NCBI GenBank assembly: GCA_902797435.1
Contig: CADBSV010000005.1
Span: 1 to 63,047 of the forward strand
DNA: 63,047 bases
Direction of reading: 5' to 3'
DNA from: an uncultured Bacteroidia bacterium
GTDB taxonomy: Bacteria > Bacteroidota > Bacteroidia > Bacteroidales > UBA932
The position numbers and the translations under genes were made by a program. The notes beneath the pieces are model-generated. The model was not told the origin of the DNA, made no database searches, and saw only the letters and a list, made by a program, of their open reading frames with translations. Positions 1 through 63,047 of this stretch are shown here, piece by piece; the stretch's first letter is position 1; each line of letters starts with the position of its first letter.

Positions 1-79
1 CTAACCACATAATTAATAACACTAAAACTAATAACCAATAGGTTGATGGATAAGAACTATCACTTGCTCAACCCGGGTA

Positions 80-110
80 CAAAGGTAGATATTATTTTTA
101 TAATTCCAAA
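80..110 (-). promoter_or_regulatory. Promoter reading out of the left edge
   Basis: On the minus strand TTTG (107-110) is followed after 19 bp by TACCTTTG (80-87), a full match to the Bacteroidota consensus TTTG-N19-TAnnTTTG. Transcription would start near 75 and run leftwards, so a gene transcribed out of the window is expected. Nothing coding is visible in 1-190, which is AT-rich. Confidence 0.65.
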
Positions 111-190
111 ATTTTTTAAGAATTTTTTTAAAAAAATTAAATAAATCTGTCCGAAGGGGAATGGCAAAGACGGACCGGATGAAAACAAAA

Positions 191-221
191 TTTGCAAATT
201 GATTAATTTGGTGTATCTTTG
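191..221 (+). promoter_or_regulatory. Promoter of tRNA-Cys
   Basis: TTTG (191-194), 19 bp, then TATCTTTG (214-221): a perfect Bacteroidota housekeeping promoter. It ends 10 bp before the first base of the tRNA, so the primary transcript needs almost no 5' trimming. Confidence 0.8.
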
Positions 222-231
222 CATCCCCAAT

Positions 232-302
232 GGTGCTTTGGCCGAGTGGTTAGGCACAGGTCTGCAAAACCTGGTACAGCGGTTCGATTCCGCTAGGCAC
301 CT
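232..302 (+). tRNA. tRNA-Cys (GCA)
   Basis: A 71-nt cloverleaf. The acceptor stem is GGTGCTT (232-238) with AGGCACC (295-301). The anticodon stem is CAGGT/ACCTG around loop CTGCAAA, giving anticodon GCA (264-266). The T arm carries GGTTCGATTCC. Base 302 is T, the U73 discriminator expected for cysteine tRNA. CCA is not encoded, as is usual in Bacteroidota. A strong promoter precedes it and an intrinsic terminator follows, so it is a single-gene unit. Confidence 0.95.
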
Positions 303-307
303 CACTC

Positions 308-340
308 AGAACTCCGCTGCAAGGCGGAGTTCTTTCGTTT
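308..340 (+). terminator. Intrinsic terminator of tRNA-Cys
   Basis: A perfect 10-bp stem, AGAACTCCGC (308-317) with GCGGAGTTCT (324-333), closes a 6-nt loop. It begins 5 nt after the tRNA and is followed by the T-rich TTCGTTT. Confidence 0.85.
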
Positions 341-351
341 CCGTATTCAGC

Positions 352-382
352 ATTGCATGCTGGCGGATTTTTGTTATCTTTG
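352..382 (+). promoter_or_regulatory. Promoter of the DUF3467 operon
   Basis: ATTG (352-355), 19 bp, then TATCTTTG (375-382). The ATG at 409 lies 26 nt downstream, giving a short leader. It probably serves the whole run to 7177, where genes are spaced by a few bases or overlap. Confidence 0.7.
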
Positions 383-408
383 TAAGATAAATACAGAATA
401 CCGGAATT

Positions 409-723
409 ATGGCAGAAGAAAAGAAAGTCAGCATCAATCTGGCCCCCGAAATCGCCCAGGGAGTTTACTCCAACCTGGCAATCATCTCTCATTCCCGCAG
501 TGAGTTCACTCTCGATTTTGCTGCAAATCTTCCCGGGCTTCCCGGCCCGAAAGTAGGAAGCCGGGTGATCATGAGCCCCGAACATGCAAAGAGGCTCCTC
601 AATGCACTCGCTGAGAACATCGGCAAGTACGAGAGTCAGTTCGGCCGCATTGAAATCGTTCAGGAGCAGCCCCGAGGCACTTTCAACATAGCGGATTTCA
701 ATCCGGGCAACACCAAATCGTAG
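409..723 (+). CDS. DUF3467 family protein
   Basis: A 104-residue protein of the DUF3467 family, a small conserved protein of unknown function widespread in Bacteroidota. It begins MAEEKKVSINLAPEIAQG and carries the family pattern of a GVYSNLAIISHSRSEF strand followed by VIMSPEHAKRLLNALAENI, which looks like an alpha/beta fold. There is no signal peptide or membrane segment, so it should be cytoplasmic. It is first in a tight plus-strand run, two bases before the KdsC-like phosphatase. The ATG at 409 is the only sensible start, 26 nt after the -7 promoter element. I assign no biochemical role. Confidence 0.88.
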   Translation: MAEEKKVSINLAPEIAQGVYSNLAIISHSRSEFTLDFAANLPGLPGPKVGSRVIMSPEHAKRLLNALAENIGKYESQFGRIEIVQEQPRGTFNIADFNPGNTKS

Positions 724-725
724 GG

Positions 726-1247
726 ATGGACCTTTCCAGGATAAAGGCTATCACCTTCGACGTAGATGGCGTCATGACAGACGGCAGCCTGCTTGCCATG
801 GACCATTCGGAATTCATCCGGGTGTTCAATGCCAAAGACAGCTTCGCCGCCCGTATGGCCGTGATGCAGGGATACATCCTCGGCGTTTTCACCGGGGGTG
901 ATACTGAGGGTGTTCATACCCGCATGCTGACGATGGGCGTGGCTCCCGAAGATATTTACATGCATTGCCGTGGCAAACTTAAGGCATTCGAAGACTTTTG
1001 CCGGAGGCACTCGCTCAGCCCGGAAGAGGTGCTTTACGTGGGTGACGACATTCCCGACCTTCAGGTAGTCAAGGCGGCGGGCATCGGGGCCGTTCCGGCC
1101 GATGCTTCGCCGGAACTGCTGGAGGCAGCCGATTATATCTGCAAGGTTCCCGGCGGGCGCGGATGCCTAAGGGAACTGATCGAAATGGTCCTCAGGCCGG
1201 CCGGGCACTGGACCTTCGATGCTGAGATTTACGAGAAAATCTTCTGA
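726..1247 (+). CDS. kdsC: KdsC-type HAD phosphatase (KDO-8-P phosphatase)
   Basis: A 173-residue HAD-superfamily phosphatase of the KdsC type, which hydrolyses 3-deoxy-manno-octulosonate 8-phosphate to KDO for lipopolysaccharide core synthesis. The nucleophile motif FDVDGVMTDG gives Asp12 and Asp14, motif 2 is FTGGD near 55-59, and the Mg2+-binding motif is GDD at 106-108. As in KdsC there is no cap domain, and the length matches the family (about 170-190). KdsC enzymes are tetramers completed by a neighbouring C-terminus. Its place in an envelope-rich genome with LptD (55458) fits LPS synthesis. A related sugar-phosphate phosphatase cannot be excluded from sequence alone. Confidence 0.85.
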   Translation: MDLSRIKAITFDVDGVMTDGSLLAMDHSEFIRVFNAKDSFAARMAVMQGYILGVFTGGDTEGVHTRMLTMGVAPEDIYMHCRGKLKAFEDFCRRHSLSPEEVLYVGDDIPDLQVVKAAGIGAVPADASPELLEAADYICKVPGGRGCLRELIEMVLRPAGHWTFDAEIYEKIF

Positions 1248-1252
1248 AGAAA

Positions 1253-1832
1253 ATGCGTCTCGAAGGGAAAAAGGTGATTCTCGCCAGCGGCTCTCCCAGA
1301 AGAAGGGAACTGCTGGAGGCTCTGGATATCCCTTTCGAGGTGGATACCAGGAGCTCTTTCAGCGAAGAATTCGACCCTTCTGTCCCACATGACAGCGTTC
1401 CTGCGCTCATGTCCATAGGTAAGAGCCATGGATTCTGGAGGCCTCTTGAAAAAGGGGAGATACTGCTTACTTCCGATACCATGGTCCTGCTCGACAAACT
1501 TATCATGGGAAAGCCCCATGGCAGGGAGGATGCGGTGCGAATGCTCAGGTCCCTTTCTGGGCGTACGCACGAGGTGATTACGGCCGTTACGGTTAGGGAC
1601 AGATCCCACGAGGAGACGGTTTCCGATGTGACCAAGGTGTCGTTCAGGCCTCTTACAGAAGACGAAATCAGTTATTATATAGATACTTATCGCCCATACG
1701 ACAAGGCCGGCGGCTACGGCATCCAGGAATGGATAGGTTTTGCTGCATGCACCGGTATCGACGGCTCTTTTTATAATGTCATGGGCTTCCCTGTTCACAG
1801 GGTTTATGAATTGTTGACAAAATTTGCACAAT

Positions 1833-1840
<8 letters not shown>
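1253..1840 (+). CDS. maf: Maf family nucleotide pyrophosphatase
   Basis: A 195-residue Maf/HAM1-superfamily protein. Bacterial Maf proteins hydrolyse dTTP, UTP and modified nucleotides, and have been linked to septum inhibition. The N-terminal signature ASGSPRRREL (11-20) and the central SDTMVLLDKLIMGKP, with catalytic Asp75, are both intact. So is the later YxxxGGYxIQ segment (KAGGYGIQEW). It starts five bases after the KdsC-like gene and its stop overlaps the valS start by eight bases, implying translational coupling. No signal peptide; cytoplasmic. Confidence 0.9.
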
Positions 1841-4459
<2,619 letters not shown>

Positions 4460-4463
<4 letters not shown>

Positions 4464-4870
4464 TAAGGTACGAGACTACTTTTCCGGTACGCTACTATGA
4501 ATGCGACCCAATGGGTATAGTGCATCACAGCAACTATCTGCGCTATTTTGAGTGTGCGCGCGATGAGATGATTGCCTCGTGGGGGTATGGAGTTGAGCAG
4601 TGCCAGGCAGATGGCATCACCTTTCCGGTTGCCAAGGCTGAGCTGCGCTTCCACCGTCCCGCCGTCACCGGCGATGTGCTCACCGTCGTCGCTGAGATTC
4701 CCCAGCTGCCGCTGGCCAAACTGGTTGTGAACCAGAAGGTGCTGAATTCCCGCGGCGAACTCTGCTGCGAGGGTTCCATCACTCTCGGTTTCCTGTCTGC
4801 AGCCACAGGCAGGCCTACACGCTGTCCCGAAAAGATGCTGGCCCTGCTTGAAGCGGCCTGGACAGACTGA
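4460..4870 (+). CDS. YbgC-type acyl-CoA thioesterase
   Basis: A 136-residue hotdog-fold thioesterase of the 4-hydroxybenzoyl-CoA/YbgC family, which hydrolyses acyl-CoA or acyl-carrier thioesters. The motif YYECDPMGIVHHSNYLRYFE contains the catalytic Asp16 and the helix-capping residues of the hotdog helix. The length matches the family. ATG and the valS stop share bases (ATGA), and its own TGA overlaps the next ATG by one base, so it is embedded in the operon. The substrate cannot be read from sequence; E. coli YbgC works with the Tol-Pal and phospholipid machinery, but no tol genes are next to it here. Confidence 0.85.
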
Positions 4871-6645
4871 TGGTAAGCATAAACAACGTTACGGTCGCAT
4901 TCGGCAGTTATACCCTGCTGGATGCGGTCTCTTTTCATATCTCGGACGGTGACAAAATAGGCCTTGTCGGTAAGAACGGGGCGGGGAAGTCCACGATAAT
5001 GAAGATCATTGTCGGCCTCGAGAAGCCGGATTCCGGAAGGGTGGAGATGCCTAAGGAGCAGACTGTCGGCTACCTTCCGCAGATTATGGAGCATCACTGG
5101 GGTAAGACAGTCCTCGCCGAGGTTAAGGAGTCGTGCCCCGATTCCGGTCCTGGGGAGGCTGAAAAAATCCTTCACGGCCTTGGATTCCTTCCGGAGGAGA
5201 TGGAGCGCCTGTGCGAAACCTTTTCCCAGGGCTGGAACATGCGCATCGAACTGGCCAAGATTCTTCTTGCCAAGCCTTCTTTGCTGCTTCTGGACGAACC
5301 TACTAACCATCTGGACATAGAGTCCATCGAGTGGCTTGAAGATTATCTGAAGGCCTACAGGGGCTCTGTAATGGTGGTTTCCCACGACCGCAAGTTCCTC
5401 GACGGGGTTACAAACAGGACTGTTGAGATAATGCTGGGCCGCATTTACGACTACAAGGTGCCGTACACCCGTTATACGGAGCTTCGCGCCGAGCGTCTTG
5501 CCCAGCAGAAAGCTGCCTATGACAATCAGCAGAAGATGATTGCCAAGACAGAAGATTTCATCCGGACCTTCCGCTACAAGCCGACCAAGAGCAATCAGGT
5601 TCAGAGCCGCATCAAGGCCCTGGAGAAGCTGGAAAGGATAGAAGTGGACGAAACGGATGGCGCCGTGCTGAGAATCAAGTTTCCCCCGGCTTCCCGTACC
5701 GGAGACGTGGTATATAAATGCGAAGACCTCACTGTAGGTTATCCGGGCAAAGTTGTTTTCAGTGGTGCGAATGTAGAAATCCGAAGGGGAGAAAGGGTTG
5801 CTTTCGTAGGGCGTAATGGAGAGGGGAAGACCACCCTTATGAGAGTGATTGCAGGAGAGTTGGAACCAATCTCCGGAGATTCTAAAGTAGGACTTCATGT
5901 GGACCTGGGTTATTTCGCTCAGAATCAGGAGCAAGTATTGGATCCGAAAGATACTGTGTGGAGTGCGGTAGAGAGGATTTGCCCGGGGGAGATGCACTCA
6001 TCGCTGCGCGATCTTCTCGCCCAGTTCCTGTTCCGCGGAGATGATATCGACAAGAGGGTTTCCGTGCTGAGCGGAGGCGAGCGTGCCCGCCTCGGAATGG
6101 CAAGGCTCATGCTTCAGAGCCATAACGTGCTTGCGTTGGACGAACCCACCAACCACATGGATATCAAGAGCAAGGATATTCTCAAGCAGGCTCTTCAGGC
6201 CTTTGACGGCACACTTGTCGTCGTCTCGCACGACAGGGACTTTCTCTCTGGCCTTGTTGACAAAATATACGAATTCCGGGGCGGCCGGGTAAAAGAACAT
6301 CTTGGAGGAGTACAGGATTTCCTGCATAAACTGCATATCGAAACCCTTCAGGAACTGGAGCGCAAGAATTCCCCGGTTGCAGCAAACGTTCCTGAAGCTC
6401 CAAAGCCTGCTTCCGTGGACTATGCGGCAATGCGGGAACAGTCTAAAGCTGAAAAGAAGAAAAGGCAGCGTATCGAGTTCTTGGAAAAGCAGATAGCTAA
6501 GGATGAATCTCGTATGAAAGCTATCGAGGCTGTGCTTTCGGCCCCTGGTGAGGGCGACGATATAATGGAACTCACAAGGGAGTACCTGGAACTGAAGCGC
6601 GACTCTGACGCCTGGACCGAGGAGTGGCTCACCCTTAACGAATAG
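4870..6645 (+). CDS. ABC-F family ATPase (Uup/YdiF-like)
   Basis: A 591-residue soluble protein with two ABC ATPase domains and no membrane segments, the ABC-F arrangement of ribosome-acting ATPases. Domain 1 has Walker A GKNGAGKST (34-42), a variant signature FSQGW and Walker B LLLLDEPTNHLD. Domain 2 has Walker A GRNGEGKTT (about 313-321), signature LSGGERARLG and Walker B LALDEPTNHMD. Between them is the charged P-site tRNA-interacting linker (about 185-265), and a charged helical C-terminal extension follows (about 515-591), as in Uup. Housekeeping factor versus antibiotic-protection protein cannot be settled, but the core operon context favours housekeeping. Confidence 0.9.
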   Translation: MVSINNVTVAFGSYTLLDAVSFHISDGDKIGLVGKNGAGKSTIMKIIVGLEKPDSGRVEMPKEQTVGYLPQIMEHHWGKTVLAEVKESCPDSGPGEAEKILHGLGFLPEEMERLCETFSQGWNMRIELAKILLAKPSLLLLDEPTNHLDIESIEWLEDYLKAYRGSVMVVSHDRKFLDGVTNRTVEIMLGRIYDYKVPYTRYTELRAERLAQQKAAYDNQQKMIAKTEDFIRTFRYKPTKSNQVQSRIKALEKLERIEVDETDGAVLRIKFPPASRTGDVVYKCEDLTVGYPGKVVFSGANVEIRRGERVAFVGRNGEGKTTLMRVIAGELEPISGDSKVGLHVDLGYFAQNQEQVLDPKDTVWSAVERICPGEMHSSLRDLLAQFLFRGDDIDKRVSVLSGGERARLGMARLMLQSHNVLALDEPTNHMDIKSKDILKQALQAFDGTLVVVSHDRDFLSGLVDKIYEFRGGRVKEHLGGVQDFLHKLHIETLQELERKNSPVAANVPEAPKPASVDYAAMREQSKAEKKKRQRIEFLEKQIAKDESRMKAIEAVLSAPGEGDDIMELTREYLELKRDSDAWTEEWLTLNE

Positions 6646-6652
6646 CTATTTT

Positions 6653-7177
6653 ATGGACAGTCAGATTCTGGAAGTATGCGGCAGCCGTTTCCGTTTTGTG
6701 GAAGGGGAAGACACCGTCTTTGAATGTCGCTGCGGTCATGGCCGTAACGGTTTCTCTTCCGACAAGAGGGAAGGGGATGGAAAGACTCCCGTCGGCACCT
6801 TTCCGATAGAGTTCGCATTCGGTCTGGAAGAGCCTCCGGCATGCCTTCTTCCGTTCCGGAAAATTACCCCGTTTTCGTACTGGTCTGGGGAGGCTGAAGA
6901 CTACAATACATGGGTGGAATCAGAGCCCGGAAAAAGGGACATGAGCCTAAGCGAACACCTCGCAGATTACCCTGTCGAATACCGCTTCGCCTTTAGTATC
7001 GGGTACAATACCGAGGCCAGGAAATGGGGGCTTGGATCTGCTATTTTTCTTCATTGCAAAGGGGCCAGAAAATGGAATACTGCGGGCTGTATAAGCCTCC
7101 CTGAAGGCCGGATCCGCACCCTTATGGCCCGATTGCGTCCTGGAGCCGTTATAAAAATCATAAATCCCTCTGAATGA
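6653..7177 (+). CDS. YkuD (L,D-transpeptidase) domain protein without signal peptide
   Basis: A 174-residue protein made almost entirely of a YkuD domain, the fold of L,D-transpeptidases that cross-link or modify peptidoglycan. GKTPVGTF (about 43-50) and the catalytic region FLHCKGARKWNTAGCISLP (His134, Cys146) are present; the usual SHGC is TAGC here. No signal peptide, lipobox or membrane helix is visible at either plausible start, which is unusual for an enzyme whose substrate is periplasmic. It starts seven bases after the ABC-F gene and ends the operon. It may be exported by another route or act on a cytoplasmic substrate. Confidence 0.82.
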   Translation: MDSQILEVCGSRFRFVEGEDTVFECRCGHGRNGFSSDKREGDGKTPVGTFPIEFAFGLEEPPACLLPFRKITPFSYWSGEAEDYNTWVESEPGKRDMSLSEHLADYPVEYRFAFSIGYNTEARKWGLGSAIFLHCKGARKWNTAGCISLPEGRIRTLMARLRPGAVIKIINPSE

Positions 7178-7224
7178 GAGATGTATGAGTTGTTATAATT
7201 GTAATTTATTGTTTACAAATAGGC

Positions 7225-7244
7225 TTGTAACAAAAAAGTTACAG
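7225..7244. repeat. Small hairpin with A6 loop between convergent genes
   Basis: TGTAAC (7226-7231) pairs with GTTACA (7238-7243) around a loop of six A. It lies in the 98-bp gap between the YkuD gene and the 3' end of cinA. The same GTAAC-A6-GTTA layout recurs at 22118-22133. There is no following T tract, so termination is uncertain. Confidence 0.35.
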
Positions 7245-7275
7245 CATTAAACAAAACTGTTATATCTATTGGTTA

Positions 7276-8550
7276 TCACTTATTTAGATATTCAATAATG
7301 TAACGCCTCAAAAAATCGAGAGCAGAGGCAGAAAAGCGCTCGATATTTCGCTTTCTATCGTTCTTGTAATTGTACCTTTCGGCCCTTGTTCCAAGAGGTC
7401 CGGACACTCCTATCCAGACCGTGCCGGCAGGTTCATGCGAGTCTCCGTAAGCATCCGCCCAGCCTGTTGTTGCCACGGCAAAGTCTGTCTTGAGAAGCGA
7501 CCTCACACCCTCCGCCATGGCCTGGGCAACCTCGCTGCTTACGATACCTTTTTCCTCTATGGTTTCAGCCTTCACGCCGAGAAGATTTTTCTTGACTTCG
7601 GGGGAGTATGAGGTGACGCTTCCTATGAAATATTCGCTAGCCCCGGAGACGCTCGTCACCAGGTGCGCAATCTCTCCTCCGGTGCAGGATTCTGCAGCGG
7701 AAAGGGTGAATCCGTTGTCTTTGAGGAGGCGTCCTACCACCTTTTCGAGCCCTTCGTCATTAAGGGAATAAATACGGTTTCCGAGTATCTTCTCCAGTTT
7801 CCTTATTTCTGTATCCATGCGGGCATGGGCCTCGTTTTTCTCCCCACCGTAAACGGAGAGTCTGAGCCTCACTCCCATGAGGGTATTGGGAAGGTAAGCG
7901 AGGTGCATGTCAGCGGGAAGGGAAGTCTCCCACGGCTCTATGAGTTTGGCAAGGGCCGATTCGGCAAGGCCGTAAACCATTATGCTGCTGTGGGATATAC
8001 TTTCTGTCCTAAAATGATTGCAGATATCTGCCATGACATCGTCGAGGGCCGCTTCTGTTTCGTAGGGCACTCCCGGCATGGCATAAAGGACTGCCGGGTG
8101 GCCGAAACGCTCTCTGTCAAAGCGGAAAACCATTATCGGGGCGGTTCCCCTGTGGTTTACTATCACATCGCATCCGACGGGAACGTCGGCCTGGGCGAGG
8201 TTGATGTCCAGGACATCGAGACCGCGGGAGTGCAGGAAACGGCGTACTTCTTCCTCCTGTCCCTCGTGCCTTACATATCCTTTGCTGCCAAACAGGCTTG
8301 CAAGGGCCTCTTTCGTGATATCGTCTTTCGTGGGCCCCAGACCTCCGGTGGAAATGACGATTTCGTTTCTTGTGAGCTCTTCGCAGAGTCGGGTGATAAT
8401 CTGCTCCCTGTCATCGGGAATGGATATAATGTCGGCAGTTTTCACCCCAATTTCTCCGAGCCTTCGGGATACCATTGCGGAATTTGTATCGACAATCTGA
8501 CCGATGAGGATCTCGTCGCCGATGGTTACGATGGATGCAGATATTTTCAT
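7276..8550 (-). CDS. cinA: CinA family protein (nicotinamide-nucleotide amidase)
   Basis: A 424-residue two-domain CinA protein. The N-terminal molybdopterin-binding-like (COG1058) domain has TIGDEILIGQIVDTNSA and STGGLGPTKDD and acts on ADP-ribose-type pyrophosphates in characterised homologues. The C-terminal domain (about 265-424, AAESCTGG) is the nicotinamide-mononucleotide deamidase that recycles NMN into NAD. The full length matches the family. Its ATG overlaps the stop of the dihydroorotate-dehydrogenase-like gene by 4 nt, so the two are co-translated. PncB at the far end of the window belongs to the same NAD economy. Confidence 0.94.
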   Translation of the reverse strand: MKISASIVTIGDEILIGQIVDTNSAMVSRRLGEIGVKTADIISIPDDREQIITRLCEELTRNEIVISTGGLGPTKDDITKEALASLFGSKGYVRHEGQEEEVRRFLHSRGLDVLDINLAQADVPVGCDVIVNHRGTAPIMVFRFDRERFGHPAVLYAMPGVPYETEAALDDVMADICNHFRTESISHSSIMVYGLAESALAKLIEPWETSLPADMHLAYLPNTLMGVRLRLSVYGGEKNEAHARMDTEIRKLEKILGNRIYSLNDEGLEKVVGRLLKDNGFTLSAAESCTGGEIAHLVTSVSGASEYFIGSVTSYSPEVKKNLLGVKAETIEEKGIVSSEVAQAMAEGVRSLLKTDFAVATTGWADAYGDSHEPAGTVWIGVSGPLGTRAERYNYKNDRKRNIERFSASALDFLRRYIIEYLNK

Positions 8551-9344
8551 TTCTTTCTGAGTTTTTTCAGGATTGCCTTTGGGAGAGCCGGTTTAAACCG
8601 CTCCGGCGTGCATTGCAGGGCAACCAGGGAGGCTCCAGATGCTATGAGAGCTGCGGCCTGGGATGCAGTGGCGATGCGGCTTTCCGCTATGATGGGGAAG
8701 CGGCCTCTGGTAAAGGCTGCGGCAGTTTCCAGCAAAGCCTTTGCGGGGAGCATGACCCCGTCTATACCGTTCATCAGGCAATAATCGAGAATGGCGTTAA
8801 GTTCTTCTGTTTTAAGGGATCCGCACAGCCTCAATAGTACCGGATGGTAGAAATCGTATGCAGTACGTGCTTTGAGGATGGGATCGGTAACAGCCCGTAT
8901 GAATCCCGGGTCGCCGACAGGTTTTGTCTTATTGCTTGAAAAGTCGAGCAGGGTGAAATCGAAGAAATCGTAACTGTAGTCGAAAGCATCGAGATAGTCC
9001 TTTACGATGTCGTCTTCCGAAACGCTGCCTTCATTATTCGTTATATCGAAGCCTATCAGGAGATTATGGGCAGACTCTTTCCTGAGGGCAGAGACTGCGG
9101 AACGTACTCCGCCCTTTTTTTTGAAGGAGAGGGGGCCGAGTACCACAAAAGAACAGCCTGCAGCGCCTGCAGCATTGTAGTATTGCGCATCGGTATCGAA
9201 GCCGGGAGCAAGGCCTACCGGATTCCTGAAATCGAGGTCAAAGACATCTTTGTGAAGGTCGGCAGACTCATAGCCAAAGAACATTCGAAAAATGCTCCTT
9301 GCCGTATGGTTGCCAGCGATGAATTTGAGGAAACTCCGGTACAT
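8547..9344 (-). CDS. Degenerate dihydroorotate dehydrogenase homologue
   Basis: A 265-residue protein recognisable as a class 2 dihydroorotate dehydrogenase relative by RNPVGLAPGFDTDA (about 40-53) and GASLVALQ near the C-terminus, but about 70 residues shorter than E. coli PyrD. The residues that define the enzyme are missing. The FMN/orotate lysine of GLDKD is Thr51. The NISSPNTPGLR loop with its catalytic serine is replaced by LLDFSSNKTKPVGD. The VKIAPD lysine is gone (LLRLCGS), and GGLSG and GVGGI are absent. I therefore infer a non-catalytic homologue, perhaps a flavin- or nucleotide-sensing protein, coupled to cinA. A promoter sits directly against its ATG. Confidence 0.75.
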   Translation of the reverse strand: MYRSFLKFIAGNHTARSIFRMFFGYESADLHKDVFDLDFRNPVGLAPGFDTDAQYYNAAGAAGCSFVVLGPLSFKKKGGVRSAVSALRKESAHNLLIGFDITNNEGSVSEDDIVKDYLDAFDYSYDFFDFTLLDFSSNKTKPVGDPGFIRAVTDPILKARTAYDFYHPVLLRLCGSLKTEELNAILDYCLMNGIDGVMLPAKALLETAAAFTRGRFPIIAESRIATASQAAALIASGASLVALQCTPERFKPALPKAILKKLRKK

Positions 9345-9348
9345 GGTA

Positions 9349-9380
9349 CAAATTTATGTCCAAACCGAGAGAAAAGCAAA
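9349..9380 (-). promoter_or_regulatory. Promoter abutting the start codon at 9344
   Basis: On the minus strand TTTG (9377-9380), 20 bp, then TAAATTTG (9349-9356). Only four bases (TACC) separate the -7 element from the ATG, so transcription should start at or within a base or two of the start codon. Confidence 0.75.
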
Positions 9381-9395
9381 TAATTGAGAGTCTTC

Positions 9396-9824
9396 TTAGT
9401 GGAGCTCTTCGAAGCTATTGTCGCTGTAAAAGACTATGATTTTAGATATAGTCCGTTTATTTACAGGCGATTGAATAGATTTAGCTGAAGTCTTTCTTTC
9501 GGTAATTCTATTCTCGTAGTTCTCGTATTCCTCCGGAAAAAGAAGACTGTCTGCAGAATCCTCTTCTTCCGTCTGCACCAGAGTGGCTGCAAGCGGTTTA
9601 ATATCAGCAGAATCGCCCTTGTACATCTTTCCCTTGCCGGTTATGAGCCATTCAAGATTCAGGGAAGGGTAGTGCTTTGACATACTCAGTATGAAATCGT
9701 ACCCGGGACGGTTGCGTCCTGCAATGATATGGGATACGCTCGCCCGTGCAACTCCGATTGTGTCGGCGAATTGAGACTGCGAGATGTTCTCGGCGCTTAA
9801 GAACTGCTGAAGACGGTTGTTCAT
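9396..9824 (-). CDS. XRE-family transcriptional regulator
   Basis: A 142-residue DNA-binding protein with an N-terminal helix-turn-helix of the XRE/lambda-Cro type: LSAENISQSQFADTIGVARA (about 8-27) followed by SVSHIIAGRNRPGYDFI. A WLITGKGKMYKG segment typical of Bacteroidota XRE proteins follows (about 55-66). The rest is polar and acidic, with no recognised domain. I start at the ATG at 9824 because the longer in-frame extension overlaps the promoter. The upstream region carries TACAAATGTA (9842-9851) and its near reverse complement at 9889-9898, plausible operator sites for autoregulation. Targets are unknown. Confidence 0.82.
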   Translation of the reverse strand: MNNRLQQFLSAENISQSQFADTIGVARASVSHIIAGRNRPGYDFILSMSKHYPSLNLEWLITGKGKMYKGDSADIKPLAATLVQTEEEDSADSLLFPEEYENYENRITERKTSAKSIQSPVNKRTISKIIVFYSDNSFEELH

Positions 9825-9843
9825 TTTGTTTACTGTTTGTTTA

Positions 9844-9875
9844 CAAATGTAGAAAACTTTTTTAAACAAAACAAA
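9844..9875 (-). promoter_or_regulatory. Promoter of the XRE regulator
   Basis: On the minus strand TTTG (9872-9875), 20 bp, TACATTTG (9844-9851); the ATG at 9824 is 19 nt further on. The -7 element overlaps one of two inverted copies of TACATTTGT, the other being on the plus strand at 9889-9896. Confidence 0.65.
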
Positions 9876-10160
9876 CAATGTTGCAGTTTACATTTGTTCA
9901 CACTATTTGTAACATGACCCGAAATAACATAAAGTAAATATTTATATTTAAGCTATTAATCAGCTGAAAATCAGAGATAATAGCAACATATATACTTCTC
10001 GTCATAGGGGAGTTTCACCACTTTTACCTTAAATTATCAACTTTGCTTTAATTGAAACTTTAGAAATAAAATTATAAATGATTGATAAAGAGCATAATAA
10101 TTAAAAGGTTTATTTCATATAAATTTTACTTATAAATAAATGCAATACTTTTGTAAATTC

Positions 10161-10310
10161 ATGTTGAAAACTTATGTAAATTCACATAATTATACAACAT
10201 GGTTTACAAAATGCATCGTGTGTCCGTGGTTTCCGAAGGCGTTTACAGCGCCTTTCGAACCAACTGTTTTTTGCCGCGAAAAAGTGTTATCTTTGTACTG
10301 TGATACCTGA
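10161..10310 (+). CDS. Possible small protein, 49 residues
   Basis: An ATG at 10161 follows TACTTTTG by seven bases, the same spacing seen at other genes here, and opens 49 codons with a CIVC motif in the middle (TKCIVCPWFPKAF). It overlaps the queA start by 11 nt. Against it, the frame crosses a hairpin with a T6 tract at 10227-10272 and I recognise no homologue. It may be a by-product of a non-coding RNA. Confidence 0.2.
   Translation: MLKTYVNSHNYTTWFTKCIVCPWFPKAFTAPFEPTVFCREKVLSLYCDT
10227..10272 (+). terminator. Orphan intrinsic terminator upstream of queA
   Basis: AAGGCG (10236-10241) pairs with CGCCTT (10249-10254); the stem continues outward with one mismatch and one bulge to GTGG-type pairing with AACCA, followed by TTTTTT (10267-10272). 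No annotated plus-strand gene precedes it, so it would end an unannotated RNA. Confidence 0.5.
10288..10295 (+). promoter_or_regulatory. -7 promoter element of queA
   Basis: TATCTTTG lies four bases before the GTG start. The upstream -33 box is weak (AACTG at 10262-10266, 21 bp away). The transcript should start on or next to the start codon. Confidence 0.6.
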
Positions 10311-11511
10311 TATAAGAATAGAAGACTATTCCTATCCTCTGCCAGACGAAAGGATAGCAAAATATCCTCTGCCCGAGCGCAGTTCCTCAAAGTTGCTCGT
10401 ATATAACGGCGGTTCAGTGCATGAGTCCGTTTTCCGTGAACTTCCATCCGAACTTCCAGAAGGTGCGCTGATGGTATTCAATGATACCAGAGTAGTTCCT
10501 GCCCGGCTTCACTTTGTGAGGGAGTCCGGTGCCCATATCGAGATTTTTTGTCTTGAACCGGTGACTCCGGCTGAATACAATCTTGCTTTTGCTGCCGTTT
10601 CCGAGTGCGTGTGGAGGTGTGTAATCGGTAATTCAAAGCGTTGGAAGGATGATATTCTCCGTTTTGACTGTCCTGAAGGAGAAGCTCTCTCTGCCATGAA
10701 TCTCCGGGCTCAACTTCTCTCCAGGGAAGACCGTACCGGGCTGGTGCGTTTTTTCTGGGAGGGTGGAGAACCGTTCTCAAGGGTGCTCGAACTGTGCGGA
10801 CAGGTGCCAATCCCGCCATATCTGAACCGAGAGACAGAAGAAGTTGACAACGATCGTTACCAGACCGTTTATGCGCATATACGCGGTTCCGTAGCCGCTC
10901 CTACAGCCGGTCTTCATTTTACTGAAGCCGTACTTCAGGAGATTAGAGCCAAGAATATTGATACTGAAACGGTTTGCCTTCATGTCGGAGCCGGAACATT
11001 TCTCCCTGTCAAAGGTAGCCGCGTAGCGGAGCACTCCATGCACAGGGAACCCTTTTCAGTGAGTCTTTCGCTTTTGAAGACTCTGAGGGAGGGCGGGCGC
11101 AAGATAATAGCTGTGGGCACGACATCTGTGCGAACCCTTGAAAGTCTTTATTATGTAGGTGTATCATGCATCGAGAAAGGTGCTCCTGAAGATGTCGGGC
11201 AGTGGGTTCCCTACGAAAGGGAGTATCCATACAGCATCGGGCAGGCCCTTGACGGCATAATATCATATCTCGAGAAAAATGGTCTCGAAGAAATAAAGGT
11301 TGGTACCAGAATAATCATAGTGCCAGGCTTCCGCTTCCGTGTGGTAGATATGCTTGTGACCAACTTCCATCAGCCGGAAAGTACGCTTCTGCTGCTTATA
11401 TCGGCTTTTGTAGGGGGTGACTGGAAGACAATCTACGACTATGCTCTCTCCAACGGTTTCCGTTTTCTCAGCTACGGCGATTCATCACTGCTTTACAGAA
11501 GTCAATCATGA
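10300..11511 (+). CDS. queA: S-adenosylmethionine:tRNA ribosyltransferase-isomerase
   Basis: A 403-residue QueA, which transfers and isomerises the ribose of SAM onto preQ1 at tRNA position 34 to make epoxyqueuosine. Family features include YPLPDERIAKYPLPERSSSKLL near the N-terminus, MVFNDTRVVPARL, VAAPTAGLHFT, HVGAGTFLPVK and the C-terminal VTNFHQPESTLLLLISAF. The length is somewhat above that of E. coli QueA (356). The start is GTG at 10300; no in-frame ATG lies before conserved sequence. With the -7 element only 4 nt upstream the mRNA is probably leaderless. ATGA overlap links it to the acyltransferase gene. Confidence 0.95.
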   Translation: MIPDIRIEDYSYPLPDERIAKYPLPERSSSKLLVYNGGSVHESVFRELPSELPEGALMVFNDTRVVPARLHFVRESGAHIEIFCLEPVTPAEYNLAFAAVSECVWRCVIGNSKRWKDDILRFDCPEGEALSAMNLRAQLLSREDRTGLVRFFWEGGEPFSRVLELCGQVPIPPYLNRETEEVDNDRYQTVYAHIRGSVAAPTAGLHFTEAVLQEIRAKNIDTETVCLHVGAGTFLPVKGSRVAEHSMHREPFSVSLSLLKTLREGGRKIIAVGTTSVRTLESLYYVGVSCIEKGAPEDVGQWVPYEREYPYSIGQALDGIISYLEKNGLEEIKVGTRIIIVPGFRFRVVDMLVTNFHQPESTLLLLISAFVGGDWKTIYDYALSNGFRFLSYGDSSLLYRSQS

Positions 11512-12653
11512 CCTACGACGAAGAATTCGCAAACATCAGTCCCTACAGCGACGAAGAAGCTGTAGCGGCGCTAAAACGGCTCTCGCATCATCCTGCGCTG
11601 CCGTTCATCACCAAGTACCTCTTTCCGCATCAGCCTGCAGGTCTGCTTGCGGAAATGCTCCGGAATATCAAGAGCATCGACGATTTCCAGCAGACCGTAA
11701 TGAGCAAGGTTGTCTCGGCCGTTGTCGAGCAGACGTCCTCCGGCTTTACCTATGACGGCATAGAGAATCTGAAAGGAGACCGGCGCTATCTGGCCGTGAG
11801 CAACCACCGCGACATTATCCTCGATCCGGCCCTTACGCAGTGGACACTGTTCCATGAAGGACTTCCGATGACCGAAATCTGTGTGGGCAGCAATCTACTG
11901 AGCAGCCGCACCTTCGAAGATCTTCTCCGCAGCAACAGGATGATAAAGGTTATCCGCGGCATTTCTGCAAGGGAGCTCTATCTTTCCAGCCAGCTGCTGA
12001 GCCGTTACATCCGTCAGACAATCACTTCCGGGAAGGCATCCGTTTGGATTGCCCAGCGGGAAGGCCGCACCAAGAACGGCCTGGACGTGAGCGAGCAGGG
12101 CATACTCAAGATGTTCGACCTCTCCGGCACCGATGACTTCAAGAACAACTTCAAGGAGCTCAGAATCGTTCCCATGAGCATTTCCTACGAATACGAGCCC
12201 TGCGATGCGCGCAAAGCACGTGAGCTGCTTATAAAACGCGAAACGGGCACTTACGTCAAGAAGTACGACGAGGATATGCACAGCATCCTTACCGGCATAA
12301 GACAGTGGAAGGGGGGCATTCATCTCAGCGTAGGAAAACCCCTCACCGACCTGGAAATAATCCGTGCCAGCTGGTATGAGAAGAACGACCGTTACCAGGC
12401 GATACGCCGCTGCCTGGACCGTCGTATCATAGACGGCTATAAACTCTGGAAAACAAACTACATGGGCTATGACCTCATGACCGGGGGAGACCGCTTTGCG
12501 GAGATGTACACGCCCCAGGATCTTGCGGAATTCAAGGCCTACACGGAGCACAAGCTCGGAAAACTCGAGAAGAAACTCGACCGCGATGCGCTCCGCGACA
12601 TCTTCTGGCATATCTATGGCAATCCGGTGGTAGCAAAAGTAGAGGCCTGGTAA
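11508..12653 (+). CDS. PlsC-like glycerolipid acyltransferase
   Basis: A 381-residue protein with a glycerol-phosphate acyltransferase (PlsC/PlsB-type) core. The block SNHRDIILDP (98-107) stands where NHxxxxD is expected, but the spacing from His100 to Asp106 is five residues rather than four. EGRTKNG further on matches the substrate-phosphate motif. There is no signal peptide and no clear transmembrane helix, so it is probably a peripheral membrane enzyme. It may acylate lysophosphatidate or a related acceptor in phospholipid or lipid-A-like synthesis. It is translationally coupled to queA and ends in a perfect hairpin. Confidence 0.78.
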   Translation: MTYDEEFANISPYSDEEAVAALKRLSHHPALPFITKYLFPHQPAGLLAEMLRNIKSIDDFQQTVMSKVVSAVVEQTSSGFTYDGIENLKGDRRYLAVSNHRDIILDPALTQWTLFHEGLPMTEICVGSNLLSSRTFEDLLRSNRMIKVIRGISARELYLSSQLLSRYIRQTITSGKASVWIAQREGRTKNGLDVSEQGILKMFDLSGTDDFKNNFKELRIVPMSISYEYEPCDARKARELLIKRETGTYVKKYDEDMHSILTGIRQWKGGIHLSVGKPLTDLEIIRASWYEKNDRYQAIRRCLDRRIIDGYKLWKTNYMGYDLMTGGDRFAEMYTPQDLAEFKAYTEHKLGKLEKKLDRDALRDIFWHIYGNPVVAKVEAW

Positions 12654-12666
12654 AAAACCAGGCCTC
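12642..12666. terminator. Hairpin between convergent genes
   Basis: A perfect 10-bp inverted repeat, GAGGCCTGGT (12642-12651) and ACCAGGCCTC (12657-12666), closes a loop of five A. The acyltransferase stop codon begins at the stem's end. It lacks a downstream T tract on either strand, so it may be a weak bidirectional terminator or an mRNA 3'-end stabiliser. Confidence 0.55.
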
Positions 12667-12692
12667 CGCTGCTCGATATTAAGAGATTGCTT

Positions 12693-14102
12693 CTATTCGG
12701 AATCCTCCTGGGAAGACTTCTTTTTAGAAGCCTTCTTTTCTTTTGCAGCCTTTTTGGATGCTGTCTTGGCCGGACTCTTGCCGAAGGCGATTGCCAAACC
12801 GGCATTAAGAGTTGTGCTGACCGGATCGATAGGAATATACTGCGGTGTGACCCTCATGAAGAAGGAGTCGATGCCTGCATATATATTGATGCCCAGCAGG
12901 CGAATGCTGGCGGCGACGCCAACCTCCTGTCCCTGATCGCCGAACGAATATGAGCCGGCAATGTTCAACTGGCGGAACGGGGTGAATGCACCGCCCAGGC
13001 GGATATCCCTGCTCAGGTAGCCGTCATATTTGTTGATTGTTGCTGCTGCACCGAGCGTGACGAGACTGATGGGTTTGTACTTCGCCGAAAGATTGAAACT
13101 CATCGGAAGCATTTTGAGAGCGCTTGCCTCTTCCGCATCCTTGGGAGCGAACTTGATCATGTCCTGGAACTTCTCTCCAAGGTTGTCGGTGTCGTTCACG
13201 TCGATTATGACCGGGGTGCCGGAAGTCTGACCATATACGTTGGTGGTCCATTTCATGGCTCCGAGATTGCGGACTGCGGCACCGAGTACGAGTTTGTCCC
13301 TGAGCAGATAGTAGCTCACTCCGAGGTCCAGGGCAGCTCCGTATCCGGCTGGTTTGAGAGACTGGGTATTGATTCCGATATTGCTGAAATCGTAGTATCC
13401 GTCCTTTTGTCCGATGGTAATGGGAGCGGCGGCAGCCTCCATCGTGCCCTGGCTGCGTACGGCCATCTGCTCGCTGTTTGAGACTATGGTCATATCGACG
13501 TTTGCGGAAGCCTTGGCAACGCCGACGAGACCCTTGATGCGCCAGCCTATAGCCAGGTTGTTTTTCCTGCTGGAACGGCCGAGAGCAAGTTCCAGATAGT
13601 TGGAGGTGCTCAGGGCAAGGTCCTTAACGTCGTAGGTGCCGCTTTCGCTTCCGTTCTTGAATGCTTCGAAGAAAGACCTCGGGAGCTGAAAATTGTTATC
13701 GCTCACCAGATTGATTTCGAAGGTGTTGAAATGACCCTTGCTGCCGGTGAAACCAAACGAAAGCACGTTTTCATTTACTTGAGCGTGCATTCTGTTGATC
13801 TCCTCCATCTTGCCGGGGAACTGTGAGGAGGGCACATTCTTGTTGAGACCGGTGACTATTGTGCCGTCGGATTGCGGGAACAGGAATGTGGATACTCCGA
13901 AGTTGGATTCGACGGCGGCTCCTACGTTGGAAGCGCCTATGCCGAAAAATCCGCTTGTCTGATAAGGAGTTACAGACGGATTGATACGGTATCCGTAGAG
14001 ATAGTTATCCAGGAAGTTTGCAGTCTTGAGTTCTTGAGCTGCCATAGGGGAAGCCACGAGGATAGCAGCTGCGAAAATTGCAAGTGTTGAATACTTTTTC
14101 AT
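12693..14102 (-). CDS. DUF5723 family outer-membrane protein
   Basis: A 469-residue exported protein of the DUF5723 type, related in layout to PorV/PorP-like beta-barrels of Bacteroidota. A signal peptide ends at SPMAAQ (about 22). The body has repeated amphipathic strands with aromatic ends, a motif LYGYRINPSVTPYQTSGFFG near the start, and a conserved-looking C-terminal strand LNAGLAIAFG. It then ends with a very basic tail (about 445-469: KTASKKAAKEKKASKKKSS) that would project from the barrel. It lies 9 bases downstream of a large lipoprotein gene and is presumably its partner. The specific function is unknown. Confidence 0.75.
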   Translation of the reverse strand: MKKYSTLAIFAAAILVASPMAAQELKTANFLDNYLYGYRINPSVTPYQTSGFFGIGASNVGAAVESNFGVSTFLFPQSDGTIVTGLNKNVPSSQFPGKMEEINRMHAQVNENVLSFGFTGSKGHFNTFEINLVSDNNFQLPRSFFEAFKNGSESGTYDVKDLALSTSNYLELALGRSSRKNNLAIGWRIKGLVGVAKASANVDMTIVSNSEQMAVRSQGTMEAAAAPITIGQKDGYYDFSNIGINTQSLKPAGYGAALDLGVSYYLLRDKLVLGAAVRNLGAMKWTTNVYGQTSGTPVIIDVNDTDNLGEKFQDMIKFAPKDAEEASALKMLPMSFNLSAKYKPISLVTLGAAATINKYDGYLSRDIRLGGAFTPFRQLNIAGSYSFGDQGQEVGVAASIRLLGINIYAGIDSFFMRVTPQYIPIDPVSTTLNAGLAIAFGKSPAKTASKKAAKEKKASKKKSSQEDSE

Positions 14103-14111
14103 GGCTCTGTA

Positions 14112-15914
14112 CTATTTGTCGTTGTCCTTGTTGTTCCCTAAATCGACAGTGATGCCGCTGTCGGCAATGAGGGATATCTTGCCGATGGATACTGATACGC
14201 CCATGTCCTTGTTGAAAGTGACGCCCGGCTTCGTTTTGGCAGCAGCGGTAAGGGATACGTCAAAGGATTTGAGCGTCTTTATCTTTTCGAGGGGGAGTGA
14301 TACTTCCACAGGCTCAGTCGCTTCTGCAGGGCTGGCAATGGTGCCTGCTGCTATGCTCTTGGTTATCGGATCAAAGGGAGCGTTGCCATTTGCATCCGAA
14401 GGACTCAGCACTATGTCAACATCGAGGGGAAGCGAGTTCTTGACTTTGAGGTCGAACTTGATGGTGGCCTTGTCGATTTCTACGCTGATATCATCTCCCA
14501 GATTGACATCGACATCCATTGACTGATTGAACGAAAGCTTCGCTTTTTCACCGAGGGCGAGGGGAGAGGCGAGAGAGAATTCGACTGATGCAGAATAACT
14601 TGAGTTGTTCTGAATGGTAACAGGACCTTCCGCAAGACCAAGGTCGAGGTCGGTGATCTTGATCAGTTCGGGAATCGGCATGAACATGTCGCTGAGTTCG
14701 GGTATCTGCACATTCTGGTAGTAACCGGATACCTGCTGCTCGGATATGCATATGCTCTTCTTGCCCTCCGGGATGGAGAGCCTGAAAGCATAAGGAGCGC
14801 GTGTTGCAACGTAGTTTTTGTCAACGGGAGCAATCTTCGCACCCATGGTGAAAGCGGCAGGGAAATTATGCTCGACATCGAGCAGAAGCCACAGATCATG
14901 GAAATCGAGCTTTGTCTCTTCAGAAGTGAGAATCTCCGGGAGTCCTTCGAGCTGGAAAGAGGGGATTTCGCCGAAATCCGGATCGATATCGACCTCCACG
15001 GTGGCGGAAGTGATGCCCAGATTGACAGTTGACAGATTTACGTCAAAACCTGCCTTGTAGTCAAGGGCCTGGGCTCCGTTGTATCCGGAAAGATCCAGAA
15101 CAAGTTCGCCCTGGATATCCAACTGCCCGGTGAGGGTAAAGTTACCTGAAGATGTAACGCCTTGCTCTTCAGGGACTTCAATGCCTACGAGCGGAATGCT
15201 GACCTCGAGCCCGTTTTTGAGGTTGATATTTTTGGTGCAGGAGAGGACATTGTTCTCCAGTTTCATCCCTTCATAAGAGAAGGAACCGAATTTGAGCCAG
15301 GAGGGGAATGTTATCCTGGTGGCCTGCGAAGGAGTGGAACTGCCTTTAAGATAAAGACTTACCTCATTCGGAAGAGTGTGAACCTTGTCTTCAAGCGTGA
15401 AGACGAGCTTCGCATTGCCGGTAACGACGGCTGAGGATATCTTTGCGACTTCGGCCGGGAATCCGGAACTCGACAGGTCTATATCGTAGTTGTCGCTGAA
15501 AGGCAGGTTCTGGACGGGGGTGAGTCCGGCTGTATTTAGTACATCGGAATAATCCAGGCCGTATTCGTTCTTTGGAACAGAGATGTCCATGAGATGGAAA
15601 TTGGTGTTCTTGGAGAATGAAGGAAGGGCCATGTTTATGGTGCCGGAATTGAAATCCTTCTTGGCCAGCTGCAGGAGAATGCTGTAGTCTCCGCCTGCAT
15701 CGACCTTGATAAGACCTCCATCATCCGGTTTGATAAGGTCGCCGATGGTGATTGTGGTGTCCAGGTTGACATCGACGGCGGCTGTGAAACCAGGGAGGAT
15801 TGTCATTTCAGTGTTGACTCCTTTTTCAATGAAGTCGTAACTTTCATCGACAGTGAGCGGGTTGCATGCAAATGCCAATGGCAAAAGCAGCAACAGAAAT
15901 TCTAATCTTTTCAT
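14112..15914 (-). CDS. Large beta-rich lipoprotein, function unknown
   Basis: A 600-residue protein with a lipoprotein-type signal peptide, MKRLEFLLLLLPLAFAC, whose Cys17 would be lipidated. The rest is rich in Ser, Thr, Asn, Asp and alternating hydrophobics with no helix-forming stretches, consistent with a string of beta-sandwich domains; DxDxG-like and VDVNLDTTI-like segments recur. I recognise no catalytic motif. It is transcribed with the DUF5723 barrel gene downstream (9-bp gap), which suggests a surface lipoprotein/outer-membrane pair. A -7 element, TAACTTTG, lies at 16015-16022 on the minus strand, leaving a leader of about 95 nt with a 7-bp hairpin at 15951-15971. Confidence 0.7.
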   Translation of the reverse strand: MKRLEFLLLLLPLAFACNPLTVDESYDFIEKGVNTEMTILPGFTAAVDVNLDTTITIGDLIKPDDGGLIKVDAGGDYSILLQLAKKDFNSGTINMALPSFSKNTNFHLMDISVPKNEYGLDYSDVLNTAGLTPVQNLPFSDNYDIDLSSSGFPAEVAKISSAVVTGNAKLVFTLEDKVHTLPNEVSLYLKGSSTPSQATRITFPSWLKFGSFSYEGMKLENNVLSCTKNINLKNGLEVSIPLVGIEVPEEQGVTSSGNFTLTGQLDIQGELVLDLSGYNGAQALDYKAGFDVNLSTVNLGITSATVEVDIDPDFGEIPSFQLEGLPEILTSEETKLDFHDLWLLLDVEHNFPAAFTMGAKIAPVDKNYVATRAPYAFRLSIPEGKKSICISEQQVSGYYQNVQIPELSDMFMPIPELIKITDLDLGLAEGPVTIQNNSSYSASVEFSLASPLALGEKAKLSFNQSMDVDVNLGDDISVEIDKATIKFDLKVKNSLPLDVDIVLSPSDANGNAPFDPITKSIAAGTIASPAEATEPVEVSLPLEKIKTLKSFDVSLTAAAKTKPGVTFNKDMGVSVSIGKISLIADSGITVDLGNNKDNDK

Positions 15915-16014
15915 ATTGTTGTAAGATATTTATTGGCAATCATTCACAAAAATAAGAAAAAAAATCTTATTGCAAAGACAATAGGTGCCATTCGGGTAAA
16001 TATGATTATACCTG

Positions 16015-16022
16015 CAAAGTTA
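16015..16022 (-). promoter_or_regulatory. -7 element of the lipoprotein/DUF5723 pair
   Basis: TAACTTTG on the minus strand. No good TTTG box is found 19-21 bp upstream, so this rests on the -7 element and its position. Confidence 0.4.
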
Positions 16023-16082
16023 CACAATTTATATTATGTTAACTTATGTATATGAAAGCGTCCCCCGTTACATCAAAATTAG

Positions 16083-16090
16083 TATATTTG
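16083..16090 (+). promoter_or_regulatory. -7 element of rlmD
   Basis: TATATTTG on the plus strand, nine bases before the ATG at 16100. No clear -33 box. It helps choose 16100 over the upstream in-frame ATG at 16046, which lies before the promoter. Confidence 0.55.
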
Positions 16091-16099
16091 TGCCGCAAA

Positions 16100-17539
16100 A
16101 TGAGAAACAGGAAAATAGATCTGGTTTTGAGCGACGTCACCATCGAAGACGTTGCTGCCGAGGGCAAGGCAATCGCACATGTCACGCTGCCCGGCGAAGA
16201 TTCCGCAAACAGCCGCGGAGTCGTGGTTTTCGTTCCTTTCGCCGTTCCTGGCGACGTGGTCGATATAAAGGTGACAAAAAAGCGTTCCAATTACATGGAA
16301 GGCTTTATTTTGGATATAAAAAAGCCCTCTGAATATCGTCAAGAGCCGTTTTGCGAGCATTTCGGGGTCTGCGGCGGCTGTAAATGGCAGCCTCTCCCCT
16401 ACGAAATGCAGCTGAAAGCCAAACAGCAGCAGGTTTATGATCAACTGGTGCGCATCGGGCATCTTCAAGTGCCTGAAATAAAGCCTATTATCCCTTCTGA
16501 AAAGACGGTTTTCTATAGGAATAAACTGGAGTTCACCGCATCCGACCGCCGCTGGCTTTCAGATGTAAGCGAGGCGGAAAGCCTCTCCCCTGCCGCCCTC
16601 TGCGGCCTGGGATTCCATGTAGGAAAGTATTTCGACAAGGTACTCGACCTGCATAAATGCTGGCTGCAGCCGGACCCTTCTAATGAAATAAGGCTCTTTA
16701 TCCGCAATTATGCCCTCAATCATGGCATTCCGTTCTATAACCTGCGCAGCAACAGCGGAGTTTTCAGGAGCGTTTTTGTGCGTACGGCCTCGTCCGGAGT
16801 TATGGTGATTGTGTGTTTTGCCGAAGATTTCCCCGAAAGGAAGAAGTTCCTCGAGACCGTATCGGAACGCTTTCCGGAAATCACATCTCTCTATTACATA
16901 ATTAATTCCAAGGTCAACGACTCCATTTCAGACCAGACTCCCCTCCTGTTCTGCGGTGATGAGGCCATATATGAAGAGATGGAGGGACTGAGGTTCAAAG
17001 TTGGGCCGAAATCATTCTTTCAGACAAACAGTGCCCAGGCCTATAACCTTTACAAAGTGGCGAGGGATTTCGCCGGTCTTACGGGCGGAGAGACTGTTTA
17101 CGACCTCTATACCGGTACGGGGACTATAGCCCAGTTCGTTTCCCGTCAGGCGGCCAAGGTTATAGGCATTGAGTATGTTCCAGAGGCAATCGAAGACGCC
17201 ATTGTAAATGCAAAGGCCAATGGCATAACTAATTGCGAATTTTTTGCGGGCGATATGAAAGACGTCCTGAACGCCGGTTTCATAAGCGTACACGGCCGTC
17301 CCGACGTAATTATCCTCGATCCGCCCCGTGCCGGAATCCATCCTGACGTTGCAAAGGTGATTCTTGAAGCCGCCCCCGAAAAAATAGTCTATGTGAGCTG
17401 CAATCCTGCATCTCAGGCACGGGATTTGTCGGTCCTTTGCGAAAAATATGACATTGCCGCCGTGCAGCCTGTGGACATGTTCCCGCACACCCAACACGTT
17501 GAAAATGTCTGTAAACTCATTCGCAAACAATGCTTATAA
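16100..17539 (+). CDS. rlmD: 23S rRNA (uracil-C5)-methyltransferase, RlmD/RumA type
   Basis: A 479-residue SAM-dependent RNA m5U methyltransferase. It has an N-terminal TRAM-like domain (about 1-65), then an iron-sulfur cluster cysteine set beginning CEHFGVCGGCKWQPL, and a C-terminal Rossmann domain with VYDLYTGTGTIAQF (SAM binding), LDPPRAGIHPDV and the catalytic VYVSCNPASQARDL. TRAM plus Fe-S indicates RlmD/RumA rather than TrmA, although the exact rRNA position in this organism cannot be read from sequence. The promoter supports the start at 16100. It overlaps the antiporter gene by 10 nt. Confidence 0.92.
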   Translation: MRNRKIDLVLSDVTIEDVAAEGKAIAHVTLPGEDSANSRGVVVFVPFAVPGDVVDIKVTKKRSNYMEGFILDIKKPSEYRQEPFCEHFGVCGGCKWQPLPYEMQLKAKQQQVYDQLVRIGHLQVPEIKPIIPSEKTVFYRNKLEFTASDRRWLSDVSEAESLSPAALCGLGFHVGKYFDKVLDLHKCWLQPDPSNEIRLFIRNYALNHGIPFYNLRSNSGVFRSVFVRTASSGVMVIVCFAEDFPERKKFLETVSERFPEITSLYYIINSKVNDSISDQTPLLFCGDEAIYEEMEGLRFKVGPKSFFQTNSAQAYNLYKVARDFAGLTGGETVYDLYTGTGTIAQFVSRQAAKVIGIEYVPEAIEDAIVNAKANGITNCEFFAGDMKDVLNAGFISVHGRPDVIILDPPRAGIHPDVAKVILEAAPEKIVYVSCNPASQARDLSVLCEKYDIAAVQPVDMFPHTQHVENVCKLIRKQCL

Positions 17540-18474
17540 AACTGCTGCTGTTGATTCTCGGCCTTGCCCTTGTGGTGGCCGGAGCCAATATACTTGTGGA
17601 AGGCGCTTCTGCGTTTGCAAGGCGTTTCGGAGTAAGTGAATTCGTCATAGGGCTTACCATAGTGGGATTCGGCACTTCCCTGCCGGAACTCGTTGTCAGC
17701 GTGACGGGCGCCCTGCAGGGCAACTCTGCCATTGCAATCGGCAACGTGGTGGGCAGCAATCTGTTCAATGTCCTTTTCATCCTTGCCGTTTCGGCTCTTG
17801 TGAGTCCGATAGTTATAACGCGTTCCAACCATTACCGCGACATCCCGATCACTCTCGCCGCGACCGTGCTGGTGGTAGCCCTCGGCATGGCCGGAAACGG
17901 TCTTTCCAGGATCGAAGGCGCAGTGATGCTCGCCCTTTTTGCGTGTTATATCCTTTATTGCTTCCGTTCCGACAAACCGGAGGAAACCCCGGAGGATGCT
18001 GGAGCGGCATCTACCCAGATGTCTGCTTTCCTTGCAGTTACAATGATACTTGGCGGCCTTTCCGGGCTCATATTCGGAGGCAGATTGTTCGTAAATTCAG
18101 CGGAAGATGTCGCGCTCATGCTCGGAGTGAGCGATAAGTTCATAGCGATTACCGTCCTGGCGATGGGAACTTCGCTGCCGGAATTCGTGACGAGCATTGT
18201 GGCTCTCTCCAAACAAAAAAGCCAGATGGCCCTGGGCAATATCCTGGGCAGCAACGTATTCAACCTGCTGCTCATCCTCGGTACATCGGCACTCATCAGT
18301 CCCATGAGCTTTGCTTCAATGTCGGTGATAGACATGTCGGCACTTGTCCTGAGTGCGCTGATGGTGTTCTTAAGCATATATATAGGGAAAAAGAATCTGA
18401 TTGACCGTCTGGACGGCTCAATGATGCTGCTTGCATTTGCCGCCTACATGGTATGGCTGTTCATAAAACTTTAG
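17530..18474 (+). CDS. Calcium/sodium antiporter (YrbG family)
   Basis: A 314-residue inner-membrane CaCA-superfamily exchanger. It has two inverted halves of five helices, each with an alpha repeat carrying the ion-binding acidic residue: GFGTSLPELVVSVTGALQGN in the first half and AMGTSLPEFVTSIVALSKQK in the second. GNVVGSNLFN and GNILGSNVFN follow each repeat. The length is typical of YrbG-type proteins. It probably exports Ca2+ in exchange for Na+ or H+. It begins inside the 3' end of rlmD, so translation is probably coupled. Confidence 0.92.
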   Translation: MLIKLLLLILGLALVVAGANILVEGASAFARRFGVSEFVIGLTIVGFGTSLPELVVSVTGALQGNSAIAIGNVVGSNLFNVLFILAVSALVSPIVITRSNHYRDIPITLAATVLVVALGMAGNGLSRIEGAVMLALFACYILYCFRSDKPEETPEDAGAASTQMSAFLAVTMILGGLSGLIFGGRLFVNSAEDVALMLGVSDKFIAITVLAMGTSLPEFVTSIVALSKQKSQMALGNILGSNVFNLLLILGTSALISPMSFASMSVIDMSALVLSALMVFLSIYIGKKNLIDRLDGSMMLLAFAAYMVWLFIKL

Positions 18475-18478
18475 ACCA

Positions 18479-19765
18479 ATGAAATTCAAGCCCACCGAGT
18501 ACAAACTCATGAATGTGGAAAGCGGTCGTGTTTTCGAAGACCGCGGTTGGACCCTTTCCGATCCCGAATCCACAGTTCCGGCCCTTGTGAGGGCGGTTTA
18601 CGCCAATAAACAGTTCACACCGAGAGAAGATCTTGACGGCCTCTACCGTTATGCTGAATGGATGCCGATAAAGCGCACGCTGCGCGGCTCTCATGCCCCT
18701 GTTACTTTTCACAGCAAAAAGCTTGGAAAGGAACTGGGACTCGATAATCTCTACATTACCTTCTCCGGGTGGTTCCCGAAGATAGGTGCCGAAATGGCCA
18801 CCTGTTCATTCAAGGAAACCGAGGCGTACAGCGTTCTTGCCCGTATGGACAGGAAGGAGAAGCGTACGCTCGTGGTGCAGAGCGCGGGCAATACCGCAAG
18901 GGCCTTTGCGCAGGTCTGCTCCGACAACGACATACCCCTCGTGGTGTGCATACCTTCCGACAGCAAGCAGGACCTCTGGTTCCGCCGTAAGCTTTCTTCA
19001 TGTGTAAAGCTCGTGGCCGTGCCGCATGGCTGCGACTATTATGATGCCATAAGTCTAGGCGAAAAGCTTTGCCAGGACGGCTCCCGTTATTTCGCAGAAG
19101 GCGGCGCCAAGAATGTGGCACGACGCGACGGCATGGGCACTACCCTGCTGTCCGCCGTGGAGACTATCGGCCGTATCCCGGATGCATATTTCCAGGCGGT
19201 AGGTTCCGGAACCGGTGCCATAGCCGCATGGGAGAACAATATGCGCCTTATCGAGGACGGACGTTACGGTTCGACCAAAATGAAACTGTTCGTCGCCCAG
19301 AACAGCCCCTTCACGCTTATTCACGATTCCTGGAAAGCCGCGAGCCGGAATCTGGTACCCCTTGATCCCGATACCGGCCGGCATCAGGCGGAAACTATAC
19401 TTGCCAAGGTGCTTAGCAACCGCAAACCGCCTTACGGTCTCGCCGGAGGGCTTTTCGATGCTCTTTCCGATACCGGAGGAGACGTCTATGCGGCCACCAA
19501 CGACCAGATTGTTTACTGGATAATGCGTTTCCGCGATCTGGAAGGAACTTTCCTCTACCCTGCAGCCGCCTGTGCCGTTCAGGCGCTTGCATCAGCAGTT
19601 GCGGACGGAAGAGTCAAAAAAGACGATGTGGTGATGCTCAATGCAACCGGAGGCGGCTTCATGGAGGCGATGGGACGCGGTTATGTCCTGAAAGAACCGG
19701 ATCTTGTGCTGAGCCCTGACCTCCCGGCAGACGAAATCATTGACAAGGTTTCAGCCCTTTTCTAA
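18479..19765 (+). CDS. Cysteate synthase / threonine synthase-family PLP enzyme
   Basis: A 428-residue fold-type II PLP enzyme. The cofactor lysine is Lys112 in TCSFKETEAY, the phosphate cup is GSGTGAIAAWE, and SAGNTARAFAQVC is the usual asparagine loop. It has the opening KFKPTEYKLMNVESGRVFED and SFKETEA signature I associate with the Bacteroidota cysteate synthase group (phosphoserine plus sulfite gives L-cysteate) rather than the NPTGSFKDRG of housekeeping ThrC. Cysteate is the head-group precursor of sulfonolipids. Plain threonine synthase remains the alternative. It lies five bases after the antiporter gene and converges on a small exported protein gene, overlapping it by 4 nt. Confidence 0.72.
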   Translation: MKFKPTEYKLMNVESGRVFEDRGWTLSDPESTVPALVRAVYANKQFTPREDLDGLYRYAEWMPIKRTLRGSHAPVTFHSKKLGKELGLDNLYITFSGWFPKIGAEMATCSFKETEAYSVLARMDRKEKRTLVVQSAGNTARAFAQVCSDNDIPLVVCIPSDSKQDLWFRRKLSSCVKLVAVPHGCDYYDAISLGEKLCQDGSRYFAEGGAKNVARRDGMGTTLLSAVETIGRIPDAYFQAVGSGTGAIAAWENNMRLIEDGRYGSTKMKLFVAQNSPFTLIHDSWKAASRNLVPLDPDTGRHQAETILAKVLSNRKPPYGLAGGLFDALSDTGGDVYAATNDQIVYWIMRFRDLEGTFLYPAAACAVQALASAVADGRVKKDDVVMLNATGGGFMEAMGRGYVLKEPDLVLSPDLPADEIIDKVSALF

Positions 19766-20379
19766 AAGCTGAGGGCAATTCCTAATTCCATTGAGAGCGA
19801 GACAGCTATGTTCTTTCGGATATAGCTGTCTTGTATATAGTTCTGCTCGAACTCGTCCCAAATCGGCGGGGCGTCCCCGGCAGCCCTTACCCGGAGGATG
19901 ATATCCAAGTCCCAGACCGGATTCAGGGCAGTACGCCATCCTGCCCCCAGCAGGGCGAAGGATGCATTGGACGACAGTACGTCCGGATTCAGTCCCACAC
20001 CGGCTCCCGTAGTGAGGAACAGGCCGTCGGAAACGCAACCCGAGGGATGCCAGGAAAGCTGGAGGCCTACGGGAATGACGCTTCTTCCTGCTCCCAAACC
20101 CATGATTCCCGATAGAAGAGAAACTTCAAGTGTAGGTATAGGTTCGTAGCCTATTTTTGCTGTTATGTAAGCGTTTGCGCGAAAGTTAAGGAGAGATTCT
20201 GAAAAAGGAACGAGGTATCCGACCTGAGGATCGGTGTAGATGTAATCGCGGTATGTGTAGATATCGGTTCCGTATCCCCAGTCGATGCCCCAGCGAAGCG
20301 GAGGTCTCTCCCCTGCATCACCTGCAAAGGCTGCGGTGCCGAAGAGAAGCGGGAGAAGTATGCAGAGCAGCTTTCTCAT
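19762..20379 (-). CDS. Small exported protein, probable beta-barrel
   Basis: A 205-residue protein with signal peptide MRKLLCILLPLLFGTAAFAG. The mature part is rich in Tyr, Trp and Gly with alternating strands (RWGIDWGYGTDIYTYRDYIY; VSLSMELGIALSF at the end), as in small eight-stranded outer-membrane barrels. I recognise no family. I start at the ATG at 20379, which overlaps the stop of the upstream gene (ATGA) and gives a clean signal peptide; a longer in-frame version to 20604 would run through that gene. It sits between the cysteate-synthase-like and YghO-like genes on the opposite strand. Confidence 0.65.
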   Translation of the reverse strand: MRKLLCILLPLLFGTAAFAGDAGERPPLRWGIDWGYGTDIYTYRDYIYTDPQVGYLVPFSESLLNFRANAYITAKIGYEPIPTLEVSLLSGIMGLGAGRSVIPVGLQLSWHPSGCVSDGLFLTTGAGVGLNPDVLSSNASFALLGAGWRTALNPVWDLDIILRVRAAGDAPPIWDEFEQNYIQDSYIRKNIAVSLSMELGIALSF

Positions 20380-20921
20380 TTTATCCGGTAATAGATTCCG
20401 ATACTTGGAAATGCCGTGTGGAAGAGGCCGTTCCTGTAAAGGGTAGATTCCACATGAGAATTGTTGTCGTGGACGAATCCTCCGGTTTCGATGGAGAGGC
20501 TCAGCGTGAGCACAATCCCGGACGGGAACCCGGCTCTTGCCCCGAAAGTGCCGCTGAGAGCCGCGCAAAGGCCGTAACCGTCTCTCCCGCTGTCGGTTAC
20601 CCATCCTGCCGAGAATCCGCTGCCGGCAAAAAGACTGAAGTCTTCCCGGCTAAGTGGATTGATGCGTACGAGACCTATGTTATGGGAGTAGTTGAATTTT
20701 ATGCCGGGAGACGGCTGCACGCCGGCGTACACGTCGGCAAGGTCGGCGTACAGGGTGAAGACATTGAATTCCGATATTCCCGCAGAGGGAATTTCCGCAC
20801 TTATCCCGACTCCTTTGAAAGAGTGGAAGCTGCCCGCGGCAATGCTTTGCGCCGATAATCCGGTAAGGCCCGAAACCAGCGCCATGGACACACAGAGCGA
20901 TATCTTCTGCCACTTCTTCAT
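20376..20921 (-). CDS. Small exported protein, probable beta-barrel
   Basis: A 181-residue protein with signal peptide MKKWQKISLCVSMALVSGLTG, followed by LSAQS as a likely cleavage region. The mature chain is glycine- and serine-rich with alternating hydrophobic strands and a C-terminal FPSIGIYYRI strand ending near a Lys. It resembles the downstream gene in size and style, and the two are coupled by a 4-nt overlap, so they may be paralogues or partners in the outer membrane. The ATG at 20921 is eight bases after a strong promoter element. Function unknown. Confidence 0.62.
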   Translation of the reverse strand: MKKWQKISLCVSMALVSGLTGLSAQSIAAGSFHSFKGVGISAEIPSAGISEFNVFTLYADLADVYAGVQPSPGIKFNYSHNIGLVRINPLSREDFSLFAGSGFSAGWVTDSGRDGYGLCAALSGTFGARAGFPSGIVLTLSLSIETGGFVHDNNSHVESTLYRNGLFHTAFPSIGIYYRIK

Positions 20922-20929
20922 TTGCACCA

Positions 20930-20960
20930 CGAATATAGAAAAATTTTGTACCTTTACAAA
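20930..20960 (-). promoter_or_regulatory. Promoter of the two small exported proteins
   Basis: On the minus strand TTTG (20957-20960), 19 bp, TATATTCG (20930-20937), one base off the -7 consensus. The ATG at 20921 follows after eight bases. The divergent YghO-like gene has a near -7 element, TACCTTTA, at 20949-20956, so the two promoters overlap. Confidence 0.55.
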
Positions 20961-20981
20961 CTAAACCATAAACCTTAGCCT

Positions 20982-22118
20982 ATGTCAGTGCAAATCAAAG
21001 AAGTTAAATCGCGTAAAGACTTGCGCAGATTTGTACAGTTTCCCGAAACGCTCTACAAGCATAATGGCTGCTATGTCCCCTATCTGGAGTTGGACCAAAT
21101 GGAAACGCTGGATCCAAAGACCAATCCCGCAGCCGATTTCTGCGACTATAAACTGCTGCTCGCCTATAAGGACGGTAAACTTGCCGGCCGCGTGGCTGCT
21201 ATCGTGAACCATAAGAACAATGAGCAGTGGAACCACAAGCAGGTCCGCTTCGGGTGGATAGACTTCATAGACGACTGCGAAGTTTCCGCAGCCCTGATGG
21301 CCGAAGTTGAAGCATACGGCCGCCAGTTCGGTATGGAAGAAGTTGTAGGACCGCTTGGATTCACGGACATGGACCCCGAAGGAATGCTTATCGAGGGGTT
21401 CGACCGTGAGAGCACCATGCCCCAGATCTACAACGATCCCTATTATGTGGATCATATCGTGGCCCTCGGCTTTGAGAAAGATGCCGACTGGCTCGAATTC
21501 CGTGCTCAGATTCCCGAAAAGCTTCCGGAGAAAATAGAGAGGATAGAAAAGATTGTCCTCGAACGGAACAATCTCCATATCCGTCAGCTCACCCGGCGTA
21601 TAATTCGGAAAGAGGATTACGCTCACAAGATTTTTGCCCTCGATAACGAAACCTACAAGAGTCTTTATAATGTCACGGAGCTTCCCATGGAAACTGCGGA
21701 CAAGTATATCGGGTTCTATCTCAAGATTCTCGACATGCGTTATCTCACGTGCATAGAAAACGATAAGGGGGAACTCATCGGTTTCGGTGTCACTATGCCC
21801 TCGCTTGCCCGGGCGCTTAAGAAAAGCCGCGGCAAACTGTTCCCGTTCGGATGGTGGTATCTCTTGCACGACCTCTTCATAAAGCATTCCGATGGTGCGG
21901 AACTGCTCCTTATCGGCGTGCGTCCCGATTATCAGAACCTGGGAGTCAACGCCGTTATCATTGCGGATACTTTCCATAAATATCAGCAGATGGGAGTAAA
22001 GTGGGTCGAAAGCAACGGCGAACTTGAGACCAATGTGAAGGTACGCAAGCAGTTCGAAATCTTCAATCCCGACTGGTGCAAGCGCCGCAGGGCCTGGATA
22101 AAGAAGCTAAATGGGTAG
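20982..22118 (+). CDS. YghO-like GNAT-fold N-acyltransferase
   Basis: A 378-residue protein with a GNAT-like C-terminal half. The block GPLGFTDMDPEGMLIEGFD (123-141), followed by a Tyr-rich NDPYYVDH segment, resembles the YghO family. That family includes the Caulobacter GNAT-fold ceramide synthase, which N-acylates a sphingoid base. The later LLIGVRPDYQNLGVNAVII (about 305-323) has the acyl-CoA-binding character of GNAT enzymes. No signal peptide or membrane segment. It may acylate an amino-lipid or polyamine; with the cysteate-synthase-like enzyme 1.2 kb upstream, sulfonolipid N-acylation is a testable guess. It ends in a small GTAAC-A6-GTTAT hairpin. Confidence 0.65.
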   Translation: MSVQIKEVKSRKDLRRFVQFPETLYKHNGCYVPYLELDQMETLDPKTNPAADFCDYKLLLAYKDGKLAGRVAAIVNHKNNEQWNHKQVRFGWIDFIDDCEVSAALMAEVEAYGRQFGMEEVVGPLGFTDMDPEGMLIEGFDRESTMPQIYNDPYYVDHIVALGFEKDADWLEFRAQIPEKLPEKIERIEKIVLERNNLHIRQLTRRIIRKEDYAHKIFALDNETYKSLYNVTELPMETADKYIGFYLKILDMRYLTCIENDKGELIGFGVTMPSLARALKKSRGKLFPFGWWYLLHDLFIKHSDGAELLLIGVRPDYQNLGVNAVIIADTFHKYQQMGVKWVESNGELETNVKVRKQFEIFNPDWCKRRRAWIKKLNG

Positions 22119-22134
22119 TAACAAAAAAGTTATC
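22118..22134. repeat. GTAAC-A6-GTTAT hairpin after the YghO-like gene
   Basis: GTAAC (22118-22122) pairs with GTTAT (22129-22133) around six A. Same stem and loop as at 7226-7243; here TTTT follows at 22137-22140, so weak termination is possible. Confidence 0.3.
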
Positions 22135-22176
22135 ACTTTTAACTAATTTGTTTCATATATTTATCTATAATCTGTT

Positions 22177-23466
22177 ATGAACGAAGTGTCACAACCGTTG
22201 CCCGAGAGGATGCGCCCGCATAATCTGGATGGATATGTAGGGCAGAAACACCTTGTAGGCAAGGGTTGCATACTCCGCAGCATGATAGAGAACGGCTCTC
22301 TGTCCTCCTTCATACTATGGGGGCCTCCTGGAGTGGGCAAGACTACCCTCGCCCATATAATAGCTGAAACCCTCGACCGGGCCTTCTTTACGCTTTCGGC
22401 AGTAAGCGCCGGGGTGAAGGATGTCCGGGAAGTGATAGAAGCCGCCAAGGGCCGCAACCTTTTCTCCGGCAGCAAGGCTCCGATACTTTTCATTGACGAG
22501 ATACACCGTTTCAACAAGGCTCAGCAGGATGCCCTCCTGGGAGCCGTGGAGGCCGGCACGATAGTCCTTATAGGAGCTACCACTGAGAACCCGAGTTTCG
22601 AGGTGATTACTCCCCTGCTCTCCCGTTGCCAGGTTTTTGTCCTGAAAAGCCTTGACGCGGAAGACCTTGACACACTCCTGCGGCGTGCCATCTCCGAAGA
22701 TGCCGTCCTTAAAACGAAGAATATAAAGGTAGAAGAGACGGAAGCGCTTTTCCGTCAGAGCGGAGGGGATGCCCGGAAGCTTCTCAATATCCTCGAAATC
22801 GTGGTTGACTCCCAGGCGGGTGCGGATGAGATTGTAATTACCAACAAACTTGTAAACGACTGCCTGCAGGAAAACATCGCAATCTACGACAAGGACGGGG
22901 AAATGCATTTCGACCTCATCAGTGCCTTCATCAAGAGCATACGCGGTTCCGACCCCAATGCAGCCATATATTATATGTGCAGGATGCTGGACGGAGGTGA
23001 AGATCCCCTGTTCATAGCAAGGCGCCTCTGCCTGAGTGCTTCCGAAGACGTAGGGCTTGCCAATCCCAACGCCCTGCTTCTTGCTGAGGCGACTTTCCGG
23101 GTAGTGCATGAGATTGGTATGCCCGAGGCCCGCATTCCGCTGGCGGAGTGCACCGTCTATCTGGCTTCTTCACCCAAGAGCAATGCCTCTTATATGGCCA
23201 TGGAGAGGGCGATGGAGGCTGCCAAATCGGACAAGACGGCTGCCGTGCCCCTGTATCTCAGGAACGCCCCTACGAAGTTGATGGAAGACCTCGGATACAG
23301 TGACGGTTACAAATACGCCCACGACTATCCGGGCAATTTCGTTGATTTGGAATTCCTGCCCAAGGGGATGGAAGGCACGGTTTTCTACGAGCCGCAGCAC
23401 AACAGCCATGAAGACCGTTTGCGTGCATATCTGGAGGCCTGCTGGCCAAAGTATTACAAAAAATAG
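22177..23466 (+). CDS. rarA: Replication-associated recombination protein A (RarA/MgsA)
   Basis: A 429-residue AAA+ ATPase of the RarA/MgsA/WRNIP1 family, which acts at stalled replication forks and modulates RecA. Walker A is GPPGVGKTT (49-57), Walker B LFIDEIHRF, and the sensor TTENPSFEV. The C-terminal part carries the family tetramerisation region with HFDLISAFIKSIRGSDPNAA and the late GYKYAHDYPGNFVDLEFLP. The length and N-terminal PLPERMRPHNLDGYVGQKHL are typical. The gene ends right at the promoter of the trp leader, whose -33 box begins about ten bases after the stop codon. Confidence 0.95.
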   Translation: MNEVSQPLPERMRPHNLDGYVGQKHLVGKGCILRSMIENGSLSSFILWGPPGVGKTTLAHIIAETLDRAFFTLSAVSAGVKDVREVIEAAKGRNLFSGSKAPILFIDEIHRFNKAQQDALLGAVEAGTIVLIGATTENPSFEVITPLLSRCQVFVLKSLDAEDLDTLLRRAISEDAVLKTKNIKVEETEALFRQSGGDARKLLNILEIVVDSQAGADEIVITNKLVNDCLQENIAIYDKDGEMHFDLISAFIKSIRGSDPNAAIYYMCRMLDGGEDPLFIARRLCLSASEDVGLANPNALLLAEATFRVVHEIGMPEARIPLAECTVYLASSPKSNASYMAMERAMEAAKSDKTAAVPLYLRNAPTKLMEDLGYSDGYKYAHDYPGNFVDLEFLPKGMEGTVFYEPQHNSHEDRLRAYLEACWPKYYKK

Positions 23467-23474
23467 AGGAAAGT

Positions 23475-23505
23475 CTTGCGCATAAGTTTTTTATCATTAT
23501 ATTTG
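23475..23505 (+). promoter_or_regulatory. Promoter of the trp leader
   Basis: CTTG (23475-23478), 19 bp, TATATTTG (23498-23505). The leader-peptide ATG is nine bases further on. Confidence 0.65.
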
Positions 23506-23514
23506 CAAAAGAAG

Positions 23515-23565
23515 ATGACAAAAAGTACATCATACAGTTCCCTTCGATGGTGGCGTCTGGCATAA
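23515..23565 (+). CDS. trp leader peptide (MTKSTSYSSLRWWRLA)
   Basis: A 16-codon open frame with tandem tryptophan codons TGG TGG at 23548-23553, near its 3' end. It lies between a good promoter and a terminator just ahead of a tryptophan synthase gene. This is the classic layout of a translation-controlled trp attenuator: a ribosome starved for Trp-tRNA would stall at the two codons. Too short for usual gene finders. Confidence 0.85.
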   Translation: MTKSTSYSSLRWWRLA

Positions 23566-23644
23566 TCTTCGGCCAGGCAAAGTATGATGTATAGTGAATA
23601 TATCCCACGGTAGGCTCAGCCCTGCCGAAAGGAAATGAATAGAT

Positions 23645-23680
23645 GCCTGTCCGAATGTGCGGACGGGCGTTTTTGTTTTT
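23645..23680 (+). terminator. Attenuator terminator ahead of trpB2
   Basis: GCCTGTCCG (23645-23653) pairs with CGGACGGGC (23660-23668), nine pairs with one G-T, loop AATGTG, then GTTTTTGTTTTT. It ends 25 nt before the trpB2 ATG. Confidence 0.88.
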
Positions 23681-23704
23681 GATAAACAATTATTTTTCAG
23701 CAAT

Positions 23705-25078
23705 ATGAAACAGAAGAAGTTCCTGCTCCCCGAGAGCGCAATTCCACAGGCATGGTACAACATTCAGGCTGACATGCCGAACAAACCTCTCCCGCTCCTT
23801 CATCCTGGTACCCACAAGCCCCTTGCGGCTGAAGACATGTTCCCGATTTTCTGCGAGGAATGTGCGCGTCAGGAGGTCAACCAGACAGACCGTTTCATTC
23901 CCATTCCGGAACCTGTGCGGGAGAAACTCTCATTCTACCGTTGCACTCCCCTCGTGCGCGCCTATGAACTTGAAAAGGCGCTGGACACCCCGGCCCACAT
24001 TTATTTCAAGAACGAGAGCGTGAGTCCCGTGGGATCGCATAAGCTCAATTCGGCTCTCGCCCAGGCTTATTATGCGAAACAGGAAGGTACGACCAATATT
24101 ACTACAGAGACAGGAGCCGGCCAGTGGGGTGCGGCCCTCTCGTATGCCGCCAAGGCGTTCGGAATCGAGACTGCAGTTTACATGGTAAAGATTTCCTATG
24201 AGCAGAAACCCTATCGCCGCAGCATAATGCAGACTTTCGGAGCCAATGTAACCGCTTCTCCATCAATGAGTACGCGTGCAGGTAAGGATGTCATCACGAG
24301 GGATCCCAACAACCAGGGGTCGCTGGGTACTGCAATATCCGAGGCCCTTGAACTTGCGCAGAATACGCCTCATTGCAAGTATGTGCTGGGTTCAGTGCTG
24401 AATCATGTGTGTCTGCACCAGACTGTAATCGGACTTGAAGCCGAGAAACAGATGGAAATGGCGGACGAGTATCCCGACATCGTAATCGGATGCTTCGGAG
24501 GAGGGAGCAATTTCAGCGGAATCGCGTTCCCCTTCCTCAGGCACAATATCCTTGAGGGGAAAAAGACCCGTTTCATCGCTGCAGAGCCTGCGTCCTGCCC
24601 TAAACTGACCAAAGGCGTGTATCTTTACGATTTCGGTGATGTAGCAGGATACACTCCCCTTCTGGCAATGTACACCCTTGGTCATACCTTCATGCCGGCA
24701 AACATCCATGCCGGAGGCCTCCGCTATCATGGTGCAGGCAGCATTATCTCCCAGCTCCTTAAAGACGGTTATATCGAGGCAGTGGACATAGATCAGCTGA
24801 CATCCTTTGACGCAGCGGCTTTGTTTGCGCGTACGGAGGGTATAATTCCCGCTCCGGAGAGCTCTCATGCCATTGCCGCAACCATCGCGGAAGCCCTTAA
24901 ATGCAAGGAGACGGGAGAAAAGAAGACAATACTGTTCAACCTCTCGGGGCACGGCCTCATCGACATGAGTGCATACGACAAATTCTTTGCCGGTGACCTG
25001 GTAGGTGGAGGAGTGAGCGACGAACAGATCGCCCGTACCCTCAAGGAAAGCGGTCTGGATCCTTCAAAGCCTCTCTGA
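23705..25078 (+). CDS. trpB: Tryptophan synthase beta chain, TrpB2 type
   Basis: A 457-residue fold-type II PLP enzyme of the stand-alone TrpB2 group, which condenses indole with serine to tryptophan. The cofactor lysine is Lys113 in SPVGSHKLNSA, followed by TTETGAGQWGAAL and the phosphate cup CFGGGSNFSG; TrpB2 proteins are longer than TrpB1 (about 400), as here. No trpA or other trp gene is adjacent, so it may salvage indole. I start at the ATG at 23705; an earlier in-frame start would lie inside the terminator. Expression is evidently controlled by the attenuator upstream. A terminator hairpin follows. Confidence 0.93.
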   Translation: MKQKKFLLPESAIPQAWYNIQADMPNKPLPLLHPGTHKPLAAEDMFPIFCEECARQEVNQTDRFIPIPEPVREKLSFYRCTPLVRAYELEKALDTPAHIYFKNESVSPVGSHKLNSALAQAYYAKQEGTTNITTETGAGQWGAALSYAAKAFGIETAVYMVKISYEQKPYRRSIMQTFGANVTASPSMSTRAGKDVITRDPNNQGSLGTAISEALELAQNTPHCKYVLGSVLNHVCLHQTVIGLEAEKQMEMADEYPDIVIGCFGGGSNFSGIAFPFLRHNILEGKKTRFIAAEPASCPKLTKGVYLYDFGDVAGYTPLLAMYTLGHTFMPANIHAGGLRYHGAGSIISQLLKDGYIEAVDIDQLTSFDAAALFARTEGIIPAPESSHAIAATIAEALKCKETGEKKTILFNLSGHGLIDMSAYDKFFAGDLVGGGVSDEQIARTLKESGLDPSKPL

Positions 25079-25112
25079 GACCGCCAGCTAACTTAAACAA
25101 GTTATAATATGC

Positions 25113-25148
25113 GCGCGCGATTACTATAATTAGTGATTGCGCGCTTTT
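25113..25148 (+). terminator. Intrinsic terminator after trpB2
   Basis: GCGCGCGATTACT (25113-25125) pairs with AGTGATTGCGCGC (25132-25144), 13 pairs including G-T, loop ATAATT, followed by TTTT (25145-25148). Its 3' arm also contains the ATTG that would be the -33 box of the next promoter. Confidence 0.75.
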
Positions 25149-25167
25149 GCATGTGTGGGTAACTTTG
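25136..25167 (+). promoter_or_regulatory. Promoter of the porin/imelysin/CcsBA operon
   Basis: ATTG (25136-25139), 20 bp, TAACTTTG (25160-25167). The ATG at 25177 is nine bases on. The -33 box lies within the trpB2 terminator stem. Confidence 0.55.
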
Positions 25168-25176
25168 CGCAGTATT

Positions 25177-26463
25177 ATGAAGAATTGGATTTCAGTCTTG
25201 GCCGTAGGCGTGACAGTCGCCATGGCAGGAACTCCTGCAGCAAATGCCCAGTACTCGGAAGGCGGACGCCTTACGGTAGGAGGTTATGGAGAAGTGGCTT
25301 TCAGCCGCAACTTTTATTCAGATCACGTTTACCGCTACAGCAATGCGTCGGCTCATGCCGGAGAGTCTCATAACAGGTTCGACATTCCGCATGCCGTGGT
25401 GTATCTCGGCTACGATTTCGGCAAGGGATGGTCGATGCAGACGGAAATAGAGTTCGAGCATCTCGGTACCGGAACCGAGGTCGAAAAGGAATACGAAGAA
25501 GCAGGTGAATGGGAAAACGAGGTGGAGCGCGGCGGCGAGGTGGAACTTGAGCAGTTCTGGCTTCAGAAGACTTTTCTTCCGCAGCTGAGTGTCCGCATGG
25601 GGCATCTTGTAGTGCCTGTAGGAGGGCTGAATAACCGACACGAGCCACTCAATTTCTTTACCGTTTACCGTCCGGAAGGAGAGTTCACCATACTCCCCTC
25701 CACCTGGCATGACACCGGAATCAGCATCTGGGGAAAGGCCGGGAGCTGGCGTTACGAGGCCATGATTGTCTCTGGCCTGGATGCAATGCTCTTTACACGT
25801 GACAATTTCATAAAGAACGGTGCACACACTCCCTTCCCGTTCCAGGTAGCCAACAAACCGGGGCTTGCCGCCAGGATAGACAAATCTTTTGCCTTCGGCC
25901 TCGACCTCGGACTCAGCGGCTATTATGGAGAGACTTTCGGAAACACCTTCCCCAATGAGGCGGCAGCGGCGTCTTATATCAAGGATGCCACCGGTACGCT
26001 TGTCGTGGCCGCATTCGATTTCAGATACGTCGGGAGGGCTTTGATTGTAAGAGGAAATGCCGATTACGGACAACTCTCCGACGCAAAGGCCATCAGCAAG
26101 TATAAAAGTTCAAAGGGCGCGGCGTCCGGTGCGCCGTATTCCGACACTCCGGTGGGAGACAAGGCCATCGCCGCCGGAATAGAAGCCGGATACGACCTTT
26201 TCTCCTTCATCCCCGTGAAGGACAAAGAGCAGAGGCTTTATCTTTTTGCCAGATACGAGTATTACAATCCTTATATAGCGGAAAGCGGTCAGGGGACCTA
26301 TCCTTTTACGGAGAAAAAGCGTCTGGCTGCAGGCTTCAACTGGTGCCCGATTCCCGAAATCGCGGTTAAGGCGGAGTATTCCTGCCGTTTCCTTTCCGAC
26401 GGCTACAATCCTGAGCCTTCGGTAAACGTGGGAATAGCCTATATGGGTTTCTTCAAGCATTGA
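25177..26463 (+). CDS. Outer-membrane porin, OprO/OprP-like
   Basis: A 428-residue protein with signal peptide ending near PAANAQ (about 25). The mature chain is a beta-barrel of the phosphate-selective-porin type: RLTVGGYGEVAFSRNF at the start, WSMQTEIEFEH, then RMGHLVVPVGGLNNRHEPLN, a conserved-looking block of this porin group, and a C-terminal strand ending in Phe-Phe-Lys-His. I start at the ATG at 25177 because it gives a proper signal peptide and follows the promoter. It is first in a run with imelysin, a di-haem lipoprotein and CcsBA, which suggests it admits a metal-related substrate rather than phosphate. Confidence 0.8.
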   Translation: MKNWISVLAVGVTVAMAGTPAANAQYSEGGRLTVGGYGEVAFSRNFYSDHVYRYSNASAHAGESHNRFDIPHAVVYLGYDFGKGWSMQTEIEFEHLGTGTEVEKEYEEAGEWENEVERGGEVELEQFWLQKTFLPQLSVRMGHLVVPVGGLNNRHEPLNFFTVYRPEGEFTILPSTWHDTGISIWGKAGSWRYEAMIVSGLDAMLFTRDNFIKNGAHTPFPFQVANKPGLAARIDKSFAFGLDLGLSGYYGETFGNTFPNEAAAASYIKDATGTLVVAAFDFRYVGRALIVRGNADYGQLSDAKAISKYKSSKGAASGAPYSDTPVGDKAIAAGIEAGYDLFSFIPVKDKEQRLYLFARYEYYNPYIAESGQGTYPFTEKKRLAAGFNWCPIPEIAVKAEYSCRFLSDGYNPEPSVNVGIAYMGFFKH

Positions 26464-26492
26464 GATAATTGATCCTAAATATTATTAAACAG

Positions 26493-27764
26493 ATGAAAAA
26501 GATTTTCAAATTAATCGCAGCGCTGGCCGTTCCGGCTGCAGCCTTCGTCGCATGTTCAAAAGACGAGGGCGGTGACGGTTCCGACCTCACGGCCGAGGAG
26601 AAAGCCCTCAAGGCTGCCGTAGAGGAGTATGTTCCTGGCGTAATCTATTCAATTTACGATAAGCTTGCCGATTCTACGGCAGATCTGTATGACCAGCTCG
26701 CAGATCTTAAGAAAGGAGGCGTAGATGCCCTTACGGATGATAAGATCGCTTCGGTGTGCAACGTTTTCCTTGATGCCCGTGCCTATTGGGAGAAGAGCGA
26801 GGCGTTCCTGTTCGGAGCGGCTACCGCTTATGGAATCGATCCCCACATCGACAGCTGGCCTCTCGACCGCAAGAAACTTGCAAAGGAACTGAGCAAGTCG
26901 GATGTCATAGCCGACCTTGAAGAAGAAGGTGCCGGTGCAGTTGACGAGGTAGGTACCGCAAATCTGGGTTTCCACGGAATCGAATTCATCCTTTTCCGCG
27001 ACGGAAAACCGCGCGAAGCTTCTGCTTTCAAATCTTTCGACGACGATGCGGAGCTCGCAGCCTATAAGATTTCCGGCCGCTGCGAACTCATCTTTGCGGC
27101 AGCTGTGGCGGAAGATCTGCGCAATTATTGCTGGAAGCTTCAGGCCTCATGGAATCCCAAGGATTTCGCGCTTGGTTTCGTATATGATTTCGATGAAGGG
27201 ATCACTACACGCCGTGCATACGTGAACGACGTGGTGGAAATCCCCGGAGAGGTTGACAGCGATTATACTTTCGGTGAAAACCTGCTTGCAAGCGCTACTG
27301 CAGGAAGCACCTACAGGACATGGCAGAGGGCAGTAACGACCATACTCGTTTCTGGCTGTTCCAACATCTGCTCGGAGGTTGCAAACTCCAAGATTGCTTC
27401 GGCATACGACGTGAACAGCAGCGACTATGACGGCGATTATATAGAGAGTCCATATTCCAAGAAGTCTTATCTCGATTTCTACAACAACATTCAGAGCATC
27501 GTTTATAGTTTATATGGGAAAGACGGCGCTACTGCTCCGTCTTCAAAGTGCATCTACAGCGTTCTTTCACGCTTTGGCTACGAAGGTGCGGCGAGGCTGA
27601 AATCCACACTTGAGGGCGCAGTCGCATCCCTTCAGGCATGTCTTGACAGCGGAAAGGCTTTTGTTGACGAACCTACGGCCGAATGTGCCGGCAATGCCAT
27701 CGAGGCAATCAACGCCCTCGATGTCGAACTCAACAAGGCGGCAGACTGGGTAAGCGGGCTTTAA
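26493..27764 (+). CDS. Imelysin-family (peptidase M75) lipoprotein
   Basis: A 423-residue imelysin-like protein, the family of IrpA, IcmP and EfeO-related periplasmic proteins involved in iron handling. The signal peptide ends with lipobox AFVAC (Cys21), so it is probably anchored to a membrane. The family GxHxxE motif is intact as GFHGIEF, with His161 and Glu164. The fold consists of two helical bundles, seen here as helix-rich halves around that motif. It is located between the porin and the di-haem gene (12-bp gap). Imelysin beside a DUF1111 di-haem protein recurs in other phyla, for example near icmP in Pseudomonas. Confidence 0.87.
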   Translation: MKKIFKLIAALAVPAAAFVACSKDEGGDGSDLTAEEKALKAAVEEYVPGVIYSIYDKLADSTADLYDQLADLKKGGVDALTDDKIASVCNVFLDARAYWEKSEAFLFGAATAYGIDPHIDSWPLDRKKLAKELSKSDVIADLEEEGAGAVDEVGTANLGFHGIEFILFRDGKPREASAFKSFDDDAELAAYKISGRCELIFAAAVAEDLRNYCWKLQASWNPKDFALGFVYDFDEGITTRRAYVNDVVEIPGEVDSDYTFGENLLASATAGSTYRTWQRAVTTILVSGCSNICSEVANSKIASAYDVNSSDYDGDYIESPYSKKSYLDFYNNIQSIVYSLYGKDGATAPSSKCIYSVLSRFGYEGAARLKSTLEGAVASLQACLDSGKAFVDEPTAECAGNAIEAINALDVELNKAADWVSGL

Positions 27765-27776
27765 TCAACAGCAGTC

Positions 27777-29606
27777 ATGAACAAGATTTCAAGATTAGTA
27801 TTCTTTTTCCTCGCCGCAGCGGTATTCGCCTCCTGCAAAAACGATGAAGGTACTTCAAGCGTTTCAAGGGCGGTTTCCGATGCGAAGTATGTAGGGCAGG
27901 CAGTAGGCAACTTCGACGCTTCCGAGTGGTATCCCGGAGGTCAGCTGGGCACCACCACCAATATTTCCGAAGGATGCTACGAAGATCCGGCTCCCGCTGT
28001 GGAAGCGGCAGGCCTCGATCATGCATTCCTTCTCGGCGAGTATCAGTTCGAGAGGTCTTACAACGAAGGCAGCGGACAGTTCGGAGGGCTCGGTCCCGCA
28101 CATGTGCGCAAATCCTGCCTCGACTGCCATCCGGCATACGGCCATGGCCAGTGGAAAGAAAAATATGAGGCCAATACTTCGAATGCATGGGGCAACGGTT
28201 ATCTTCTGGTGGTATATTATACCAACGGGAACAGCAACGACGGCCCTTATGTGGGAGAAGTTACCGGAATGCCGCAGACCATGTCCCTTTCTCCTTTCCT
28301 TCCTCCCATCGATGAAACCAAGATTCAGCTTTCCTGGAGCGAAGTTTCCGAGATGGAAAGCGGGCTTCCGATGAAGTTCCGCGACGGAGAGAGCTACAAG
28401 CTCCAGTATCCTACCCTTTATATTCCCAGGGAGGCGTTCAACACCAATCCAACTCCTTATGACAATCTTCCTTATACGGATGCGAGCGGCAAGACGTACA
28501 GCGACGTGGGTTTCCGCCTCGAATCCACTATAGGAGTGACGGGCGTAGGACTCATTGACGCTCTGGACCAGGACGAAATCCGCGAAACCTACGAGGCGGA
28601 GGCTGCTTATCTGAGCGAAGCCGGCCTGTATGAGAAACACGGCCTCAATCCCGCTTTCTGGCCAGGAGAGAACGCCATCGATTTCGCACCGTCCGCCTAT
28701 TACCATAACTGGCAGAACGGAGCGGTTCTCGAGGACGGCAAGAATATCGGTTCCGGATATGATGCCGATGGCAATTATTATGAGCGCGACGCCTACATGG
28801 ACGGCAAACTCGTAAAGAAGTTCACCTATGCCATGACCCGCGGAACCCTTCAGGACGGAGCCGGTGCAAATGCCATCTGGAACATAACCAACGTATCCCG
28901 CCCCGACCGCCCGTTCCTTTATACTACAAATGCATGGGCAAAGGCGATGTCTGAAAACGCCGATGTCATAGCCGCCATAAAGGCCGATCCGGATTCTCCC
29001 TATTACGCGGACGGTACCGACGCCGGCATCAAGGAGGCGGTGTATGAGCTTCTCCGTCCCGGAACCAACCAGTTCGACAACAAGTATCACAACTTCACCC
29101 CGGATATGACGGCTGACGAGTTCTACAACTTCATGGTGTGGCACCGCGGTCTCGCAATCCCCCGCGCCCGTGACCTGAACGACCCGGAAGTGCAGAAGGG
29201 AAAGGACCTCTTCATGAAGATGGGCTGTGCATCCTGCCACAAGGCGAAGTGGACTACCGGGTCCGACAATTACTGGTCTCCCGCCCTCAATGGCGGAAAA
29301 CCTCTTCCCCGCTACGCTAACCAGACTATCTATCCTTATTCAGACTTCATCCAGCACCGTCTTTACATGAAGAACGACATTCATGGAACATGGTGCCGCA
29401 CCACTCCCCTCTGGGGACGCGGGCTTTCTGCAGAAAATACTGGCCGCAGCGACCGCCTGCATGACTGCCGCGCCAGGAATGTTGTTGAAGCAATCATGTG
29501 GCATGCATACAGCAAAGATAGCGACGCCTACTACAGTGCTGAACAGTTCTACAACCTCACGAAGGAAGAAAGGGATGCCGTAGTGAGATTTATTAATTCC
29601 ATTTGA
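27777..29606 (+). CDS. DUF1111 di-haem oxidoreductase lipoprotein
   Basis: A 609-residue protein of the DUF1111 (thiol oxidoreductase-like, MauG/CcpA-related) family. Two c-type haem sites are visible: CLDCH at 114-118 and CASCH at 484-488. The signal peptide carries lipobox VFASC (Cys19), so the protein is membrane-anchored and works outside the cytoplasm. AxHRxL-like context TPLWGRGL late in the chain is typical. It needs cytochrome c maturation, and the CcsBA gene follows with TGATG overlap. It probably acts with imelysin on iron or an oxidised substrate; the reaction is unknown. Confidence 0.88.
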   Translation: MNKISRLVFFFLAAAVFASCKNDEGTSSVSRAVSDAKYVGQAVGNFDASEWYPGGQLGTTTNISEGCYEDPAPAVEAAGLDHAFLLGEYQFERSYNEGSGQFGGLGPAHVRKSCLDCHPAYGHGQWKEKYEANTSNAWGNGYLLVVYYTNGNSNDGPYVGEVTGMPQTMSLSPFLPPIDETKIQLSWSEVSEMESGLPMKFRDGESYKLQYPTLYIPREAFNTNPTPYDNLPYTDASGKTYSDVGFRLESTIGVTGVGLIDALDQDEIRETYEAEAAYLSEAGLYEKHGLNPAFWPGENAIDFAPSAYYHNWQNGAVLEDGKNIGSGYDADGNYYERDAYMDGKLVKKFTYAMTRGTLQDGAGANAIWNITNVSRPDRPFLYTTNAWAKAMSENADVIAAIKADPDSPYYADGTDAGIKEAVYELLRPGTNQFDNKYHNFTPDMTADEFYNFMVWHRGLAIPRARDLNDPEVQKGKDLFMKMGCASCHKAKWTTGSDNYWSPALNGGKPLPRYANQTIYPYSDFIQHRLYMKNDIHGTWCRTTPLWGRGLSAENTGRSDRLHDCRARNVVEAIMWHAYSKDSDAYYSAEQFYNLTKEERDAVVRFINSI

Positions 29607-31678
29607 TGAAAAATAAGATTTTTAGTACGATCTCTTTTTCAGCCATGGCAGTCCTCATCGTGATGATGATGGCTGCCACGGTCTTTGAAAAGTTCAAAGG
29701 CACTCCCTTAGCCTTCAGGTATTTCTATCACTCTCCCCTCTTCATTGCCCTTTGGGCCGTGACAGCCGTGAGCGGACTCGTGTACATCTTATCTGCCAAA
29801 GTGCAGCGCAATCCGGCGACATTCGGAATTCATATTGCCCTTGTCGTAATTCTTGCCGGAGCGCTCATAACTCACCTTACCTCAGAGAGCGGCGAGCTTC
29901 ACCTCAGGCTGGATGCCCCTGCGGCTGAAGCATTTGTGGATGAAGACGGAAACGAGCGCGCCCTTCCTTTCAGTGTTAGTCTGGAAAGCTTTGAAATAGA
30001 ATACTATACTGGTTCCAAAAGACCGTCGGACTTTATCAGTACGGTGGTAATCGATGGACACCGCGAAGTCATTTCCATGAACAATATCGCCCGCTGCGAA
30101 GGGTATCGTTTTTACCAGGCAGATTTTGACCAGGACCGCAGAGGGAGCATCCTTGCGGTAACGCACGACCCGTGGGGCAACGGCGTCACTTATGCCGGTT
30201 ATCTGCTGCTTGCGCTTTCCATGCTGGGTTTCTTTTTCCAGAAAGACACGGCCTTCCGCAGGGCGCTCAGGCGTCTGGGAGGAGTTGCCGCCGCGCTTGT
30301 GCTGCTAATTGCCATGCCGCAGCCTGCTTCGGCTTCGGAAAAAGAACTGCCTGCTGTTCCGAAGGAGGTTGCTACCCAGATGGGAGACCTTGCAGTTTAT
30401 TATAAGGACCGTGTATGTCCGCTGCAGACCCTTGCCAGGGACTATTGCCTAAAAGCTTACGGGAAGGCGCACATGGGGCCCTATTCGGCCGAGCAGGTCG
30501 TTTCGTCCTGGTTCTTCTATTATGACTGGTGGCGCGGTGTCCCGCTCAAGATAAAGGCCTCCGAAAAGGGTACGGTGAAGGAAAACGAAAAACAGTCTCT
30601 GGTGATGAAGGCGGCTTCCGGCGAAGCTTTCAGCATCTTCCCCATCGCTGACAGCACGGGACGCATAGAATGGTACAACCCCACTGGTGAACTGCCTGCA
30701 GGTCTTGAATACGACCGTTGGGTATTCGTGCGCAAGACCCTTGAGCTCATGAAAAAAGAGGCAGCGTCTGAAAACTGGGATGAAGTATCGCGGCTCATTG
30801 CCGGAATAAAGAAATACCAGCAGAGTGAGGCCGCCTCCGTGCTTCCCCCAGTGGCAAGGTACAAGGCCGAGAAATTGTACAACGGCATTTCGCGTCCTAT
30901 GGTACCGTTCATGGTTTCGATAACCATGGGATTGGTGCTTTTCGTCCTTTTCGGGCTCTGGACGGCAAAAGGTAAAAGGCCGCCAATACGGCTGCAGCTC
31001 ATTCTTGCCGTCATTGCCGGGATACTTGCTCTTTATCTAACGACCGTCATTGTCCTGAGGTGGTATGCATCTGGAAGCAGGCCGTTTGCAGGCAGTTACG
31101 CCGTCATGATGCTGATGGCATGGGTTGCAAGCATCGCGCATCTGCTGCTCTGGAAGCGTTTCCCGCTTGTCCAGCCGCTTGCCTTCCTGGTGTCGGGCTT
31201 TACCATGCTCATGGCTTCGCTTTCCAGCGCCAATCCTCAGATAACGCATCTGATGCCCGTGCTGCAGAGCCCGCTGCTCTCGATACACGTGCTTTCCATG
31301 ATGGTTTCCTATACCCTGTTCGCACTGGTGATGCTGGGCGGCATCATGGGGCTTTTCATGAAGGGAGAAGCCGCCATGACGCTTCGCGACCTGAGCCTTG
31401 TAATACTCTATCCGGCAGTGTTCCTCATCACTTTCGGAACATTCATCGGAGCGGTGTGGGCAAATATCTCGTGGGGAAGCTACTGGGGCTGGGATCCAAA
31501 GGAGACATGGGCGCTCATTACGCTGCTCATCTACTCCATTCCGCTGCACTGCGAAAAGCTGGGATTCCTCAAGAATCCCCGTGACTTCCACATTTACACC
31601 ATTCTTGCTTTCGCGGCGGTGCTGGTGACTTATTTCGGCGTGAACCTCCTGCTTGGAGGAATGCACAGCTACGCGTAG
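29606..31678 (+). CDS. ccsBA: Cytochrome c synthetase CcsBA (ResB-CcsA fusion)
   Basis: A 690-residue fusion of ResB/CcsB and ResC/CcsA, the System II haem exporter and ligase that attaches haem to CxxCH motifs in the periplasm. The N-terminal half has transmembrane helices around 10-75 and a large periplasmic ResB region; more helices begin near 195. The C-terminal half has the haem-handling WWD motif WGSYWGWDPKETWAL at about 623-637 and conserved periplasmic histidines. Such fusions occur in Bacteroidota and epsilonproteobacteria. Starting one base into the previous stop, it most likely matures the di-haem partner, and may also serve other cytochromes. Confidence 0.93.
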   Translation: MKNKIFSTISFSAMAVLIVMMMAATVFEKFKGTPLAFRYFYHSPLFIALWAVTAVSGLVYILSAKVQRNPATFGIHIALVVILAGALITHLTSESGELHLRLDAPAAEAFVDEDGNERALPFSVSLESFEIEYYTGSKRPSDFISTVVIDGHREVISMNNIARCEGYRFYQADFDQDRRGSILAVTHDPWGNGVTYAGYLLLALSMLGFFFQKDTAFRRALRRLGGVAAALVLLIAMPQPASASEKELPAVPKEVATQMGDLAVYYKDRVCPLQTLARDYCLKAYGKAHMGPYSAEQVVSSWFFYYDWWRGVPLKIKASEKGTVKENEKQSLVMKAASGEAFSIFPIADSTGRIEWYNPTGELPAGLEYDRWVFVRKTLELMKKEAASENWDEVSRLIAGIKKYQQSEAASVLPPVARYKAEKLYNGISRPMVPFMVSITMGLVLFVLFGLWTAKGKRPPIRLQLILAVIAGILALYLTTVIVLRWYASGSRPFAGSYAVMMLMAWVASIAHLLLWKRFPLVQPLAFLVSGFTMLMASLSSANPQITHLMPVLQSPLLSIHVLSMMVSYTLFALVMLGGIMGLFMKGEAAMTLRDLSLVILYPAVFLITFGTFIGAVWANISWGSYWGWDPKETWALITLLIYSIPLHCEKLGFLKNPRDFHIYTILAFAAVLVTYFGVNLLLGGMHSYA

Positions 31679-31684
31679 CAGAGG

Positions 31685-32236
31685 CTACTTGATTGATTCT
31701 ATATCTATCAATCCCTGGAGGATTGCATAAGCGGTGAGGCCGGCTATCGATTTGATGCCGGTCTTTGCCGTTATGTTCTTTCGGTGGGTCATTACCGTGA
31801 AGATCGACAGATTGTACTTGTATGCTATCTCTTTGTTCAGCATGCCCTTGGCTACGCATACAAGGATTTCCTTCTCCCTGGGTGAAAGCTCCCCTCCTTC
31901 GATGGGACGATCGCTCCCGGAGGATATGCTTTTGCGGAGTTTTTTGAGTATTGTCTGGGCGGAGTCGTACAGATAGACGGCCCCGGAAAAACGGCTCAGG
32001 GTCTCTTCGTCGCAGGCCGAATGCACCAGTGCCACCACCGGAATCTCGTGATTGAATACAGACCACAGGTCGGGGACCGAAAGGTCGATGATGACCAGGG
32101 CCGCATCCGTTTCCGAAGGAACGCCTGCGAGGCAGCTCTCCACTACGAATTCACTTCTCGCAAGAACGCTTCGCATGCCTCCGATCAGGATTTCGGAGGA
32201 ACTGATGACAAGTACCTTTATCTTCTCGTTACTCAT
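31685..32236 (-). CDS. LuxR-type regulator with degenerate receiver domain
   Basis: A 183-residue regulator. The N-terminal 100 residues resemble a response-regulator receiver: the phosphoacceptor position is kept (ALVIIDLSVPD), but the acidic pair that binds Mg2+ is ISSSE instead of DD, so ordinary phosphorylation is doubtful. The C-terminal domain is a LuxR/GerE helix-turn-helix: GGELSPREKEILVCVAKGMLNK then IAYKYNLSIFTVMTHRKNI. I start at the ATG at 32236, overlapping the RIC stop by 8 nt, which implies co-translation. It probably responds to the same signal (NO or oxidative iron damage) as the di-iron protein; no sensor kinase is nearby. Confidence 0.83.
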   Translation of the reverse strand: MSNEKIKVLVISSSEILIGGMRSVLARSEFVVESCLAGVPSETDAALVIIDLSVPDLWSVFNHEIPVVALVHSACDEETLSRFSGAVYLYDSAQTILKKLRKSISSGSDRPIEGGELSPREKEILVCVAKGMLNKEIAYKYNLSIFTVMTHRKNITAKTGIKSIAGLTAYAILQGLIDIESIK

Positions 32237-32888
32237 TTGCTTTTCCTCCAATAAGCGGCAGGATAAGACGGTCCTCGATGCGGGAATGGATGATGAGGTC
32301 TTCCTTGAAGGCGTACAAAAAACTGAGCAGCCAGGTGACCTTGGGATCCTGCTTCTCGTAAACCAGATACTTGAGCAGAAGGTTTATGAGGTCCTGAATC
32401 TTCTCTTCAATCTCTCCGTGCTCGTGCTGGAAAACCCTGATGCTTCCCTTCCCCTTGCCGATGGCCTCCAGCGAAGGGAAAATCTTCTTCTCTTCAAGTT
32501 CGAAATGGACTCCGAGTTCGTTCTTGAACTTGCGGAAAAACTCTGAAATCACCTTCTGCTGGGCTTCAGGGCGGCCGACGAGCGTTTCGCCGATGGCTTT
32601 CTCCATCCCCGGCAACCAGGAGTTCTGATAGGAATCGTGCGAGTTTTTAAGAAAAGCCGTTACGTCTGCAACCCGTATCCTGCAGAGTTCCGTTTCTGAG
32701 GGAAGATAATCCTCGGAGAGGGCGGTGCGGCAGATAGAGAGAAACGTGAACGGATCTTTGCCATCCCGTTTGCAGCATTCCTCCACGGATGCCTCGCCGA
32801 ATCCGAAACGGATGCTGAGACGGTCTGCCACGGAGAGGAGGCACGGCGCCGAATTGATGAGATCGGCCATCTTCATGTTAGTGGTCAT
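32229..32888 (-). CDS. RIC-type di-iron hemerythrin protein (ScdA/YtfE)
   Basis: A 219-residue protein of the RIC (repair of iron centres) family. Residues about 10-45 match the ScdA N-terminal domain (LLSVADRLSIRFGFGEASVE then paired cysteines Cys38-Cys39). The hemerythrin domain provides the di-iron ligands His84, His128 with Glu132, His155/His157 with Glu159, and His201 with Glu205. Characterised RIC proteins rebuild Fe-S clusters damaged by nitric oxide or peroxide. It is cytoplasmic. The gene starts 11 bases after tamL and overlaps the LuxR-type regulator, an arrangement suggesting a small stress-response unit at the end of a longer transcript. Confidence 0.88.
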   Translation of the reverse strand: MTTNMKMADLINSAPCLLSVADRLSIRFGFGEASVEECCKRDGKDPFTFLSICRTALSEDYLPSETELCRIRVADVTAFLKNSHDSYQNSWLPGMEKAIGETLVGRPEAQQKVISEFFRKFKNELGVHFELEEKKIFPSLEAIGKGKGSIRVFQHEHGEIEEKIQDLINLLLKYLVYEKQDPKVTWLLSFLYAFKEDLIIHSRIEDRLILPLIGGKANE

Positions 32889-32899
32889 AATCGATTCTG

Positions 32900-35041
32900 T
32901 TAGAAGGGATATCCTATACCGAAATGAAATGCATTGTTCCCGGAAGCGAGCCAGCTGCCTGCTCCTATAAGGCGCTTTCCTTCTTCCCTGCTGGGGTCGT
33001 AGAGCTGCATGCCGAAGTCTATACGGATCAGGATGAACTGGAGATTGAGACGCAGCCCTGCTCCCCAGTCGGCAGCCACGGTCTTATAGAAATCGGAGAT
33101 GCGGAACTGTCCGTCACCTTCCGAAAGCGTCCAGACATTACCTATGTCGGCGAAGAGCGCGCCCTCGAATTTCCAGAATATGCCGAACCTGTACTCCAGG
33201 TTTGCTTCAAGTTTTATGTCTCCCGTCTGGCTGGGGATGGAGAAGAACGTATTCGCCGGCTGCGCACCAGGCCCAAGGGCCCTTGCCTGCCAGCCCCTCA
33301 TGCTTGAGGCTCCTCCGGCATAGAACTGTTTTTCAAACGGGAGGGCATTGCTGTTGCCGTATGCGTAACCGAATCCCCCGAGCATCCTCATGGCCACTGC
33401 CTGCCTGTTCCCGTAGCCGTATCGCATTGTCCGTCCCCAGGAGAACTCTCCCCTTACGTACTGCGAGTACGGGGCTCCGGCTATCATGCGAGTGCCGTCG
33501 GAATTCTGGGGAAGCATGGAATTGAAGAGGCTGATGGCATTGCCGGAGAGGTCCAGGCTAAGCCTTCGGAATGTATAGGAGCCCTGCGGGACTATGTCTT
33601 CGCTCGAATTGTAATAGAAATCGGCACCGAGACCGGCATCGAGGTGGTCCTGATAGGCATAACGCATGAACGGGTTGCGTTCGAGCGTCCGTGCAAAGCC
33701 GCTGTCGAGCCCGAAAAGGCGTACAAAATTGGCCCTTAGGGGGAACACCTTGTAGGAGACCTTACCTCTGCTGACTCCTGAATAACCGAATGCGGCAGAA
33801 ACTACGGCCCTGTTGTATTCGGGGCGCTCCTGATAGTTGTATGCAGCGTTTATCTCCGTCCGTGGGATTCTCGGACCTTTGAAGGCCGTGTACGGAAGGC
33901 CTAGGAATTTTGGAAGGCTCAGGCCGGCGGAGATACCGTATTCGATGGCTTTTGTCTCGTCGGATAGCCTGTACTGGAAATCTCCGCTGAAGGCGAGGTT
34001 GAACCATTCTCCTCCGTGGAAAATATTCTTGTGGTAGAACGAAACCTGCGGTGAGAACCCGAGCAGCCCGGTTGAATTGGAACTGCCTTCGGCCTTTATC
34101 TTGAAACCCTGGACAGGCGACTGCGAAAGATAGATTCCACAGTCCACCTTGTTGCTGTCGGAAGGGGTCATCTGCACCTGTACGCTGCTGAAAACCTTGA
34201 TGCTGGAAAGCCGCGAATAGGTGTTGGCGACGCTGGTCTCGGAATAGAGGTCTCCCGGGTGTATGGTATTCAGCCCCAGCAGAAGTTTCTCGCGGAAAGG
34301 AAGGGTTTCCGGCCTGGAAATGGTGACGTCTCCTATGTAATACCTGCGCAGCGGCCTTGCTGCGGCGGGCGTTTCGTTACGGGTGTATTCCTTGACCCTA
34401 TAAATCAGGGTTGCGGTACCGTCAGCAAGAGTGTCTGCCTCGAAGGAGAAGTGATTCTTGCTGAGATCGAAATAGCCCAGATTCCGGAGGCGCACGGTGC
34501 TGCGCACCGATTCCTCTTCCAGGGTCTCCTCGGACAGCCAGCTGTACTTCAGGGCTGCGCTGCTGTTAAGGGTGTCGGCATAAAAGTCCTTGGGAAAATC
34601 CCCGTGAGGAGGGATGTCATAGACGATAGAATCCACAAGGTAGCTCTTGCCCGGCCTTATCCTGTAGGTTACCCTGGCCTTTCGTCCCTTGTATGTGGTT
34701 TCTCCCGAGACTTTTGAGCCATAATAGCCAAGATACTCCAGACGTGTTTCGAGATTCTCGCAGGTGGATGCCACCGCAGTCGAATCGTACACTACCGGGG
34801 CGCGTCCTACCTTATGCAGGAGTCCGTCCTTGCGCGACCAGTTGTAAACGCAGATAAGGGGACTCCACTTCTGGGCATCCTGCCGTATGTAGGAGTTGAG
34901 TTCGCTGTCCTGGAAGCGCACCGGCCCCTCCATGACGATTACGTTGTTCACGAGCCTGTACTCCCCTTCCCGCAGGACTCTGGTCGTGCTGCAGGCTGCT
35001 GCGATAAAAAGCAGGAACAACAAGGGGAAAACCCGTTTCAT
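32900..35041 (-). CDS. tamL: Lipoprotein Omp85-family protein TamL
   Basis: A 713-residue Omp85/BamA-superfamily protein with a lipoprotein signal peptide (AAACSTT, Cys17), the feature that defines TamL, the Bacteroidota replacement for TamA. POTRA-like domains occupy about 25-340 (GEYRLVNNVIV, RIRPGKSYLVDSIVYDIP), and the C-terminal barrel follows with GASSMRGWQARALGPGAQPA, corresponding to the conserved lid-loop/surface-antigen region, and ends in Phe (HFGIGYPF). It assembles or inserts outer-membrane components, normally with TamB, which is not in this window. It lies 3 bases after the GH13 gene. Confidence 0.9.
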   Translation of the reverse strand: MKRVFPLLFLLFIAAACSTTRVLREGEYRLVNNVIVMEGPVRFQDSELNSYIRQDAQKWSPLICVYNWSRKDGLLHKVGRAPVVYDSTAVASTCENLETRLEYLGYYGSKVSGETTYKGRKARVTYRIRPGKSYLVDSIVYDIPPHGDFPKDFYADTLNSSAALKYSWLSEETLEEESVRSTVRLRNLGYFDLSKNHFSFEADTLADGTATLIYRVKEYTRNETPAAARPLRRYYIGDVTISRPETLPFREKLLLGLNTIHPGDLYSETSVANTYSRLSSIKVFSSVQVQMTPSDSNKVDCGIYLSQSPVQGFKIKAEGSSNSTGLLGFSPQVSFYHKNIFHGGEWFNLAFSGDFQYRLSDETKAIEYGISAGLSLPKFLGLPYTAFKGPRIPRTEINAAYNYQERPEYNRAVVSAAFGYSGVSRGKVSYKVFPLRANFVRLFGLDSGFARTLERNPFMRYAYQDHLDAGLGADFYYNSSEDIVPQGSYTFRRLSLDLSGNAISLFNSMLPQNSDGTRMIAGAPYSQYVRGEFSWGRTMRYGYGNRQAVAMRMLGGFGYAYGNSNALPFEKQFYAGGASSMRGWQARALGPGAQPANTFFSIPSQTGDIKLEANLEYRFGIFWKFEGALFADIGNVWTLSEGDGQFRISDFYKTVAADWGAGLRLNLQFILIRIDFGMQLYDPSREEGKRLIGAGSWLASGNNAFHFGIGYPF

Positions 35042-35044
35042 AAT

Positions 35045-36316
35045 CTACAAATGTAGTAAAATTTCCTTTACGCCTGCGTCCCATGGGGCTGCGCAGAGCT
35101 TTATACGTGAGGGAAGAGCTCTGCCGCAGGCTTCGCTGAGTTCGCAGGGAAGATTGAGGACTACCTCGGCGGGAGTATCGCTGAAATTGCACAGTACCAC
35201 CCAGGCTGAGTCTTCGCAGTACCGGACAAAAGCGCTGTGGAGCGAAGGATCGAATCCGCCGGCGCTTCCATTGCAGTAGCATAAATCCCAGTTCGGAAGG
35301 GCCTGGATTCTGGATGCGAGACGCAGGATGCTCCTGTATTTTTTCAGTACGGGGTTGCCTGCATGCGGCAGAGCTGTGTTCTGGAGGCTTGCGATGCGGA
35401 CGTAGTTGAAAATCGATGTCCTTCCGTCGGAGGCTTCGGAAGCGGTTTCGCCGAGTTCCTGCCCTGCGTAAATCATAAAGGAGGCCTTGTTGAAAAGCGC
35501 ACCGTAGGCAAGGGCGGCGTATCCTTTTTGGGGAGAACCGGCAAAGCACCTGCTGGCAAGGCGCTGCTCGTCGTGATTTTCAAGAAAATTCAGCATCCCT
35601 TCCTGCATATCCCCCAGCCACTGCCAGTTTGCAGTCAGCTCCCGGGGAGTTCTTCTCCCCTCGATGATTCCCCTGGAGATATCGTAAAAGCCGGATTTGT
35701 CGTACAGGAGGTCGAATCCCGTTTCCTTCAGAAGAGGGCGGTAATTGGCTTTGTCATAGGCTTCCGCTATGAAAAGGAAGCCCGGATATTCCCTTCGGAC
35801 TTCGCTTATGAGGTAGCGGAGGACTTCTTTCGGAACGAGTTCCACCATGTCGCAGCGAAACCCGTCAACTCCAAGTCCAGCCCAGAAAAGGGCTATGCGT
35901 CGCATCCCTTCCCATGCTTCAGGATTGGAATAGTCTATTTTACGTGTATCCGTCCAGTCGTAATCGCACCAAGGCAGGGTGGGAACATCTGTGCAGTCGG
36001 GGCTGACATGGTTTGGAACAAGGTCCGTTATTACCTTGAAACCTGCTTTGTGACAGCGTTTTACAAGTGCTGCAAATTCATCTGTGCGCTTCTCGGGATT
36101 GTCTGCAAGATAGGGGTTTACGTCAAAATACGACGATATCGAATAAGGCGAACCAGGGTCGCCCTTTACATAATCCTTTCCGCTTGAATGCCTTGGAATA
36201 CCGGTGAACCAGATGGTATCGACTCCAAGCGAAGAGAGGTATTTGAAAGCAGGGGTCTTCCAGTCGGAAAAACGTCCGCTGCCCCATAGCCTTGGAAGCA
36301 CCTGATAGATTATCAT
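35045..36316 (-). CDS. GH13 alpha-amylase family enzyme, cytoplasmic
   Basis: A 423-residue glycoside hydrolase family 13 protein with all four conserved regions: DLVPNHV, GFRCDMVEL (nucleophile Asp156), FIAEAY (acid/base Glu185) and FLENHDEQR (Asp249). No signal peptide is seen, so it should act on intracellular alpha-glucans or oligosaccharides. The C-terminal beta domain is short. It lacks the calcium-site and starch-binding extensions of secreted SusG-type amylases. It overlaps trmH by 4 nt and precedes tamL by 3 nt. Substrate and product cannot be told from sequence. Confidence 0.9.
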   Translation of the reverse strand: MIIYQVLPRLWGSGRFSDWKTPAFKYLSSLGVDTIWFTGIPRHSSGKDYVKGDPGSPYSISSYFDVNPYLADNPEKRTDEFAALVKRCHKAGFKVITDLVPNHVSPDCTDVPTLPWCDYDWTDTRKIDYSNPEAWEGMRRIALFWAGLGVDGFRCDMVELVPKEVLRYLISEVRREYPGFLFIAEAYDKANYRPLLKETGFDLLYDKSGFYDISRGIIEGRRTPRELTANWQWLGDMQEGMLNFLENHDEQRLASRCFAGSPQKGYAALAYGALFNKASFMIYAGQELGETASEASDGRTSIFNYVRIASLQNTALPHAGNPVLKKYRSILRLASRIQALPNWDLCYCNGSAGGFDPSLHSAFVRYCEDSAWVVLCNFSDTPAEVVLNLPCELSEACGRALPSRIKLCAAPWDAGVKEILLHL

Positions 36317-37014
36317 CTGCTGCGGAATTCTGATACTGTTACCGCCGTGGCGACGGCAACGTTAAGCGACTCGGCATGCGCGCCCTTTGCAAAACTGGGT
36401 ATCGTAAGCCGCCTGGTAACCTTTGCGGCTACTGCGGAACTGACACCCTCCGACTCGTTGCCCATTATTATGAGGCCTTTTGACGGCAGGGCGCAGGAGT
36501 AGATGTCGTCTCCATCGAGAAAAGTCCCAAAGACTTCCATTCCGTTTGAAGTAAAACTTTCGCAAACGGATGTCAAGTCGCAGTAAACAGGCCTTTTACG
36601 AAATATAGTACCCATACTTGCCTGAATGACCTTCGGATTGTACACCTCGACTGTATCTGCAGAAGCGTACACTGTGTCGATGCCGAACCAGTCGGCTATG
36701 CGGAGGATGGTTCCGAGGTTGCCGGGATCCCTGATGGAATCGAGGGCAAGGCAGAGTCCGGAGGGTTCCGGCGGGACGGGCGCATCCCTTTTTTCGACGA
36801 CTGCGAGTACCGGCGGCGGCGTGTTCAGGGCTGAGATCCTCGACATGACCGCCTCCCCCACTTCGTCCTTGCGTATTATGCGTACTACACGCATGTCGGA
36901 GGAGAGGGCTTCCTTGACCATTTTCTCTCCTTCGACTACAAACAAACCAAAGGAGTCCCGGTATTTCTTTTCCCGGAGACTCCTTATGGTCTTGATATCA
37001 GTGGAATTCAGCAA
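36313..37014 (-). CDS. TrmH/SpoU-family RNA 2'-O-methyltransferase
   Basis: A 233-residue SPOUT methyltransferase. The three SpoU motifs are present: motif 1 in DSIRDPGNLGTILRIADWFG, motif 2 in LIIMGNESEGVS, motif 3 in IPSFAKGAHAESLNVAVATA, which forms the SAM-binding trefoil knot. The N-terminal part (FVVEGEKMVKEAL) is the substrate-binding extension seen in RlmB/TsnR-like members. It methylates a ribose in rRNA or tRNA; which one is not readable. It overlaps the GH13 gene by 4 nt and follows the YegP-like gene by two bases. Confidence 0.9.
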   Translation of the reverse strand: MLNSTDIKTIRSLREKKYRDSFGLFVVEGEKMVKEALSSDMRVVRIIRKDEVGEAVMSRISALNTPPPVLAVVEKRDAPVPPEPSGLCLALDSIRDPGNLGTILRIADWFGIDTVYASADTVEVYNPKVIQASMGTIFRKRPVYCDLTSVCESFTSNGMEVFGTFLDGDDIYSCALPSKGLIIMGNESEGVSSAVAAKVTRRLTIPSFAKGAHAESLNVAVATAVTVSEFRSR

Positions 37015-37016
37015 GA

Positions 37017-37343
37017 CTATTCCTCTACGACGGGTGCTTCGGGAGCATTTGCCTTTACGGAAGCAATGCCCTTCTTGAGGGTAGCGAGCGAAGAATACAT
37101 CTGGCTGGAGCCGATAACCTGCTTGTTGGCGGCGATGAGATTGAAGAAAGGCTTGCCGTTCTTTGCAGTTTCGATCACGAACTTTTCGTCGTCGGAAGCG
37201 TTCTTCTTCACGGATTCGATTCCGTTCAGGCAGGAGCTCTTCTGCTTGTAGGCTTCACTTACGAGGATGACCTGGCCGTTGGAGGCCTTGAGGTTGAACT
37301 GGAACTGGCCGTCTTTGCGGACCTTAACGATAAATTTACCCAT
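37017..37343 (-). CDS. YegP family protein (DUF1508 duplicated)
   Basis: A 108-residue protein built from two DUF1508 repeats, about 1-50 (KFIVKVRKDGQFQFNLKAS, GQVILVSEAY) and 52-100 (KFVIETAKNGKPFFNLIAAN, QVIGSSQMYSS), followed by a short acidic tail. YegP-type proteins are small, abundant and uncharacterised; each repeat is a beta-hairpin-rich unit. No signal peptide. It lies 27 bases after the phosphofructokinase gene and 2 bases before trmH in the same transcript. Confidence 0.88.
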   Translation of the reverse strand: MGKFIVKVRKDGQFQFNLKASNGQVILVSEAYKQKSSCLNGIESVKKNASDDEKFVIETAKNGKPFFNLIAANKQVIGSSQMYSSLATLKKGIASVKANAPEAPVVEE

Positions 37344-37370
37344 TTTGTTTATTTGATTGGTGAATGATGA

Positions 37371-38603
37371 TTATTTCCAATTGAGAATCTTGAGGAAGTC
37401 GTATTCCTGCGGTGCCGGAACATACTTGCCTGCGGCTTCATAGTCCTCGGGACCGATGAAGTGGCAGATGTAACGGTAATAGTTCTGTGCGAGTCCGCCC
37501 TGGATTTCGACGCGGCGCGGCGGAATCTTGCCCTCCTCGTTCTGGAGGTCCTTCAGGTAGAGGGGATGAGGATTGCCCTGCGGGTCGATGTAAACCATGC
37601 AGCCGGTCTCGCCCTTCTTAAAGAGGTCGTAAACTCCCATTGCGAGTTCCGAGCAGTAGCCGAGGTCGTAGGCGATGGGGTCCTGGCAGCGGACATCGTA
37701 TCCGATTTCCACCGGACGGGTCTTTATCTTGAGACCGATGCGGCTGAACTCCTTGTCGAGGATGTCGTTGAACAGGACGGCCTTGCTGACCTTGCCGAGT
37801 TCGGGATGGCCGTGCTCATCGTAAGTCATGTTGACGCCTGCCGCCTTGATTTCTTCGGGGTCGAGATCGTGGAAGACGCCTTCTGCGATGATGACCGCGC
37901 CATAATTGATTCCCAGCAGTTTGCGCTTGATGATGGCGGAAATGGCGAGCTTGACTATCTTGTCGAGAGTGATTTCGGTGTTGCCGAACATTTCGGGGAT
38001 GATGGTCATCGGGGCGTGGATGGCTTCGCCGATGCCGAGGGCGAGGTGCCCTGCGCTGCGACCCATGGCGCTCACCAGCAACCAGTTGCCTGAAGTGCGG
38101 GCGTCTTCGTAAATGGTGCGCGCAAGATGTGCGCCTTCGTCGCGGGCGGAGTTGAACCCGAATGTGGGGGCGTTGCCCGGAAGCGGAAGGTCGTTGTCTA
38201 TTGTTTTGGGAACGTGGATATTGGCGATGGGATAGTGCTTTTCCGAGAGGAACTTGGCGATCCGGTTGGCGGTGGAGGCCGTATCGTCGCCGCCGACGGT
38301 AACGAGGAGCTTGATGTTGTTCTCGGTAAAGAGGTTCAGGTTGAAATTCTTCTCGAAGTCTTCCGCCGTGGGTTTGAAGCGGCTCATGCGCAGATAACTG
38401 CCTCCCCTGTTGAAGAAGTAGTCGGCCACTTTGAATCCGAGGTCTTCAGTTTCGGGGTTTTTGGAGAAGAGGCCGCTGTATCCGCCGTGCAGGCCGATAA
38501 CCCTGTAGCCTTTGAATAAGAATGTCTTTGCAATGGTGAAAACGACGGTGTTCATGCCCGGAGCCGGGCCGCCGCCGCAGAGGATAATGATAGAGTCTTT
38601 CAT
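37371..38603 (-). CDS. pfp: Phosphofructokinase, pyrophosphate-dependent type
   Basis: A 410-residue phosphofructokinase that converts fructose 6-phosphate to the 1,6-bisphosphate. Two diagnostic positions point to pyrophosphate rather than ATP as donor: GGDDT (Asp107, where ATP enzymes have GGDGS) and KTIDND (Lys133, where ATP enzymes have GTIDND). The catalytic TIDND aspartate is intact. PPi enzymes are reversible and can serve in both glycolysis and gluconeogenesis. It heads a seven-gene minus-strand run and has a -7 element, TAAATTTG, at 38636-38643. Divergent from ligA. Confidence 0.9.
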   Translation of the reverse strand: MKDSIIILCGGGPAPGMNTVVFTIAKTFLFKGYRVIGLHGGYSGLFSKNPETEDLGFKVADYFFNRGGSYLRMSRFKPTAEDFEKNFNLNLFTENNIKLLVTVGGDDTASTANRIAKFLSEKHYPIANIHVPKTIDNDLPLPGNAPTFGFNSARDEGAHLARTIYEDARTSGNWLLVSAMGRSAGHLALGIGEAIHAPMTIIPEMFGNTEITLDKIVKLAISAIIKRKLLGINYGAVIIAEGVFHDLDPEEIKAAGVNMTYDEHGHPELGKVSKAVLFNDILDKEFSRIGLKIKTRPVEIGYDVRCQDPIAYDLGYCSELAMGVYDLFKKGETGCMVYIDPQGNPHPLYLKDLQNEEGKIPPRRVEIQGGLAQNYYRYICHFIGPEDYEAAGKYVPAPQEYDFLKILNWK

Positions 38604-38635
38604 TTGAAGGGTTGTTTGTTTCTTCTAAAACCTTA

Positions 38636-38643
38636 CAAATTTA
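38636..38643 (-). promoter_or_regulatory. -7 element of the pfp run
   Basis: TAAATTTG on the minus strand, 32 bases before the pfp ATG. No clear TTTG box at the right distance. Confidence 0.45.
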
Positions 38644-38690
38644 GTAAAAATACCTCAATCTCCATTATGGTGATTGAAGAGATTTTTTGT

Positions 38691-38698
38691 TATTTTTG
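38691..38698 (+). promoter_or_regulatory. -7 element of ligA
   Basis: TATTTTTG on the plus strand, eight bases before the ATG at 38707, so the ligA leader would be only a few nucleotides. -33 box unclear. Confidence 0.45.
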
Positions 38699-38706
38699 TA
38701 TTTTGT

Positions 38707-40779
38707 ATGGAAAAAGCAGCGGCAAAGGCCAGAATTGATGAATTGAGCGGGATCCTGATGGAGAACAGCCGGCGTTATTATGTCGACAATGCCCCCACCA
38801 TGTCCGACTACGAATTCGACATGCTGATGCACGAATTGGAGCGTCTCGAGGAGCAGTGGCCAGAGTTCAAAGAACCGGACTCCCCCACCCAGAGGGTAGG
38901 AAGCGATCTTCAGAAAGGCTTTGTTCAGCGGCCCCACCGTTATCCCATGCTGTCGCTTGCAAATACTTATTCCATTTCCGAGGTGGAGGATTTCGCCGTC
39001 AGGGCGGAACGGTCCCTTGGATCCGGTTTTTCGTACTGCTGCGAGCTCAAGTTCGACGGCACTGCCATCTGCCTGACATACCGTGACGGAAAACTCTACC
39101 GTGCACTCACCCGCGGCGACGGCGTCAAGGGAGACGACGTAACCGAAAACGCCAGGCGCATCGGCGGTCTTCCACAGATTCTCCATGGGGACTATCCGAA
39201 AGACTTCGAAATAAGGGGCGAAGTCCTCATGCCCTATGATGCGTTCGACGCATTGAACCGCGAACGCCTCGACGCCGAAGAACCTCCTTTTGCAAATCCG
39301 CGCAACGCCGCTTCCGGTTCCCTCAAGCTTTCGGATCCCGAAGAGGTGGCCCGTCGCGGCCTTATATGCACGCTGTATCATATCCCCGCGCAGAGCGGAC
39401 TCGACTTTGCAAGCCACGATGAGGCGATGAAAGCCGCCCGGAGCTGGGGGCTTCCCGTCTCTGAGCATCGGAGCATCGCCCGTTCGATAGGAGAAATCAA
39501 GGAATACATAGACTACTGGGACAGGCAGCGCAAATTTCTGCCGTTCGCAACCGACGGAATCGTCATCAAGATAAACGAGATGGAGTATCAGCGCGCGCTT
39601 GGCTATACCGCAAAGGTTCCGCGCTGGGCCGTGGCGTACAAATTCAAGGCCGAGCAGGCCCTCACGCCAATCCTCTCCATTGATTATCAGGTAGGGCGCA
39701 CAGGCGCCGTGACGCCGGTGGCAAATCTCAGGCCGGTGCAGCTCAGCGGCACGATTGTGAAAAGGGCTACTCTTGTCAATGCCGGCCAGATGGAGGCCCT
39801 TGACATTCACGAAGGCGACTGGGTATATGTAGAGAAGGGCGGGGAGATTATCCCCAAGATAACCGGAGTGGAACCTTCCAAACGTAGTGCAGGCGCCGCA
39901 AAGCCGGTATTCCCCTCCGTCTGCCCCGACTGCGGAACTCCCCTTGTCCGTGAAGAGGACGAGGCCAAGTGGTTTTGCCCAAACAGCGACGGCTGCCCTA
40001 TGCAGATAAAGGGAGAACTGCTTCATTTCGCCGGCAGGAAGGCTATGAACATCCTTGCGGGGGAAGCTACGGTTGAACAGCTTTTCAGCATGGGATATGT
40101 CCGCACTCCGGCCGACCTTTACGACCTTACCCTCAGCCAGCTGCTTACTCTCGAAGGATGGAAGGAAAAGAGCGCCAGGCGTTTCCGTGCAAGCCTCGAG
40201 GCATCCCTCGACGTGCCTTTCGACAGGGTGCTCTTCGCCCTGGGAATACGTTTCGTGGGCGAAACCACGGCAAAGCAGATAGCCGAGCACTTCGGCAATA
40301 TAGGAGCCATAGCGGCTGCTTCACGGGAAGAACTGCTGTCGGTGCCTGACGTGGGCGAAGTAATAGCTGACAGCATTCTGGACTGGTTTGCGGACGAAAG
40401 GCACGGCATCGAGATTCAAAGGCTTGAGGCTCACGGGCTTCGTTTCTCCATGGGAACCAGGGCCGCCGGGCTGTCATCCGCCCTGGAGGGCAAGACGATA
40501 GTCGTTTCCGGAGTCTTCAGCGTTTCAAGGGACGAAATGAAAGCGCTGATAGGGCGTCACGGAGGAAAGAATTCCGGGAGCGTCAGCGGAAAGACTTCAT
40601 TCCTGCTCGCCGGAGCAAATCCAGGGCCCGAAAAGATCCGCAAATGTGAAGAACTCGGGGTTCCCGTCATGAGCGAGGAGGAGTTCAGGGCCCTTCTTCC
40701 CGAAACAGCATCCGCTCCAGAGGCGGAAGCTGGCAGCGTAAAGCCCTCTTTATTTGACGATGAACCTACACTATTCTGA
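38707..40779 (+). CDS. ligA: NAD-dependent DNA ligase
   Basis: A 690-residue LigA that seals nicks using NAD. The adenylated lysine is Lys115 in CELKFDGTA, and the NMN-binding Ia domain precedes it (YYVDNAPTMSDYEFD). The OB domain has QVGRTGAVTPVANL, and a Cys4 zinc finger follows (CPDCGTPL then CPNSDGC). Helix-hairpin-helix repeats (about 480-580) and a C-terminal BRCT domain (about 600-675, LEGKTIVVSGVFS) complete the usual set. I start at the ATG at 38707, after the promoter element, not at an earlier in-frame ATG at 38674. First gene of a plus-strand run; yihY starts 2 bases after the stop. Confidence 0.97.
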   Translation: MEKAAAKARIDELSGILMENSRRYYVDNAPTMSDYEFDMLMHELERLEEQWPEFKEPDSPTQRVGSDLQKGFVQRPHRYPMLSLANTYSISEVEDFAVRAERSLGSGFSYCCELKFDGTAICLTYRDGKLYRALTRGDGVKGDDVTENARRIGGLPQILHGDYPKDFEIRGEVLMPYDAFDALNRERLDAEEPPFANPRNAASGSLKLSDPEEVARRGLICTLYHIPAQSGLDFASHDEAMKAARSWGLPVSEHRSIARSIGEIKEYIDYWDRQRKFLPFATDGIVIKINEMEYQRALGYTAKVPRWAVAYKFKAEQALTPILSIDYQVGRTGAVTPVANLRPVQLSGTIVKRATLVNAGQMEALDIHEGDWVYVEKGGEIIPKITGVEPSKRSAGAAKPVFPSVCPDCGTPLVREEDEAKWFCPNSDGCPMQIKGELLHFAGRKAMNILAGEATVEQLFSMGYVRTPADLYDLTLSQLLTLEGWKEKSARRFRASLEASLDVPFDRVLFALGIRFVGETTAKQIAEHFGNIGAIAAASREELLSVPDVGEVIADSILDWFADERHGIEIQRLEAHGLRFSMGTRAAGLSSALEGKTIVVSGVFSVSRDEMKALIGRHGGKNSGSVSGKTSFLLAGANPGPEKIRKCEELGVPVMSEEEFRALLPETASAPEAEAGSVKPSLFDDEPTLF

Positions 40780-40781
40780 TT

Positions 40782-41723
40782 ATGGTAAAGGACAAGCGGG
40801 CGTTCAGATTCACTGATCTGTTTTCAGACAGGCTGTGGTCCATCGACACGGGGCTCCTGAGCACGGCCTGGCGGCGTACGGTTCGTTTTACGCGGATAGT
40901 GCGCTATACCTTCGACAAGTTCGCCGAGAACCGGATGGGCTTCCAGTGCGTCTCGCTAAGCTATTTTGTCACCCTTGCAATCGTTCCGATGCTCGCTTTC
41001 ATATTCGCCGTTTCTGGCGGACTCGGGCTCAAGGACATGGTGACTGGCTTCCTGCACGAAATGATGCCCTCGGCGTTCCTTTATACGGATGTCCTGGTGG
41101 AAAAGGCTGGAAACATCATCGATGTTGCGAAGTCCGGTCCCGTAGGGGTGGTTTCGGCACTGATGTTCCTCTGGACTATCATCTGGCTGATGTTCCAGAC
41201 CGAGCGGGTATTCAACAACGTATGGGGCATCAGGAAAATACCCCGCAGTATCTTCAAGCGTTTCGGCTTTTATTTCGGCCTTCTGCTGATGATTCCGTTC
41301 CTGGTGATCGTTTTCAGCTACGGCATTGCCCTGGCTACCAATGCCACGCGCCTCATCGGACTCGACACCGAGCAGTGGCATTTCTTTGCGAAACTCATCA
41401 GCTGGCTGGTCCTCTATGCCTTCAGCGCCTTTACGTTCTCGGCCATGTACAAGTATATCCCCGCCGTCAAGGTGGAGTACCGCCATGCGCTCAAGGCAGC
41501 GCTCTTCGATGCGCTCGTATTCGTGGTGTTCCAATACCTTTACCTCGAAACCCAGGCTTTCGTGGGGAGGCTCAATGCGGTTTACGGAGTTCTTGCCGCC
41601 GTGCCGCTTTTCCTGATATGGCTTAATTTCAGCTGGCAGATCATAATATATGGTGCAGAGCTCACGCGGGCGCTGCAGGAAGTGGACAAGGTAAATCTTC
41701 CCGACTGGGAATCCGAAAAATGA
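40782..41723 (+). CDS. YihY/BrkB family inner-membrane protein
   Basis: A 313-residue membrane protein of the YihY/BrkB (formerly RNase BN) family. About six transmembrane helices are visible, around 60-80, 115-135, 160-190, 200-225, 235-260 and 270-295. The family feature SLSYFVTLAIVPMLAFIFA occurs after the first amphipathic region and LIWLNFSWQIIIYGAELT near the end. The function of the family is not settled; transport and envelope roles have been suggested. The gene is 2 bases after ligA and overlaps relA/spoT by 4 nt. Confidence 0.9.
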   Translation: MVKDKRAFRFTDLFSDRLWSIDTGLLSTAWRRTVRFTRIVRYTFDKFAENRMGFQCVSLSYFVTLAIVPMLAFIFAVSGGLGLKDMVTGFLHEMMPSAFLYTDVLVEKAGNIIDVAKSGPVGVVSALMFLWTIIWLMFQTERVFNNVWGIRKIPRSIFKRFGFYFGLLLMIPFLVIVFSYGIALATNATRLIGLDTEQWHFFAKLISWLVLYAFSAFTFSAMYKYIPAVKVEYRHALKAALFDALVFVVFQYLYLETQAFVGRLNAVYGVLAAVPLFLIWLNFSWQIIIYGAELTRALQEVDKVNLPDWESEK

Positions 41724-43876
41724 GTTTTTCCAAATTTAGCATAAAGGATTATACCGCTATCAAGAAAGCGTGGCAGGCTCTCGAGGCTCCGGCCAGAAAG
41801 CGATGCCGCACCCCCGAGGAATTCGAAGTGGTGCAGAGAGCCTTCGATTTCGCAAACCGCGCCCACCGGCATGTGCGCCGCCGTTCCGGAGAGCCGTACA
41901 TCCTGCATCCCATCGAGGTGGCCGGCATAGTCGTGAGCGATATCGGACTCGGTTACAAGAGTATTTCAGCGGCTCTTCTTCACGATGTGGTGGAGGATAC
42001 GGATTATTCGGTCGAAGACATAAGGGTGCAGTTCGGAGACAAGATCGCCTCGCTGGTGGAGGGCCTTACAAAGATAAAGACGGTGCTCGACAATGAGGAC
42101 AGGCGAGGAGGCATGATAAGCGAGAGCATCCAGGCTGAAAACCTAAAGCGGATTCTGCTTACGCTTAACGACGATGTCCGCGTGGTGCTCATCAAACTTG
42201 CCGACAGGCTGCACAACTGCCGCACCATAGAGTTCATGCCGGAGCACAAGCGCGACAAGATCCTCTCGGAGACCATGTTCATCTTCATCCCTCTCGCCCA
42301 CAGGCTCGGCCTTTACGGAGTGAAATCCGAGATGGAGAATATATGGCTCCGCTACAAGGAGCCGGAAGCCTACAGGGAGATTTCGGAACGGATAAACCGC
42401 AACGTCGCCCTCCGCGACCGCGAGATAGACGCCTTCATCGCCCCGATCGAAGGGGCTCTCAAGCAGGCCGACATATCATTCGAAATAAAGAAGCGCATAA
42501 AGAGCCCCTATTCCATCTGGTTCAAGATGCAGACAAAGCATGTCCCCTTCGACCAGATATACGACCTCTATGCCGTCCGCATCATCTATAATCCCGGAAC
42601 GGCATCGCTCGAGGCCGAAAAAGCGCAGGCTTTTATAATCTATTCCACCCTGTCGGGCCTGTACGGTCAGCAGCAGAACCGCTATCGCGACTGGATCAAC
42701 AGCCCCAAGGCGAACGGCTACGAGGCTCTCCACTGCACTCTTATGAGCCGTTCCGGCTTCTGGGTGGAGGTGCAGATACGCTCAAAGCGCATGGATGACA
42801 TTGCGGAAAGGGGTATTGCGGCCCACTGGGCTTACAAGAAAGACGGTTACATTTCCGAGAATGACTCGAACATGGACCGCTGGCTCGCGAAAGTGCAGCG
42901 CATCCTCTCGAGCGAAGACGTCAATGCCCTCGAACTGCTGGACATCATCCATCACGACCTGGTTACCACCGACATCGTGGTTTTTACTCCGAAGGGAGAG
43001 CAGCGAAGCATTCAGGCAGGGGCTACGGTCCTTGATTTTGCCTATGCCATTCACAGCCACATAGGCAATTCGGCAATCGCCGCCAAGGTGAACATGCGTC
43101 TCGCTCCCCTGTCGCAGGTTCTCAAGTCCGGCGACCAGGTGGAAATCATCACTGCGCAGTCGGGCCGCCCGAAACTTGAATGGCTGCAGTTTCTCCAGAC
43201 CAGACATGCCCGCAATGCGGTTCTCGACTGGTTCAAGGGCGACCGGGATTCCCTCATACGGAACGGAAAGAATATCTACCGGGAACGCATCGCAGCCCTC
43301 GGTGCACCGGATAATCTGGACACCCTTAAACTGCTTCTGGAAAGTTCCCAGCTCAACGACCAGGCGGAGTTGTTCTTCCGTATCGGAGTCGGTCTCATAG
43401 GTCCGGAGGTCTTCCAGAAAGTTTTCGGCCACGGCATCCCGGTAAAGTCGCTCAGGAACGGCCGCTACCTGATGGCGGACTGCTGCAATCCCATTCCGGG
43501 AGATCCCGTTATCGGATTCAAAACCTCGGACGGGACTATCCTCATCCACAAGAAAAGCTGTCCCATCGCGGAAAGCATGGCCAGCAAGCACGGCGACCTG
43601 GTGGTTGCGGTGCCTGACATCGACATGGAGGTGCCGGAGTTCACCGTCCGGATATCGATAAAGGGTATTGACCGGATAGGCCTTCTGAACGATATAACCC
43701 AGGCCATCTCCGTGGGTATGGGCCTGAACATGACGAAACTGAGCCTTGGCAGCCAGGACGGAGTATTCGACGGATATATCGAGATGCGGGTGCGGGACCG
43801 CAGGGAACTCGAGTCCATGTTATCTTCATTGAAAAAAATCGACGGCATCTCCGATGTGGTCCGAACCGACATTTGA
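41720..43876 (+). CDS. Bifunctional (p)ppGpp synthetase/hydrolase (RelA/SpoT)
   Basis: A 718-residue long RSH protein controlling the stringent response. The HD hydrolase domain is intact (YILHPIEVAGIV, LLHDVVEDTDYS). The synthetase domain has KSPYSIWFKM, YDLYAVRII, NGYEALHCTLM and the basic EVQIRSKRMDDIAERGIAAH. TGS (VFTPKGEQRSIQAGATVLDF) and a C-terminal ACT domain follow for ribosome sensing. With both catalytic domains complete it should make and degrade (p)ppGpp, like Rel of other Bacteroidota. It overlaps yihY by 4 nt; a lipoprotein gene begins one base after its stop. Confidence 0.95.
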   Translation: MSFSKFSIKDYTAIKKAWQALEAPARKRCRTPEEFEVVQRAFDFANRAHRHVRRRSGEPYILHPIEVAGIVVSDIGLGYKSISAALLHDVVEDTDYSVEDIRVQFGDKIASLVEGLTKIKTVLDNEDRRGGMISESIQAENLKRILLTLNDDVRVVLIKLADRLHNCRTIEFMPEHKRDKILSETMFIFIPLAHRLGLYGVKSEMENIWLRYKEPEAYREISERINRNVALRDREIDAFIAPIEGALKQADISFEIKKRIKSPYSIWFKMQTKHVPFDQIYDLYAVRIIYNPGTASLEAEKAQAFIIYSTLSGLYGQQQNRYRDWINSPKANGYEALHCTLMSRSGFWVEVQIRSKRMDDIAERGIAAHWAYKKDGYISENDSNMDRWLAKVQRILSSEDVNALELLDIIHHDLVTTDIVVFTPKGEQRSIQAGATVLDFAYAIHSHIGNSAIAAKVNMRLAPLSQVLKSGDQVEIITAQSGRPKLEWLQFLQTRHARNAVLDWFKGDRDSLIRNGKNIYRERIAALGAPDNLDTLKLLLESSQLNDQAELFFRIGVGLIGPEVFQKVFGHGIPVKSLRNGRYLMADCCNPIPGDPVIGFKTSDGTILIHKKSCPIAESMASKHGDLVVAVPDIDMEVPEFTVRISIKGIDRIGLLNDITQAISVGMGLNMTKLSLGSQDGVFDGYIEMRVRDRRELESMLSSLKKIDGISDVVRTDI

Positions 43877-43877
43877 T

Positions 43878-45674
43878 ATGAGAAAGTATCTTCTACCGCT
43901 TCTTTCCGCAGCCCTGGTGCTTGTCCCCCTGATGCTTTCGCACTCTTGCGCGAACACCACCGAGTCACCGTCTGGGGGTGCGAAGGACACCATCCCTCCT
44001 TATATCGTAGATATCAGACCTTATCCCGGTGCTACGGATTTCCCCCGTGAAAAGGCGAAGATCATATTCAAGTTCAACGAATATGTATCGATAAAGAACC
44101 AGAAGAGCATCTATCTGTCCCCTCCCCAGTCGAAACAGCCTAAGAGCCGAATCTCCGGGAAGAGCCTCGTCGTTTCTTTTGAAGAAGCGCTCGAGCCGAA
44201 TACTACCTATACGCTCAACCTCGGGGATGCCATCGCGGACAATAACGAGAACAATATCTTCCCCGGATTTACCTATGTCTTCTCCACGGGCAGCCAGATA
44301 GATTCCATGTTCATGACCGGCATGGTGCAGGATTGCAATACCCTGCTTCCCGCCAAGGGCGCAACGGTCATGCTCTACAAAGATCACCGCGATTCAGCCG
44401 TTCTGCTCACCAGGCCTTATGCCGCTGCGAAAACTGACGACTGGGGGTTCTTCGTGCTGCCGTTCATACAGGATACGCTTTACAGGCTCTATGCCGTAAT
44501 GGATGCTGACGGGAACAATATCTATGATCCCGATCAAGACCGTATCGCATTCTTAGACAGTCTTATCCGTCCGAAGTGGGCCGTGGCCGACACCGTCCCG
44601 GAACTCCTCAAATATGACATGAAGGACACTCTCGGCTGTGAAGAGCGCAGGGTGGAGCATACCCTGAGCCTGTTCCGGGAAAAACCTTCCAAGCAGTTCA
44701 TCAAGAACAAGGAAAGGACGGGGCTGCGTTCTGCTTATGTGAGTTTCCAGGCGCCAAACGCGTGGATTGATTCCCTTTGGTTTGCCGGCTTCAGGGCGGA
44801 CGAAGTGATTTCGCAGTTCAATCCGACCATGGACAGCCTTGAGCTCTGGCTCAATTCGAGGGCTGCCGTTCCGGATACGATGCATCTTTTCGTGAATTAT
44901 CGCAAAACCGATTCCACGGGTGTAATGAAACCGGAACTGGAGCATCTTAAGCTGCCCATTGACCCCAAACTGAAGCGCACCTATTCCCGTACCCAGCGCC
45001 GCAACCTCAAGCATGAAGACACCCTGTGCCGTTTCAAGCTTGAGGCCAAGCCGGAAAGGATCGAGCAGTATGGTTTCGAACTCGAATTCGAGCAGCCTGT
45101 CATCTCGGCCGACTTCGACTCCCTGAGGTTCCGTTATCTGAATCCCAAGCAGAAAGAGTTCAAGGGCAAGGTGACGGTTGTAAGGGACTCTCTCAACCTG
45201 CGCCGTTATACAATACGCCCCGACGTGCAGTTCCAGCAGGGCTTTGAGTATTTCCTGAAGGTGCCGCACAGGGCATTCCGGGATGTGAACGGCTACTATT
45301 CCGACAGCACCGAGGTAAAGGTTTCCCTGCCTTCCGACGACCGCCTGAGCGTCCTTAACGTAATAGTCAGCGGCGTGGACGGCAAGTATATCGTCGATCT
45401 GCTGGATGAGAAGCTGAAAGACATCCTTCGCAGCTATACCGTTGAGTCGGACCGTACGCTTGCGTTCCCATATCTGAAGGAGGGACGTTACTGCCTGCGC
45501 ATCACTTCCGACCTTAACAGGAACGGAATCATCGATACGGGCAGCATGCTTGACCACCGCCAGCCAGAGCAGGTTAAATTCGTCATGTTCAAGTCCGGCA
45601 AGTTCCTCGAAGTGCCTCCTTCGGCCGAAATCGACCAGGAGATATCAATCCCGAAGCTATTTGGAAATGAATAG
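43878..45674 (+). CDS. Ig-like-domain lipoprotein
   Basis: A 598-residue exported lipoprotein: MRKYLLPLLSAALVLVPLML then SHSCANT, with the lipidated Cys about 24. A Big_5-type Ig-like domain follows (IPPYIVDIRPYPGATDFPRE, FNEYVSIKN, NTTYTLNLGDAIADNNENN), typical of a conserved Bacteroidota lipoprotein of unknown function. A segment around 215-225, DADGNNIYDPDQD, looks like a calcium-binding loop, and another near the C-terminus is DLNRNGIIDTG. It lies between relA/spoT and a PorT-like barrel gene, which it overlaps by 8 nt. Confidence 0.85.
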   Translation: MRKYLLPLLSAALVLVPLMLSHSCANTTESPSGGAKDTIPPYIVDIRPYPGATDFPREKAKIIFKFNEYVSIKNQKSIYLSPPQSKQPKSRISGKSLVVSFEEALEPNTTYTLNLGDAIADNNENNIFPGFTYVFSTGSQIDSMFMTGMVQDCNTLLPAKGATVMLYKDHRDSAVLLTRPYAAAKTDDWGFFVLPFIQDTLYRLYAVMDADGNNIYDPDQDRIAFLDSLIRPKWAVADTVPELLKYDMKDTLGCEERRVEHTLSLFREKPSKQFIKNKERTGLRSAYVSFQAPNAWIDSLWFAGFRADEVISQFNPTMDSLELWLNSRAAVPDTMHLFVNYRKTDSTGVMKPELEHLKLPIDPKLKRTYSRTQRRNLKHEDTLCRFKLEAKPERIEQYGFELEFEQPVISADFDSLRFRYLNPKQKEFKGKVTVVRDSLNLRRYTIRPDVQFQQGFEYFLKVPHRAFRDVNGYYSDSTEVKVSLPSDDRLSVLNVIVSGVDGKYIVDLLDEKLKDILRSYTVESDRTLAFPYLKEGRYCLRITSDLNRNGIIDTGSMLDHRQPEQVKFVMFKSGKFLEVPPSAEIDQEISIPKLFGNE

Positions 45675-46515
45675 ACGCAGAATCATAACCGTGCTTTCCG
45701 CACTGATGTGCCTGCCTCTTGCTGCGCAGGAGCTTCCCGCGGGGCTTCAGGCCGATACCGTCGAGTTCGTCCGCCCCAAGGGCATGGTAAACGATTACTC
45801 CATGGTGGGATTCAATTTCGGCCCCACCATTTCGAGGATGATGCTCAATCCGTCGGGATATCATCAGCGCTGGCTCTACAATCCATGGTACTTTTCCGTC
45901 AGCTATATCAAGAACATGAAGATGTTCGATTTCCTCCCCTATTTCGGCTATCAGATAGGCATTGCCTACGGCCATGAGGGGTACAAGTTCGCTGAGAATG
46001 AAAAGTCGCATTATCTGCACCGCATCGACGGAGCGACAGAAGCAAGCTACAGCGTGGTGGAGGTGCCGTTCCTGATACACGGGCATGTTGACATGGCGCA
46101 TTTCAAGTTCATGGTCAATGTGGGCCCGTATGTAGGATACCGTCTTTCCATCGAGCGCAGGGGGCAGGCAGAGGGTGATACCGAGGCTCTTTCCATTGCA
46201 AATGACTTCATAGACCACGACCTGCGCTGGGACTACGGCATCTACGGAGGAGCCGGCTTCGCCCTTGTCTTCGACCCTATCGAATTACATTTCAATGTAA
46301 TAGGACATGTATGGTCGTGGGGAAGCATCTACACTCCCAATTCCAATCCAGAACCGTACACAAATTATTATTACCGTTTCGCTTATCCTTTCGACCTCAA
46401 TTTCACCTTTGGGATTTACTTCCAGCTGGGAAAGCGTTATGGCAAGACAAATGCCCAGCTGCGGCGTCAGGCTCATGATATAGTATATGGAGAGAATAAC
46501 GGTAAAGATAGGTAA
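45667..46515 (+). CDS. PorT-like outer-membrane beta-barrel protein
   Basis: A 282-residue protein with signal peptide MNRRRIITVLSALMCLPLAAQ. The mature part shows the strands and aromatic belts of the PorT/OmpW-size outer-membrane barrel group (FNFGPTISRMMLNP, VEVPFLIHGHVD, VGPYVGYRLSIERR, FTFGIYFQLGKRYG). PorT is a part of type IX secretion in some Bacteroidota, but no other por genes are in this window, so I use it as a fold description. I start at 45667 to give the signal peptide. It overlaps ispG by 29 nt. Confidence 0.75.
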   Translation: MNRRRIITVLSALMCLPLAAQELPAGLQADTVEFVRPKGMVNDYSMVGFNFGPTISRMMLNPSGYHQRWLYNPWYFSVSYIKNMKMFDFLPYFGYQIGIAYGHEGYKFAENEKSHYLHRIDGATEASYSVVEVPFLIHGHVDMAHFKFMVNVGPYVGYRLSIERRGQAEGDTEALSIANDFIDHDLRWDYGIYGGAGFALVFDPIELHFNVIGHVWSWGSIYTPNSNPEPYTNYYYRFAYPFDLNFTFGIYFQLGKRYGKTNAQLRRQAHDIVYGENNGKDR

Positions 46516-47806
46516 GGATCTGGCCATAGGCCCAGGTTTGCCCATAGTCGTGCAGACAATGTGCAACACCCACACCGATGATGTGGAAGCGACCGTGGCT
46601 CAGTGTGTGCGGCTTGCCTCTGCAGGCGCCCAGATGATTCGCATCACGGTGCCGGGGCTTCGGGATGTTGAGCATATCAGGGAGATATCTTCTTCCCTCC
46701 GCGCCATTGGGGTGACGACGCCTCTTGTAGCTGACATCCATTTTTCTTCAGCTACTGCAATCGCTGTCGCTCCCTATGTCGAGAAAGTGCGCATCAACCC
46801 CGGCAATTTCCACCGTGACCATCAGGAAGCGGCGAGGCAGTTCTCGGAGTTTCTCGGTGTCTGCCGCAGGCATGGGACGGCCGTAAGGGTGGGCGTCAAT
46901 CACGGTTCGCTCGGAAGCTACATCACCGGACTCTACGGCAATACACCCATGGGTATGGCAAAGGCCGCAATGGAATGGCTGGAGATGTGCATGGCCGAAA
47001 ACTTTTACAATGTCGTGGTTTCCCTAAAGAGCAGCAATACCCTCGTGATGGTCCAGGCATGCCGCATCCTGCAGGAAATGATGGAGGCCCGCGGAGTGGT
47101 CTTTCCTGTGCATATTGGAGTGACGGAAGCGGGCGGCGGCGACTCAGGCCGAATCAAAAACTGCATAGGATGCTCCGCCCTGCTGTCAAAAGGGATAGGC
47201 GCTACCGTAAGGGTTTCCCTCACGGAAGACCCGGAGTATGAGCTGCCGGTGGCAAGCTACCTTTCACAAAGATACGGCGGAACATTGAAATCCAGCCTTG
47301 TAAGCTCCGTTACAGATTCGGGAAAAGTGTCGGCCCGTTATGAGGCTCCGTCCCGCGAAAGGCTTATTCTTGATGCCTCGTGCGACTGGGGGGCCGCTCT
47401 TTTGGACAGGGAGATTGACGAAGTGTCCTTTGAGGGAAGCATTGCCGGCGAACCCATTCCGGCCGATTTTGCGGAGTACCTTTCGGATGAGATTCTACAG
47501 GCTTCGCGCCGGAGGTTCTATAAGCCGGAATACATCGCCTGCCCGGGATGCGGACGCACCATGTATGACCTTCAGAAGGCATTTGCAGAAGTAAAAGCCA
47601 AGACTTCGCATCTCAAGGGGATGGTAATCGCCGTTATGGGATGTATTGTCAACGGTCCTGGAGAGATGGCGGATGCGGACTGGGGATATGTGGGAGAAGG
47701 AAACGGAAAAGTCAGCATCTACAAGGGCGGCACTCCGGTTCTCCGGCATGTCCCGGAAACGGATGCTCCGCAGAAACTGCTTTCGCTTATCGAAGATTCG
47801 CTATAA
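46487..47806 (+). CDS. ispG: 4-hydroxy-3-methylbut-2-enyl diphosphate synthase, short-insert form
   Basis: A 439-residue IspG/GcpE, the Fe-S enzyme of the penultimate MEP-pathway step to isoprenoids. The TIM-barrel half has VQTMCNTHTDD, LVADIHF, KVRINPGNF and VGVNHGSLG. The 4Fe-4S ligands are Cys352 and Cys355 (CPGCG) and Cys386 (MGCIVNGPGE), with the catalytic Glu in GPGE. Bacteroides-type enzymes carry a large inserted domain (A*) between the halves and exceed 600 residues; E. coli has no insert (372). Here the stretch from SLTEDPEYELP (245-255) to EYIACP (348) is about 95 residues, an intermediate state. It converges on psd, overlapping by 20 nt. Confidence 0.93.
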   Translation: MERITVKIGKDLAIGPGLPIVVQTMCNTHTDDVEATVAQCVRLASAGAQMIRITVPGLRDVEHIREISSSLRAIGVTTPLVADIHFSSATAIAVAPYVEKVRINPGNFHRDHQEAARQFSEFLGVCRRHGTAVRVGVNHGSLGSYITGLYGNTPMGMAKAAMEWLEMCMAENFYNVVVSLKSSNTLVMVQACRILQEMMEARGVVFPVHIGVTEAGGGDSGRIKNCIGCSALLSKGIGATVRVSLTEDPEYELPVASYLSQRYGGTLKSSLVSSVTDSGKVSARYEAPSRERLILDASCDWGAALLDREIDEVSFEGSIAGEPIPADFAEYLSDEILQASRRRFYKPEYIACPGCGRTMYDLQKAFAEVKAKTSHLKGMVIAVMGCIVNGPGEMADADWGYVGEGNGKVSIYKGGTPVLRHVPETDAPQKLLSLIEDSL

Positions 47807-48443
47807 TACCCTCGGCTGCAAGCACCCTGTCCCCTACCTTGACCTTGATTTCCGTATCGAGGGGAAGGTACATGTCGAGCCTTGAGCCGAACTTGATTAT
47901 CCCGCACTGTTCTCCGGATACGACCTGCATCCCGGGTTTGGAATAACAGACTATTCGCCTTGCAAAAGTGCCGGCCAGCTGGCGGAAGAGGACTTCCTTT
48001 CCGTCCGGCGTGCGTATGACGGTGGTGGTATGCTCATTGTCTTCCGACGCCTTGGGCTTGAAAGCGAGCAGATGTTTGCCGGGATGATACTTATAATATG
48101 TCACCTCCCCGGTAACAGGCCAGTAATTGGCGTGGACATCGAAAAAATTCATATAAACGCAGATACGCTTGCATTTGCGTCCGAGAACTTCCGATTCGAA
48201 GGCTTCGTCGGCGATTACGACGCGTCCGTCCGCCGCACTGGTTATGGTTTTGTCGCTGCCGGCTTTAAAGCGCCTGGGAATTCTGAAAAAGAAGAGCTGC
48301 CAGGTGCAGAAGCCCCATACGATAAGGGTAAGGACCCATGCGAGGAAGCGGGGCTGGACGAAGCGCAGTGATGCCCAGATGGCAAGCGCCCCCAGGAAGA
48401 ACACCAGGGCGAGAGAGCCGTAGGAATCTTTGTCTATTCTCAT
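47787..48443 (-). CDS. psd: Phosphatidylserine decarboxylase proenzyme
   Basis: A 218-residue short-type Psd that makes phosphatidylethanolamine at the inner membrane. A hydrophobic N-terminal region (about 10-53) holds two membrane segments. The autocatalytic cleavage site is Gly186-Ser187 in FGSRLDMYLPL, where the serine becomes the pyruvoyl cofactor; His and Asp in MNFFDVHANYWPV are also conserved. It is last of the FtsH-CdsA-Psd group, and its start overlaps cdsA by 4 nt. CdsA supplies CDP-diacylglycerol, the precursor of phosphatidylserine, so the pair belongs to one pathway; pssA is not seen here. Confidence 0.94.
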   Translation of the reverse strand: MRIDKDSYGSLALVFFLGALAIWASLRFVQPRFLAWVLTLIVWGFCTWQLFFFRIPRRFKAGSDKTITSAADGRVVIADEAFESEVLGRKCKRICVYMNFFDVHANYWPVTGEVTYYKYHPGKHLLAFKPKASEDNEHTTTVIRTPDGKEVLFRQLAGTFARRIVCYSKPGMQVVSGEQCGIIKFGSRLDMYLPLDTEIKVKVGDRVLAAEGIIANLR

Positions 48444-49264
48444 AATAAGCCCATTATAGAGAGATAAATGGCCCCGAGGGGCATTGCTATGAGCGTGCTG
48501 TCAAAACGGTCGAGCATGCCGCCATGTCCGGGAATGATATTGCCGGAATCCTTGAATCCGAAATGCCTTTTCCACAGGCTTTCGAAAAGGTCTCCGAAAA
48601 CGCCTCCCACGTGTATCAGGGCGGCAAGGGCAAGGCAGTGTCCCCAATGGTAGTCGAAGATGCCGGTGAGCTTAATCACTATTGCGGAGACCATGCAGAA
48701 AAGGAGGCCTCCGAAGAACCCAACCCAGGTTTTCTTGGGAGAGATGTCCTGGGCCATCTTCCGTTTCCCTTCACCGAAAAACTTGCCTGCGGTATAGGCA
48801 CCCACATCGGAGCACCAGATGAGAATGAAGAAGCACAGAAGCAGCCTTGCGCTGAACTCCCCGCCCCTGAATGCCACGACATTGGAAAGCGTCAGCGGAA
48901 TGGCAATATAAAGGATGCCGGCCAGGATATAGGCGAAATCCGATACGTTTTCGTGGTCTCGGGACAGGACGGCGCTGATGGGGATGGCCATCAGAACCGA
49001 CAGCGGCAGGGCAATGAATTTGATTCCCAGGTTCCAGTTGAAAAGCGAGAACAGCAGGCAGAACTCGGCTACTCCCGCGGCAATTGCGAGAATCTGCGAC
49101 GCAAGGTGCCTGCTTCCCATCGACATCCGGTAGAATTCCCGCATCATCGTGATCATCAAGAATATGACCAGTGCCGCGAAGATGTATTGATTGATGAGCA
49201 GGCCGCATAGCATTATAACTACGAAGCCTGCTCCGGAAATGGTTCTGAGGGCGAGGTTACTCAT
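48440..49264 (-). CDS. cdsA: Phosphatidate cytidylyltransferase
   Basis: A 274-residue integral membrane enzyme that converts phosphatidate and CTP to CDP-diacylglycerol. About seven or eight transmembrane helices are visible. The Cds signature is complete: DISPKKTWVGFFGG, GGVFGDLFESLWKRHFGFKD and IPGHGGMLDRFDS. I start at the ATG at 49264, which overlaps the ftsH stop by 8 nt; a longer in-frame version would lie inside ftsH. It feeds psd downstream. Confidence 0.95.
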   Translation of the reverse strand: MSNLALRTISGAGFVVIMLCGLLINQYIFAALVIFLMITMMREFYRMSMGSRHLASQILAIAAGVAEFCLLFSLFNWNLGIKFIALPLSVLMAIPISAVLSRDHENVSDFAYILAGILYIAIPLTLSNVVAFRGGEFSARLLLCFFILIWCSDVGAYTAGKFFGEGKRKMAQDISPKKTWVGFFGGLLFCMVSAIVIKLTGIFDYHWGHCLALAALIHVGGVFGDLFESLWKRHFGFKDSGNIIPGHGGMLDRFDSTLIAMPLGAIYLSIMGLL

Positions 49265-51194
49265 TTGAGCCTCCGACTTTCGGGCCGAGTATGCGCTCGA
49301 GGTCGTCGGAGAAGATGACCTCCTTTTCAAGCAACAGTTCTGCAACCTTGGTAAAGCCTTCCATATTGTCTTTCAGAAGCTTTATCGTCTTGGCATGAAC
49401 CTCGTCCACTATCTTTTTTACCTCTCCGTCCATCAGTTCGGCCGTCTTTTCGCTGTATGGCTTTGTGAGGTCGTAGCCTCGGGCGCCGCTCGAATCGTAG
49501 AAAGACAGTTCCCCGATGGCTTCGGACATTCCGTAGAACTGAACCATCCCGTATGCGATGCGCGTAAGCCTTTCAAGATCGCTCAGGGCCCCGGATGCGG
49601 GTTCCCCGTTTATGATCTCCTCGGCTGCACGTCCGCCCATAAGGGAGCACATTTCGTCGAGCATATAGCTCTTCGGCAGAATCTTACGCTCCGCCGGCAG
49701 GCTCCACGTAAGGCCAAGAGCCTGTCCGCGCGGGATGAGACTCACCTTGAATACCGGATCGGCGTTGGGGAGCAGCCATCCTACGACGGCATGGCCGGCC
49801 TCGTGATATGCGGTGGTGCGCTTTTCGGCAGCCGTCATTATAGTGGAATTCTTACGTTCGATGCCGCCGATGATGCGGTCAACGGAATCCATGAAATCCT
49901 GCGTTTCGATGACGCTTTTGCCACGCCTGGCCGCTGTGAGGGCCGCTTCGTTGCAGAGGTTGGCGATATCGGCGCCGGAGAATCCCGGAGTGTGCTTGGC
50001 CATGGTATCGAGGTCGAAATCGGGAGCTATGCGCAGTCCGCGCATGTGCACCTGGAAGATTTCCTTGCGCTCTCCGAGTTCGGGAAGATCGACATGGATC
50101 TGACGGTCGAAACGCCCGGCCCTCATAAGCGCCTTGTCGAGGATATCGGCCCTGTTGGTGGCGGCCAGAACGATTACACCGCTGTTGGTGCCGAAGCCGT
50201 CCATCTCCGTAAGGAGCTGGTTAAGGGTGTTTTCCCTCTCGTCATTGCTGCTCCATCCTACATTCTTTCCGCGGGCACGTCCTACGGCATCGATCTCGTC
50301 GATGAACACTATGCAGGGAGCTTTTTCTTTTGCCTGTGCGAAGAGGTCGCGTACGCGGCTGGCTCCTACGCCGACGAACATTTCCACGAAATCGGAACCG
50401 CTGATGCTGAAGAAAGGAACGTCCGCTTCTCCTGCAACGGCCTTGGCGAGAAGGGTTTTTCCGGTTCCCGGAGGACCTACAAGGAGGGCTCCCTTGGGGA
50501 TTTTTCCGCCGAGCGCCGTGTATTTTGACGGGTTCTTTAGGAAATCTACTATCTCCATCACTTCTTCCTTGGCACCATAAAGCCCTGCCACATCCTTGAA
50601 TGTCACCTTGACGTCTTTCTTGTTGGCAAGCTTGCCGGTGGACTTCCCTACTCCGAATATGCCTCCCGGACCGCCGGGGCCGCCTGAGCCGCCACCGCCC
50701 ATCGTACGGTTCATGCCGCGGAACATCCATACCCACATGAGGATGAGCAGAAGCGGCCAGATCAGCCACTCAATCCACTGCATCCAGTTCCTGGAATCGT
50801 TTTCCATGACGATCTTCACCTGGCTTGAAGCCGGCAGCTCGGCGTTTATGCTGCCGAATTCCTGTTCTGCGTTGAAGGAGCCTGACACAAGGAATGTAAG
50901 CTGCGGAGACTTGGGCGGCAGCTGTCCCTGTGGGAAAAGATTGGCATATTTCGATGCTGACTCCGGCCTCAGGGTTATAGCTCCCCTGTAGTCGTTTCTC
51001 ACGAAGTGTATTTCCTTGATGTCACCATCGAGCATCATCTGTTTGACCTGAGCCCACTCTACCTTGACTGGCTGTGTGCTGCGGTTGCCCAGAAGCATCC
51101 ACCCCAGGCCGATGAGCAGCAGTATATAGAACCACGACAGGTTAATCTTGATGACGCGGCGGTTTTTGTCTTTGTCGTTACGTTTGTTCGGCAT
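49257..51194 (-). CDS. ftsH: ATP-dependent zinc metalloprotease FtsH
   Basis: A 645-residue membrane AAA+ protease. Transmembrane helices at about 21-36 and 143-158 frame a periplasmic domain. A Gly-rich linker ([13 protein letters not shown]) leads to the ATPase, with Walker A GPPGTGKT (240-247) and Walker [10 protein letters not shown]. The zinc site is HEAGH at 464-468. It degrades misassembled membrane proteins and regulators such as LpxC in other bacteria. Heads a three-gene operon with cdsA and psd, fitting control of membrane composition. A strong promoter lies at 51233-51262 on the minus strand, divergent from birA. Confidence 0.97.
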
Positions 51195-51232
51195 TTAATT
51201 GTAAATTTGCAGTGGAAAAAGACCTTATTTTA

Positions 51233-51262
51233 CAAAGATAACAACAAAAATGGAACCACAAA
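51233..51262 (-). promoter_or_regulatory. Promoter of ftsH
   Basis: On the minus strand TTTG (51259-51262), 18 bp, TATCTTTG (51233-51240); the ATG at 51194 follows 38 bases on. The -33 box lies within the first codons of birA. Confidence 0.7.
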
Positions 51263-51927
51263 GCCGATTTCCCCTCATCGAATGGCATAAGGAACTGGAT
51301 TCCACCAATGATGAGGCGAAAAGACGCCGCGGGGAGCTTGACAATTTGTCAGTGATAGCAGCTGTCAGTCAGACAGCAGGCCGAGGCCGAGGCACACACA
51401 CCTGGATTTCCGCTCCCGGACAGAATCTCACTTTTACTCTCGTGCTGCGTTTCGAAGAAGGTCAGGTAATGCCGCTATCCGCTTCGGAGGCCGTGAGAAT
51501 CACGCATTTCTGCACGGTCGCACTTTGTGATTTCCTCGAAGCGGAAGGCCTGCACCCAAGGATAAAATGGCCCAACGATATATGGGTTTGCGGCAGGAAG
51601 ATATGCGGAATCCTCATCGAGAATACTTTTTCTGAGGGGATGCTGTCCGACAGTATCATAGGGATAGGCCTTAACCTTAACCAGAGGCAGTTCGATCCGT
51701 CGCTGCCCAACCCTATATCGCTGTCGCTTCTTACCGGACGCGATTATCCGCCGGCGGCCACGCTCGATGCCCTCTATGAAAAAATCTGCCGCCGGGCAGA
51801 GGACCTCTCCTCATCCGACGGCAGGGCAAGACTTGAGTTGGAATTCTCCAATCGTATGTTTGTGTTGGACAAACCTTCCCAGGACCGCATTCAGGCCTCT
51901 ATCGAGGATTTCGAATCGCGGCAATAG
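51250..51927 (+). CDS. birA: Biotin-[acetyl-CoA-carboxylase] ligase
   Basis: A 225-residue biotin protein ligase that activates biotin as biotinyl-AMP and attaches it to biotin carboxyl carrier proteins. The biotinyl-AMP loop appears as AVSQTAGRGRGTHTWISAPG, followed by IKWPNDIWVCGRKICGILIE, and GIGLNLNQ. The N-terminal helix-turn-helix of E. coli BirA is absent, so it is a ligase without repressor function. It is divergent from ftsH and convergent with rpe, overlapping it by 29 nt. Confidence 0.93.
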   Translation: MEPQSRFPLIEWHKELDSTNDEAKRRRGELDNLSVIAAVSQTAGRGRGTHTWISAPGQNLTFTLVLRFEEGQVMPLSASEAVRITHFCTVALCDFLEAEGLHPRIKWPNDIWVCGRKICGILIENTFSEGMLSDSIIGIGLNLNQRQFDPSLPNPISLSLLTGRDYPPAATLDALYEKICRRAEDLSSSDGRARLELEFSNRMFVLDKPSQDRIQASIEDFESRQ

Positions 51928-52546
51928 TCTTAGAAGGAGATGCGGATTTGAAAACTGCGCTTCCGGCTACCAGGATGTTGGCTCCTGCTTCGGACAGGGC
52001 TGCGGCGTTACCCTCTCCTACTCCTCCGTCCACTTCTATCATTGCTCCGTTGCCGGCAGAATCCAGTTTCTTCCGCAGGGAAAACACCCTGTCGAGGCTC
52101 TCATAAATGAATTTCTGGCCGCCGAACCCCGCAAATACCGACATAATAAGGAAATAGTCGGCCTCGCCGATGTAGGGATAGAGTTTTTCAATGGGGACGT
52201 CCGGATTGACAGCTATTCCGGCTTTCATGCCGTGGCTTTGAATAGTCCTCAGCAGCCCGCGGGTTTTGCGTCCCGCAGCCTCGAGGTGGAAACTCATCAT
52301 GCTGATTCCTATCTCCGCGCATCTTTCAATCCATGCGCCCGGATTGACTACCATGAAATGCGCATCGAGCGGAACCGTAGCCTTTTTTGCAACTGCTTCG
52401 ATAACGGGAAAACCGAAAGAAATGTTCGGAACAAAGGTCCCGTCCATTATATCGAGATGTATTATGTCTGCCGCTGCATTGAGCATTTCGACATCCTTTT
52501 CAAGCCTTAGGAAATCGGCCGAAAGAAGTGAGGGGGCTACCTTCAT
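51899..52546 (-). CDS. rpe: Ribulose-phosphate 3-epimerase
   Basis: A 215-residue TIM-barrel epimerase of the pentose phosphate pathway, interconverting ribulose 5-phosphate and xylulose 5-phosphate. It has APSLLSADF, IIHLDIMDGTFVPNISFG (metal ligands His and Asp), DAHFMV, SVFAGFGGQKF and MIEVDGGVG. I start at the ATG at 52546, giving the usual MKVAPSLLSA opening; two further in-frame ATGs lie 6 and 15 bases upstream. Its 3' end overlaps birA convergently. dnaA lies just upstream on the same strand (20-bp gap). Confidence 0.95.
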   Translation of the reverse strand: MKVAPSLLSADFLRLEKDVEMLNAAADIIHLDIMDGTFVPNISFGFPVIEAVAKKATVPLDAHFMVVNPGAWIERCAEIGISMMSFHLEAAGRKTRGLLRTIQSHGMKAGIAVNPDVPIEKLYPYIGEADYFLIMSVFAGFGGQKFIYESLDRVFSLRKKLDSAGNGAMIEVDGGVGEGNAAALSEAGANILVAGSAVFKSASPSKTIAAIRNPR

Positions 52547-52566
52547 CTGCATATTATGCAACTATT

Positions 52567-53997
52567 TTAGCGTGAGGCTTTTACGAGTATTGCTTCTATG
52601 CCTGCGACGTCTTTTTTGAAGACTCTGTCAGTGGAACAGAGATTGCTTACAGTGTTGCATGCATGAAGCACCGTGGCGTGATCTTTACCTCCGGTTTCGT
52701 GACCGATGGTGGCAAGAGAGATGTTGTCGATGAGTTTCCGGCAGAGGAACATTGATATCTGCCTTGCCTGAACTATCTGACGCTTGCGGGTGGAACTCAG
52801 AAGCATGTCGCGGCTGATACCGAAATAATCGCAGACTATGCCCTGCACCTTGTCGATGGTAATGGCAGAGGAATCTTCCTCTCCGACGATGCTCTCAGTG
52901 ATGTGAGCCGCCTGCTCCAGGGTGATTTCGCTGTGGGACATGGTGGCTCCGGCAATGACGGATATGAGCGCCCCTTCGAGTTCGCGGAAATTGCTCTTGA
53001 TACGGGTGGCAAGATACTCCAGCACGTCATCCGGCACGCTTACGCCCTCGCGGAAAGCACGTTCCTTGAGCATTTTGAGGCGGGTTTCGTATGTCGGGAC
53101 ACCGAGTTCGACTGAAAGCCCCCATTTGAACCTTGAGAGAAGGCGGTCTTCGAAGGTCTGCAGTTCCACGGGAGGACGGTCGCTGGTGAGTATGAGCTGC
53201 TTGCCGTTCTGATGCAGGTGATTGAAGACGTTGAAGAATGCGTGCTGGCTTCCCTGTCCGGCGAGATCCTGTATGTCATCGACAATGAGGACGTCGATTT
53301 TCATGTAATAGGCAAGAAAATCGGTGAGCTTGTTGCGTACATACACCGCATCCATGTATTGTGTTTTAAACTCGTTGCCGGTTACATACAGCACAACGAG
53401 CTCGGGGAACTGCTTCTTGATTGCAAGCCCCGCGGCCTGGGCGACATGGGTTTTCCCGAGTCCCGGGCCTCCGAATATGAACAGCGGATTGAAGGGTGTC
53501 TTTCCGGGGTTGGCCGAGATGTTCTCGGCTGCGTTCACAGCGAGACGGTTGCAGTCCCCTACTACCAGATTGCCGAAATTGTAGGTGGGATTGAGCCTGG
53601 GATTCACCTGGATTTTCGTGATTCCGGGGAATACGAAAGGACCGGGATTGCCGCTGGGCTGCCACGTACTGATGCTTATGGTTTTGTTGGTGGGAGGATC
53701 TCCCGGCCCCTGAGGATATACCATGGCGCCCTGGTTTCTTACCGGACGTATCGAATATACCAGACGGGCTCCTGCACCGATCTCTTTCTTGAGGGCGGCC
53801 TTTATTACATCGAGGAAGGCGCTTTCAAGGTATTCGCAGAAAAACTGGGATGGTACTTCTACCGTAAGGGTTGAATCCTGCAGCGATATGGGCGTGATTT
53901 TCTGGAACCACACCTCAAATTGGCGCGGCTCAACCACCTGCGAGATAAAGCGCAGACAGTTATTCCAGGTTTCGATATGTCGCCCGTTCAATTCCAT
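52567..53997 (-). CDS. dnaA: Chromosomal replication initiator DnaA
   Basis: A 476-residue DnaA with all four domains: an N-terminal interaction domain (about 1-85), a Pro/Gly-rich linker (about 88-135), the AAA+ domain with Walker A GGPGLGKT (176-183) and Walker B VLIVDDIQDLAG, and the C-terminal DNA-binding domain with the signature GGKDHATVLHACNTV. The gene is not in a dnaA-dnaN-recF order; rpe follows. Sequences of the form TGTGNAAAA upstream (54014, 54037) may be weak DnaA boxes for autoregulation, but no canonical TTATNCACA cluster is seen. Confidence 0.97.
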   Translation of the reverse strand: MELNGRHIETWNNCLRFISQVVEPRQFEVWFQKITPISLQDSTLTVEVPSQFFCEYLESAFLDVIKAALKKEIGAGARLVYSIRPVRNQGAMVYPQGPGDPPTNKTISISTWQPSGNPGPFVFPGITKIQVNPRLNPTYNFGNLVVGDCNRLAVNAAENISANPGKTPFNPLFIFGGPGLGKTHVAQAAGLAIKKQFPELVVLYVTGNEFKTQYMDAVYVRNKLTDFLAYYMKIDVLIVDDIQDLAGQGSQHAFFNVFNHLHQNGKQLILTSDRPPVELQTFEDRLLSRFKWGLSVELGVPTYETRLKMLKERAFREGVSVPDDVLEYLATRIKSNFRELEGALISVIAGATMSHSEITLEQAAHITESIVGEEDSSAITIDKVQGIVCDYFGISRDMLLSSTRKRQIVQARQISMFLCRKLIDNISLATIGHETGGKDHATVLHACNTVSNLCSTDRVFKKDVAGIEAILVKASR

Positions 53998-54276
53998 GTG
54001 TTTTTCTGTTGACTGTGCAAAACTGGTTAAAAAGATTGTGTAAAAAAAACTTTTTAACTATTGTTTCTTATTTTTTTTTAAGCTATATATTTGCACAGAA
54101 TCTTTCGATTTATTTTAATTTCCAAATAGTTGTTAATCAGCTAATTGAAATTGGTAATCGAGGTAACTGTTTAAAAGTCAAAAATATTCTTATTCGGAAT
54201 AATTCTTAATAAGAAAATCGTATTACTCCCCTGTTTACGACGTTCAATTGTTGAAAAGTATGAGTTTTCAACAATG
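53998..54276. other. AT-rich region upstream of dnaA
   Basis: About 280 bp between dnaA and the amidase gene, both on the minus strand. It contains TGTGCAAAA (54014-54022), TGTGTAAAA (54037-54045), a T9 run, and a plus-strand TATATTTG (54086-54093) with no gene after it. No gene is supportable. oriC cannot be claimed without skew data. Confidence 0.45.
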
Positions 54277-55416
54277 CTATTTTAAGCGGCTGGTCGTACC
54301 CTCGGAAATGCTGACCATAAAACTACCGGGATACTGCTCCTTTATGGAAACATTATTTTTTCTGGCAGTATCGGAAGACTCGCTTACTCCTATAATGTAT
54401 TTATAGAGGGAACCGAGTTTTATCACTTCCGGTTTCCATCCGAGGAAGCGCGGGTCGCCGGCGTCAAGAAGGCGTGAGGTGGCGAATATCTGTGTACCGT
54501 AAAGAACTTTTGGAGCGGCGGCAGGCTCCTGCGACGCAGCAGTAGGAGCGGGTTCCGCCTTTACTTCAGGCTGCTCCGTCTTTGTTTCCGTTTTTGGAGA
54601 GGAAGTCTTGTCTATGTCAAGCGAACTGTCGTATTCTTTCTTGTATTCGCTGAAGGCGTCGAACAGGCGGTCGGCAATCTCCTGCCGCTTGCTTTCGCTT
54701 CTAAGCTGCTCGAGGTCCGCAGAATTTGAAATGAACCCGAGCTCGACGAGCACGGACGGCATGGACGTTTTCCAGAGCACGTAGAAAGGATCCTGGCTGA
54801 TGCCGCGGTTTGCCTTTATGGGGCCGCCTTCAAGATTCTGCGAAACGATGCTTGCAAACAGCAGGCTCTGCTCCAGATAGGCATTCTGCATGAGCTGCAT
54901 AAAGATATATGACTCGGGATCTGAGGGGTTGAAACCCTGATAATTGGTCTTGTAGTCGTCTTCCAGCAGGATTACGGAGTTTTCTCTCTGCACGACATCC
55001 CTGTTGTATGCGAACAGATCCCGGTCCTTGTTGGAGGACTGCCCCAATATGTGCACCGAATATCCGTTCGGAGAGGTGCTGTTGTTCGAATTGATGTGAA
55101 TGGATATGAAGAGGTTGGCGCCTGCCCTGTTGGCGATGGCTGCCCTTTCACGCAGTTCGACGAATTTGTCGGAATTGCGGGTGCGTACAACCTTTACGGA
55201 GGGGAATTCCCTGCCGATGCGGTCTGCAAGCCTTCCGGCAATGTCGAGGGTGAGATTTTTTTCGTAGGTGCGCTTGTCTTTGCTCACCGCACCTGCATCT
55301 TTTCCGCCATGACCTGCATCTATGACTACGGTGGAAAGACTCAGGGATCGGTTCTGCGCCGGCGCTGTGAACGCCACAAAAAGCAGAGACAGGGTTATGC
55401 AGATTGCGTGTTTCAC
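54277..55416 (-). CDS. N-acetylmuramoyl-L-alanine amidase (AmiC type) with C-terminal SPOR-like region
   Basis: A 379-residue exported amidase that cuts the bond between MurNAc and the stem peptide, usually during daughter-cell separation. Signal peptide MKHAICITLSLLFVAFTAPAQ. The Amidase_3 domain has VIDAGHGGKDAGA (His36), ISIHINSN and PSVLVELGFISN with the catalytic Glu. A low-complexity Glu/Pro/Ala linker (about 255-295) leads to a C-terminal region, VLYGTQIFATSRLLDAGDPRF, resembling a SPOR domain that would bind septal glycan. A -7 element (TATATTTG) is at 55442-55449 on the minus strand. Divergent from lptD. Confidence 0.92.
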   Translation of the reverse strand: MKHAICITLSLLFVAFTAPAQNRSLSLSTVVIDAGHGGKDAGAVSKDKRTYEKNLTLDIAGRLADRIGREFPSVKVVRTRNSDKFVELRERAAIANRAGANLFISIHINSNNSTSPNGYSVHILGQSSNKDRDLFAYNRDVVQRENSVILLEDDYKTNYQGFNPSDPESYIFMQLMQNAYLEQSLLFASIVSQNLEGGPIKANRGISQDPFYVLWKTSMPSVLVELGFISNSADLEQLRSESKRQEIADRLFDAFSEYKKEYDSSLDIDKTSSPKTETKTEQPEVKAEPAPTAASQEPAAAPKVLYGTQIFATSRLLDAGDPRFLGWKPEVIKLGSLYKYIIGVSESSDTARKNNVSIKEQYPGSFMVSISEGTTSRLK

Positions 55417-55441
55417 AAAAAAAGCTTACTTTTGTACTTTG

Positions 55442-55449
55442 CAAATATA
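55442..55449 (-). promoter_or_regulatory. -7 element of the amidase gene
   Basis: TATATTTG on the minus strand, 25 bases before the ATG at 55416. No clear -33 box. It lies in the 41-bp gap to lptD. Confidence 0.45.
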
Positions 55450-55457
55450 ATAAATAA

Positions 55458-58190
55458 TTGCGAACGGGAAAACATCCATATATTCTGCTTGCGGCGGCCT
55501 TTCTCTGCCTCTGCATCACAGAAGTTTCCGCACAGCGCCCCAGACGCCGTGACCGGGGAACGTTTTCCTCTCAGGTAGCAGAAAAGAAAGTGCTGCCTCC
55601 CGATTCTCTGGAGCTGGCAAGGCGCGACTCCCTTCACAGGGCCGATTCAGTATTCAGGGCCGACTCGGCCGCCCTTATGAAGGAGAGTTCGATAAGCGCT
55701 CCCGCATTCTCGACAGCCCGCGACTCCGTAGTGGAAGTTTTTTCTGACGGCAGGCGTCTGCTGTATTATTATGGAGACGTGACCGTTACCTACGATGACA
55801 TGAAACTCTCCGCGGAAAGGATGGAGTACGACATGGCAACCGGCACCGTGCATGCCTACGGCGTATATGATTCCCTTGCAGGAGAGTGGAAAGGGCGTCC
55901 TGTCATGACGCAGGGCAGCAAAGTTTACGAGATGGAGAATCTGCGCTACAACTTCAATTCGAAAAAGGCGCATATCACCAATATGGTTACCAATGAGGAC
56001 GACGGCATCCTGCGCGGCAGCAGCATAAAGATGATGCCCGACGAATCCATCAACATAGTCGGGGGCAAATACACCGTCTGCGATGCTGAGGAGCCGCATT
56101 ATTACCTGAAACTGTTCAATGCCAAGGTCGTGACCAAGCCTTCCAGGAAGATAGTGTTCGGCCCGGCGCACATGGTGATAGAGGATGTCAACATTCCGGT
56201 TTACCTTCCCTTCGGATTCGTGCCGCAGAGGCCGAAGCGCGCGACGGGGCTTCTGATGCCGTCGTTCGGGGAAGAAACGGCCCGAGGCTTCTACATGAAA
56301 GACCTTGGAATGTATTTCGTCTTCGGAGACTATCTCGACCTCTCTGTGACCGGAGACTTGTATTCGCTGGGCTCCTGGGCTCTGGACGTGAATTCCAGGT
56401 ACAAGGTCAACTACAAATTCACCGGCAATTTCTCGCTGAATTATTCTGATGACCGCACCGGAGAGTATGGCAGCGCCGATTTTAACGAGACCAAGAACTT
56501 CGGCGTGCGCTGGAGCCATCAGCAGGATTCCAAAGCACACCCCGGCACCACGTTCAGCGCTTCGGTGAACTTCTCCAGTCCTTCCAACAGCAGGTATAAC
56601 TCCCGCTCAGTGAATGAAGCCCTGCAGAATCAGATATCTTCTTCGGTGAGCTGGTCACGCAATTTCGGTGGCAAGGCGAACCTCAGCATCAACGCCCTGC
56701 ATTCGCAGAACTCGAGGGATTCCTCCTATACGTTCACGCTCCCCTCGCTCAACTTTAGCGTTTCCACTTTTTATCCGTTCAAGAGGAAGGTGAGGGTCGG
56801 CAAGGAGCGTTTTTACGAAAAGATATCCTTCGGTTACAGCACGGCCTTGCAGAACAAAATCAGTTTCAAGGCTTCCGAGTTCGGTCAGGAAGGGTTCACG
56901 GACAAGTTCCAGAATGGGATGACCCATAATTTCAGCATCGGTCTTCCCAGTTTCACGCTGCTGCGGTATCTGAACTTCTCCCCATCCATCTCCTATGGCC
57001 AGAACTGGTTCTTCCGCACCACCGACTATTACTACAATCCCGAAACGGACAAGGTGGAAAGCAGGCTCAGCTCGCAGTTCTCGCATTTCGGCATCACACA
57101 GAACTACAGCGGCGGCATTTCCATGAACACCCGCATATATGGGATGTTCAATTTCGGGAAATATCACCGGCTGCAGGCCATCAGGCACGTGGTTTCTCCC
57201 TCCCTTTCGCTTTCGCTCAGCCCCGAAAAAGGAACCGCAGCCAATGGATACCGTACGCTGTATTATACAGACGCCTCGGGTGTCGAGAAAGAATATGCTT
57301 ACAACATTTACTCCGGGCAGCTCAATTCTCCTCCGGGCAAGGGTCGCAGCGCCACCATGTCGTGGAGTATAGGCAATAATCTGGAGGCCAAGGTAAGGGA
57401 TTTCGCCGACACCACCGGAAAAGGGAGCAAGAAAATCAAACTGATAGATCAGCTCAGTATCCGCAGCGGCTACAACTTCCTCGCCGACTCTCTGAAGATG
57501 AGTTCGCTCTCGATGAGCATGAGCACTTCCCTGTTCGGCAAGGTAAGCATCAGCGCAAGTGCGAATTTCGACCCCTACGCCATCAACGAAAAAGGCCGCA
57601 AATATAATAAATATGCCTTCCAGGCTGGCCAGGGGCTTGCGCGTTTTACCAATGCTTCCGCTTCCCTGTCGTATTCACTTTCCGGCAAGGGAACCATGAA
57701 CGGCAACGACGGCACCAAAGGTGCTGAAGGCGGCGGCAGTTCTTCGCCTGCAGATTATTATCAGAGGATATATTATCACCCGGTAACCGGCGAATATGTT
57801 CCCGGGGGCTGGCTCTATTATACCAATCCGAATGTTCCCTGGAGCCTTAATTTCAGCTATTCATTCAGCTGTTCCCATACCGACAGCTACAATTCCACCA
57901 CAAAGCTTCTCGAGCCGAAGAACAATATAACCCAGACGCTTTCAATGTCGGGCAATATTAAGCTTTCTCCCAAGATGAACCTGAATGCCACATCCGGCTT
58001 CGATATTCAGGCCAGGAAAATCACCACGACGCAGATCAGTGCCACATACGACCTGCACTGCTTCAATATCAGCGTATCGTGGGTGCCTCTCGGACAGTGG
58101 CAGAGCTACAACTTCCTCATCAGGGCCAATGCAGCCGCTCTTGCGGACCTGCTGCGGTTCCGCAAGAGCTCGAGCTACTGGGATAATTAA
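55458..58190 (+). CDS. lptD: LPS-assembly protein LptD
   Basis: A 910-residue outer-membrane protein that inserts lipopolysaccharide into the outer leaflet. The signal peptide (ILLAAAFLCLCITEVSAQ) is followed by a basic, charged segment, then an OstA/LptA-like jellyroll (about 95-200: LLYYYGDVTVTYDDMKLSAERMEYD) and a large barrel with PVYLPFGFVPQRPKRATGLLMPSFGEE, a landmark of Bacteroidota LptD. Its start is TTG at 55458; no in-frame ATG precedes the signal peptide, so the TTG assignment is inference. It is divergent from the amidase gene and converges on rho with an 8-bp gap. Its LptE partner is not seen. Confidence 0.88.
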   Translation: MRTGKHPYILLAAAFLCLCITEVSAQRPRRRDRGTFSSQVAEKKVLPPDSLELARRDSLHRADSVFRADSAALMKESSISAPAFSTARDSVVEVFSDGRRLLYYYGDVTVTYDDMKLSAERMEYDMATGTVHAYGVYDSLAGEWKGRPVMTQGSKVYEMENLRYNFNSKKAHITNMVTNEDDGILRGSSIKMMPDESINIVGGKYTVCDAEEPHYYLKLFNAKVVTKPSRKIVFGPAHMVIEDVNIPVYLPFGFVPQRPKRATGLLMPSFGEETARGFYMKDLGMYFVFGDYLDLSVTGDLYSLGSWALDVNSRYKVNYKFTGNFSLNYSDDRTGEYGSADFNETKNFGVRWSHQQDSKAHPGTTFSASVNFSSPSNSRYNSRSVNEALQNQISSSVSWSRNFGGKANLSINALHSQNSRDSSYTFTLPSLNFSVSTFYPFKRKVRVGKERFYEKISFGYSTALQNKISFKASEFGQEGFTDKFQNGMTHNFSIGLPSFTLLRYLNFSPSISYGQNWFFRTTDYYYNPETDKVESRLSSQFSHFGITQNYSGGISMNTRIYGMFNFGKYHRLQAIRHVVSPSLSLSLSPEKGTAANGYRTLYYTDASGVEKEYAYNIYSGQLNSPPGKGRSATMSWSIGNNLEAKVRDFADTTGKGSKKIKLIDQLSIRSGYNFLADSLKMSSLSMSMSTSLFGKVSISASANFDPYAINEKGRKYNKYAFQAGQGLARFTNASASLSYSLSGKGTMNGNDGTKGAEGGGSSSPADYYQRIYYHPVTGEYVPGGWLYYTNPNVPWSLNFSYSFSCSHTDSYNSTTKLLEPKNNITQTLSMSGNIKLSPKMNLNATSGFDIQARKITTTQISATYDLHCFNISVSWVPLGQWQSYNFLIRANAAALADLLRFRKSSSYWDN

Positions 58191-58198
58191 TACCCCGG

Positions 58199-59986
58199 TT
58201 AATAATCGTAATGCTTCGCGTCGCGGGGCGAAACTTTGCTCATGTTGTCGAGCAGGGCTTCGTTGGTTTTGTACTCGTCCATGAGCTGGAGCATGAAGTT
58301 CATGGCTTCCAGCGGGTTCATGTCCGCGAGCAGTTTGCGGAGTATCCATATCCTCTGCGCCTTTTCCCTTGGGAGCAGAAGGTCGTCGCGGCGGGTGCCG
58401 GAGAGGATTACGTTGACTGCCGGGAAGATGCGCCTGTTGGAGAGATTGCGGTCGAGCTGGAGCTCCATGTTGCCGGTGCCCTTGAACTCCTCGAAGATGA
58501 CATCATCCATTTTCGACCCCGTCTCTGTAAGGGCAGTCGCGAGAATTGTGAGGGAACCTCCCCCTTCGATGTTTCGGGCAGCTCCGAAGAAGCGTTTAGG
58601 TTTCTGCAGGGCATTGGCATCGACACCGCCGGTAAGCACCTTTCCGGACGCGGGCTGAACGGTGTTGTAGGCCCGTGCAAGGCGGGTGATGGAGTCGAGA
58701 AGGATTACCACGTCGTGCCCGCATTCGACCAGTCTCCTGGCTTTTTCGAGCACCATGTTGGCCACCTTCACGTGGTGGTCGGCCGGCTCGTCGAAGGTAC
58801 TGGCGACAACTTCAGCCTTTACGCTGCGCTGCATGTCAGTAACCTCTTCGGGACGTTCGTCAATGAGGAGCACGATTTCATAAACCTCTGGGTGATTGTC
58901 CGCGATGGCGTTGGCTATGCTCTTGAGCAGCATGGTCTTACCGGTCTTCGGCTGCGAGACTATGAGCCCGCGCTGACCCTTTCCGATAGGAGAGAACATG
59001 TCCACTATGCGGCAAGACGGATCGGCCGAATGCGAGCCTCCCGTAAGATTGAACTTTTCTTCCGGGAAAAGCGGAGTAAGGAAGTCGAAGGGAACGCGGT
59101 CGCGGATGAATTCCGGCTTGCGGCCGTTTACCATGGTAATCTTGACGAGCGGGAAATACTTGTCGCCTTCGCGTGGCGGTCGGATTTCCCCGGAAACGGT
59201 GTCGCCGTTCTTGAGGGCATTCTGCTTTATCTGCTGCTGCGAAACGTAGATATCGTCCGGAGAATTCAGATAATTGTAGTCGGAAGAACGGAGGAAACCG
59301 TAACCGTCGGGCATTATTTCCAGAACGCCGGTAGCGTGGACGGTGCCTTCGAATTCGGGAACGCGCGGTTTCTGCTCCTTGGGCTGCTGGATGTTCTGCT
59401 TAGGCTGCTGGTTCTGGTTCTGATTCTGCGGGCGCGGCTTCAGATATTCGTCGCGGGCTTCATTAAGCTGCTGGCGGGCTGCTTCCCGGGCTTCTTCGCG
59501 GCGGCGCTGCTTCCCCGTTTCCTGGGACTTGTCGTCCGCAGCTGCGGGCTCTGCCTGAACTGCCGGTTTTGTTTCCGGAACCGGGGCTGCAGCATCCTTT
59601 TTGGGACGGCCGCGCTTTTTGGTTGCGGGGGTGCTTTCAGTGGCACTTGCTGCCTTGGGCTCTTCATTGCCTGCCGCCATTGGTGTTTCCGTGCGTGCCT
59701 GTACGGGCTCTTTTGCAGGTTTTTCTTTCTTTGCAGCGGCCTCGGGCTTCGGGGCTTCAGGAGCTGCTTCCTTTGCAGCCTGCTGTTCCTTGCGGGGACG
59801 TCCCCTGCGCGCCTTGGGCTTTTCGGCCGGGGCCTTCTTTGCTTCTTCTGCAGCTTCGGCGTCGAGAATGGCATAAGCCAGATTCTCGTCATCCATATTC
59901 TTTATCTTTTTTATTTGATGTTCATTGGCAATTGCTTCAAGGCCTTCCCTTGACATATTGCTCAGCTCAAACAGGCTGTGTGGCAT
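58199..59986 (-). CDS. rho: Transcription termination factor Rho with long disordered insert
   Basis: A 595-residue Rho; E. coli Rho has 419. After a Rho_N-like segment (about 1-45, [20 protein letters not shown]) comes about 160 residues of Ala, Pro, Lys, Glu and Gln, with two AT-hook-like cores (RRGRPRK near 61 and KKRGRPKK near 125) and an NQNQNQQ run. The RNA-binding cold-shock-like domain ([15 protein letters not shown]) and the hexameric ATPase (Walker A in [10 protein letters not shown] near 344-352, [14 protein letters not shown]) are intact. Such an insert is known from Bacteroides Rho, where it drives condensate formation. The promoter is at 60044-60073. Confidence 0.96.
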
Positions 59987-60013
59987 AAATATTTAGTTAG
60001 AGAGATTAATCAG

Positions 60014-60041
60014 AAAAAAGCGCCTCCTGGACTGGAGACGC
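60014..60041 (-). terminator. Terminator of pncB, at the rho promoter
   Basis: On the minus strand GCGTCTCC (60034-60041) pairs with GGAGGCGC (60020-60027), with one G-T, followed by TTTTTT (60014-60019). It ends pncB transcripts, but the predicted rho start site (about 60038-60040) lies in its first arm. Confidence 0.75.
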
Positions 60042-60043
60042 TG

Positions 60044-60073
60044 CAAATATAAGGAAAAAATTTTACTCTGCAA
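60044..60073 (-). promoter_or_regulatory. Promoter of rho
   Basis: On the minus strand TTG (60071-60073), 19 bp, TATATTTG (60044-60051). The -33 box lies between the pncB terminator and its stop codon at 60078. The rho ATG is at 59986, so the leader would be about 50 nt and start with the terminator hairpin. Confidence 0.55.
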
Positions 60074-60077
60074 CGGA

Positions 60078-61256
60078 CTATTCGCTCAAATGGAGCTCGT
60101 AGCTTGCAATTTCGAATTCTTTCCCGTCTCCCATGTGCTTGCCTTTGTCGTCTGAAATCTTGATGACTTTTTCCCATGGATCTTTTGCGCTCATGCGGCA
60201 TCGGGAAAGCTTCATCACAATGTTCGCAGGGCGGTACCCCTCGATTCCCGGGTCGCATGTGAGATTGGTGCCGATACCTGCACTTACCTTCACCTTCCCC
60301 CGGAAATGGTCCATTATGCGCTTGTATCTCGGGAAATCCAAAGCATTCGAGAATACCACTATCTTGGTGGCGGGATCTATTCCGAATTCTTTCAGGCGCG
60401 CGATTATGGCCTCCCCCACCTCGATTTCGTCACCGGAATCCTGCCTGAATCCGTCCAGAAGCTTGGCCTGCTTCATTGTAAGGGTGCGCAGGAAACTCTT
60501 TGTAGTGAATGTGTCGATAAGTGCGGTCCCGAGCGCTCCGTCGTAAACCTTTATCCAGTCTTCCAGAGAGAGATAATTGGCTCTTTTATAACCGAATACT
60601 CCGCTGTGGAACATTACCCACTCGTGAGGGAAGGTTCCAATGGGAGTCATATTGTATTTCTTGGCGAAATAGACGTTGGATGTTCCTGCGCAGTAGTCGG
60701 GACAGCCTTCCTTGAGACGTGCCACGACAGCTTCGTGCAACTCGGAAGAAAAGCGCCTGCGAGTACCGAATTCGCTGAAGGGCAGACGGTTTTCGTTGGC
60801 ATAGGCTATTTTCGCATCGAGCAGTTCCATGGCCTTGCGATTATCGGCCTTCACTCCCCTGGTGCGGTTCCGCAGTTCGGCCACAATTGCAAGGATGGGC
60901 ACTTCATACAGGGTTACCCTGTAGAGAAAATCGGTCACCTCTATCTGAATGTGCCCTTCGCCGTCGAGACGGGCCTCTATCTTTTCCGGACGGAAGCGGA
61001 AGCCCCGGAGCCATTCCCAATAGTTGTGGGGTATGTATTTGATATGAGTTACGACGTAGGCGTACTCGTCATCTGAAAGCTGCAACGTACCAAGTTTTTC
61101 GAACTCGGCCTTGAGGGAATCAAGGAACGTCTGGTCGTACACCTCAGCTGCGCGGTCATTGAATTTGAAGGTCCCTTCCGCCAGCGGGTAGAGCTGGAAA
61201 TACGCATTGGAGGTGCTGAACTTGTAGAGGTCGGTATCGAGAATGCTGAGAATCAT
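60078..61256 (-). CDS. pncB: Nicotinate phosphoribosyltransferase
   Basis: A 392-residue type II phosphoribosyltransferase that makes nicotinate mononucleotide from nicotinate and PRPP, with ATP, in NAD salvage. It opens with LDTDLYKFSTSNAYFQLYP, then GTRRRFSSELHEAVV, with YAGTSNVYFAK-type region YCAGTSNV, GTFPHEWVMFHSGVFGYK and the phosphate-binding GIGTNLTCD near the C-terminus; the length matches PncB (about 390-400). I start at the ATG at 61256; a longer in-frame version would run through mnmE. A -7 element, TACATTTG, is at 61276-61283. It and cinA both serve NAD recycling. Confidence 0.95.
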   Translation of the reverse strand: MILSILDTDLYKFSTSNAYFQLYPLAEGTFKFNDRAAEVYDQTFLDSLKAEFEKLGTLQLSDDEYAYVVTHIKYIPHNYWEWLRGFRFRPEKIEARLDGEGHIQIEVTDFLYRVTLYEVPILAIVAELRNRTRGVKADNRKAMELLDAKIAYANENRLPFSEFGTRRRFSSELHEAVVARLKEGCPDYCAGTSNVYFAKKYNMTPIGTFPHEWVMFHSGVFGYKRANYLSLEDWIKVYDGALGTALIDTFTTKSFLRTLTMKQAKLLDGFRQDSGDEIEVGEAIIARLKEFGIDPATKIVVFSNALDFPRYKRIMDHFRGKVKVSAGIGTNLTCDPGIEGYRPANIVMKLSRCRMSAKDPWEKVIKISDDKGKHMGDGKEFEIASYELHLSE

Positions 61257-61275
61257 GGTCTTTTCGTTTAGGCCC

Positions 61276-61304
61276 CAAATGTACGGATTATTTTCGTATA
61301 TTCG
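61276..61304. promoter_or_regulatory. Divergent -7 elements for pncB and mnmE
   Basis: TACATTTG on the minus strand (61276-61283), 19 bases before the pncB ATG. TATATTCG on the plus strand (61297-61304), four bases before the mnmE ATG. The spacing leaves room for little else in this 52-bp gap. -33 boxes are not clear. Confidence 0.45.
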
Positions 61305-61308
61305 CCAT

Positions 61309-62802
61309 ATGAAGCATTTCGACGATACTATATGCGCTCCCGCCACATCGGTCGGCACCGGCGCCATTTCCGTAATAAGGGTCAGCGGGCCGGATTCTTT
61401 GCGGCTGGCGGACAGCCTTGTTGAGTTCCGCACAGGCGCGGCCATGTCTTCCGAAGGCTATAGCCTAAAATACGGCTCCATCCCCGGAGTGGACGACGTG
61501 CTTGTGAGCATATTCCGGGCACCTCATTCCTACACCGGCGAAGATTCCGTCGAAATCTCATGCCATGCATCTCCCTATATTGTTCAGACTATCCTCCAGA
61601 AGCTCGTGTCTGCAGGCGGCAGGATGGCAGAACCCGGAGAATTCACCCGCAGGGCGTTCGTAAACGGCAAGATGGACCTCTCACAGGCAGAGGCGGTGGC
61701 CGATCTCATCTCATCTGGTTCCGAAGCGGCGCACGCAGTTGCCCTTAATCAGCTGAAAGGAGGCTATTCCTCAGAGCTCAAGGCCCTTCGCGGGCAACTT
61801 CTCGACCTTGCTTCACTGCTCGAACTGGAGCTGGATTTCAGCGAAGAAGACGTCGAATTCGCTTCAAGGGCGCAGCTGCAGAACCTGCTCGATTCAGCCG
61901 TTCTCCATATTGAGAAACTGCTCGGCTCCTTCAAAGTCGGGAATGCCATACGGAGCGGCGTCCCCGTGGCCATCGTGGGTGCTGTAAATGCCGGCAAGAG
62001 CACTCTGCTCAATGCTCTTCTCGGCGAAGATAGGGCCATCGTCTCCGATGTTCCCGGCACCACGCGCGACACGGTCGAAGAAACCCTCACTCTTGGCGGT
62101 ACCCTCTTCCGCTTTATAGATACGGCAGGCATACGCGAAAGCGGCGATGCCGTGGAAAAGATAGGCATCGAAAGGTCTTTCCGCTGCATTGACAAGGCGC
62201 AGATAATCCTGGGTGTTCTTGACGGATGCGCCCCCTTGGAGGAGGTCTGCAAATCCTGCTCTGAGATTTTAGGAAGGGTTGCCGGAACAGACAAGAAGCT
62301 GCTTTTGCTGCGCAACAAGGTGGACAGCTACGATGCCATTGCGCCGGAAGAGTTTCCTGCCGTGGACCGTTCCTACAACTGCTTTGAGCTAAAATATCCG
62401 GCTTTCGGAACCTATAACCTGAGTCCAGTCCAGCTTGCGGAGAAGATATCGGACTACCTGAAGCGTAAAGGAGTGCCTGCAGGCGGAGAACTCCAGATCC
62501 TGGATATTTCGGCACGCACAGGAGAAGGCCTTGACGCGCTTCGCAGCAAGCTGATTGCTGCCGGTGGATTTGCCGACTGGAACGGGGCTACCCTTGTGAC
62601 CAACCTGCGGCACTACGAAGCTTTGGAGCGGGCCCTCGATTCCCTTCGCAGGGTCTCCCTCGGCCTCGACCGCAAAACCCCTGTTGATCTCGTTGCCCAG
62701 GACCTTCGCGAAGCCATTTACGAGCTCGGCACCATCTTCGGCGCCGTCACCACCGACGAACTGCTCGGGAATATTTTTGGGAGGTTTTGCATCGGAAAGT
62801 AG
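61309..62802 (+). CDS. mnmE: tRNA modification GTPase MnmE
   Basis: A 497-residue GTPase that, with MnmG, installs the carboxymethylaminomethyl group on U34 of several tRNAs. The N-terminal formyl-tetrahydrofolate-binding domain opens with DDTICAPATSVGTGAISVIR. The G domain has G1 GAVNAGKST (224-232), G2/G3 in DVPGTTRDT and DTAGIR, and G4 NKVD. The C-terminal motif is FCIGK with the conserved Cys494. I start at the ATG at 61309 because KHFDDTI is the usual beginning; earlier in-frame ATGs belong to the divergent pncB region. The mRNA is probably leaderless. Confidence 0.96.
   Translation: MKHFDDTICAPATSVGTGAISVIRVSGPDSLRLADSLVEFRTGAAMSSEGYSLKYGSIPGVDDVLVSIFRAPHSYTGEDSVEISCHASPYIVQTILQKLVSAGGRMAEPGEFTRRAFVNGKMDLSQAEAVADLISSGSEAAHAVALNQLKGGYSSELKALRGQLLDLASLLELELDFSEEDVEFASRAQLQNLLDSAVLHIEKLLGSFKVGNAIRSGVPVAIVGAVNAGKSTLLNALLGEDRAIVSDVPGTTRDTVEETLTLGGTLFRFIDTAGIRESGDAVEKIGIERSFRCIDKAQIILGVLDGCAPLEEVCKSCSEILGRVAGTDKKLLLLRNKVDSYDAIAPEEFPAVDRSYNCFELKYPAFGTYNLSPVQLAEKISDYLKRKGVPAGGELQILDISARTGEGLDALRSKLIAAGGFADWNGATLVTNLRHYEALERALDSLRRVSLGLDRKTPVDLVAQDLREAIYELGTIFGAVTTDELLGNIFGRFCIGK
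62785..62802 (+). other. mnmE 3' end equivalent to the SGI1 attachment site
   Basis: The last 18 bases of mnmE encode FCIGK-stop and line up with the site in mnmE (trmE/thdF) where Salmonella genomic island 1 type elements integrate. No integrase or second copy of the 18 bases is in the window, so this is only a potential attachment site. Confidence 0.25.
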
Positions 62803-63047
62803 AATGCACTATCTAACTAATTGATAATCAATCATAGGTAGGCACTTTCGCATATATTTGCACAACCACTGCACAACATAATTTAGATGCAAGCCGATAA
62901 AATTTCGATTAACCCTTAAAAAAGGTTGATTTTGGTTGTGCAGCCGTTCAAGATTGCAGTAGTTTTCGCGAGATTTCAGTGCTATGGCGCGGCGCGTTCC
63001 GACATTGATCTCGGATTGTTCTTCCCTCTTTTTGCCTCTTACAAAAA
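62803..63047. other. Non-coding tail after mnmE with repeats
   Basis: About 245 bp to the window edge without a supportable gene. It holds a palindrome ATTGATAATCAAT (62820-62832), a plus-strand TATATTTG (62853-62860) without a good -33 box, a direct repeat GCACAAC (62860-62866, 62871-62877) and the inverted pair CTGCACAAC (62869-62877)/GTTGTGCAG (62935-62943). It could be the leader of a gene beyond the window or a recombinase target. Confidence 0.4.

Follow-up and report, generated by a model that had tools for sequence, protein, structure and literature searches.

The window (i.e. the whole 63,047-nt stretch of DNA that was analysed) carries trpB2, a gene for a stand-alone TrpB2-type tryptophan synthase beta chain of 457 aa, at 23705-25078 of the forward strand, on which all of the features described below also lie. 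The gene product scored 692 bits with NF009057 (cut-off 366) and 592.2 bits with TIGR01415 (cut-off 518.85), as compared to only 146.6 bits, under the cut-off of 392.45, with the canonical trpB model TIGR00263. Among its three top PDB matches, two chains carry the name 'Tryptophan synthase beta chain 2', and its putative activity, as judged from the sequence, is the formation of tryptophan from indole and serine. A terminator at 25113-25144 (-23.7 kcal/mol, 0/200 shuffles as good), also picked up by a simple scan, follows the gene, indicating a transcription unit of one gene. Searches of the genome from which the window derives gave no match to trpA or trpC, which makes indole salvage the likely regulated step. 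As this genome is 80% complete, gaps in the assembly may account for the missing trp genes. Among the 61 genomes of the genus that were searched, this one included, 53 had neither trpA nor trpC over cut-off, each of these genes being found over cut-off in 8/61. When genus genomes of at least 90% completeness were considered at E<=0.001, trpC was detected in 3/25 and trpA in 4/25, one under cut-off. The TrpB2 query was matched in 53/61 genus genomes, with at least one match being merely of a distant canonical type. The absence of matches to trpA and trpC, the TIGR01415 score and the strong terminator behind trpB2 fit the view that the regulated enzyme is an isolated TrpB2 and not part of a full trp operon. 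Gut genomes that keep only TrpAB have been taken to use indole precursors (PMC9026213).

The region ahead of trpB2 contains a series of regulatory parts. A promoter of the Bacteroidota sigma-A type (23476-23505) consists of a TTG at 23476-23478, a 19-nt spacer and a -7 box, TATATTTG, at 23498-23505. A leader peptide ORF of 16 codons, MTKSTSYSSLRWWRLA, runs from an ATG at 23515 to a TAA stop codon at 23563-23565 and includes tandem Trp codons, TGG TGG, at 23548-23553, the presumed stall site. An enclosing stem of 10 perfect pairs (23526-23591; arms 23526-23535 and 23582-23591) surrounds a 1:2, or anti-antiterminator, hairpin (23555-23578), in which 23555-23561 pairs with 23572-23578 through 7 bp including one G-U (-9.8 kcal/mol, 0/200 shuffles as good). 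Strand 2, the 5' arm of the antiterminator (TTCGGCCAGGCA, 23568-23579), begins 3 nt past the leader stop codon, and strand 3, the 3' arm (TGCCTGTCCGAA, 23644-23655), overlaps the 5' arm of an intrinsic terminator at 23641-23679, whose stem (23641-23653 with 23660-23672; -21.1 kcal/mol, 0/200 shuffles as good) is followed by a T-rich tail. Strands 2 and 3 pair at 11 of 12 positions with a single C.U mismatch. The 150-nt stretch 23515-23664 has an MFE of -46.6 (z -2.49, 2/200 shuffles as good), and its MFE fold includes the enclosing stem (shuffle p 0.005) and an extra linker hairpin, CGGTAGG/CCTGCCG, at 23608-23627. The best complement to the terminator had a shuffle p of 0.025, in an alignment that also spans strand 1 versus strand 4. 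The leader terminator was listed by the simple terminator scan, which adds little because the scan reported 6 sites per 4.5 kb as compared to 4.5 in shuffles. The promoter, the 16-codon leader with TGG TGG, the stems and the T-rich terminator all lie at the places named by the original prediction; its 6-bp antiterminator pair is present but was too short in extent, being part of the 11/12 pairing of 23568-23579 with 23644-23655.

Conservation of this arrangement was examined in two sets of trpB2 loci, namely the best 80 of at least 594 confirmed TrpB2 relatives, obtained from one contig scan of named genomes, and 29 loci fetched from the same genus. The named loci nearest to the trpB2 of the window are from Bacteroidales. 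To count as a leader, an ORF within 420 nt upstream of trpB2 had to start with ATG, span at most 32 codons and include two adjacent Trp codons (WW). Such WW or WWW ORFs were present in 37 of the best 80 of at least 594 relatives and in 22/29 same-genus loci; the other 43 of these 80 and 7 of these 29 have trpB2 without such a leader, which counts against our preferred explanation. Including the window, WW ORFs were found in 60/110 trpB2 upstream regions versus 49/2787 random 420-nt windows from the loci of the 80 relatives, and 51/60 trpB2 leaders had a TTTG within 20 nt upstream of the ORF versus 8/2787 random windows with both a WW ORF and such a TTTG. A simpler pattern, TTTG-ATG-TGGTGG, occurred at 31 places in the genome of origin versus 22 for a reversed-pattern control; a covariance model search (R2, see below) is the better test.

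Merging of identical upstream regions gave 57 distinct leaders, including that of the window. A terminator passed the scan in 54/57, the failures being L038, L050 and L069. In an ungapped complement test of these 54 leaders, the 2:3 pairing reached a shuffle p<=0.05 in 37 and the 1:2 pairing in 40; for the window itself strand 2 ran into strand 1 in this test, hence there is no 1:2 p-value. This version replaced an earlier duplex test of 2:3 (29/48 at p<=0.05), which was discarded as it spanned long gapped stretches. In 45/54 leaders, the stop codon ended no more than 5 nt ahead of, or 10 nt past, the point where strand 2 begins, and WW or WWW was retained while the remainder of the leader peptide varied. 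The enclosing stem had been put forward as part of the attenuator and is indeed perfect over 10 bp in the window; it is, however, not widely conserved and is unsupported as a family feature, with p<=0.05 in only 6/54 leaders (window included) by the ungapped test.

Two alignments were made from the distinct leaders, A1 with 11 of the 57 (the strand type of the window, window included) and A2 with 31 of another strand type, while 15 were omitted from both. TGGTGG is invariant in all rows of A1 and A2, rows that had been pre-selected for a WW leader. In A1, 89.7% of cells were paired for 1:2 plus 3:4 (1:2 separately 85.5%, 3:4 92.9%) and 82.6% for 2:3; the corresponding values for A2 were 86.3% and 92.7%, as compared to at most 48.6% for slid controls. 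Of 500 column shuffles, between 0 and 5 equalled the structures in percentage paired or covariation score, and every slid control fell below them, although these covariation figures are not probabilities, as the alignments are plain MAFFT output with related rows. Two further measures were weaker: double-changed pairs were matched in 129 and 86 (A1) and 0 and 37 (A2) of 500 shuffles and pair types in 119 and 26 (A1) and 41 and 68 (A2), and for 2:3 of A2 one slid control exceeded the structure in double-changed cells (11 vs 9). The antiterminator mismatch column was unpaired in 9/11 rows of A1 and is thus a conserved mismatch; double duty in the 1:2 hairpin is the sole explanation that we can offer. 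Comparison of related genomes, which had been proposed as a check because loss of the Trp codons or stems would speak against attenuation, thus found the Trp codons and the 1:2, 2:3 and 3:4 pairings to be conserved and covarying.

Covariance models were used for detection of the element. Model R2, built from nine leaders (alignment A4) without the window and without its nearest relative, L001, gave a 34.8-bit match at 23539-23676 of the window, with an E-value of 2.7e-6, and matched L001 at 9.2e-6. Across the genome of origin, the element in the window ranked first with R2 (7.5e-5), the next match (0.036) being, by eye, a tRNA plus terminator. The three R2 matches ranking below the element were rejected by eye: one is this tRNA plus terminator, and the other two fall in a single plain terminator region, one on each strand. 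Model R1, built from the 31 trpB2 leaders of the A2 type, did not find the element in the window at E<=1, its only match there being elsewhere (35715, E 0.71), indicating that the element in the window is a divergent member.

The element in the window belongs to the Bacteroidales WW-leader trp attenuators, which precede trpB1, trpE, trpD or trpB2. A WW leader was found before trpB1 in 18/20 trp operons (genus 7/8, others 11/12), a count from which a ninth genus region that showed neither was dropped and 24 trpC genomes were left out. A search of 247 genomes of the order with R1 gave 83 matches, spread over 78 genomes and absent from the genome of origin; 70 of these loci were fetched and 13 of the weaker ones were left. 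A WW leader preceded trpB1 in 30 of the 70, trpB2 in 3 and something else in 28, while 1 had trpB2 without a detected WW ORF and 8 had neither. Ten of the 28 'something else' loci were typed, with nine best matching trpE (below the model cut-off) and one trpD. The Rfam class Bacteroid-trp (RF01692, 'Bacteroidete tryptophan peptide leader RNA') likewise lies upstream of trp genes in Bacteroidota, whereas the element in the window precedes a lone trpB2 and not a trp operon. When 20 R1 loci were searched with RF01692, six matched at E<=0.1 and four were over the gathering score, all with trpB1, and there was no match for any of the five trpE, four trpB2 and one trpD loci among the 20. In 59 genomes of the family to which the window belongs, RF01692 had six matches at E<=0.001, two of which reached the gathering score; all six contain a WW or WWW leader and precede a trpB1-like ORF, and R1, although made from trpB2 leaders only, recovered them at E-values of 9.6e-9 to 2.7e-6.

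Membership of the window in Bacteroid-trp, which the original prediction had proposed to check by a covariance model search, found no support, as RF01692 (gathering score 49 bits) had no match at E<=5 locally or at E<=10 in the genome of origin. Nor did RF01692 match any of 20 WW trpB2 loci at the gathering level or any of nine trpB2 leader loci (six within the 20-locus set) at E<=1. RF01692 is a model of a part of the Bacteroidales WW-leader trp attenuators that does not include the window. Among all Rfam models, one tRNA was found in the window at the gathering level, and only chance-level matches were obtained in 23300-23900. Trp_leader (RF00513, gathering score 41) had no match in the window; it gave sub-threshold scores of 36.7, 35 and 27 bits in three of the nine trpB2 leader loci (L015, L044 and L056). 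Bacteroid-trp was classed as a cis-regulatory RNA in its description (Weinberg 2010, PMC2864571), the main text of which, as available, does not contain the term 'leader peptide'; it has elsewhere been compared with the E. coli trp leader (PMC6414381).

Presence of the leader was then related to the state of the tryptophan pathway. trpC was absent from 54/60 genomes with a leader on trpB2 versus 14/50 without (Fisher 1.2e-11, near-copies included). In the named genomes (best 80 of at least 594), 32 leader carriers lacked trpC and 5 had it, as compared to 12 and 31, respectively, of the others; the corresponding numbers for the genus were 21 and 1 for carriers and 2 and 5 for the others. Incomplete assemblies may add false trpC absences. 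On a TrpB2 tree, the leader label requires at least 12 changes, six of which are forced by well supported branches. After correction for phylogeny by independent pairs on this tree, the association between leader and trpC was not significant (median p 0.5), with an average of 2.2 pairs going the same way, 0.3 the opposite way and 3.4 showing no difference. Six loci (L008, L035, L038, L059, L069 and L132) combine trpC with a leader on trpB2, which speaks against mutual exclusivity, and L145, from a genome that is 99% complete, and L141 have neither.

These contexts bear on what TrpB2 is used for. Roles other than tryptophan synthesis have been discussed for TrpB2 enzymes, and the attenuator could be real while the enzyme serves serine deamination or some other use, making capture of indole the wrong description. 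In favour of such a use, no TrpA partner was found in the genome of origin. To our knowledge, there is no settled view of what TrpB2 contributes when TrpA and the remaining pathway are missing as well. We nevertheless consider another use unlikely, since an attenuator with Trp codons ahead of the gene ties TrpB2 to the supply of tryptophan, related leaders precede trpB1, trpE and trpD, and trpB2 carries the leader in 21/23 genus genomes without trpC but in 1/6 with it.

Three features expected of a ribosome-mediated Trp attenuator were found together at this locus, namely an ORF with tandem Trp codons (translation being predicted), mutually exclusive pairings with a terminator in silico, and a gene for tryptophan synthesis downstream. 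We consider it highly probable that 23476-23679 is such an attenuator, similar in kind to E. coli trpL, and that it controls trpB2 alone. With ample charged tRNA-Trp, the ribosome would pass the Trp codons to the stop codon at 23563 and cover strand 2 (23568-23579), so that the terminator stem (23641-23672) would form and transcription would end. With charged tRNA-Trp in short supply, the ribosome would halt at 23548-23553 and mask strand 1 (23555-23561), leaving strand 2 to pair with strand 3 (23644-23655); the terminator would then not form and trpB2 would be made. The TrpB2 produced would join serine and indole; as the cell seems to have no pathway for making indole, other microbes are the most likely source of the latter.

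This scheme was simulated by cutting the RNA behind the terminator loop and folding it for each ribosome state with an assumed footprint of 14 nt. With a ribosome on either Trp codon, the mean probability of upstream pairing of strand 3 was 0.71, as compared to 0.29 with one at the stop codon and 0.27 with none. Upstream pairing was higher in the stalled than in the stop state in 54/54 leaders and higher than with no ribosome in 51/54. The difference between stalled and none was 0.44 for real leaders versus -0.04 with strands shuffled, and that between stalled and stop was 0.42 versus 0.09; the real difference exceeded all 12 shuffles in 41/54 and 27/54 leaders, respectively. The window alone gave 0.51 (stalled), 0.28 (stop) and 0.21 (none), a contrast below the family mean, with shuffle p-values of 0.01 for stalled minus none, 0.11 for stalled minus stop and 0.39 for the stalled state alone.

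An intrinsic terminator with an alternative pairing does not by itself prove a role for a ribosome, and a conserved trp leader terminator could be governed by another sensor (a tRNA, a protein or tryptophan itself), in which case the WW ORF would be incidental or have a structural role only. A ribosome-free fold of this kind could make use of the perfect enclosing stem seen in the window, and conservation of the frame is biased by the selection of leaders for an open WW frame. Nevertheless, WW or WWW persists in peptides that otherwise vary, the stop codon adjoins strand 2 in 45/54 leaders as reading by a ribosome needs, the Rfam matches in the window include no riboswitch or T-box, and Rfam describes the related class RF01692 as a tryptophan peptide leader, so that we regard another sensor as improbable. 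A chance meeting of a random WW ORF with an ordinary terminator can be set aside as extremely improbable, for although WW ORFs arise in random windows at the rate given above and sites resembling terminators are not uncommon, many relatives share the promoter, the ORF and the hairpins, and the held-out model detects the element at 2.7e-6.

The ribosome-mediated attenuator is predicted to have a very short 5' end. Among the 57 distinct leaders, 53 have a -7 box 0-25 nt before the leader ATG (17 with a strict TAnnTTTG, the others relaxed), 46 have a TTG at 17-22 nt spacing, and in 44 of the 53 with a recognisable box this box ends 6-9 nt ahead of the ATG. In Flavobacterium the promoter box lies at -12 to -5 according to PMC9723704, a position that would place the start in the window near 23510, with a 5' leader of about 5 nt. 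For the majority of relatives that have a box, the predicted 5' leader would be 3-4 nt long. A ribosome would thus load on an almost 5'-terminal AUG. As reported for B. thetaiotaomicron, 5' leaders under 10 nt are rare (about 3.7%; PMC7366714). For trpB2 genes without a leader, the median distance of the box from the ATG was 31.5 nt (34/50 with a box in 90 nt). For leaders before trpB1 or other trp genes, 40/51 had a box within 28 nt with a median of 20 nt between box and ATG, and a near-leaderless start common to all trp leaders was rejected on this basis; seven of these leaders had the box 5-10 nt from the ATG, six of them from the family of the window. Box distances across the trpB2, trpB1 and other trp sets suggest that the near-leaderless form is a trait of the lineage of the window. 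The original prediction had proposed that a ribosome can start this leader peptide after only a few nucleotides of 5' leader, and box positions extend this prediction to the whole lineage.

Ribosome-read Trp switches normally sit on whole tryptophan operons. The E. coli trpL leader uses a 1:2 / 2:3 / 3:4 logic and shares with the window a short tandem-Trp peptide and a stop codon beside strand 2. The two differ in phylum and promoter, and the element in the window has the single target trpB2, a predicted 5' leader of ~5 nt and a strand 1 that lies after the Trp codons. The attenuator of ilvBNC in Corynebacterium glutamicum (PMC11857589) is similar in that its leader peptide has been discussed in terms of leaderless-mRNA translation, but it belongs to the Actinobacteria and concerns other amino acids, and the start site in the window is a prediction. 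Within the same phylum, leader-peptide attenuation has been reported for Flavobacterium psychrophilum (PMC9723704, PMC6414381), with strong clues for it ahead of amino-acid operons (PMC9723704); the attenuated units there are biosynthetic operons, with no mention of trpB2 in the passages concerned. No attenuator before trpB2 was found in the literature on trp attenuation in Bacteroidota and on TrpB2, a body of text with subscription papers mostly outside it.

A Bacteroidales bacterium that seems to be without the rest of the tryptophan pathway thus keeps a probable Trp switch before the single enzyme that turns indole into tryptophan. From a survey of marine trp genes it has been argued that detachment of a trp gene makes its attenuation superfluous (PMC2395257), in contrast to the detached trpB2 described here, which keeps its attenuation. 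The conserved Trp-codon attenuator before trpB2 constitutes regulatory evidence that the product of TrpB2 matters for the supply of tryptophan, and makes this claim testable, as Trp starvation should switch trpB2 on. These findings extend the known class of Bacteroidota trp leaders to one more gene and to a range of sequences not covered by Rfam. The conserved, nearly 5'-terminal leader peptide lends itself to studies of translation start without Shine-Dalgarno sequences. We tentatively suggest, at somewhat less than even confidence, that the Bacteroidales Trp attenuator is a mobile cassette which tracks the step that makes tryptophan, be it trpB1, trpE or trpD or, once the pathway is gone, a lone TrpB2, and that in the lineage of the window it has an almost leaderless start and meters community-supplied indole through a charged-tRNA sensor. 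If true, a charged-tRNA sensor acting on indole supplied by the community would be readable from the genome.

One position of the antiterminator was unpaired in 9 of the 11 tandem-Trp (WW) leaders of the window's strand type, window included, in the alignment of these sequences (columns 90/167, corresponding to the 5' arm at 23568-23579 versus the 3' arm at 23644-23655 of the window). The neighbours flanking this position were invariant; the unpaired position is a conserved mismatch. Additionally, a hairpin with a 7-bp stem and a 6-nt loop was observed at 23608-23627, between the antiterminator 5' arm and the terminator, and was included in the minimum free energy fold of the window leader.

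Other arrangements were observed around trpB2 in relatives. Six trpB2 genes that lack a leader (L007, L020, L024, L027, L036 and L046) lay immediately 3' of a putative membrane-subunit ORF, which by eye looks like an SdhC/FrdC-like membrane subunit, and a terminator-like stretch was present immediately 5' of each trpB2. At a rumen Bacteroidales locus, an Rfam SAM-II riboswitch (L023:1377-1443; 55.9 bits) was located ~1.6 kb upstream of trpB2. A partial trpB2 with an internal TGA in a genome of the window's genus (G086, C15:46067-46936) is possibly a broken copy.

Similar triple-Trp (WWW) leaders were present on both trpB1 and trpB2 within single Prevotellaceae/Bacteroidaceae genomes (locus pairs L204 and L008, and L205 and L038). 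These look-alike leaders appear as though copied from one trp gene to the other.
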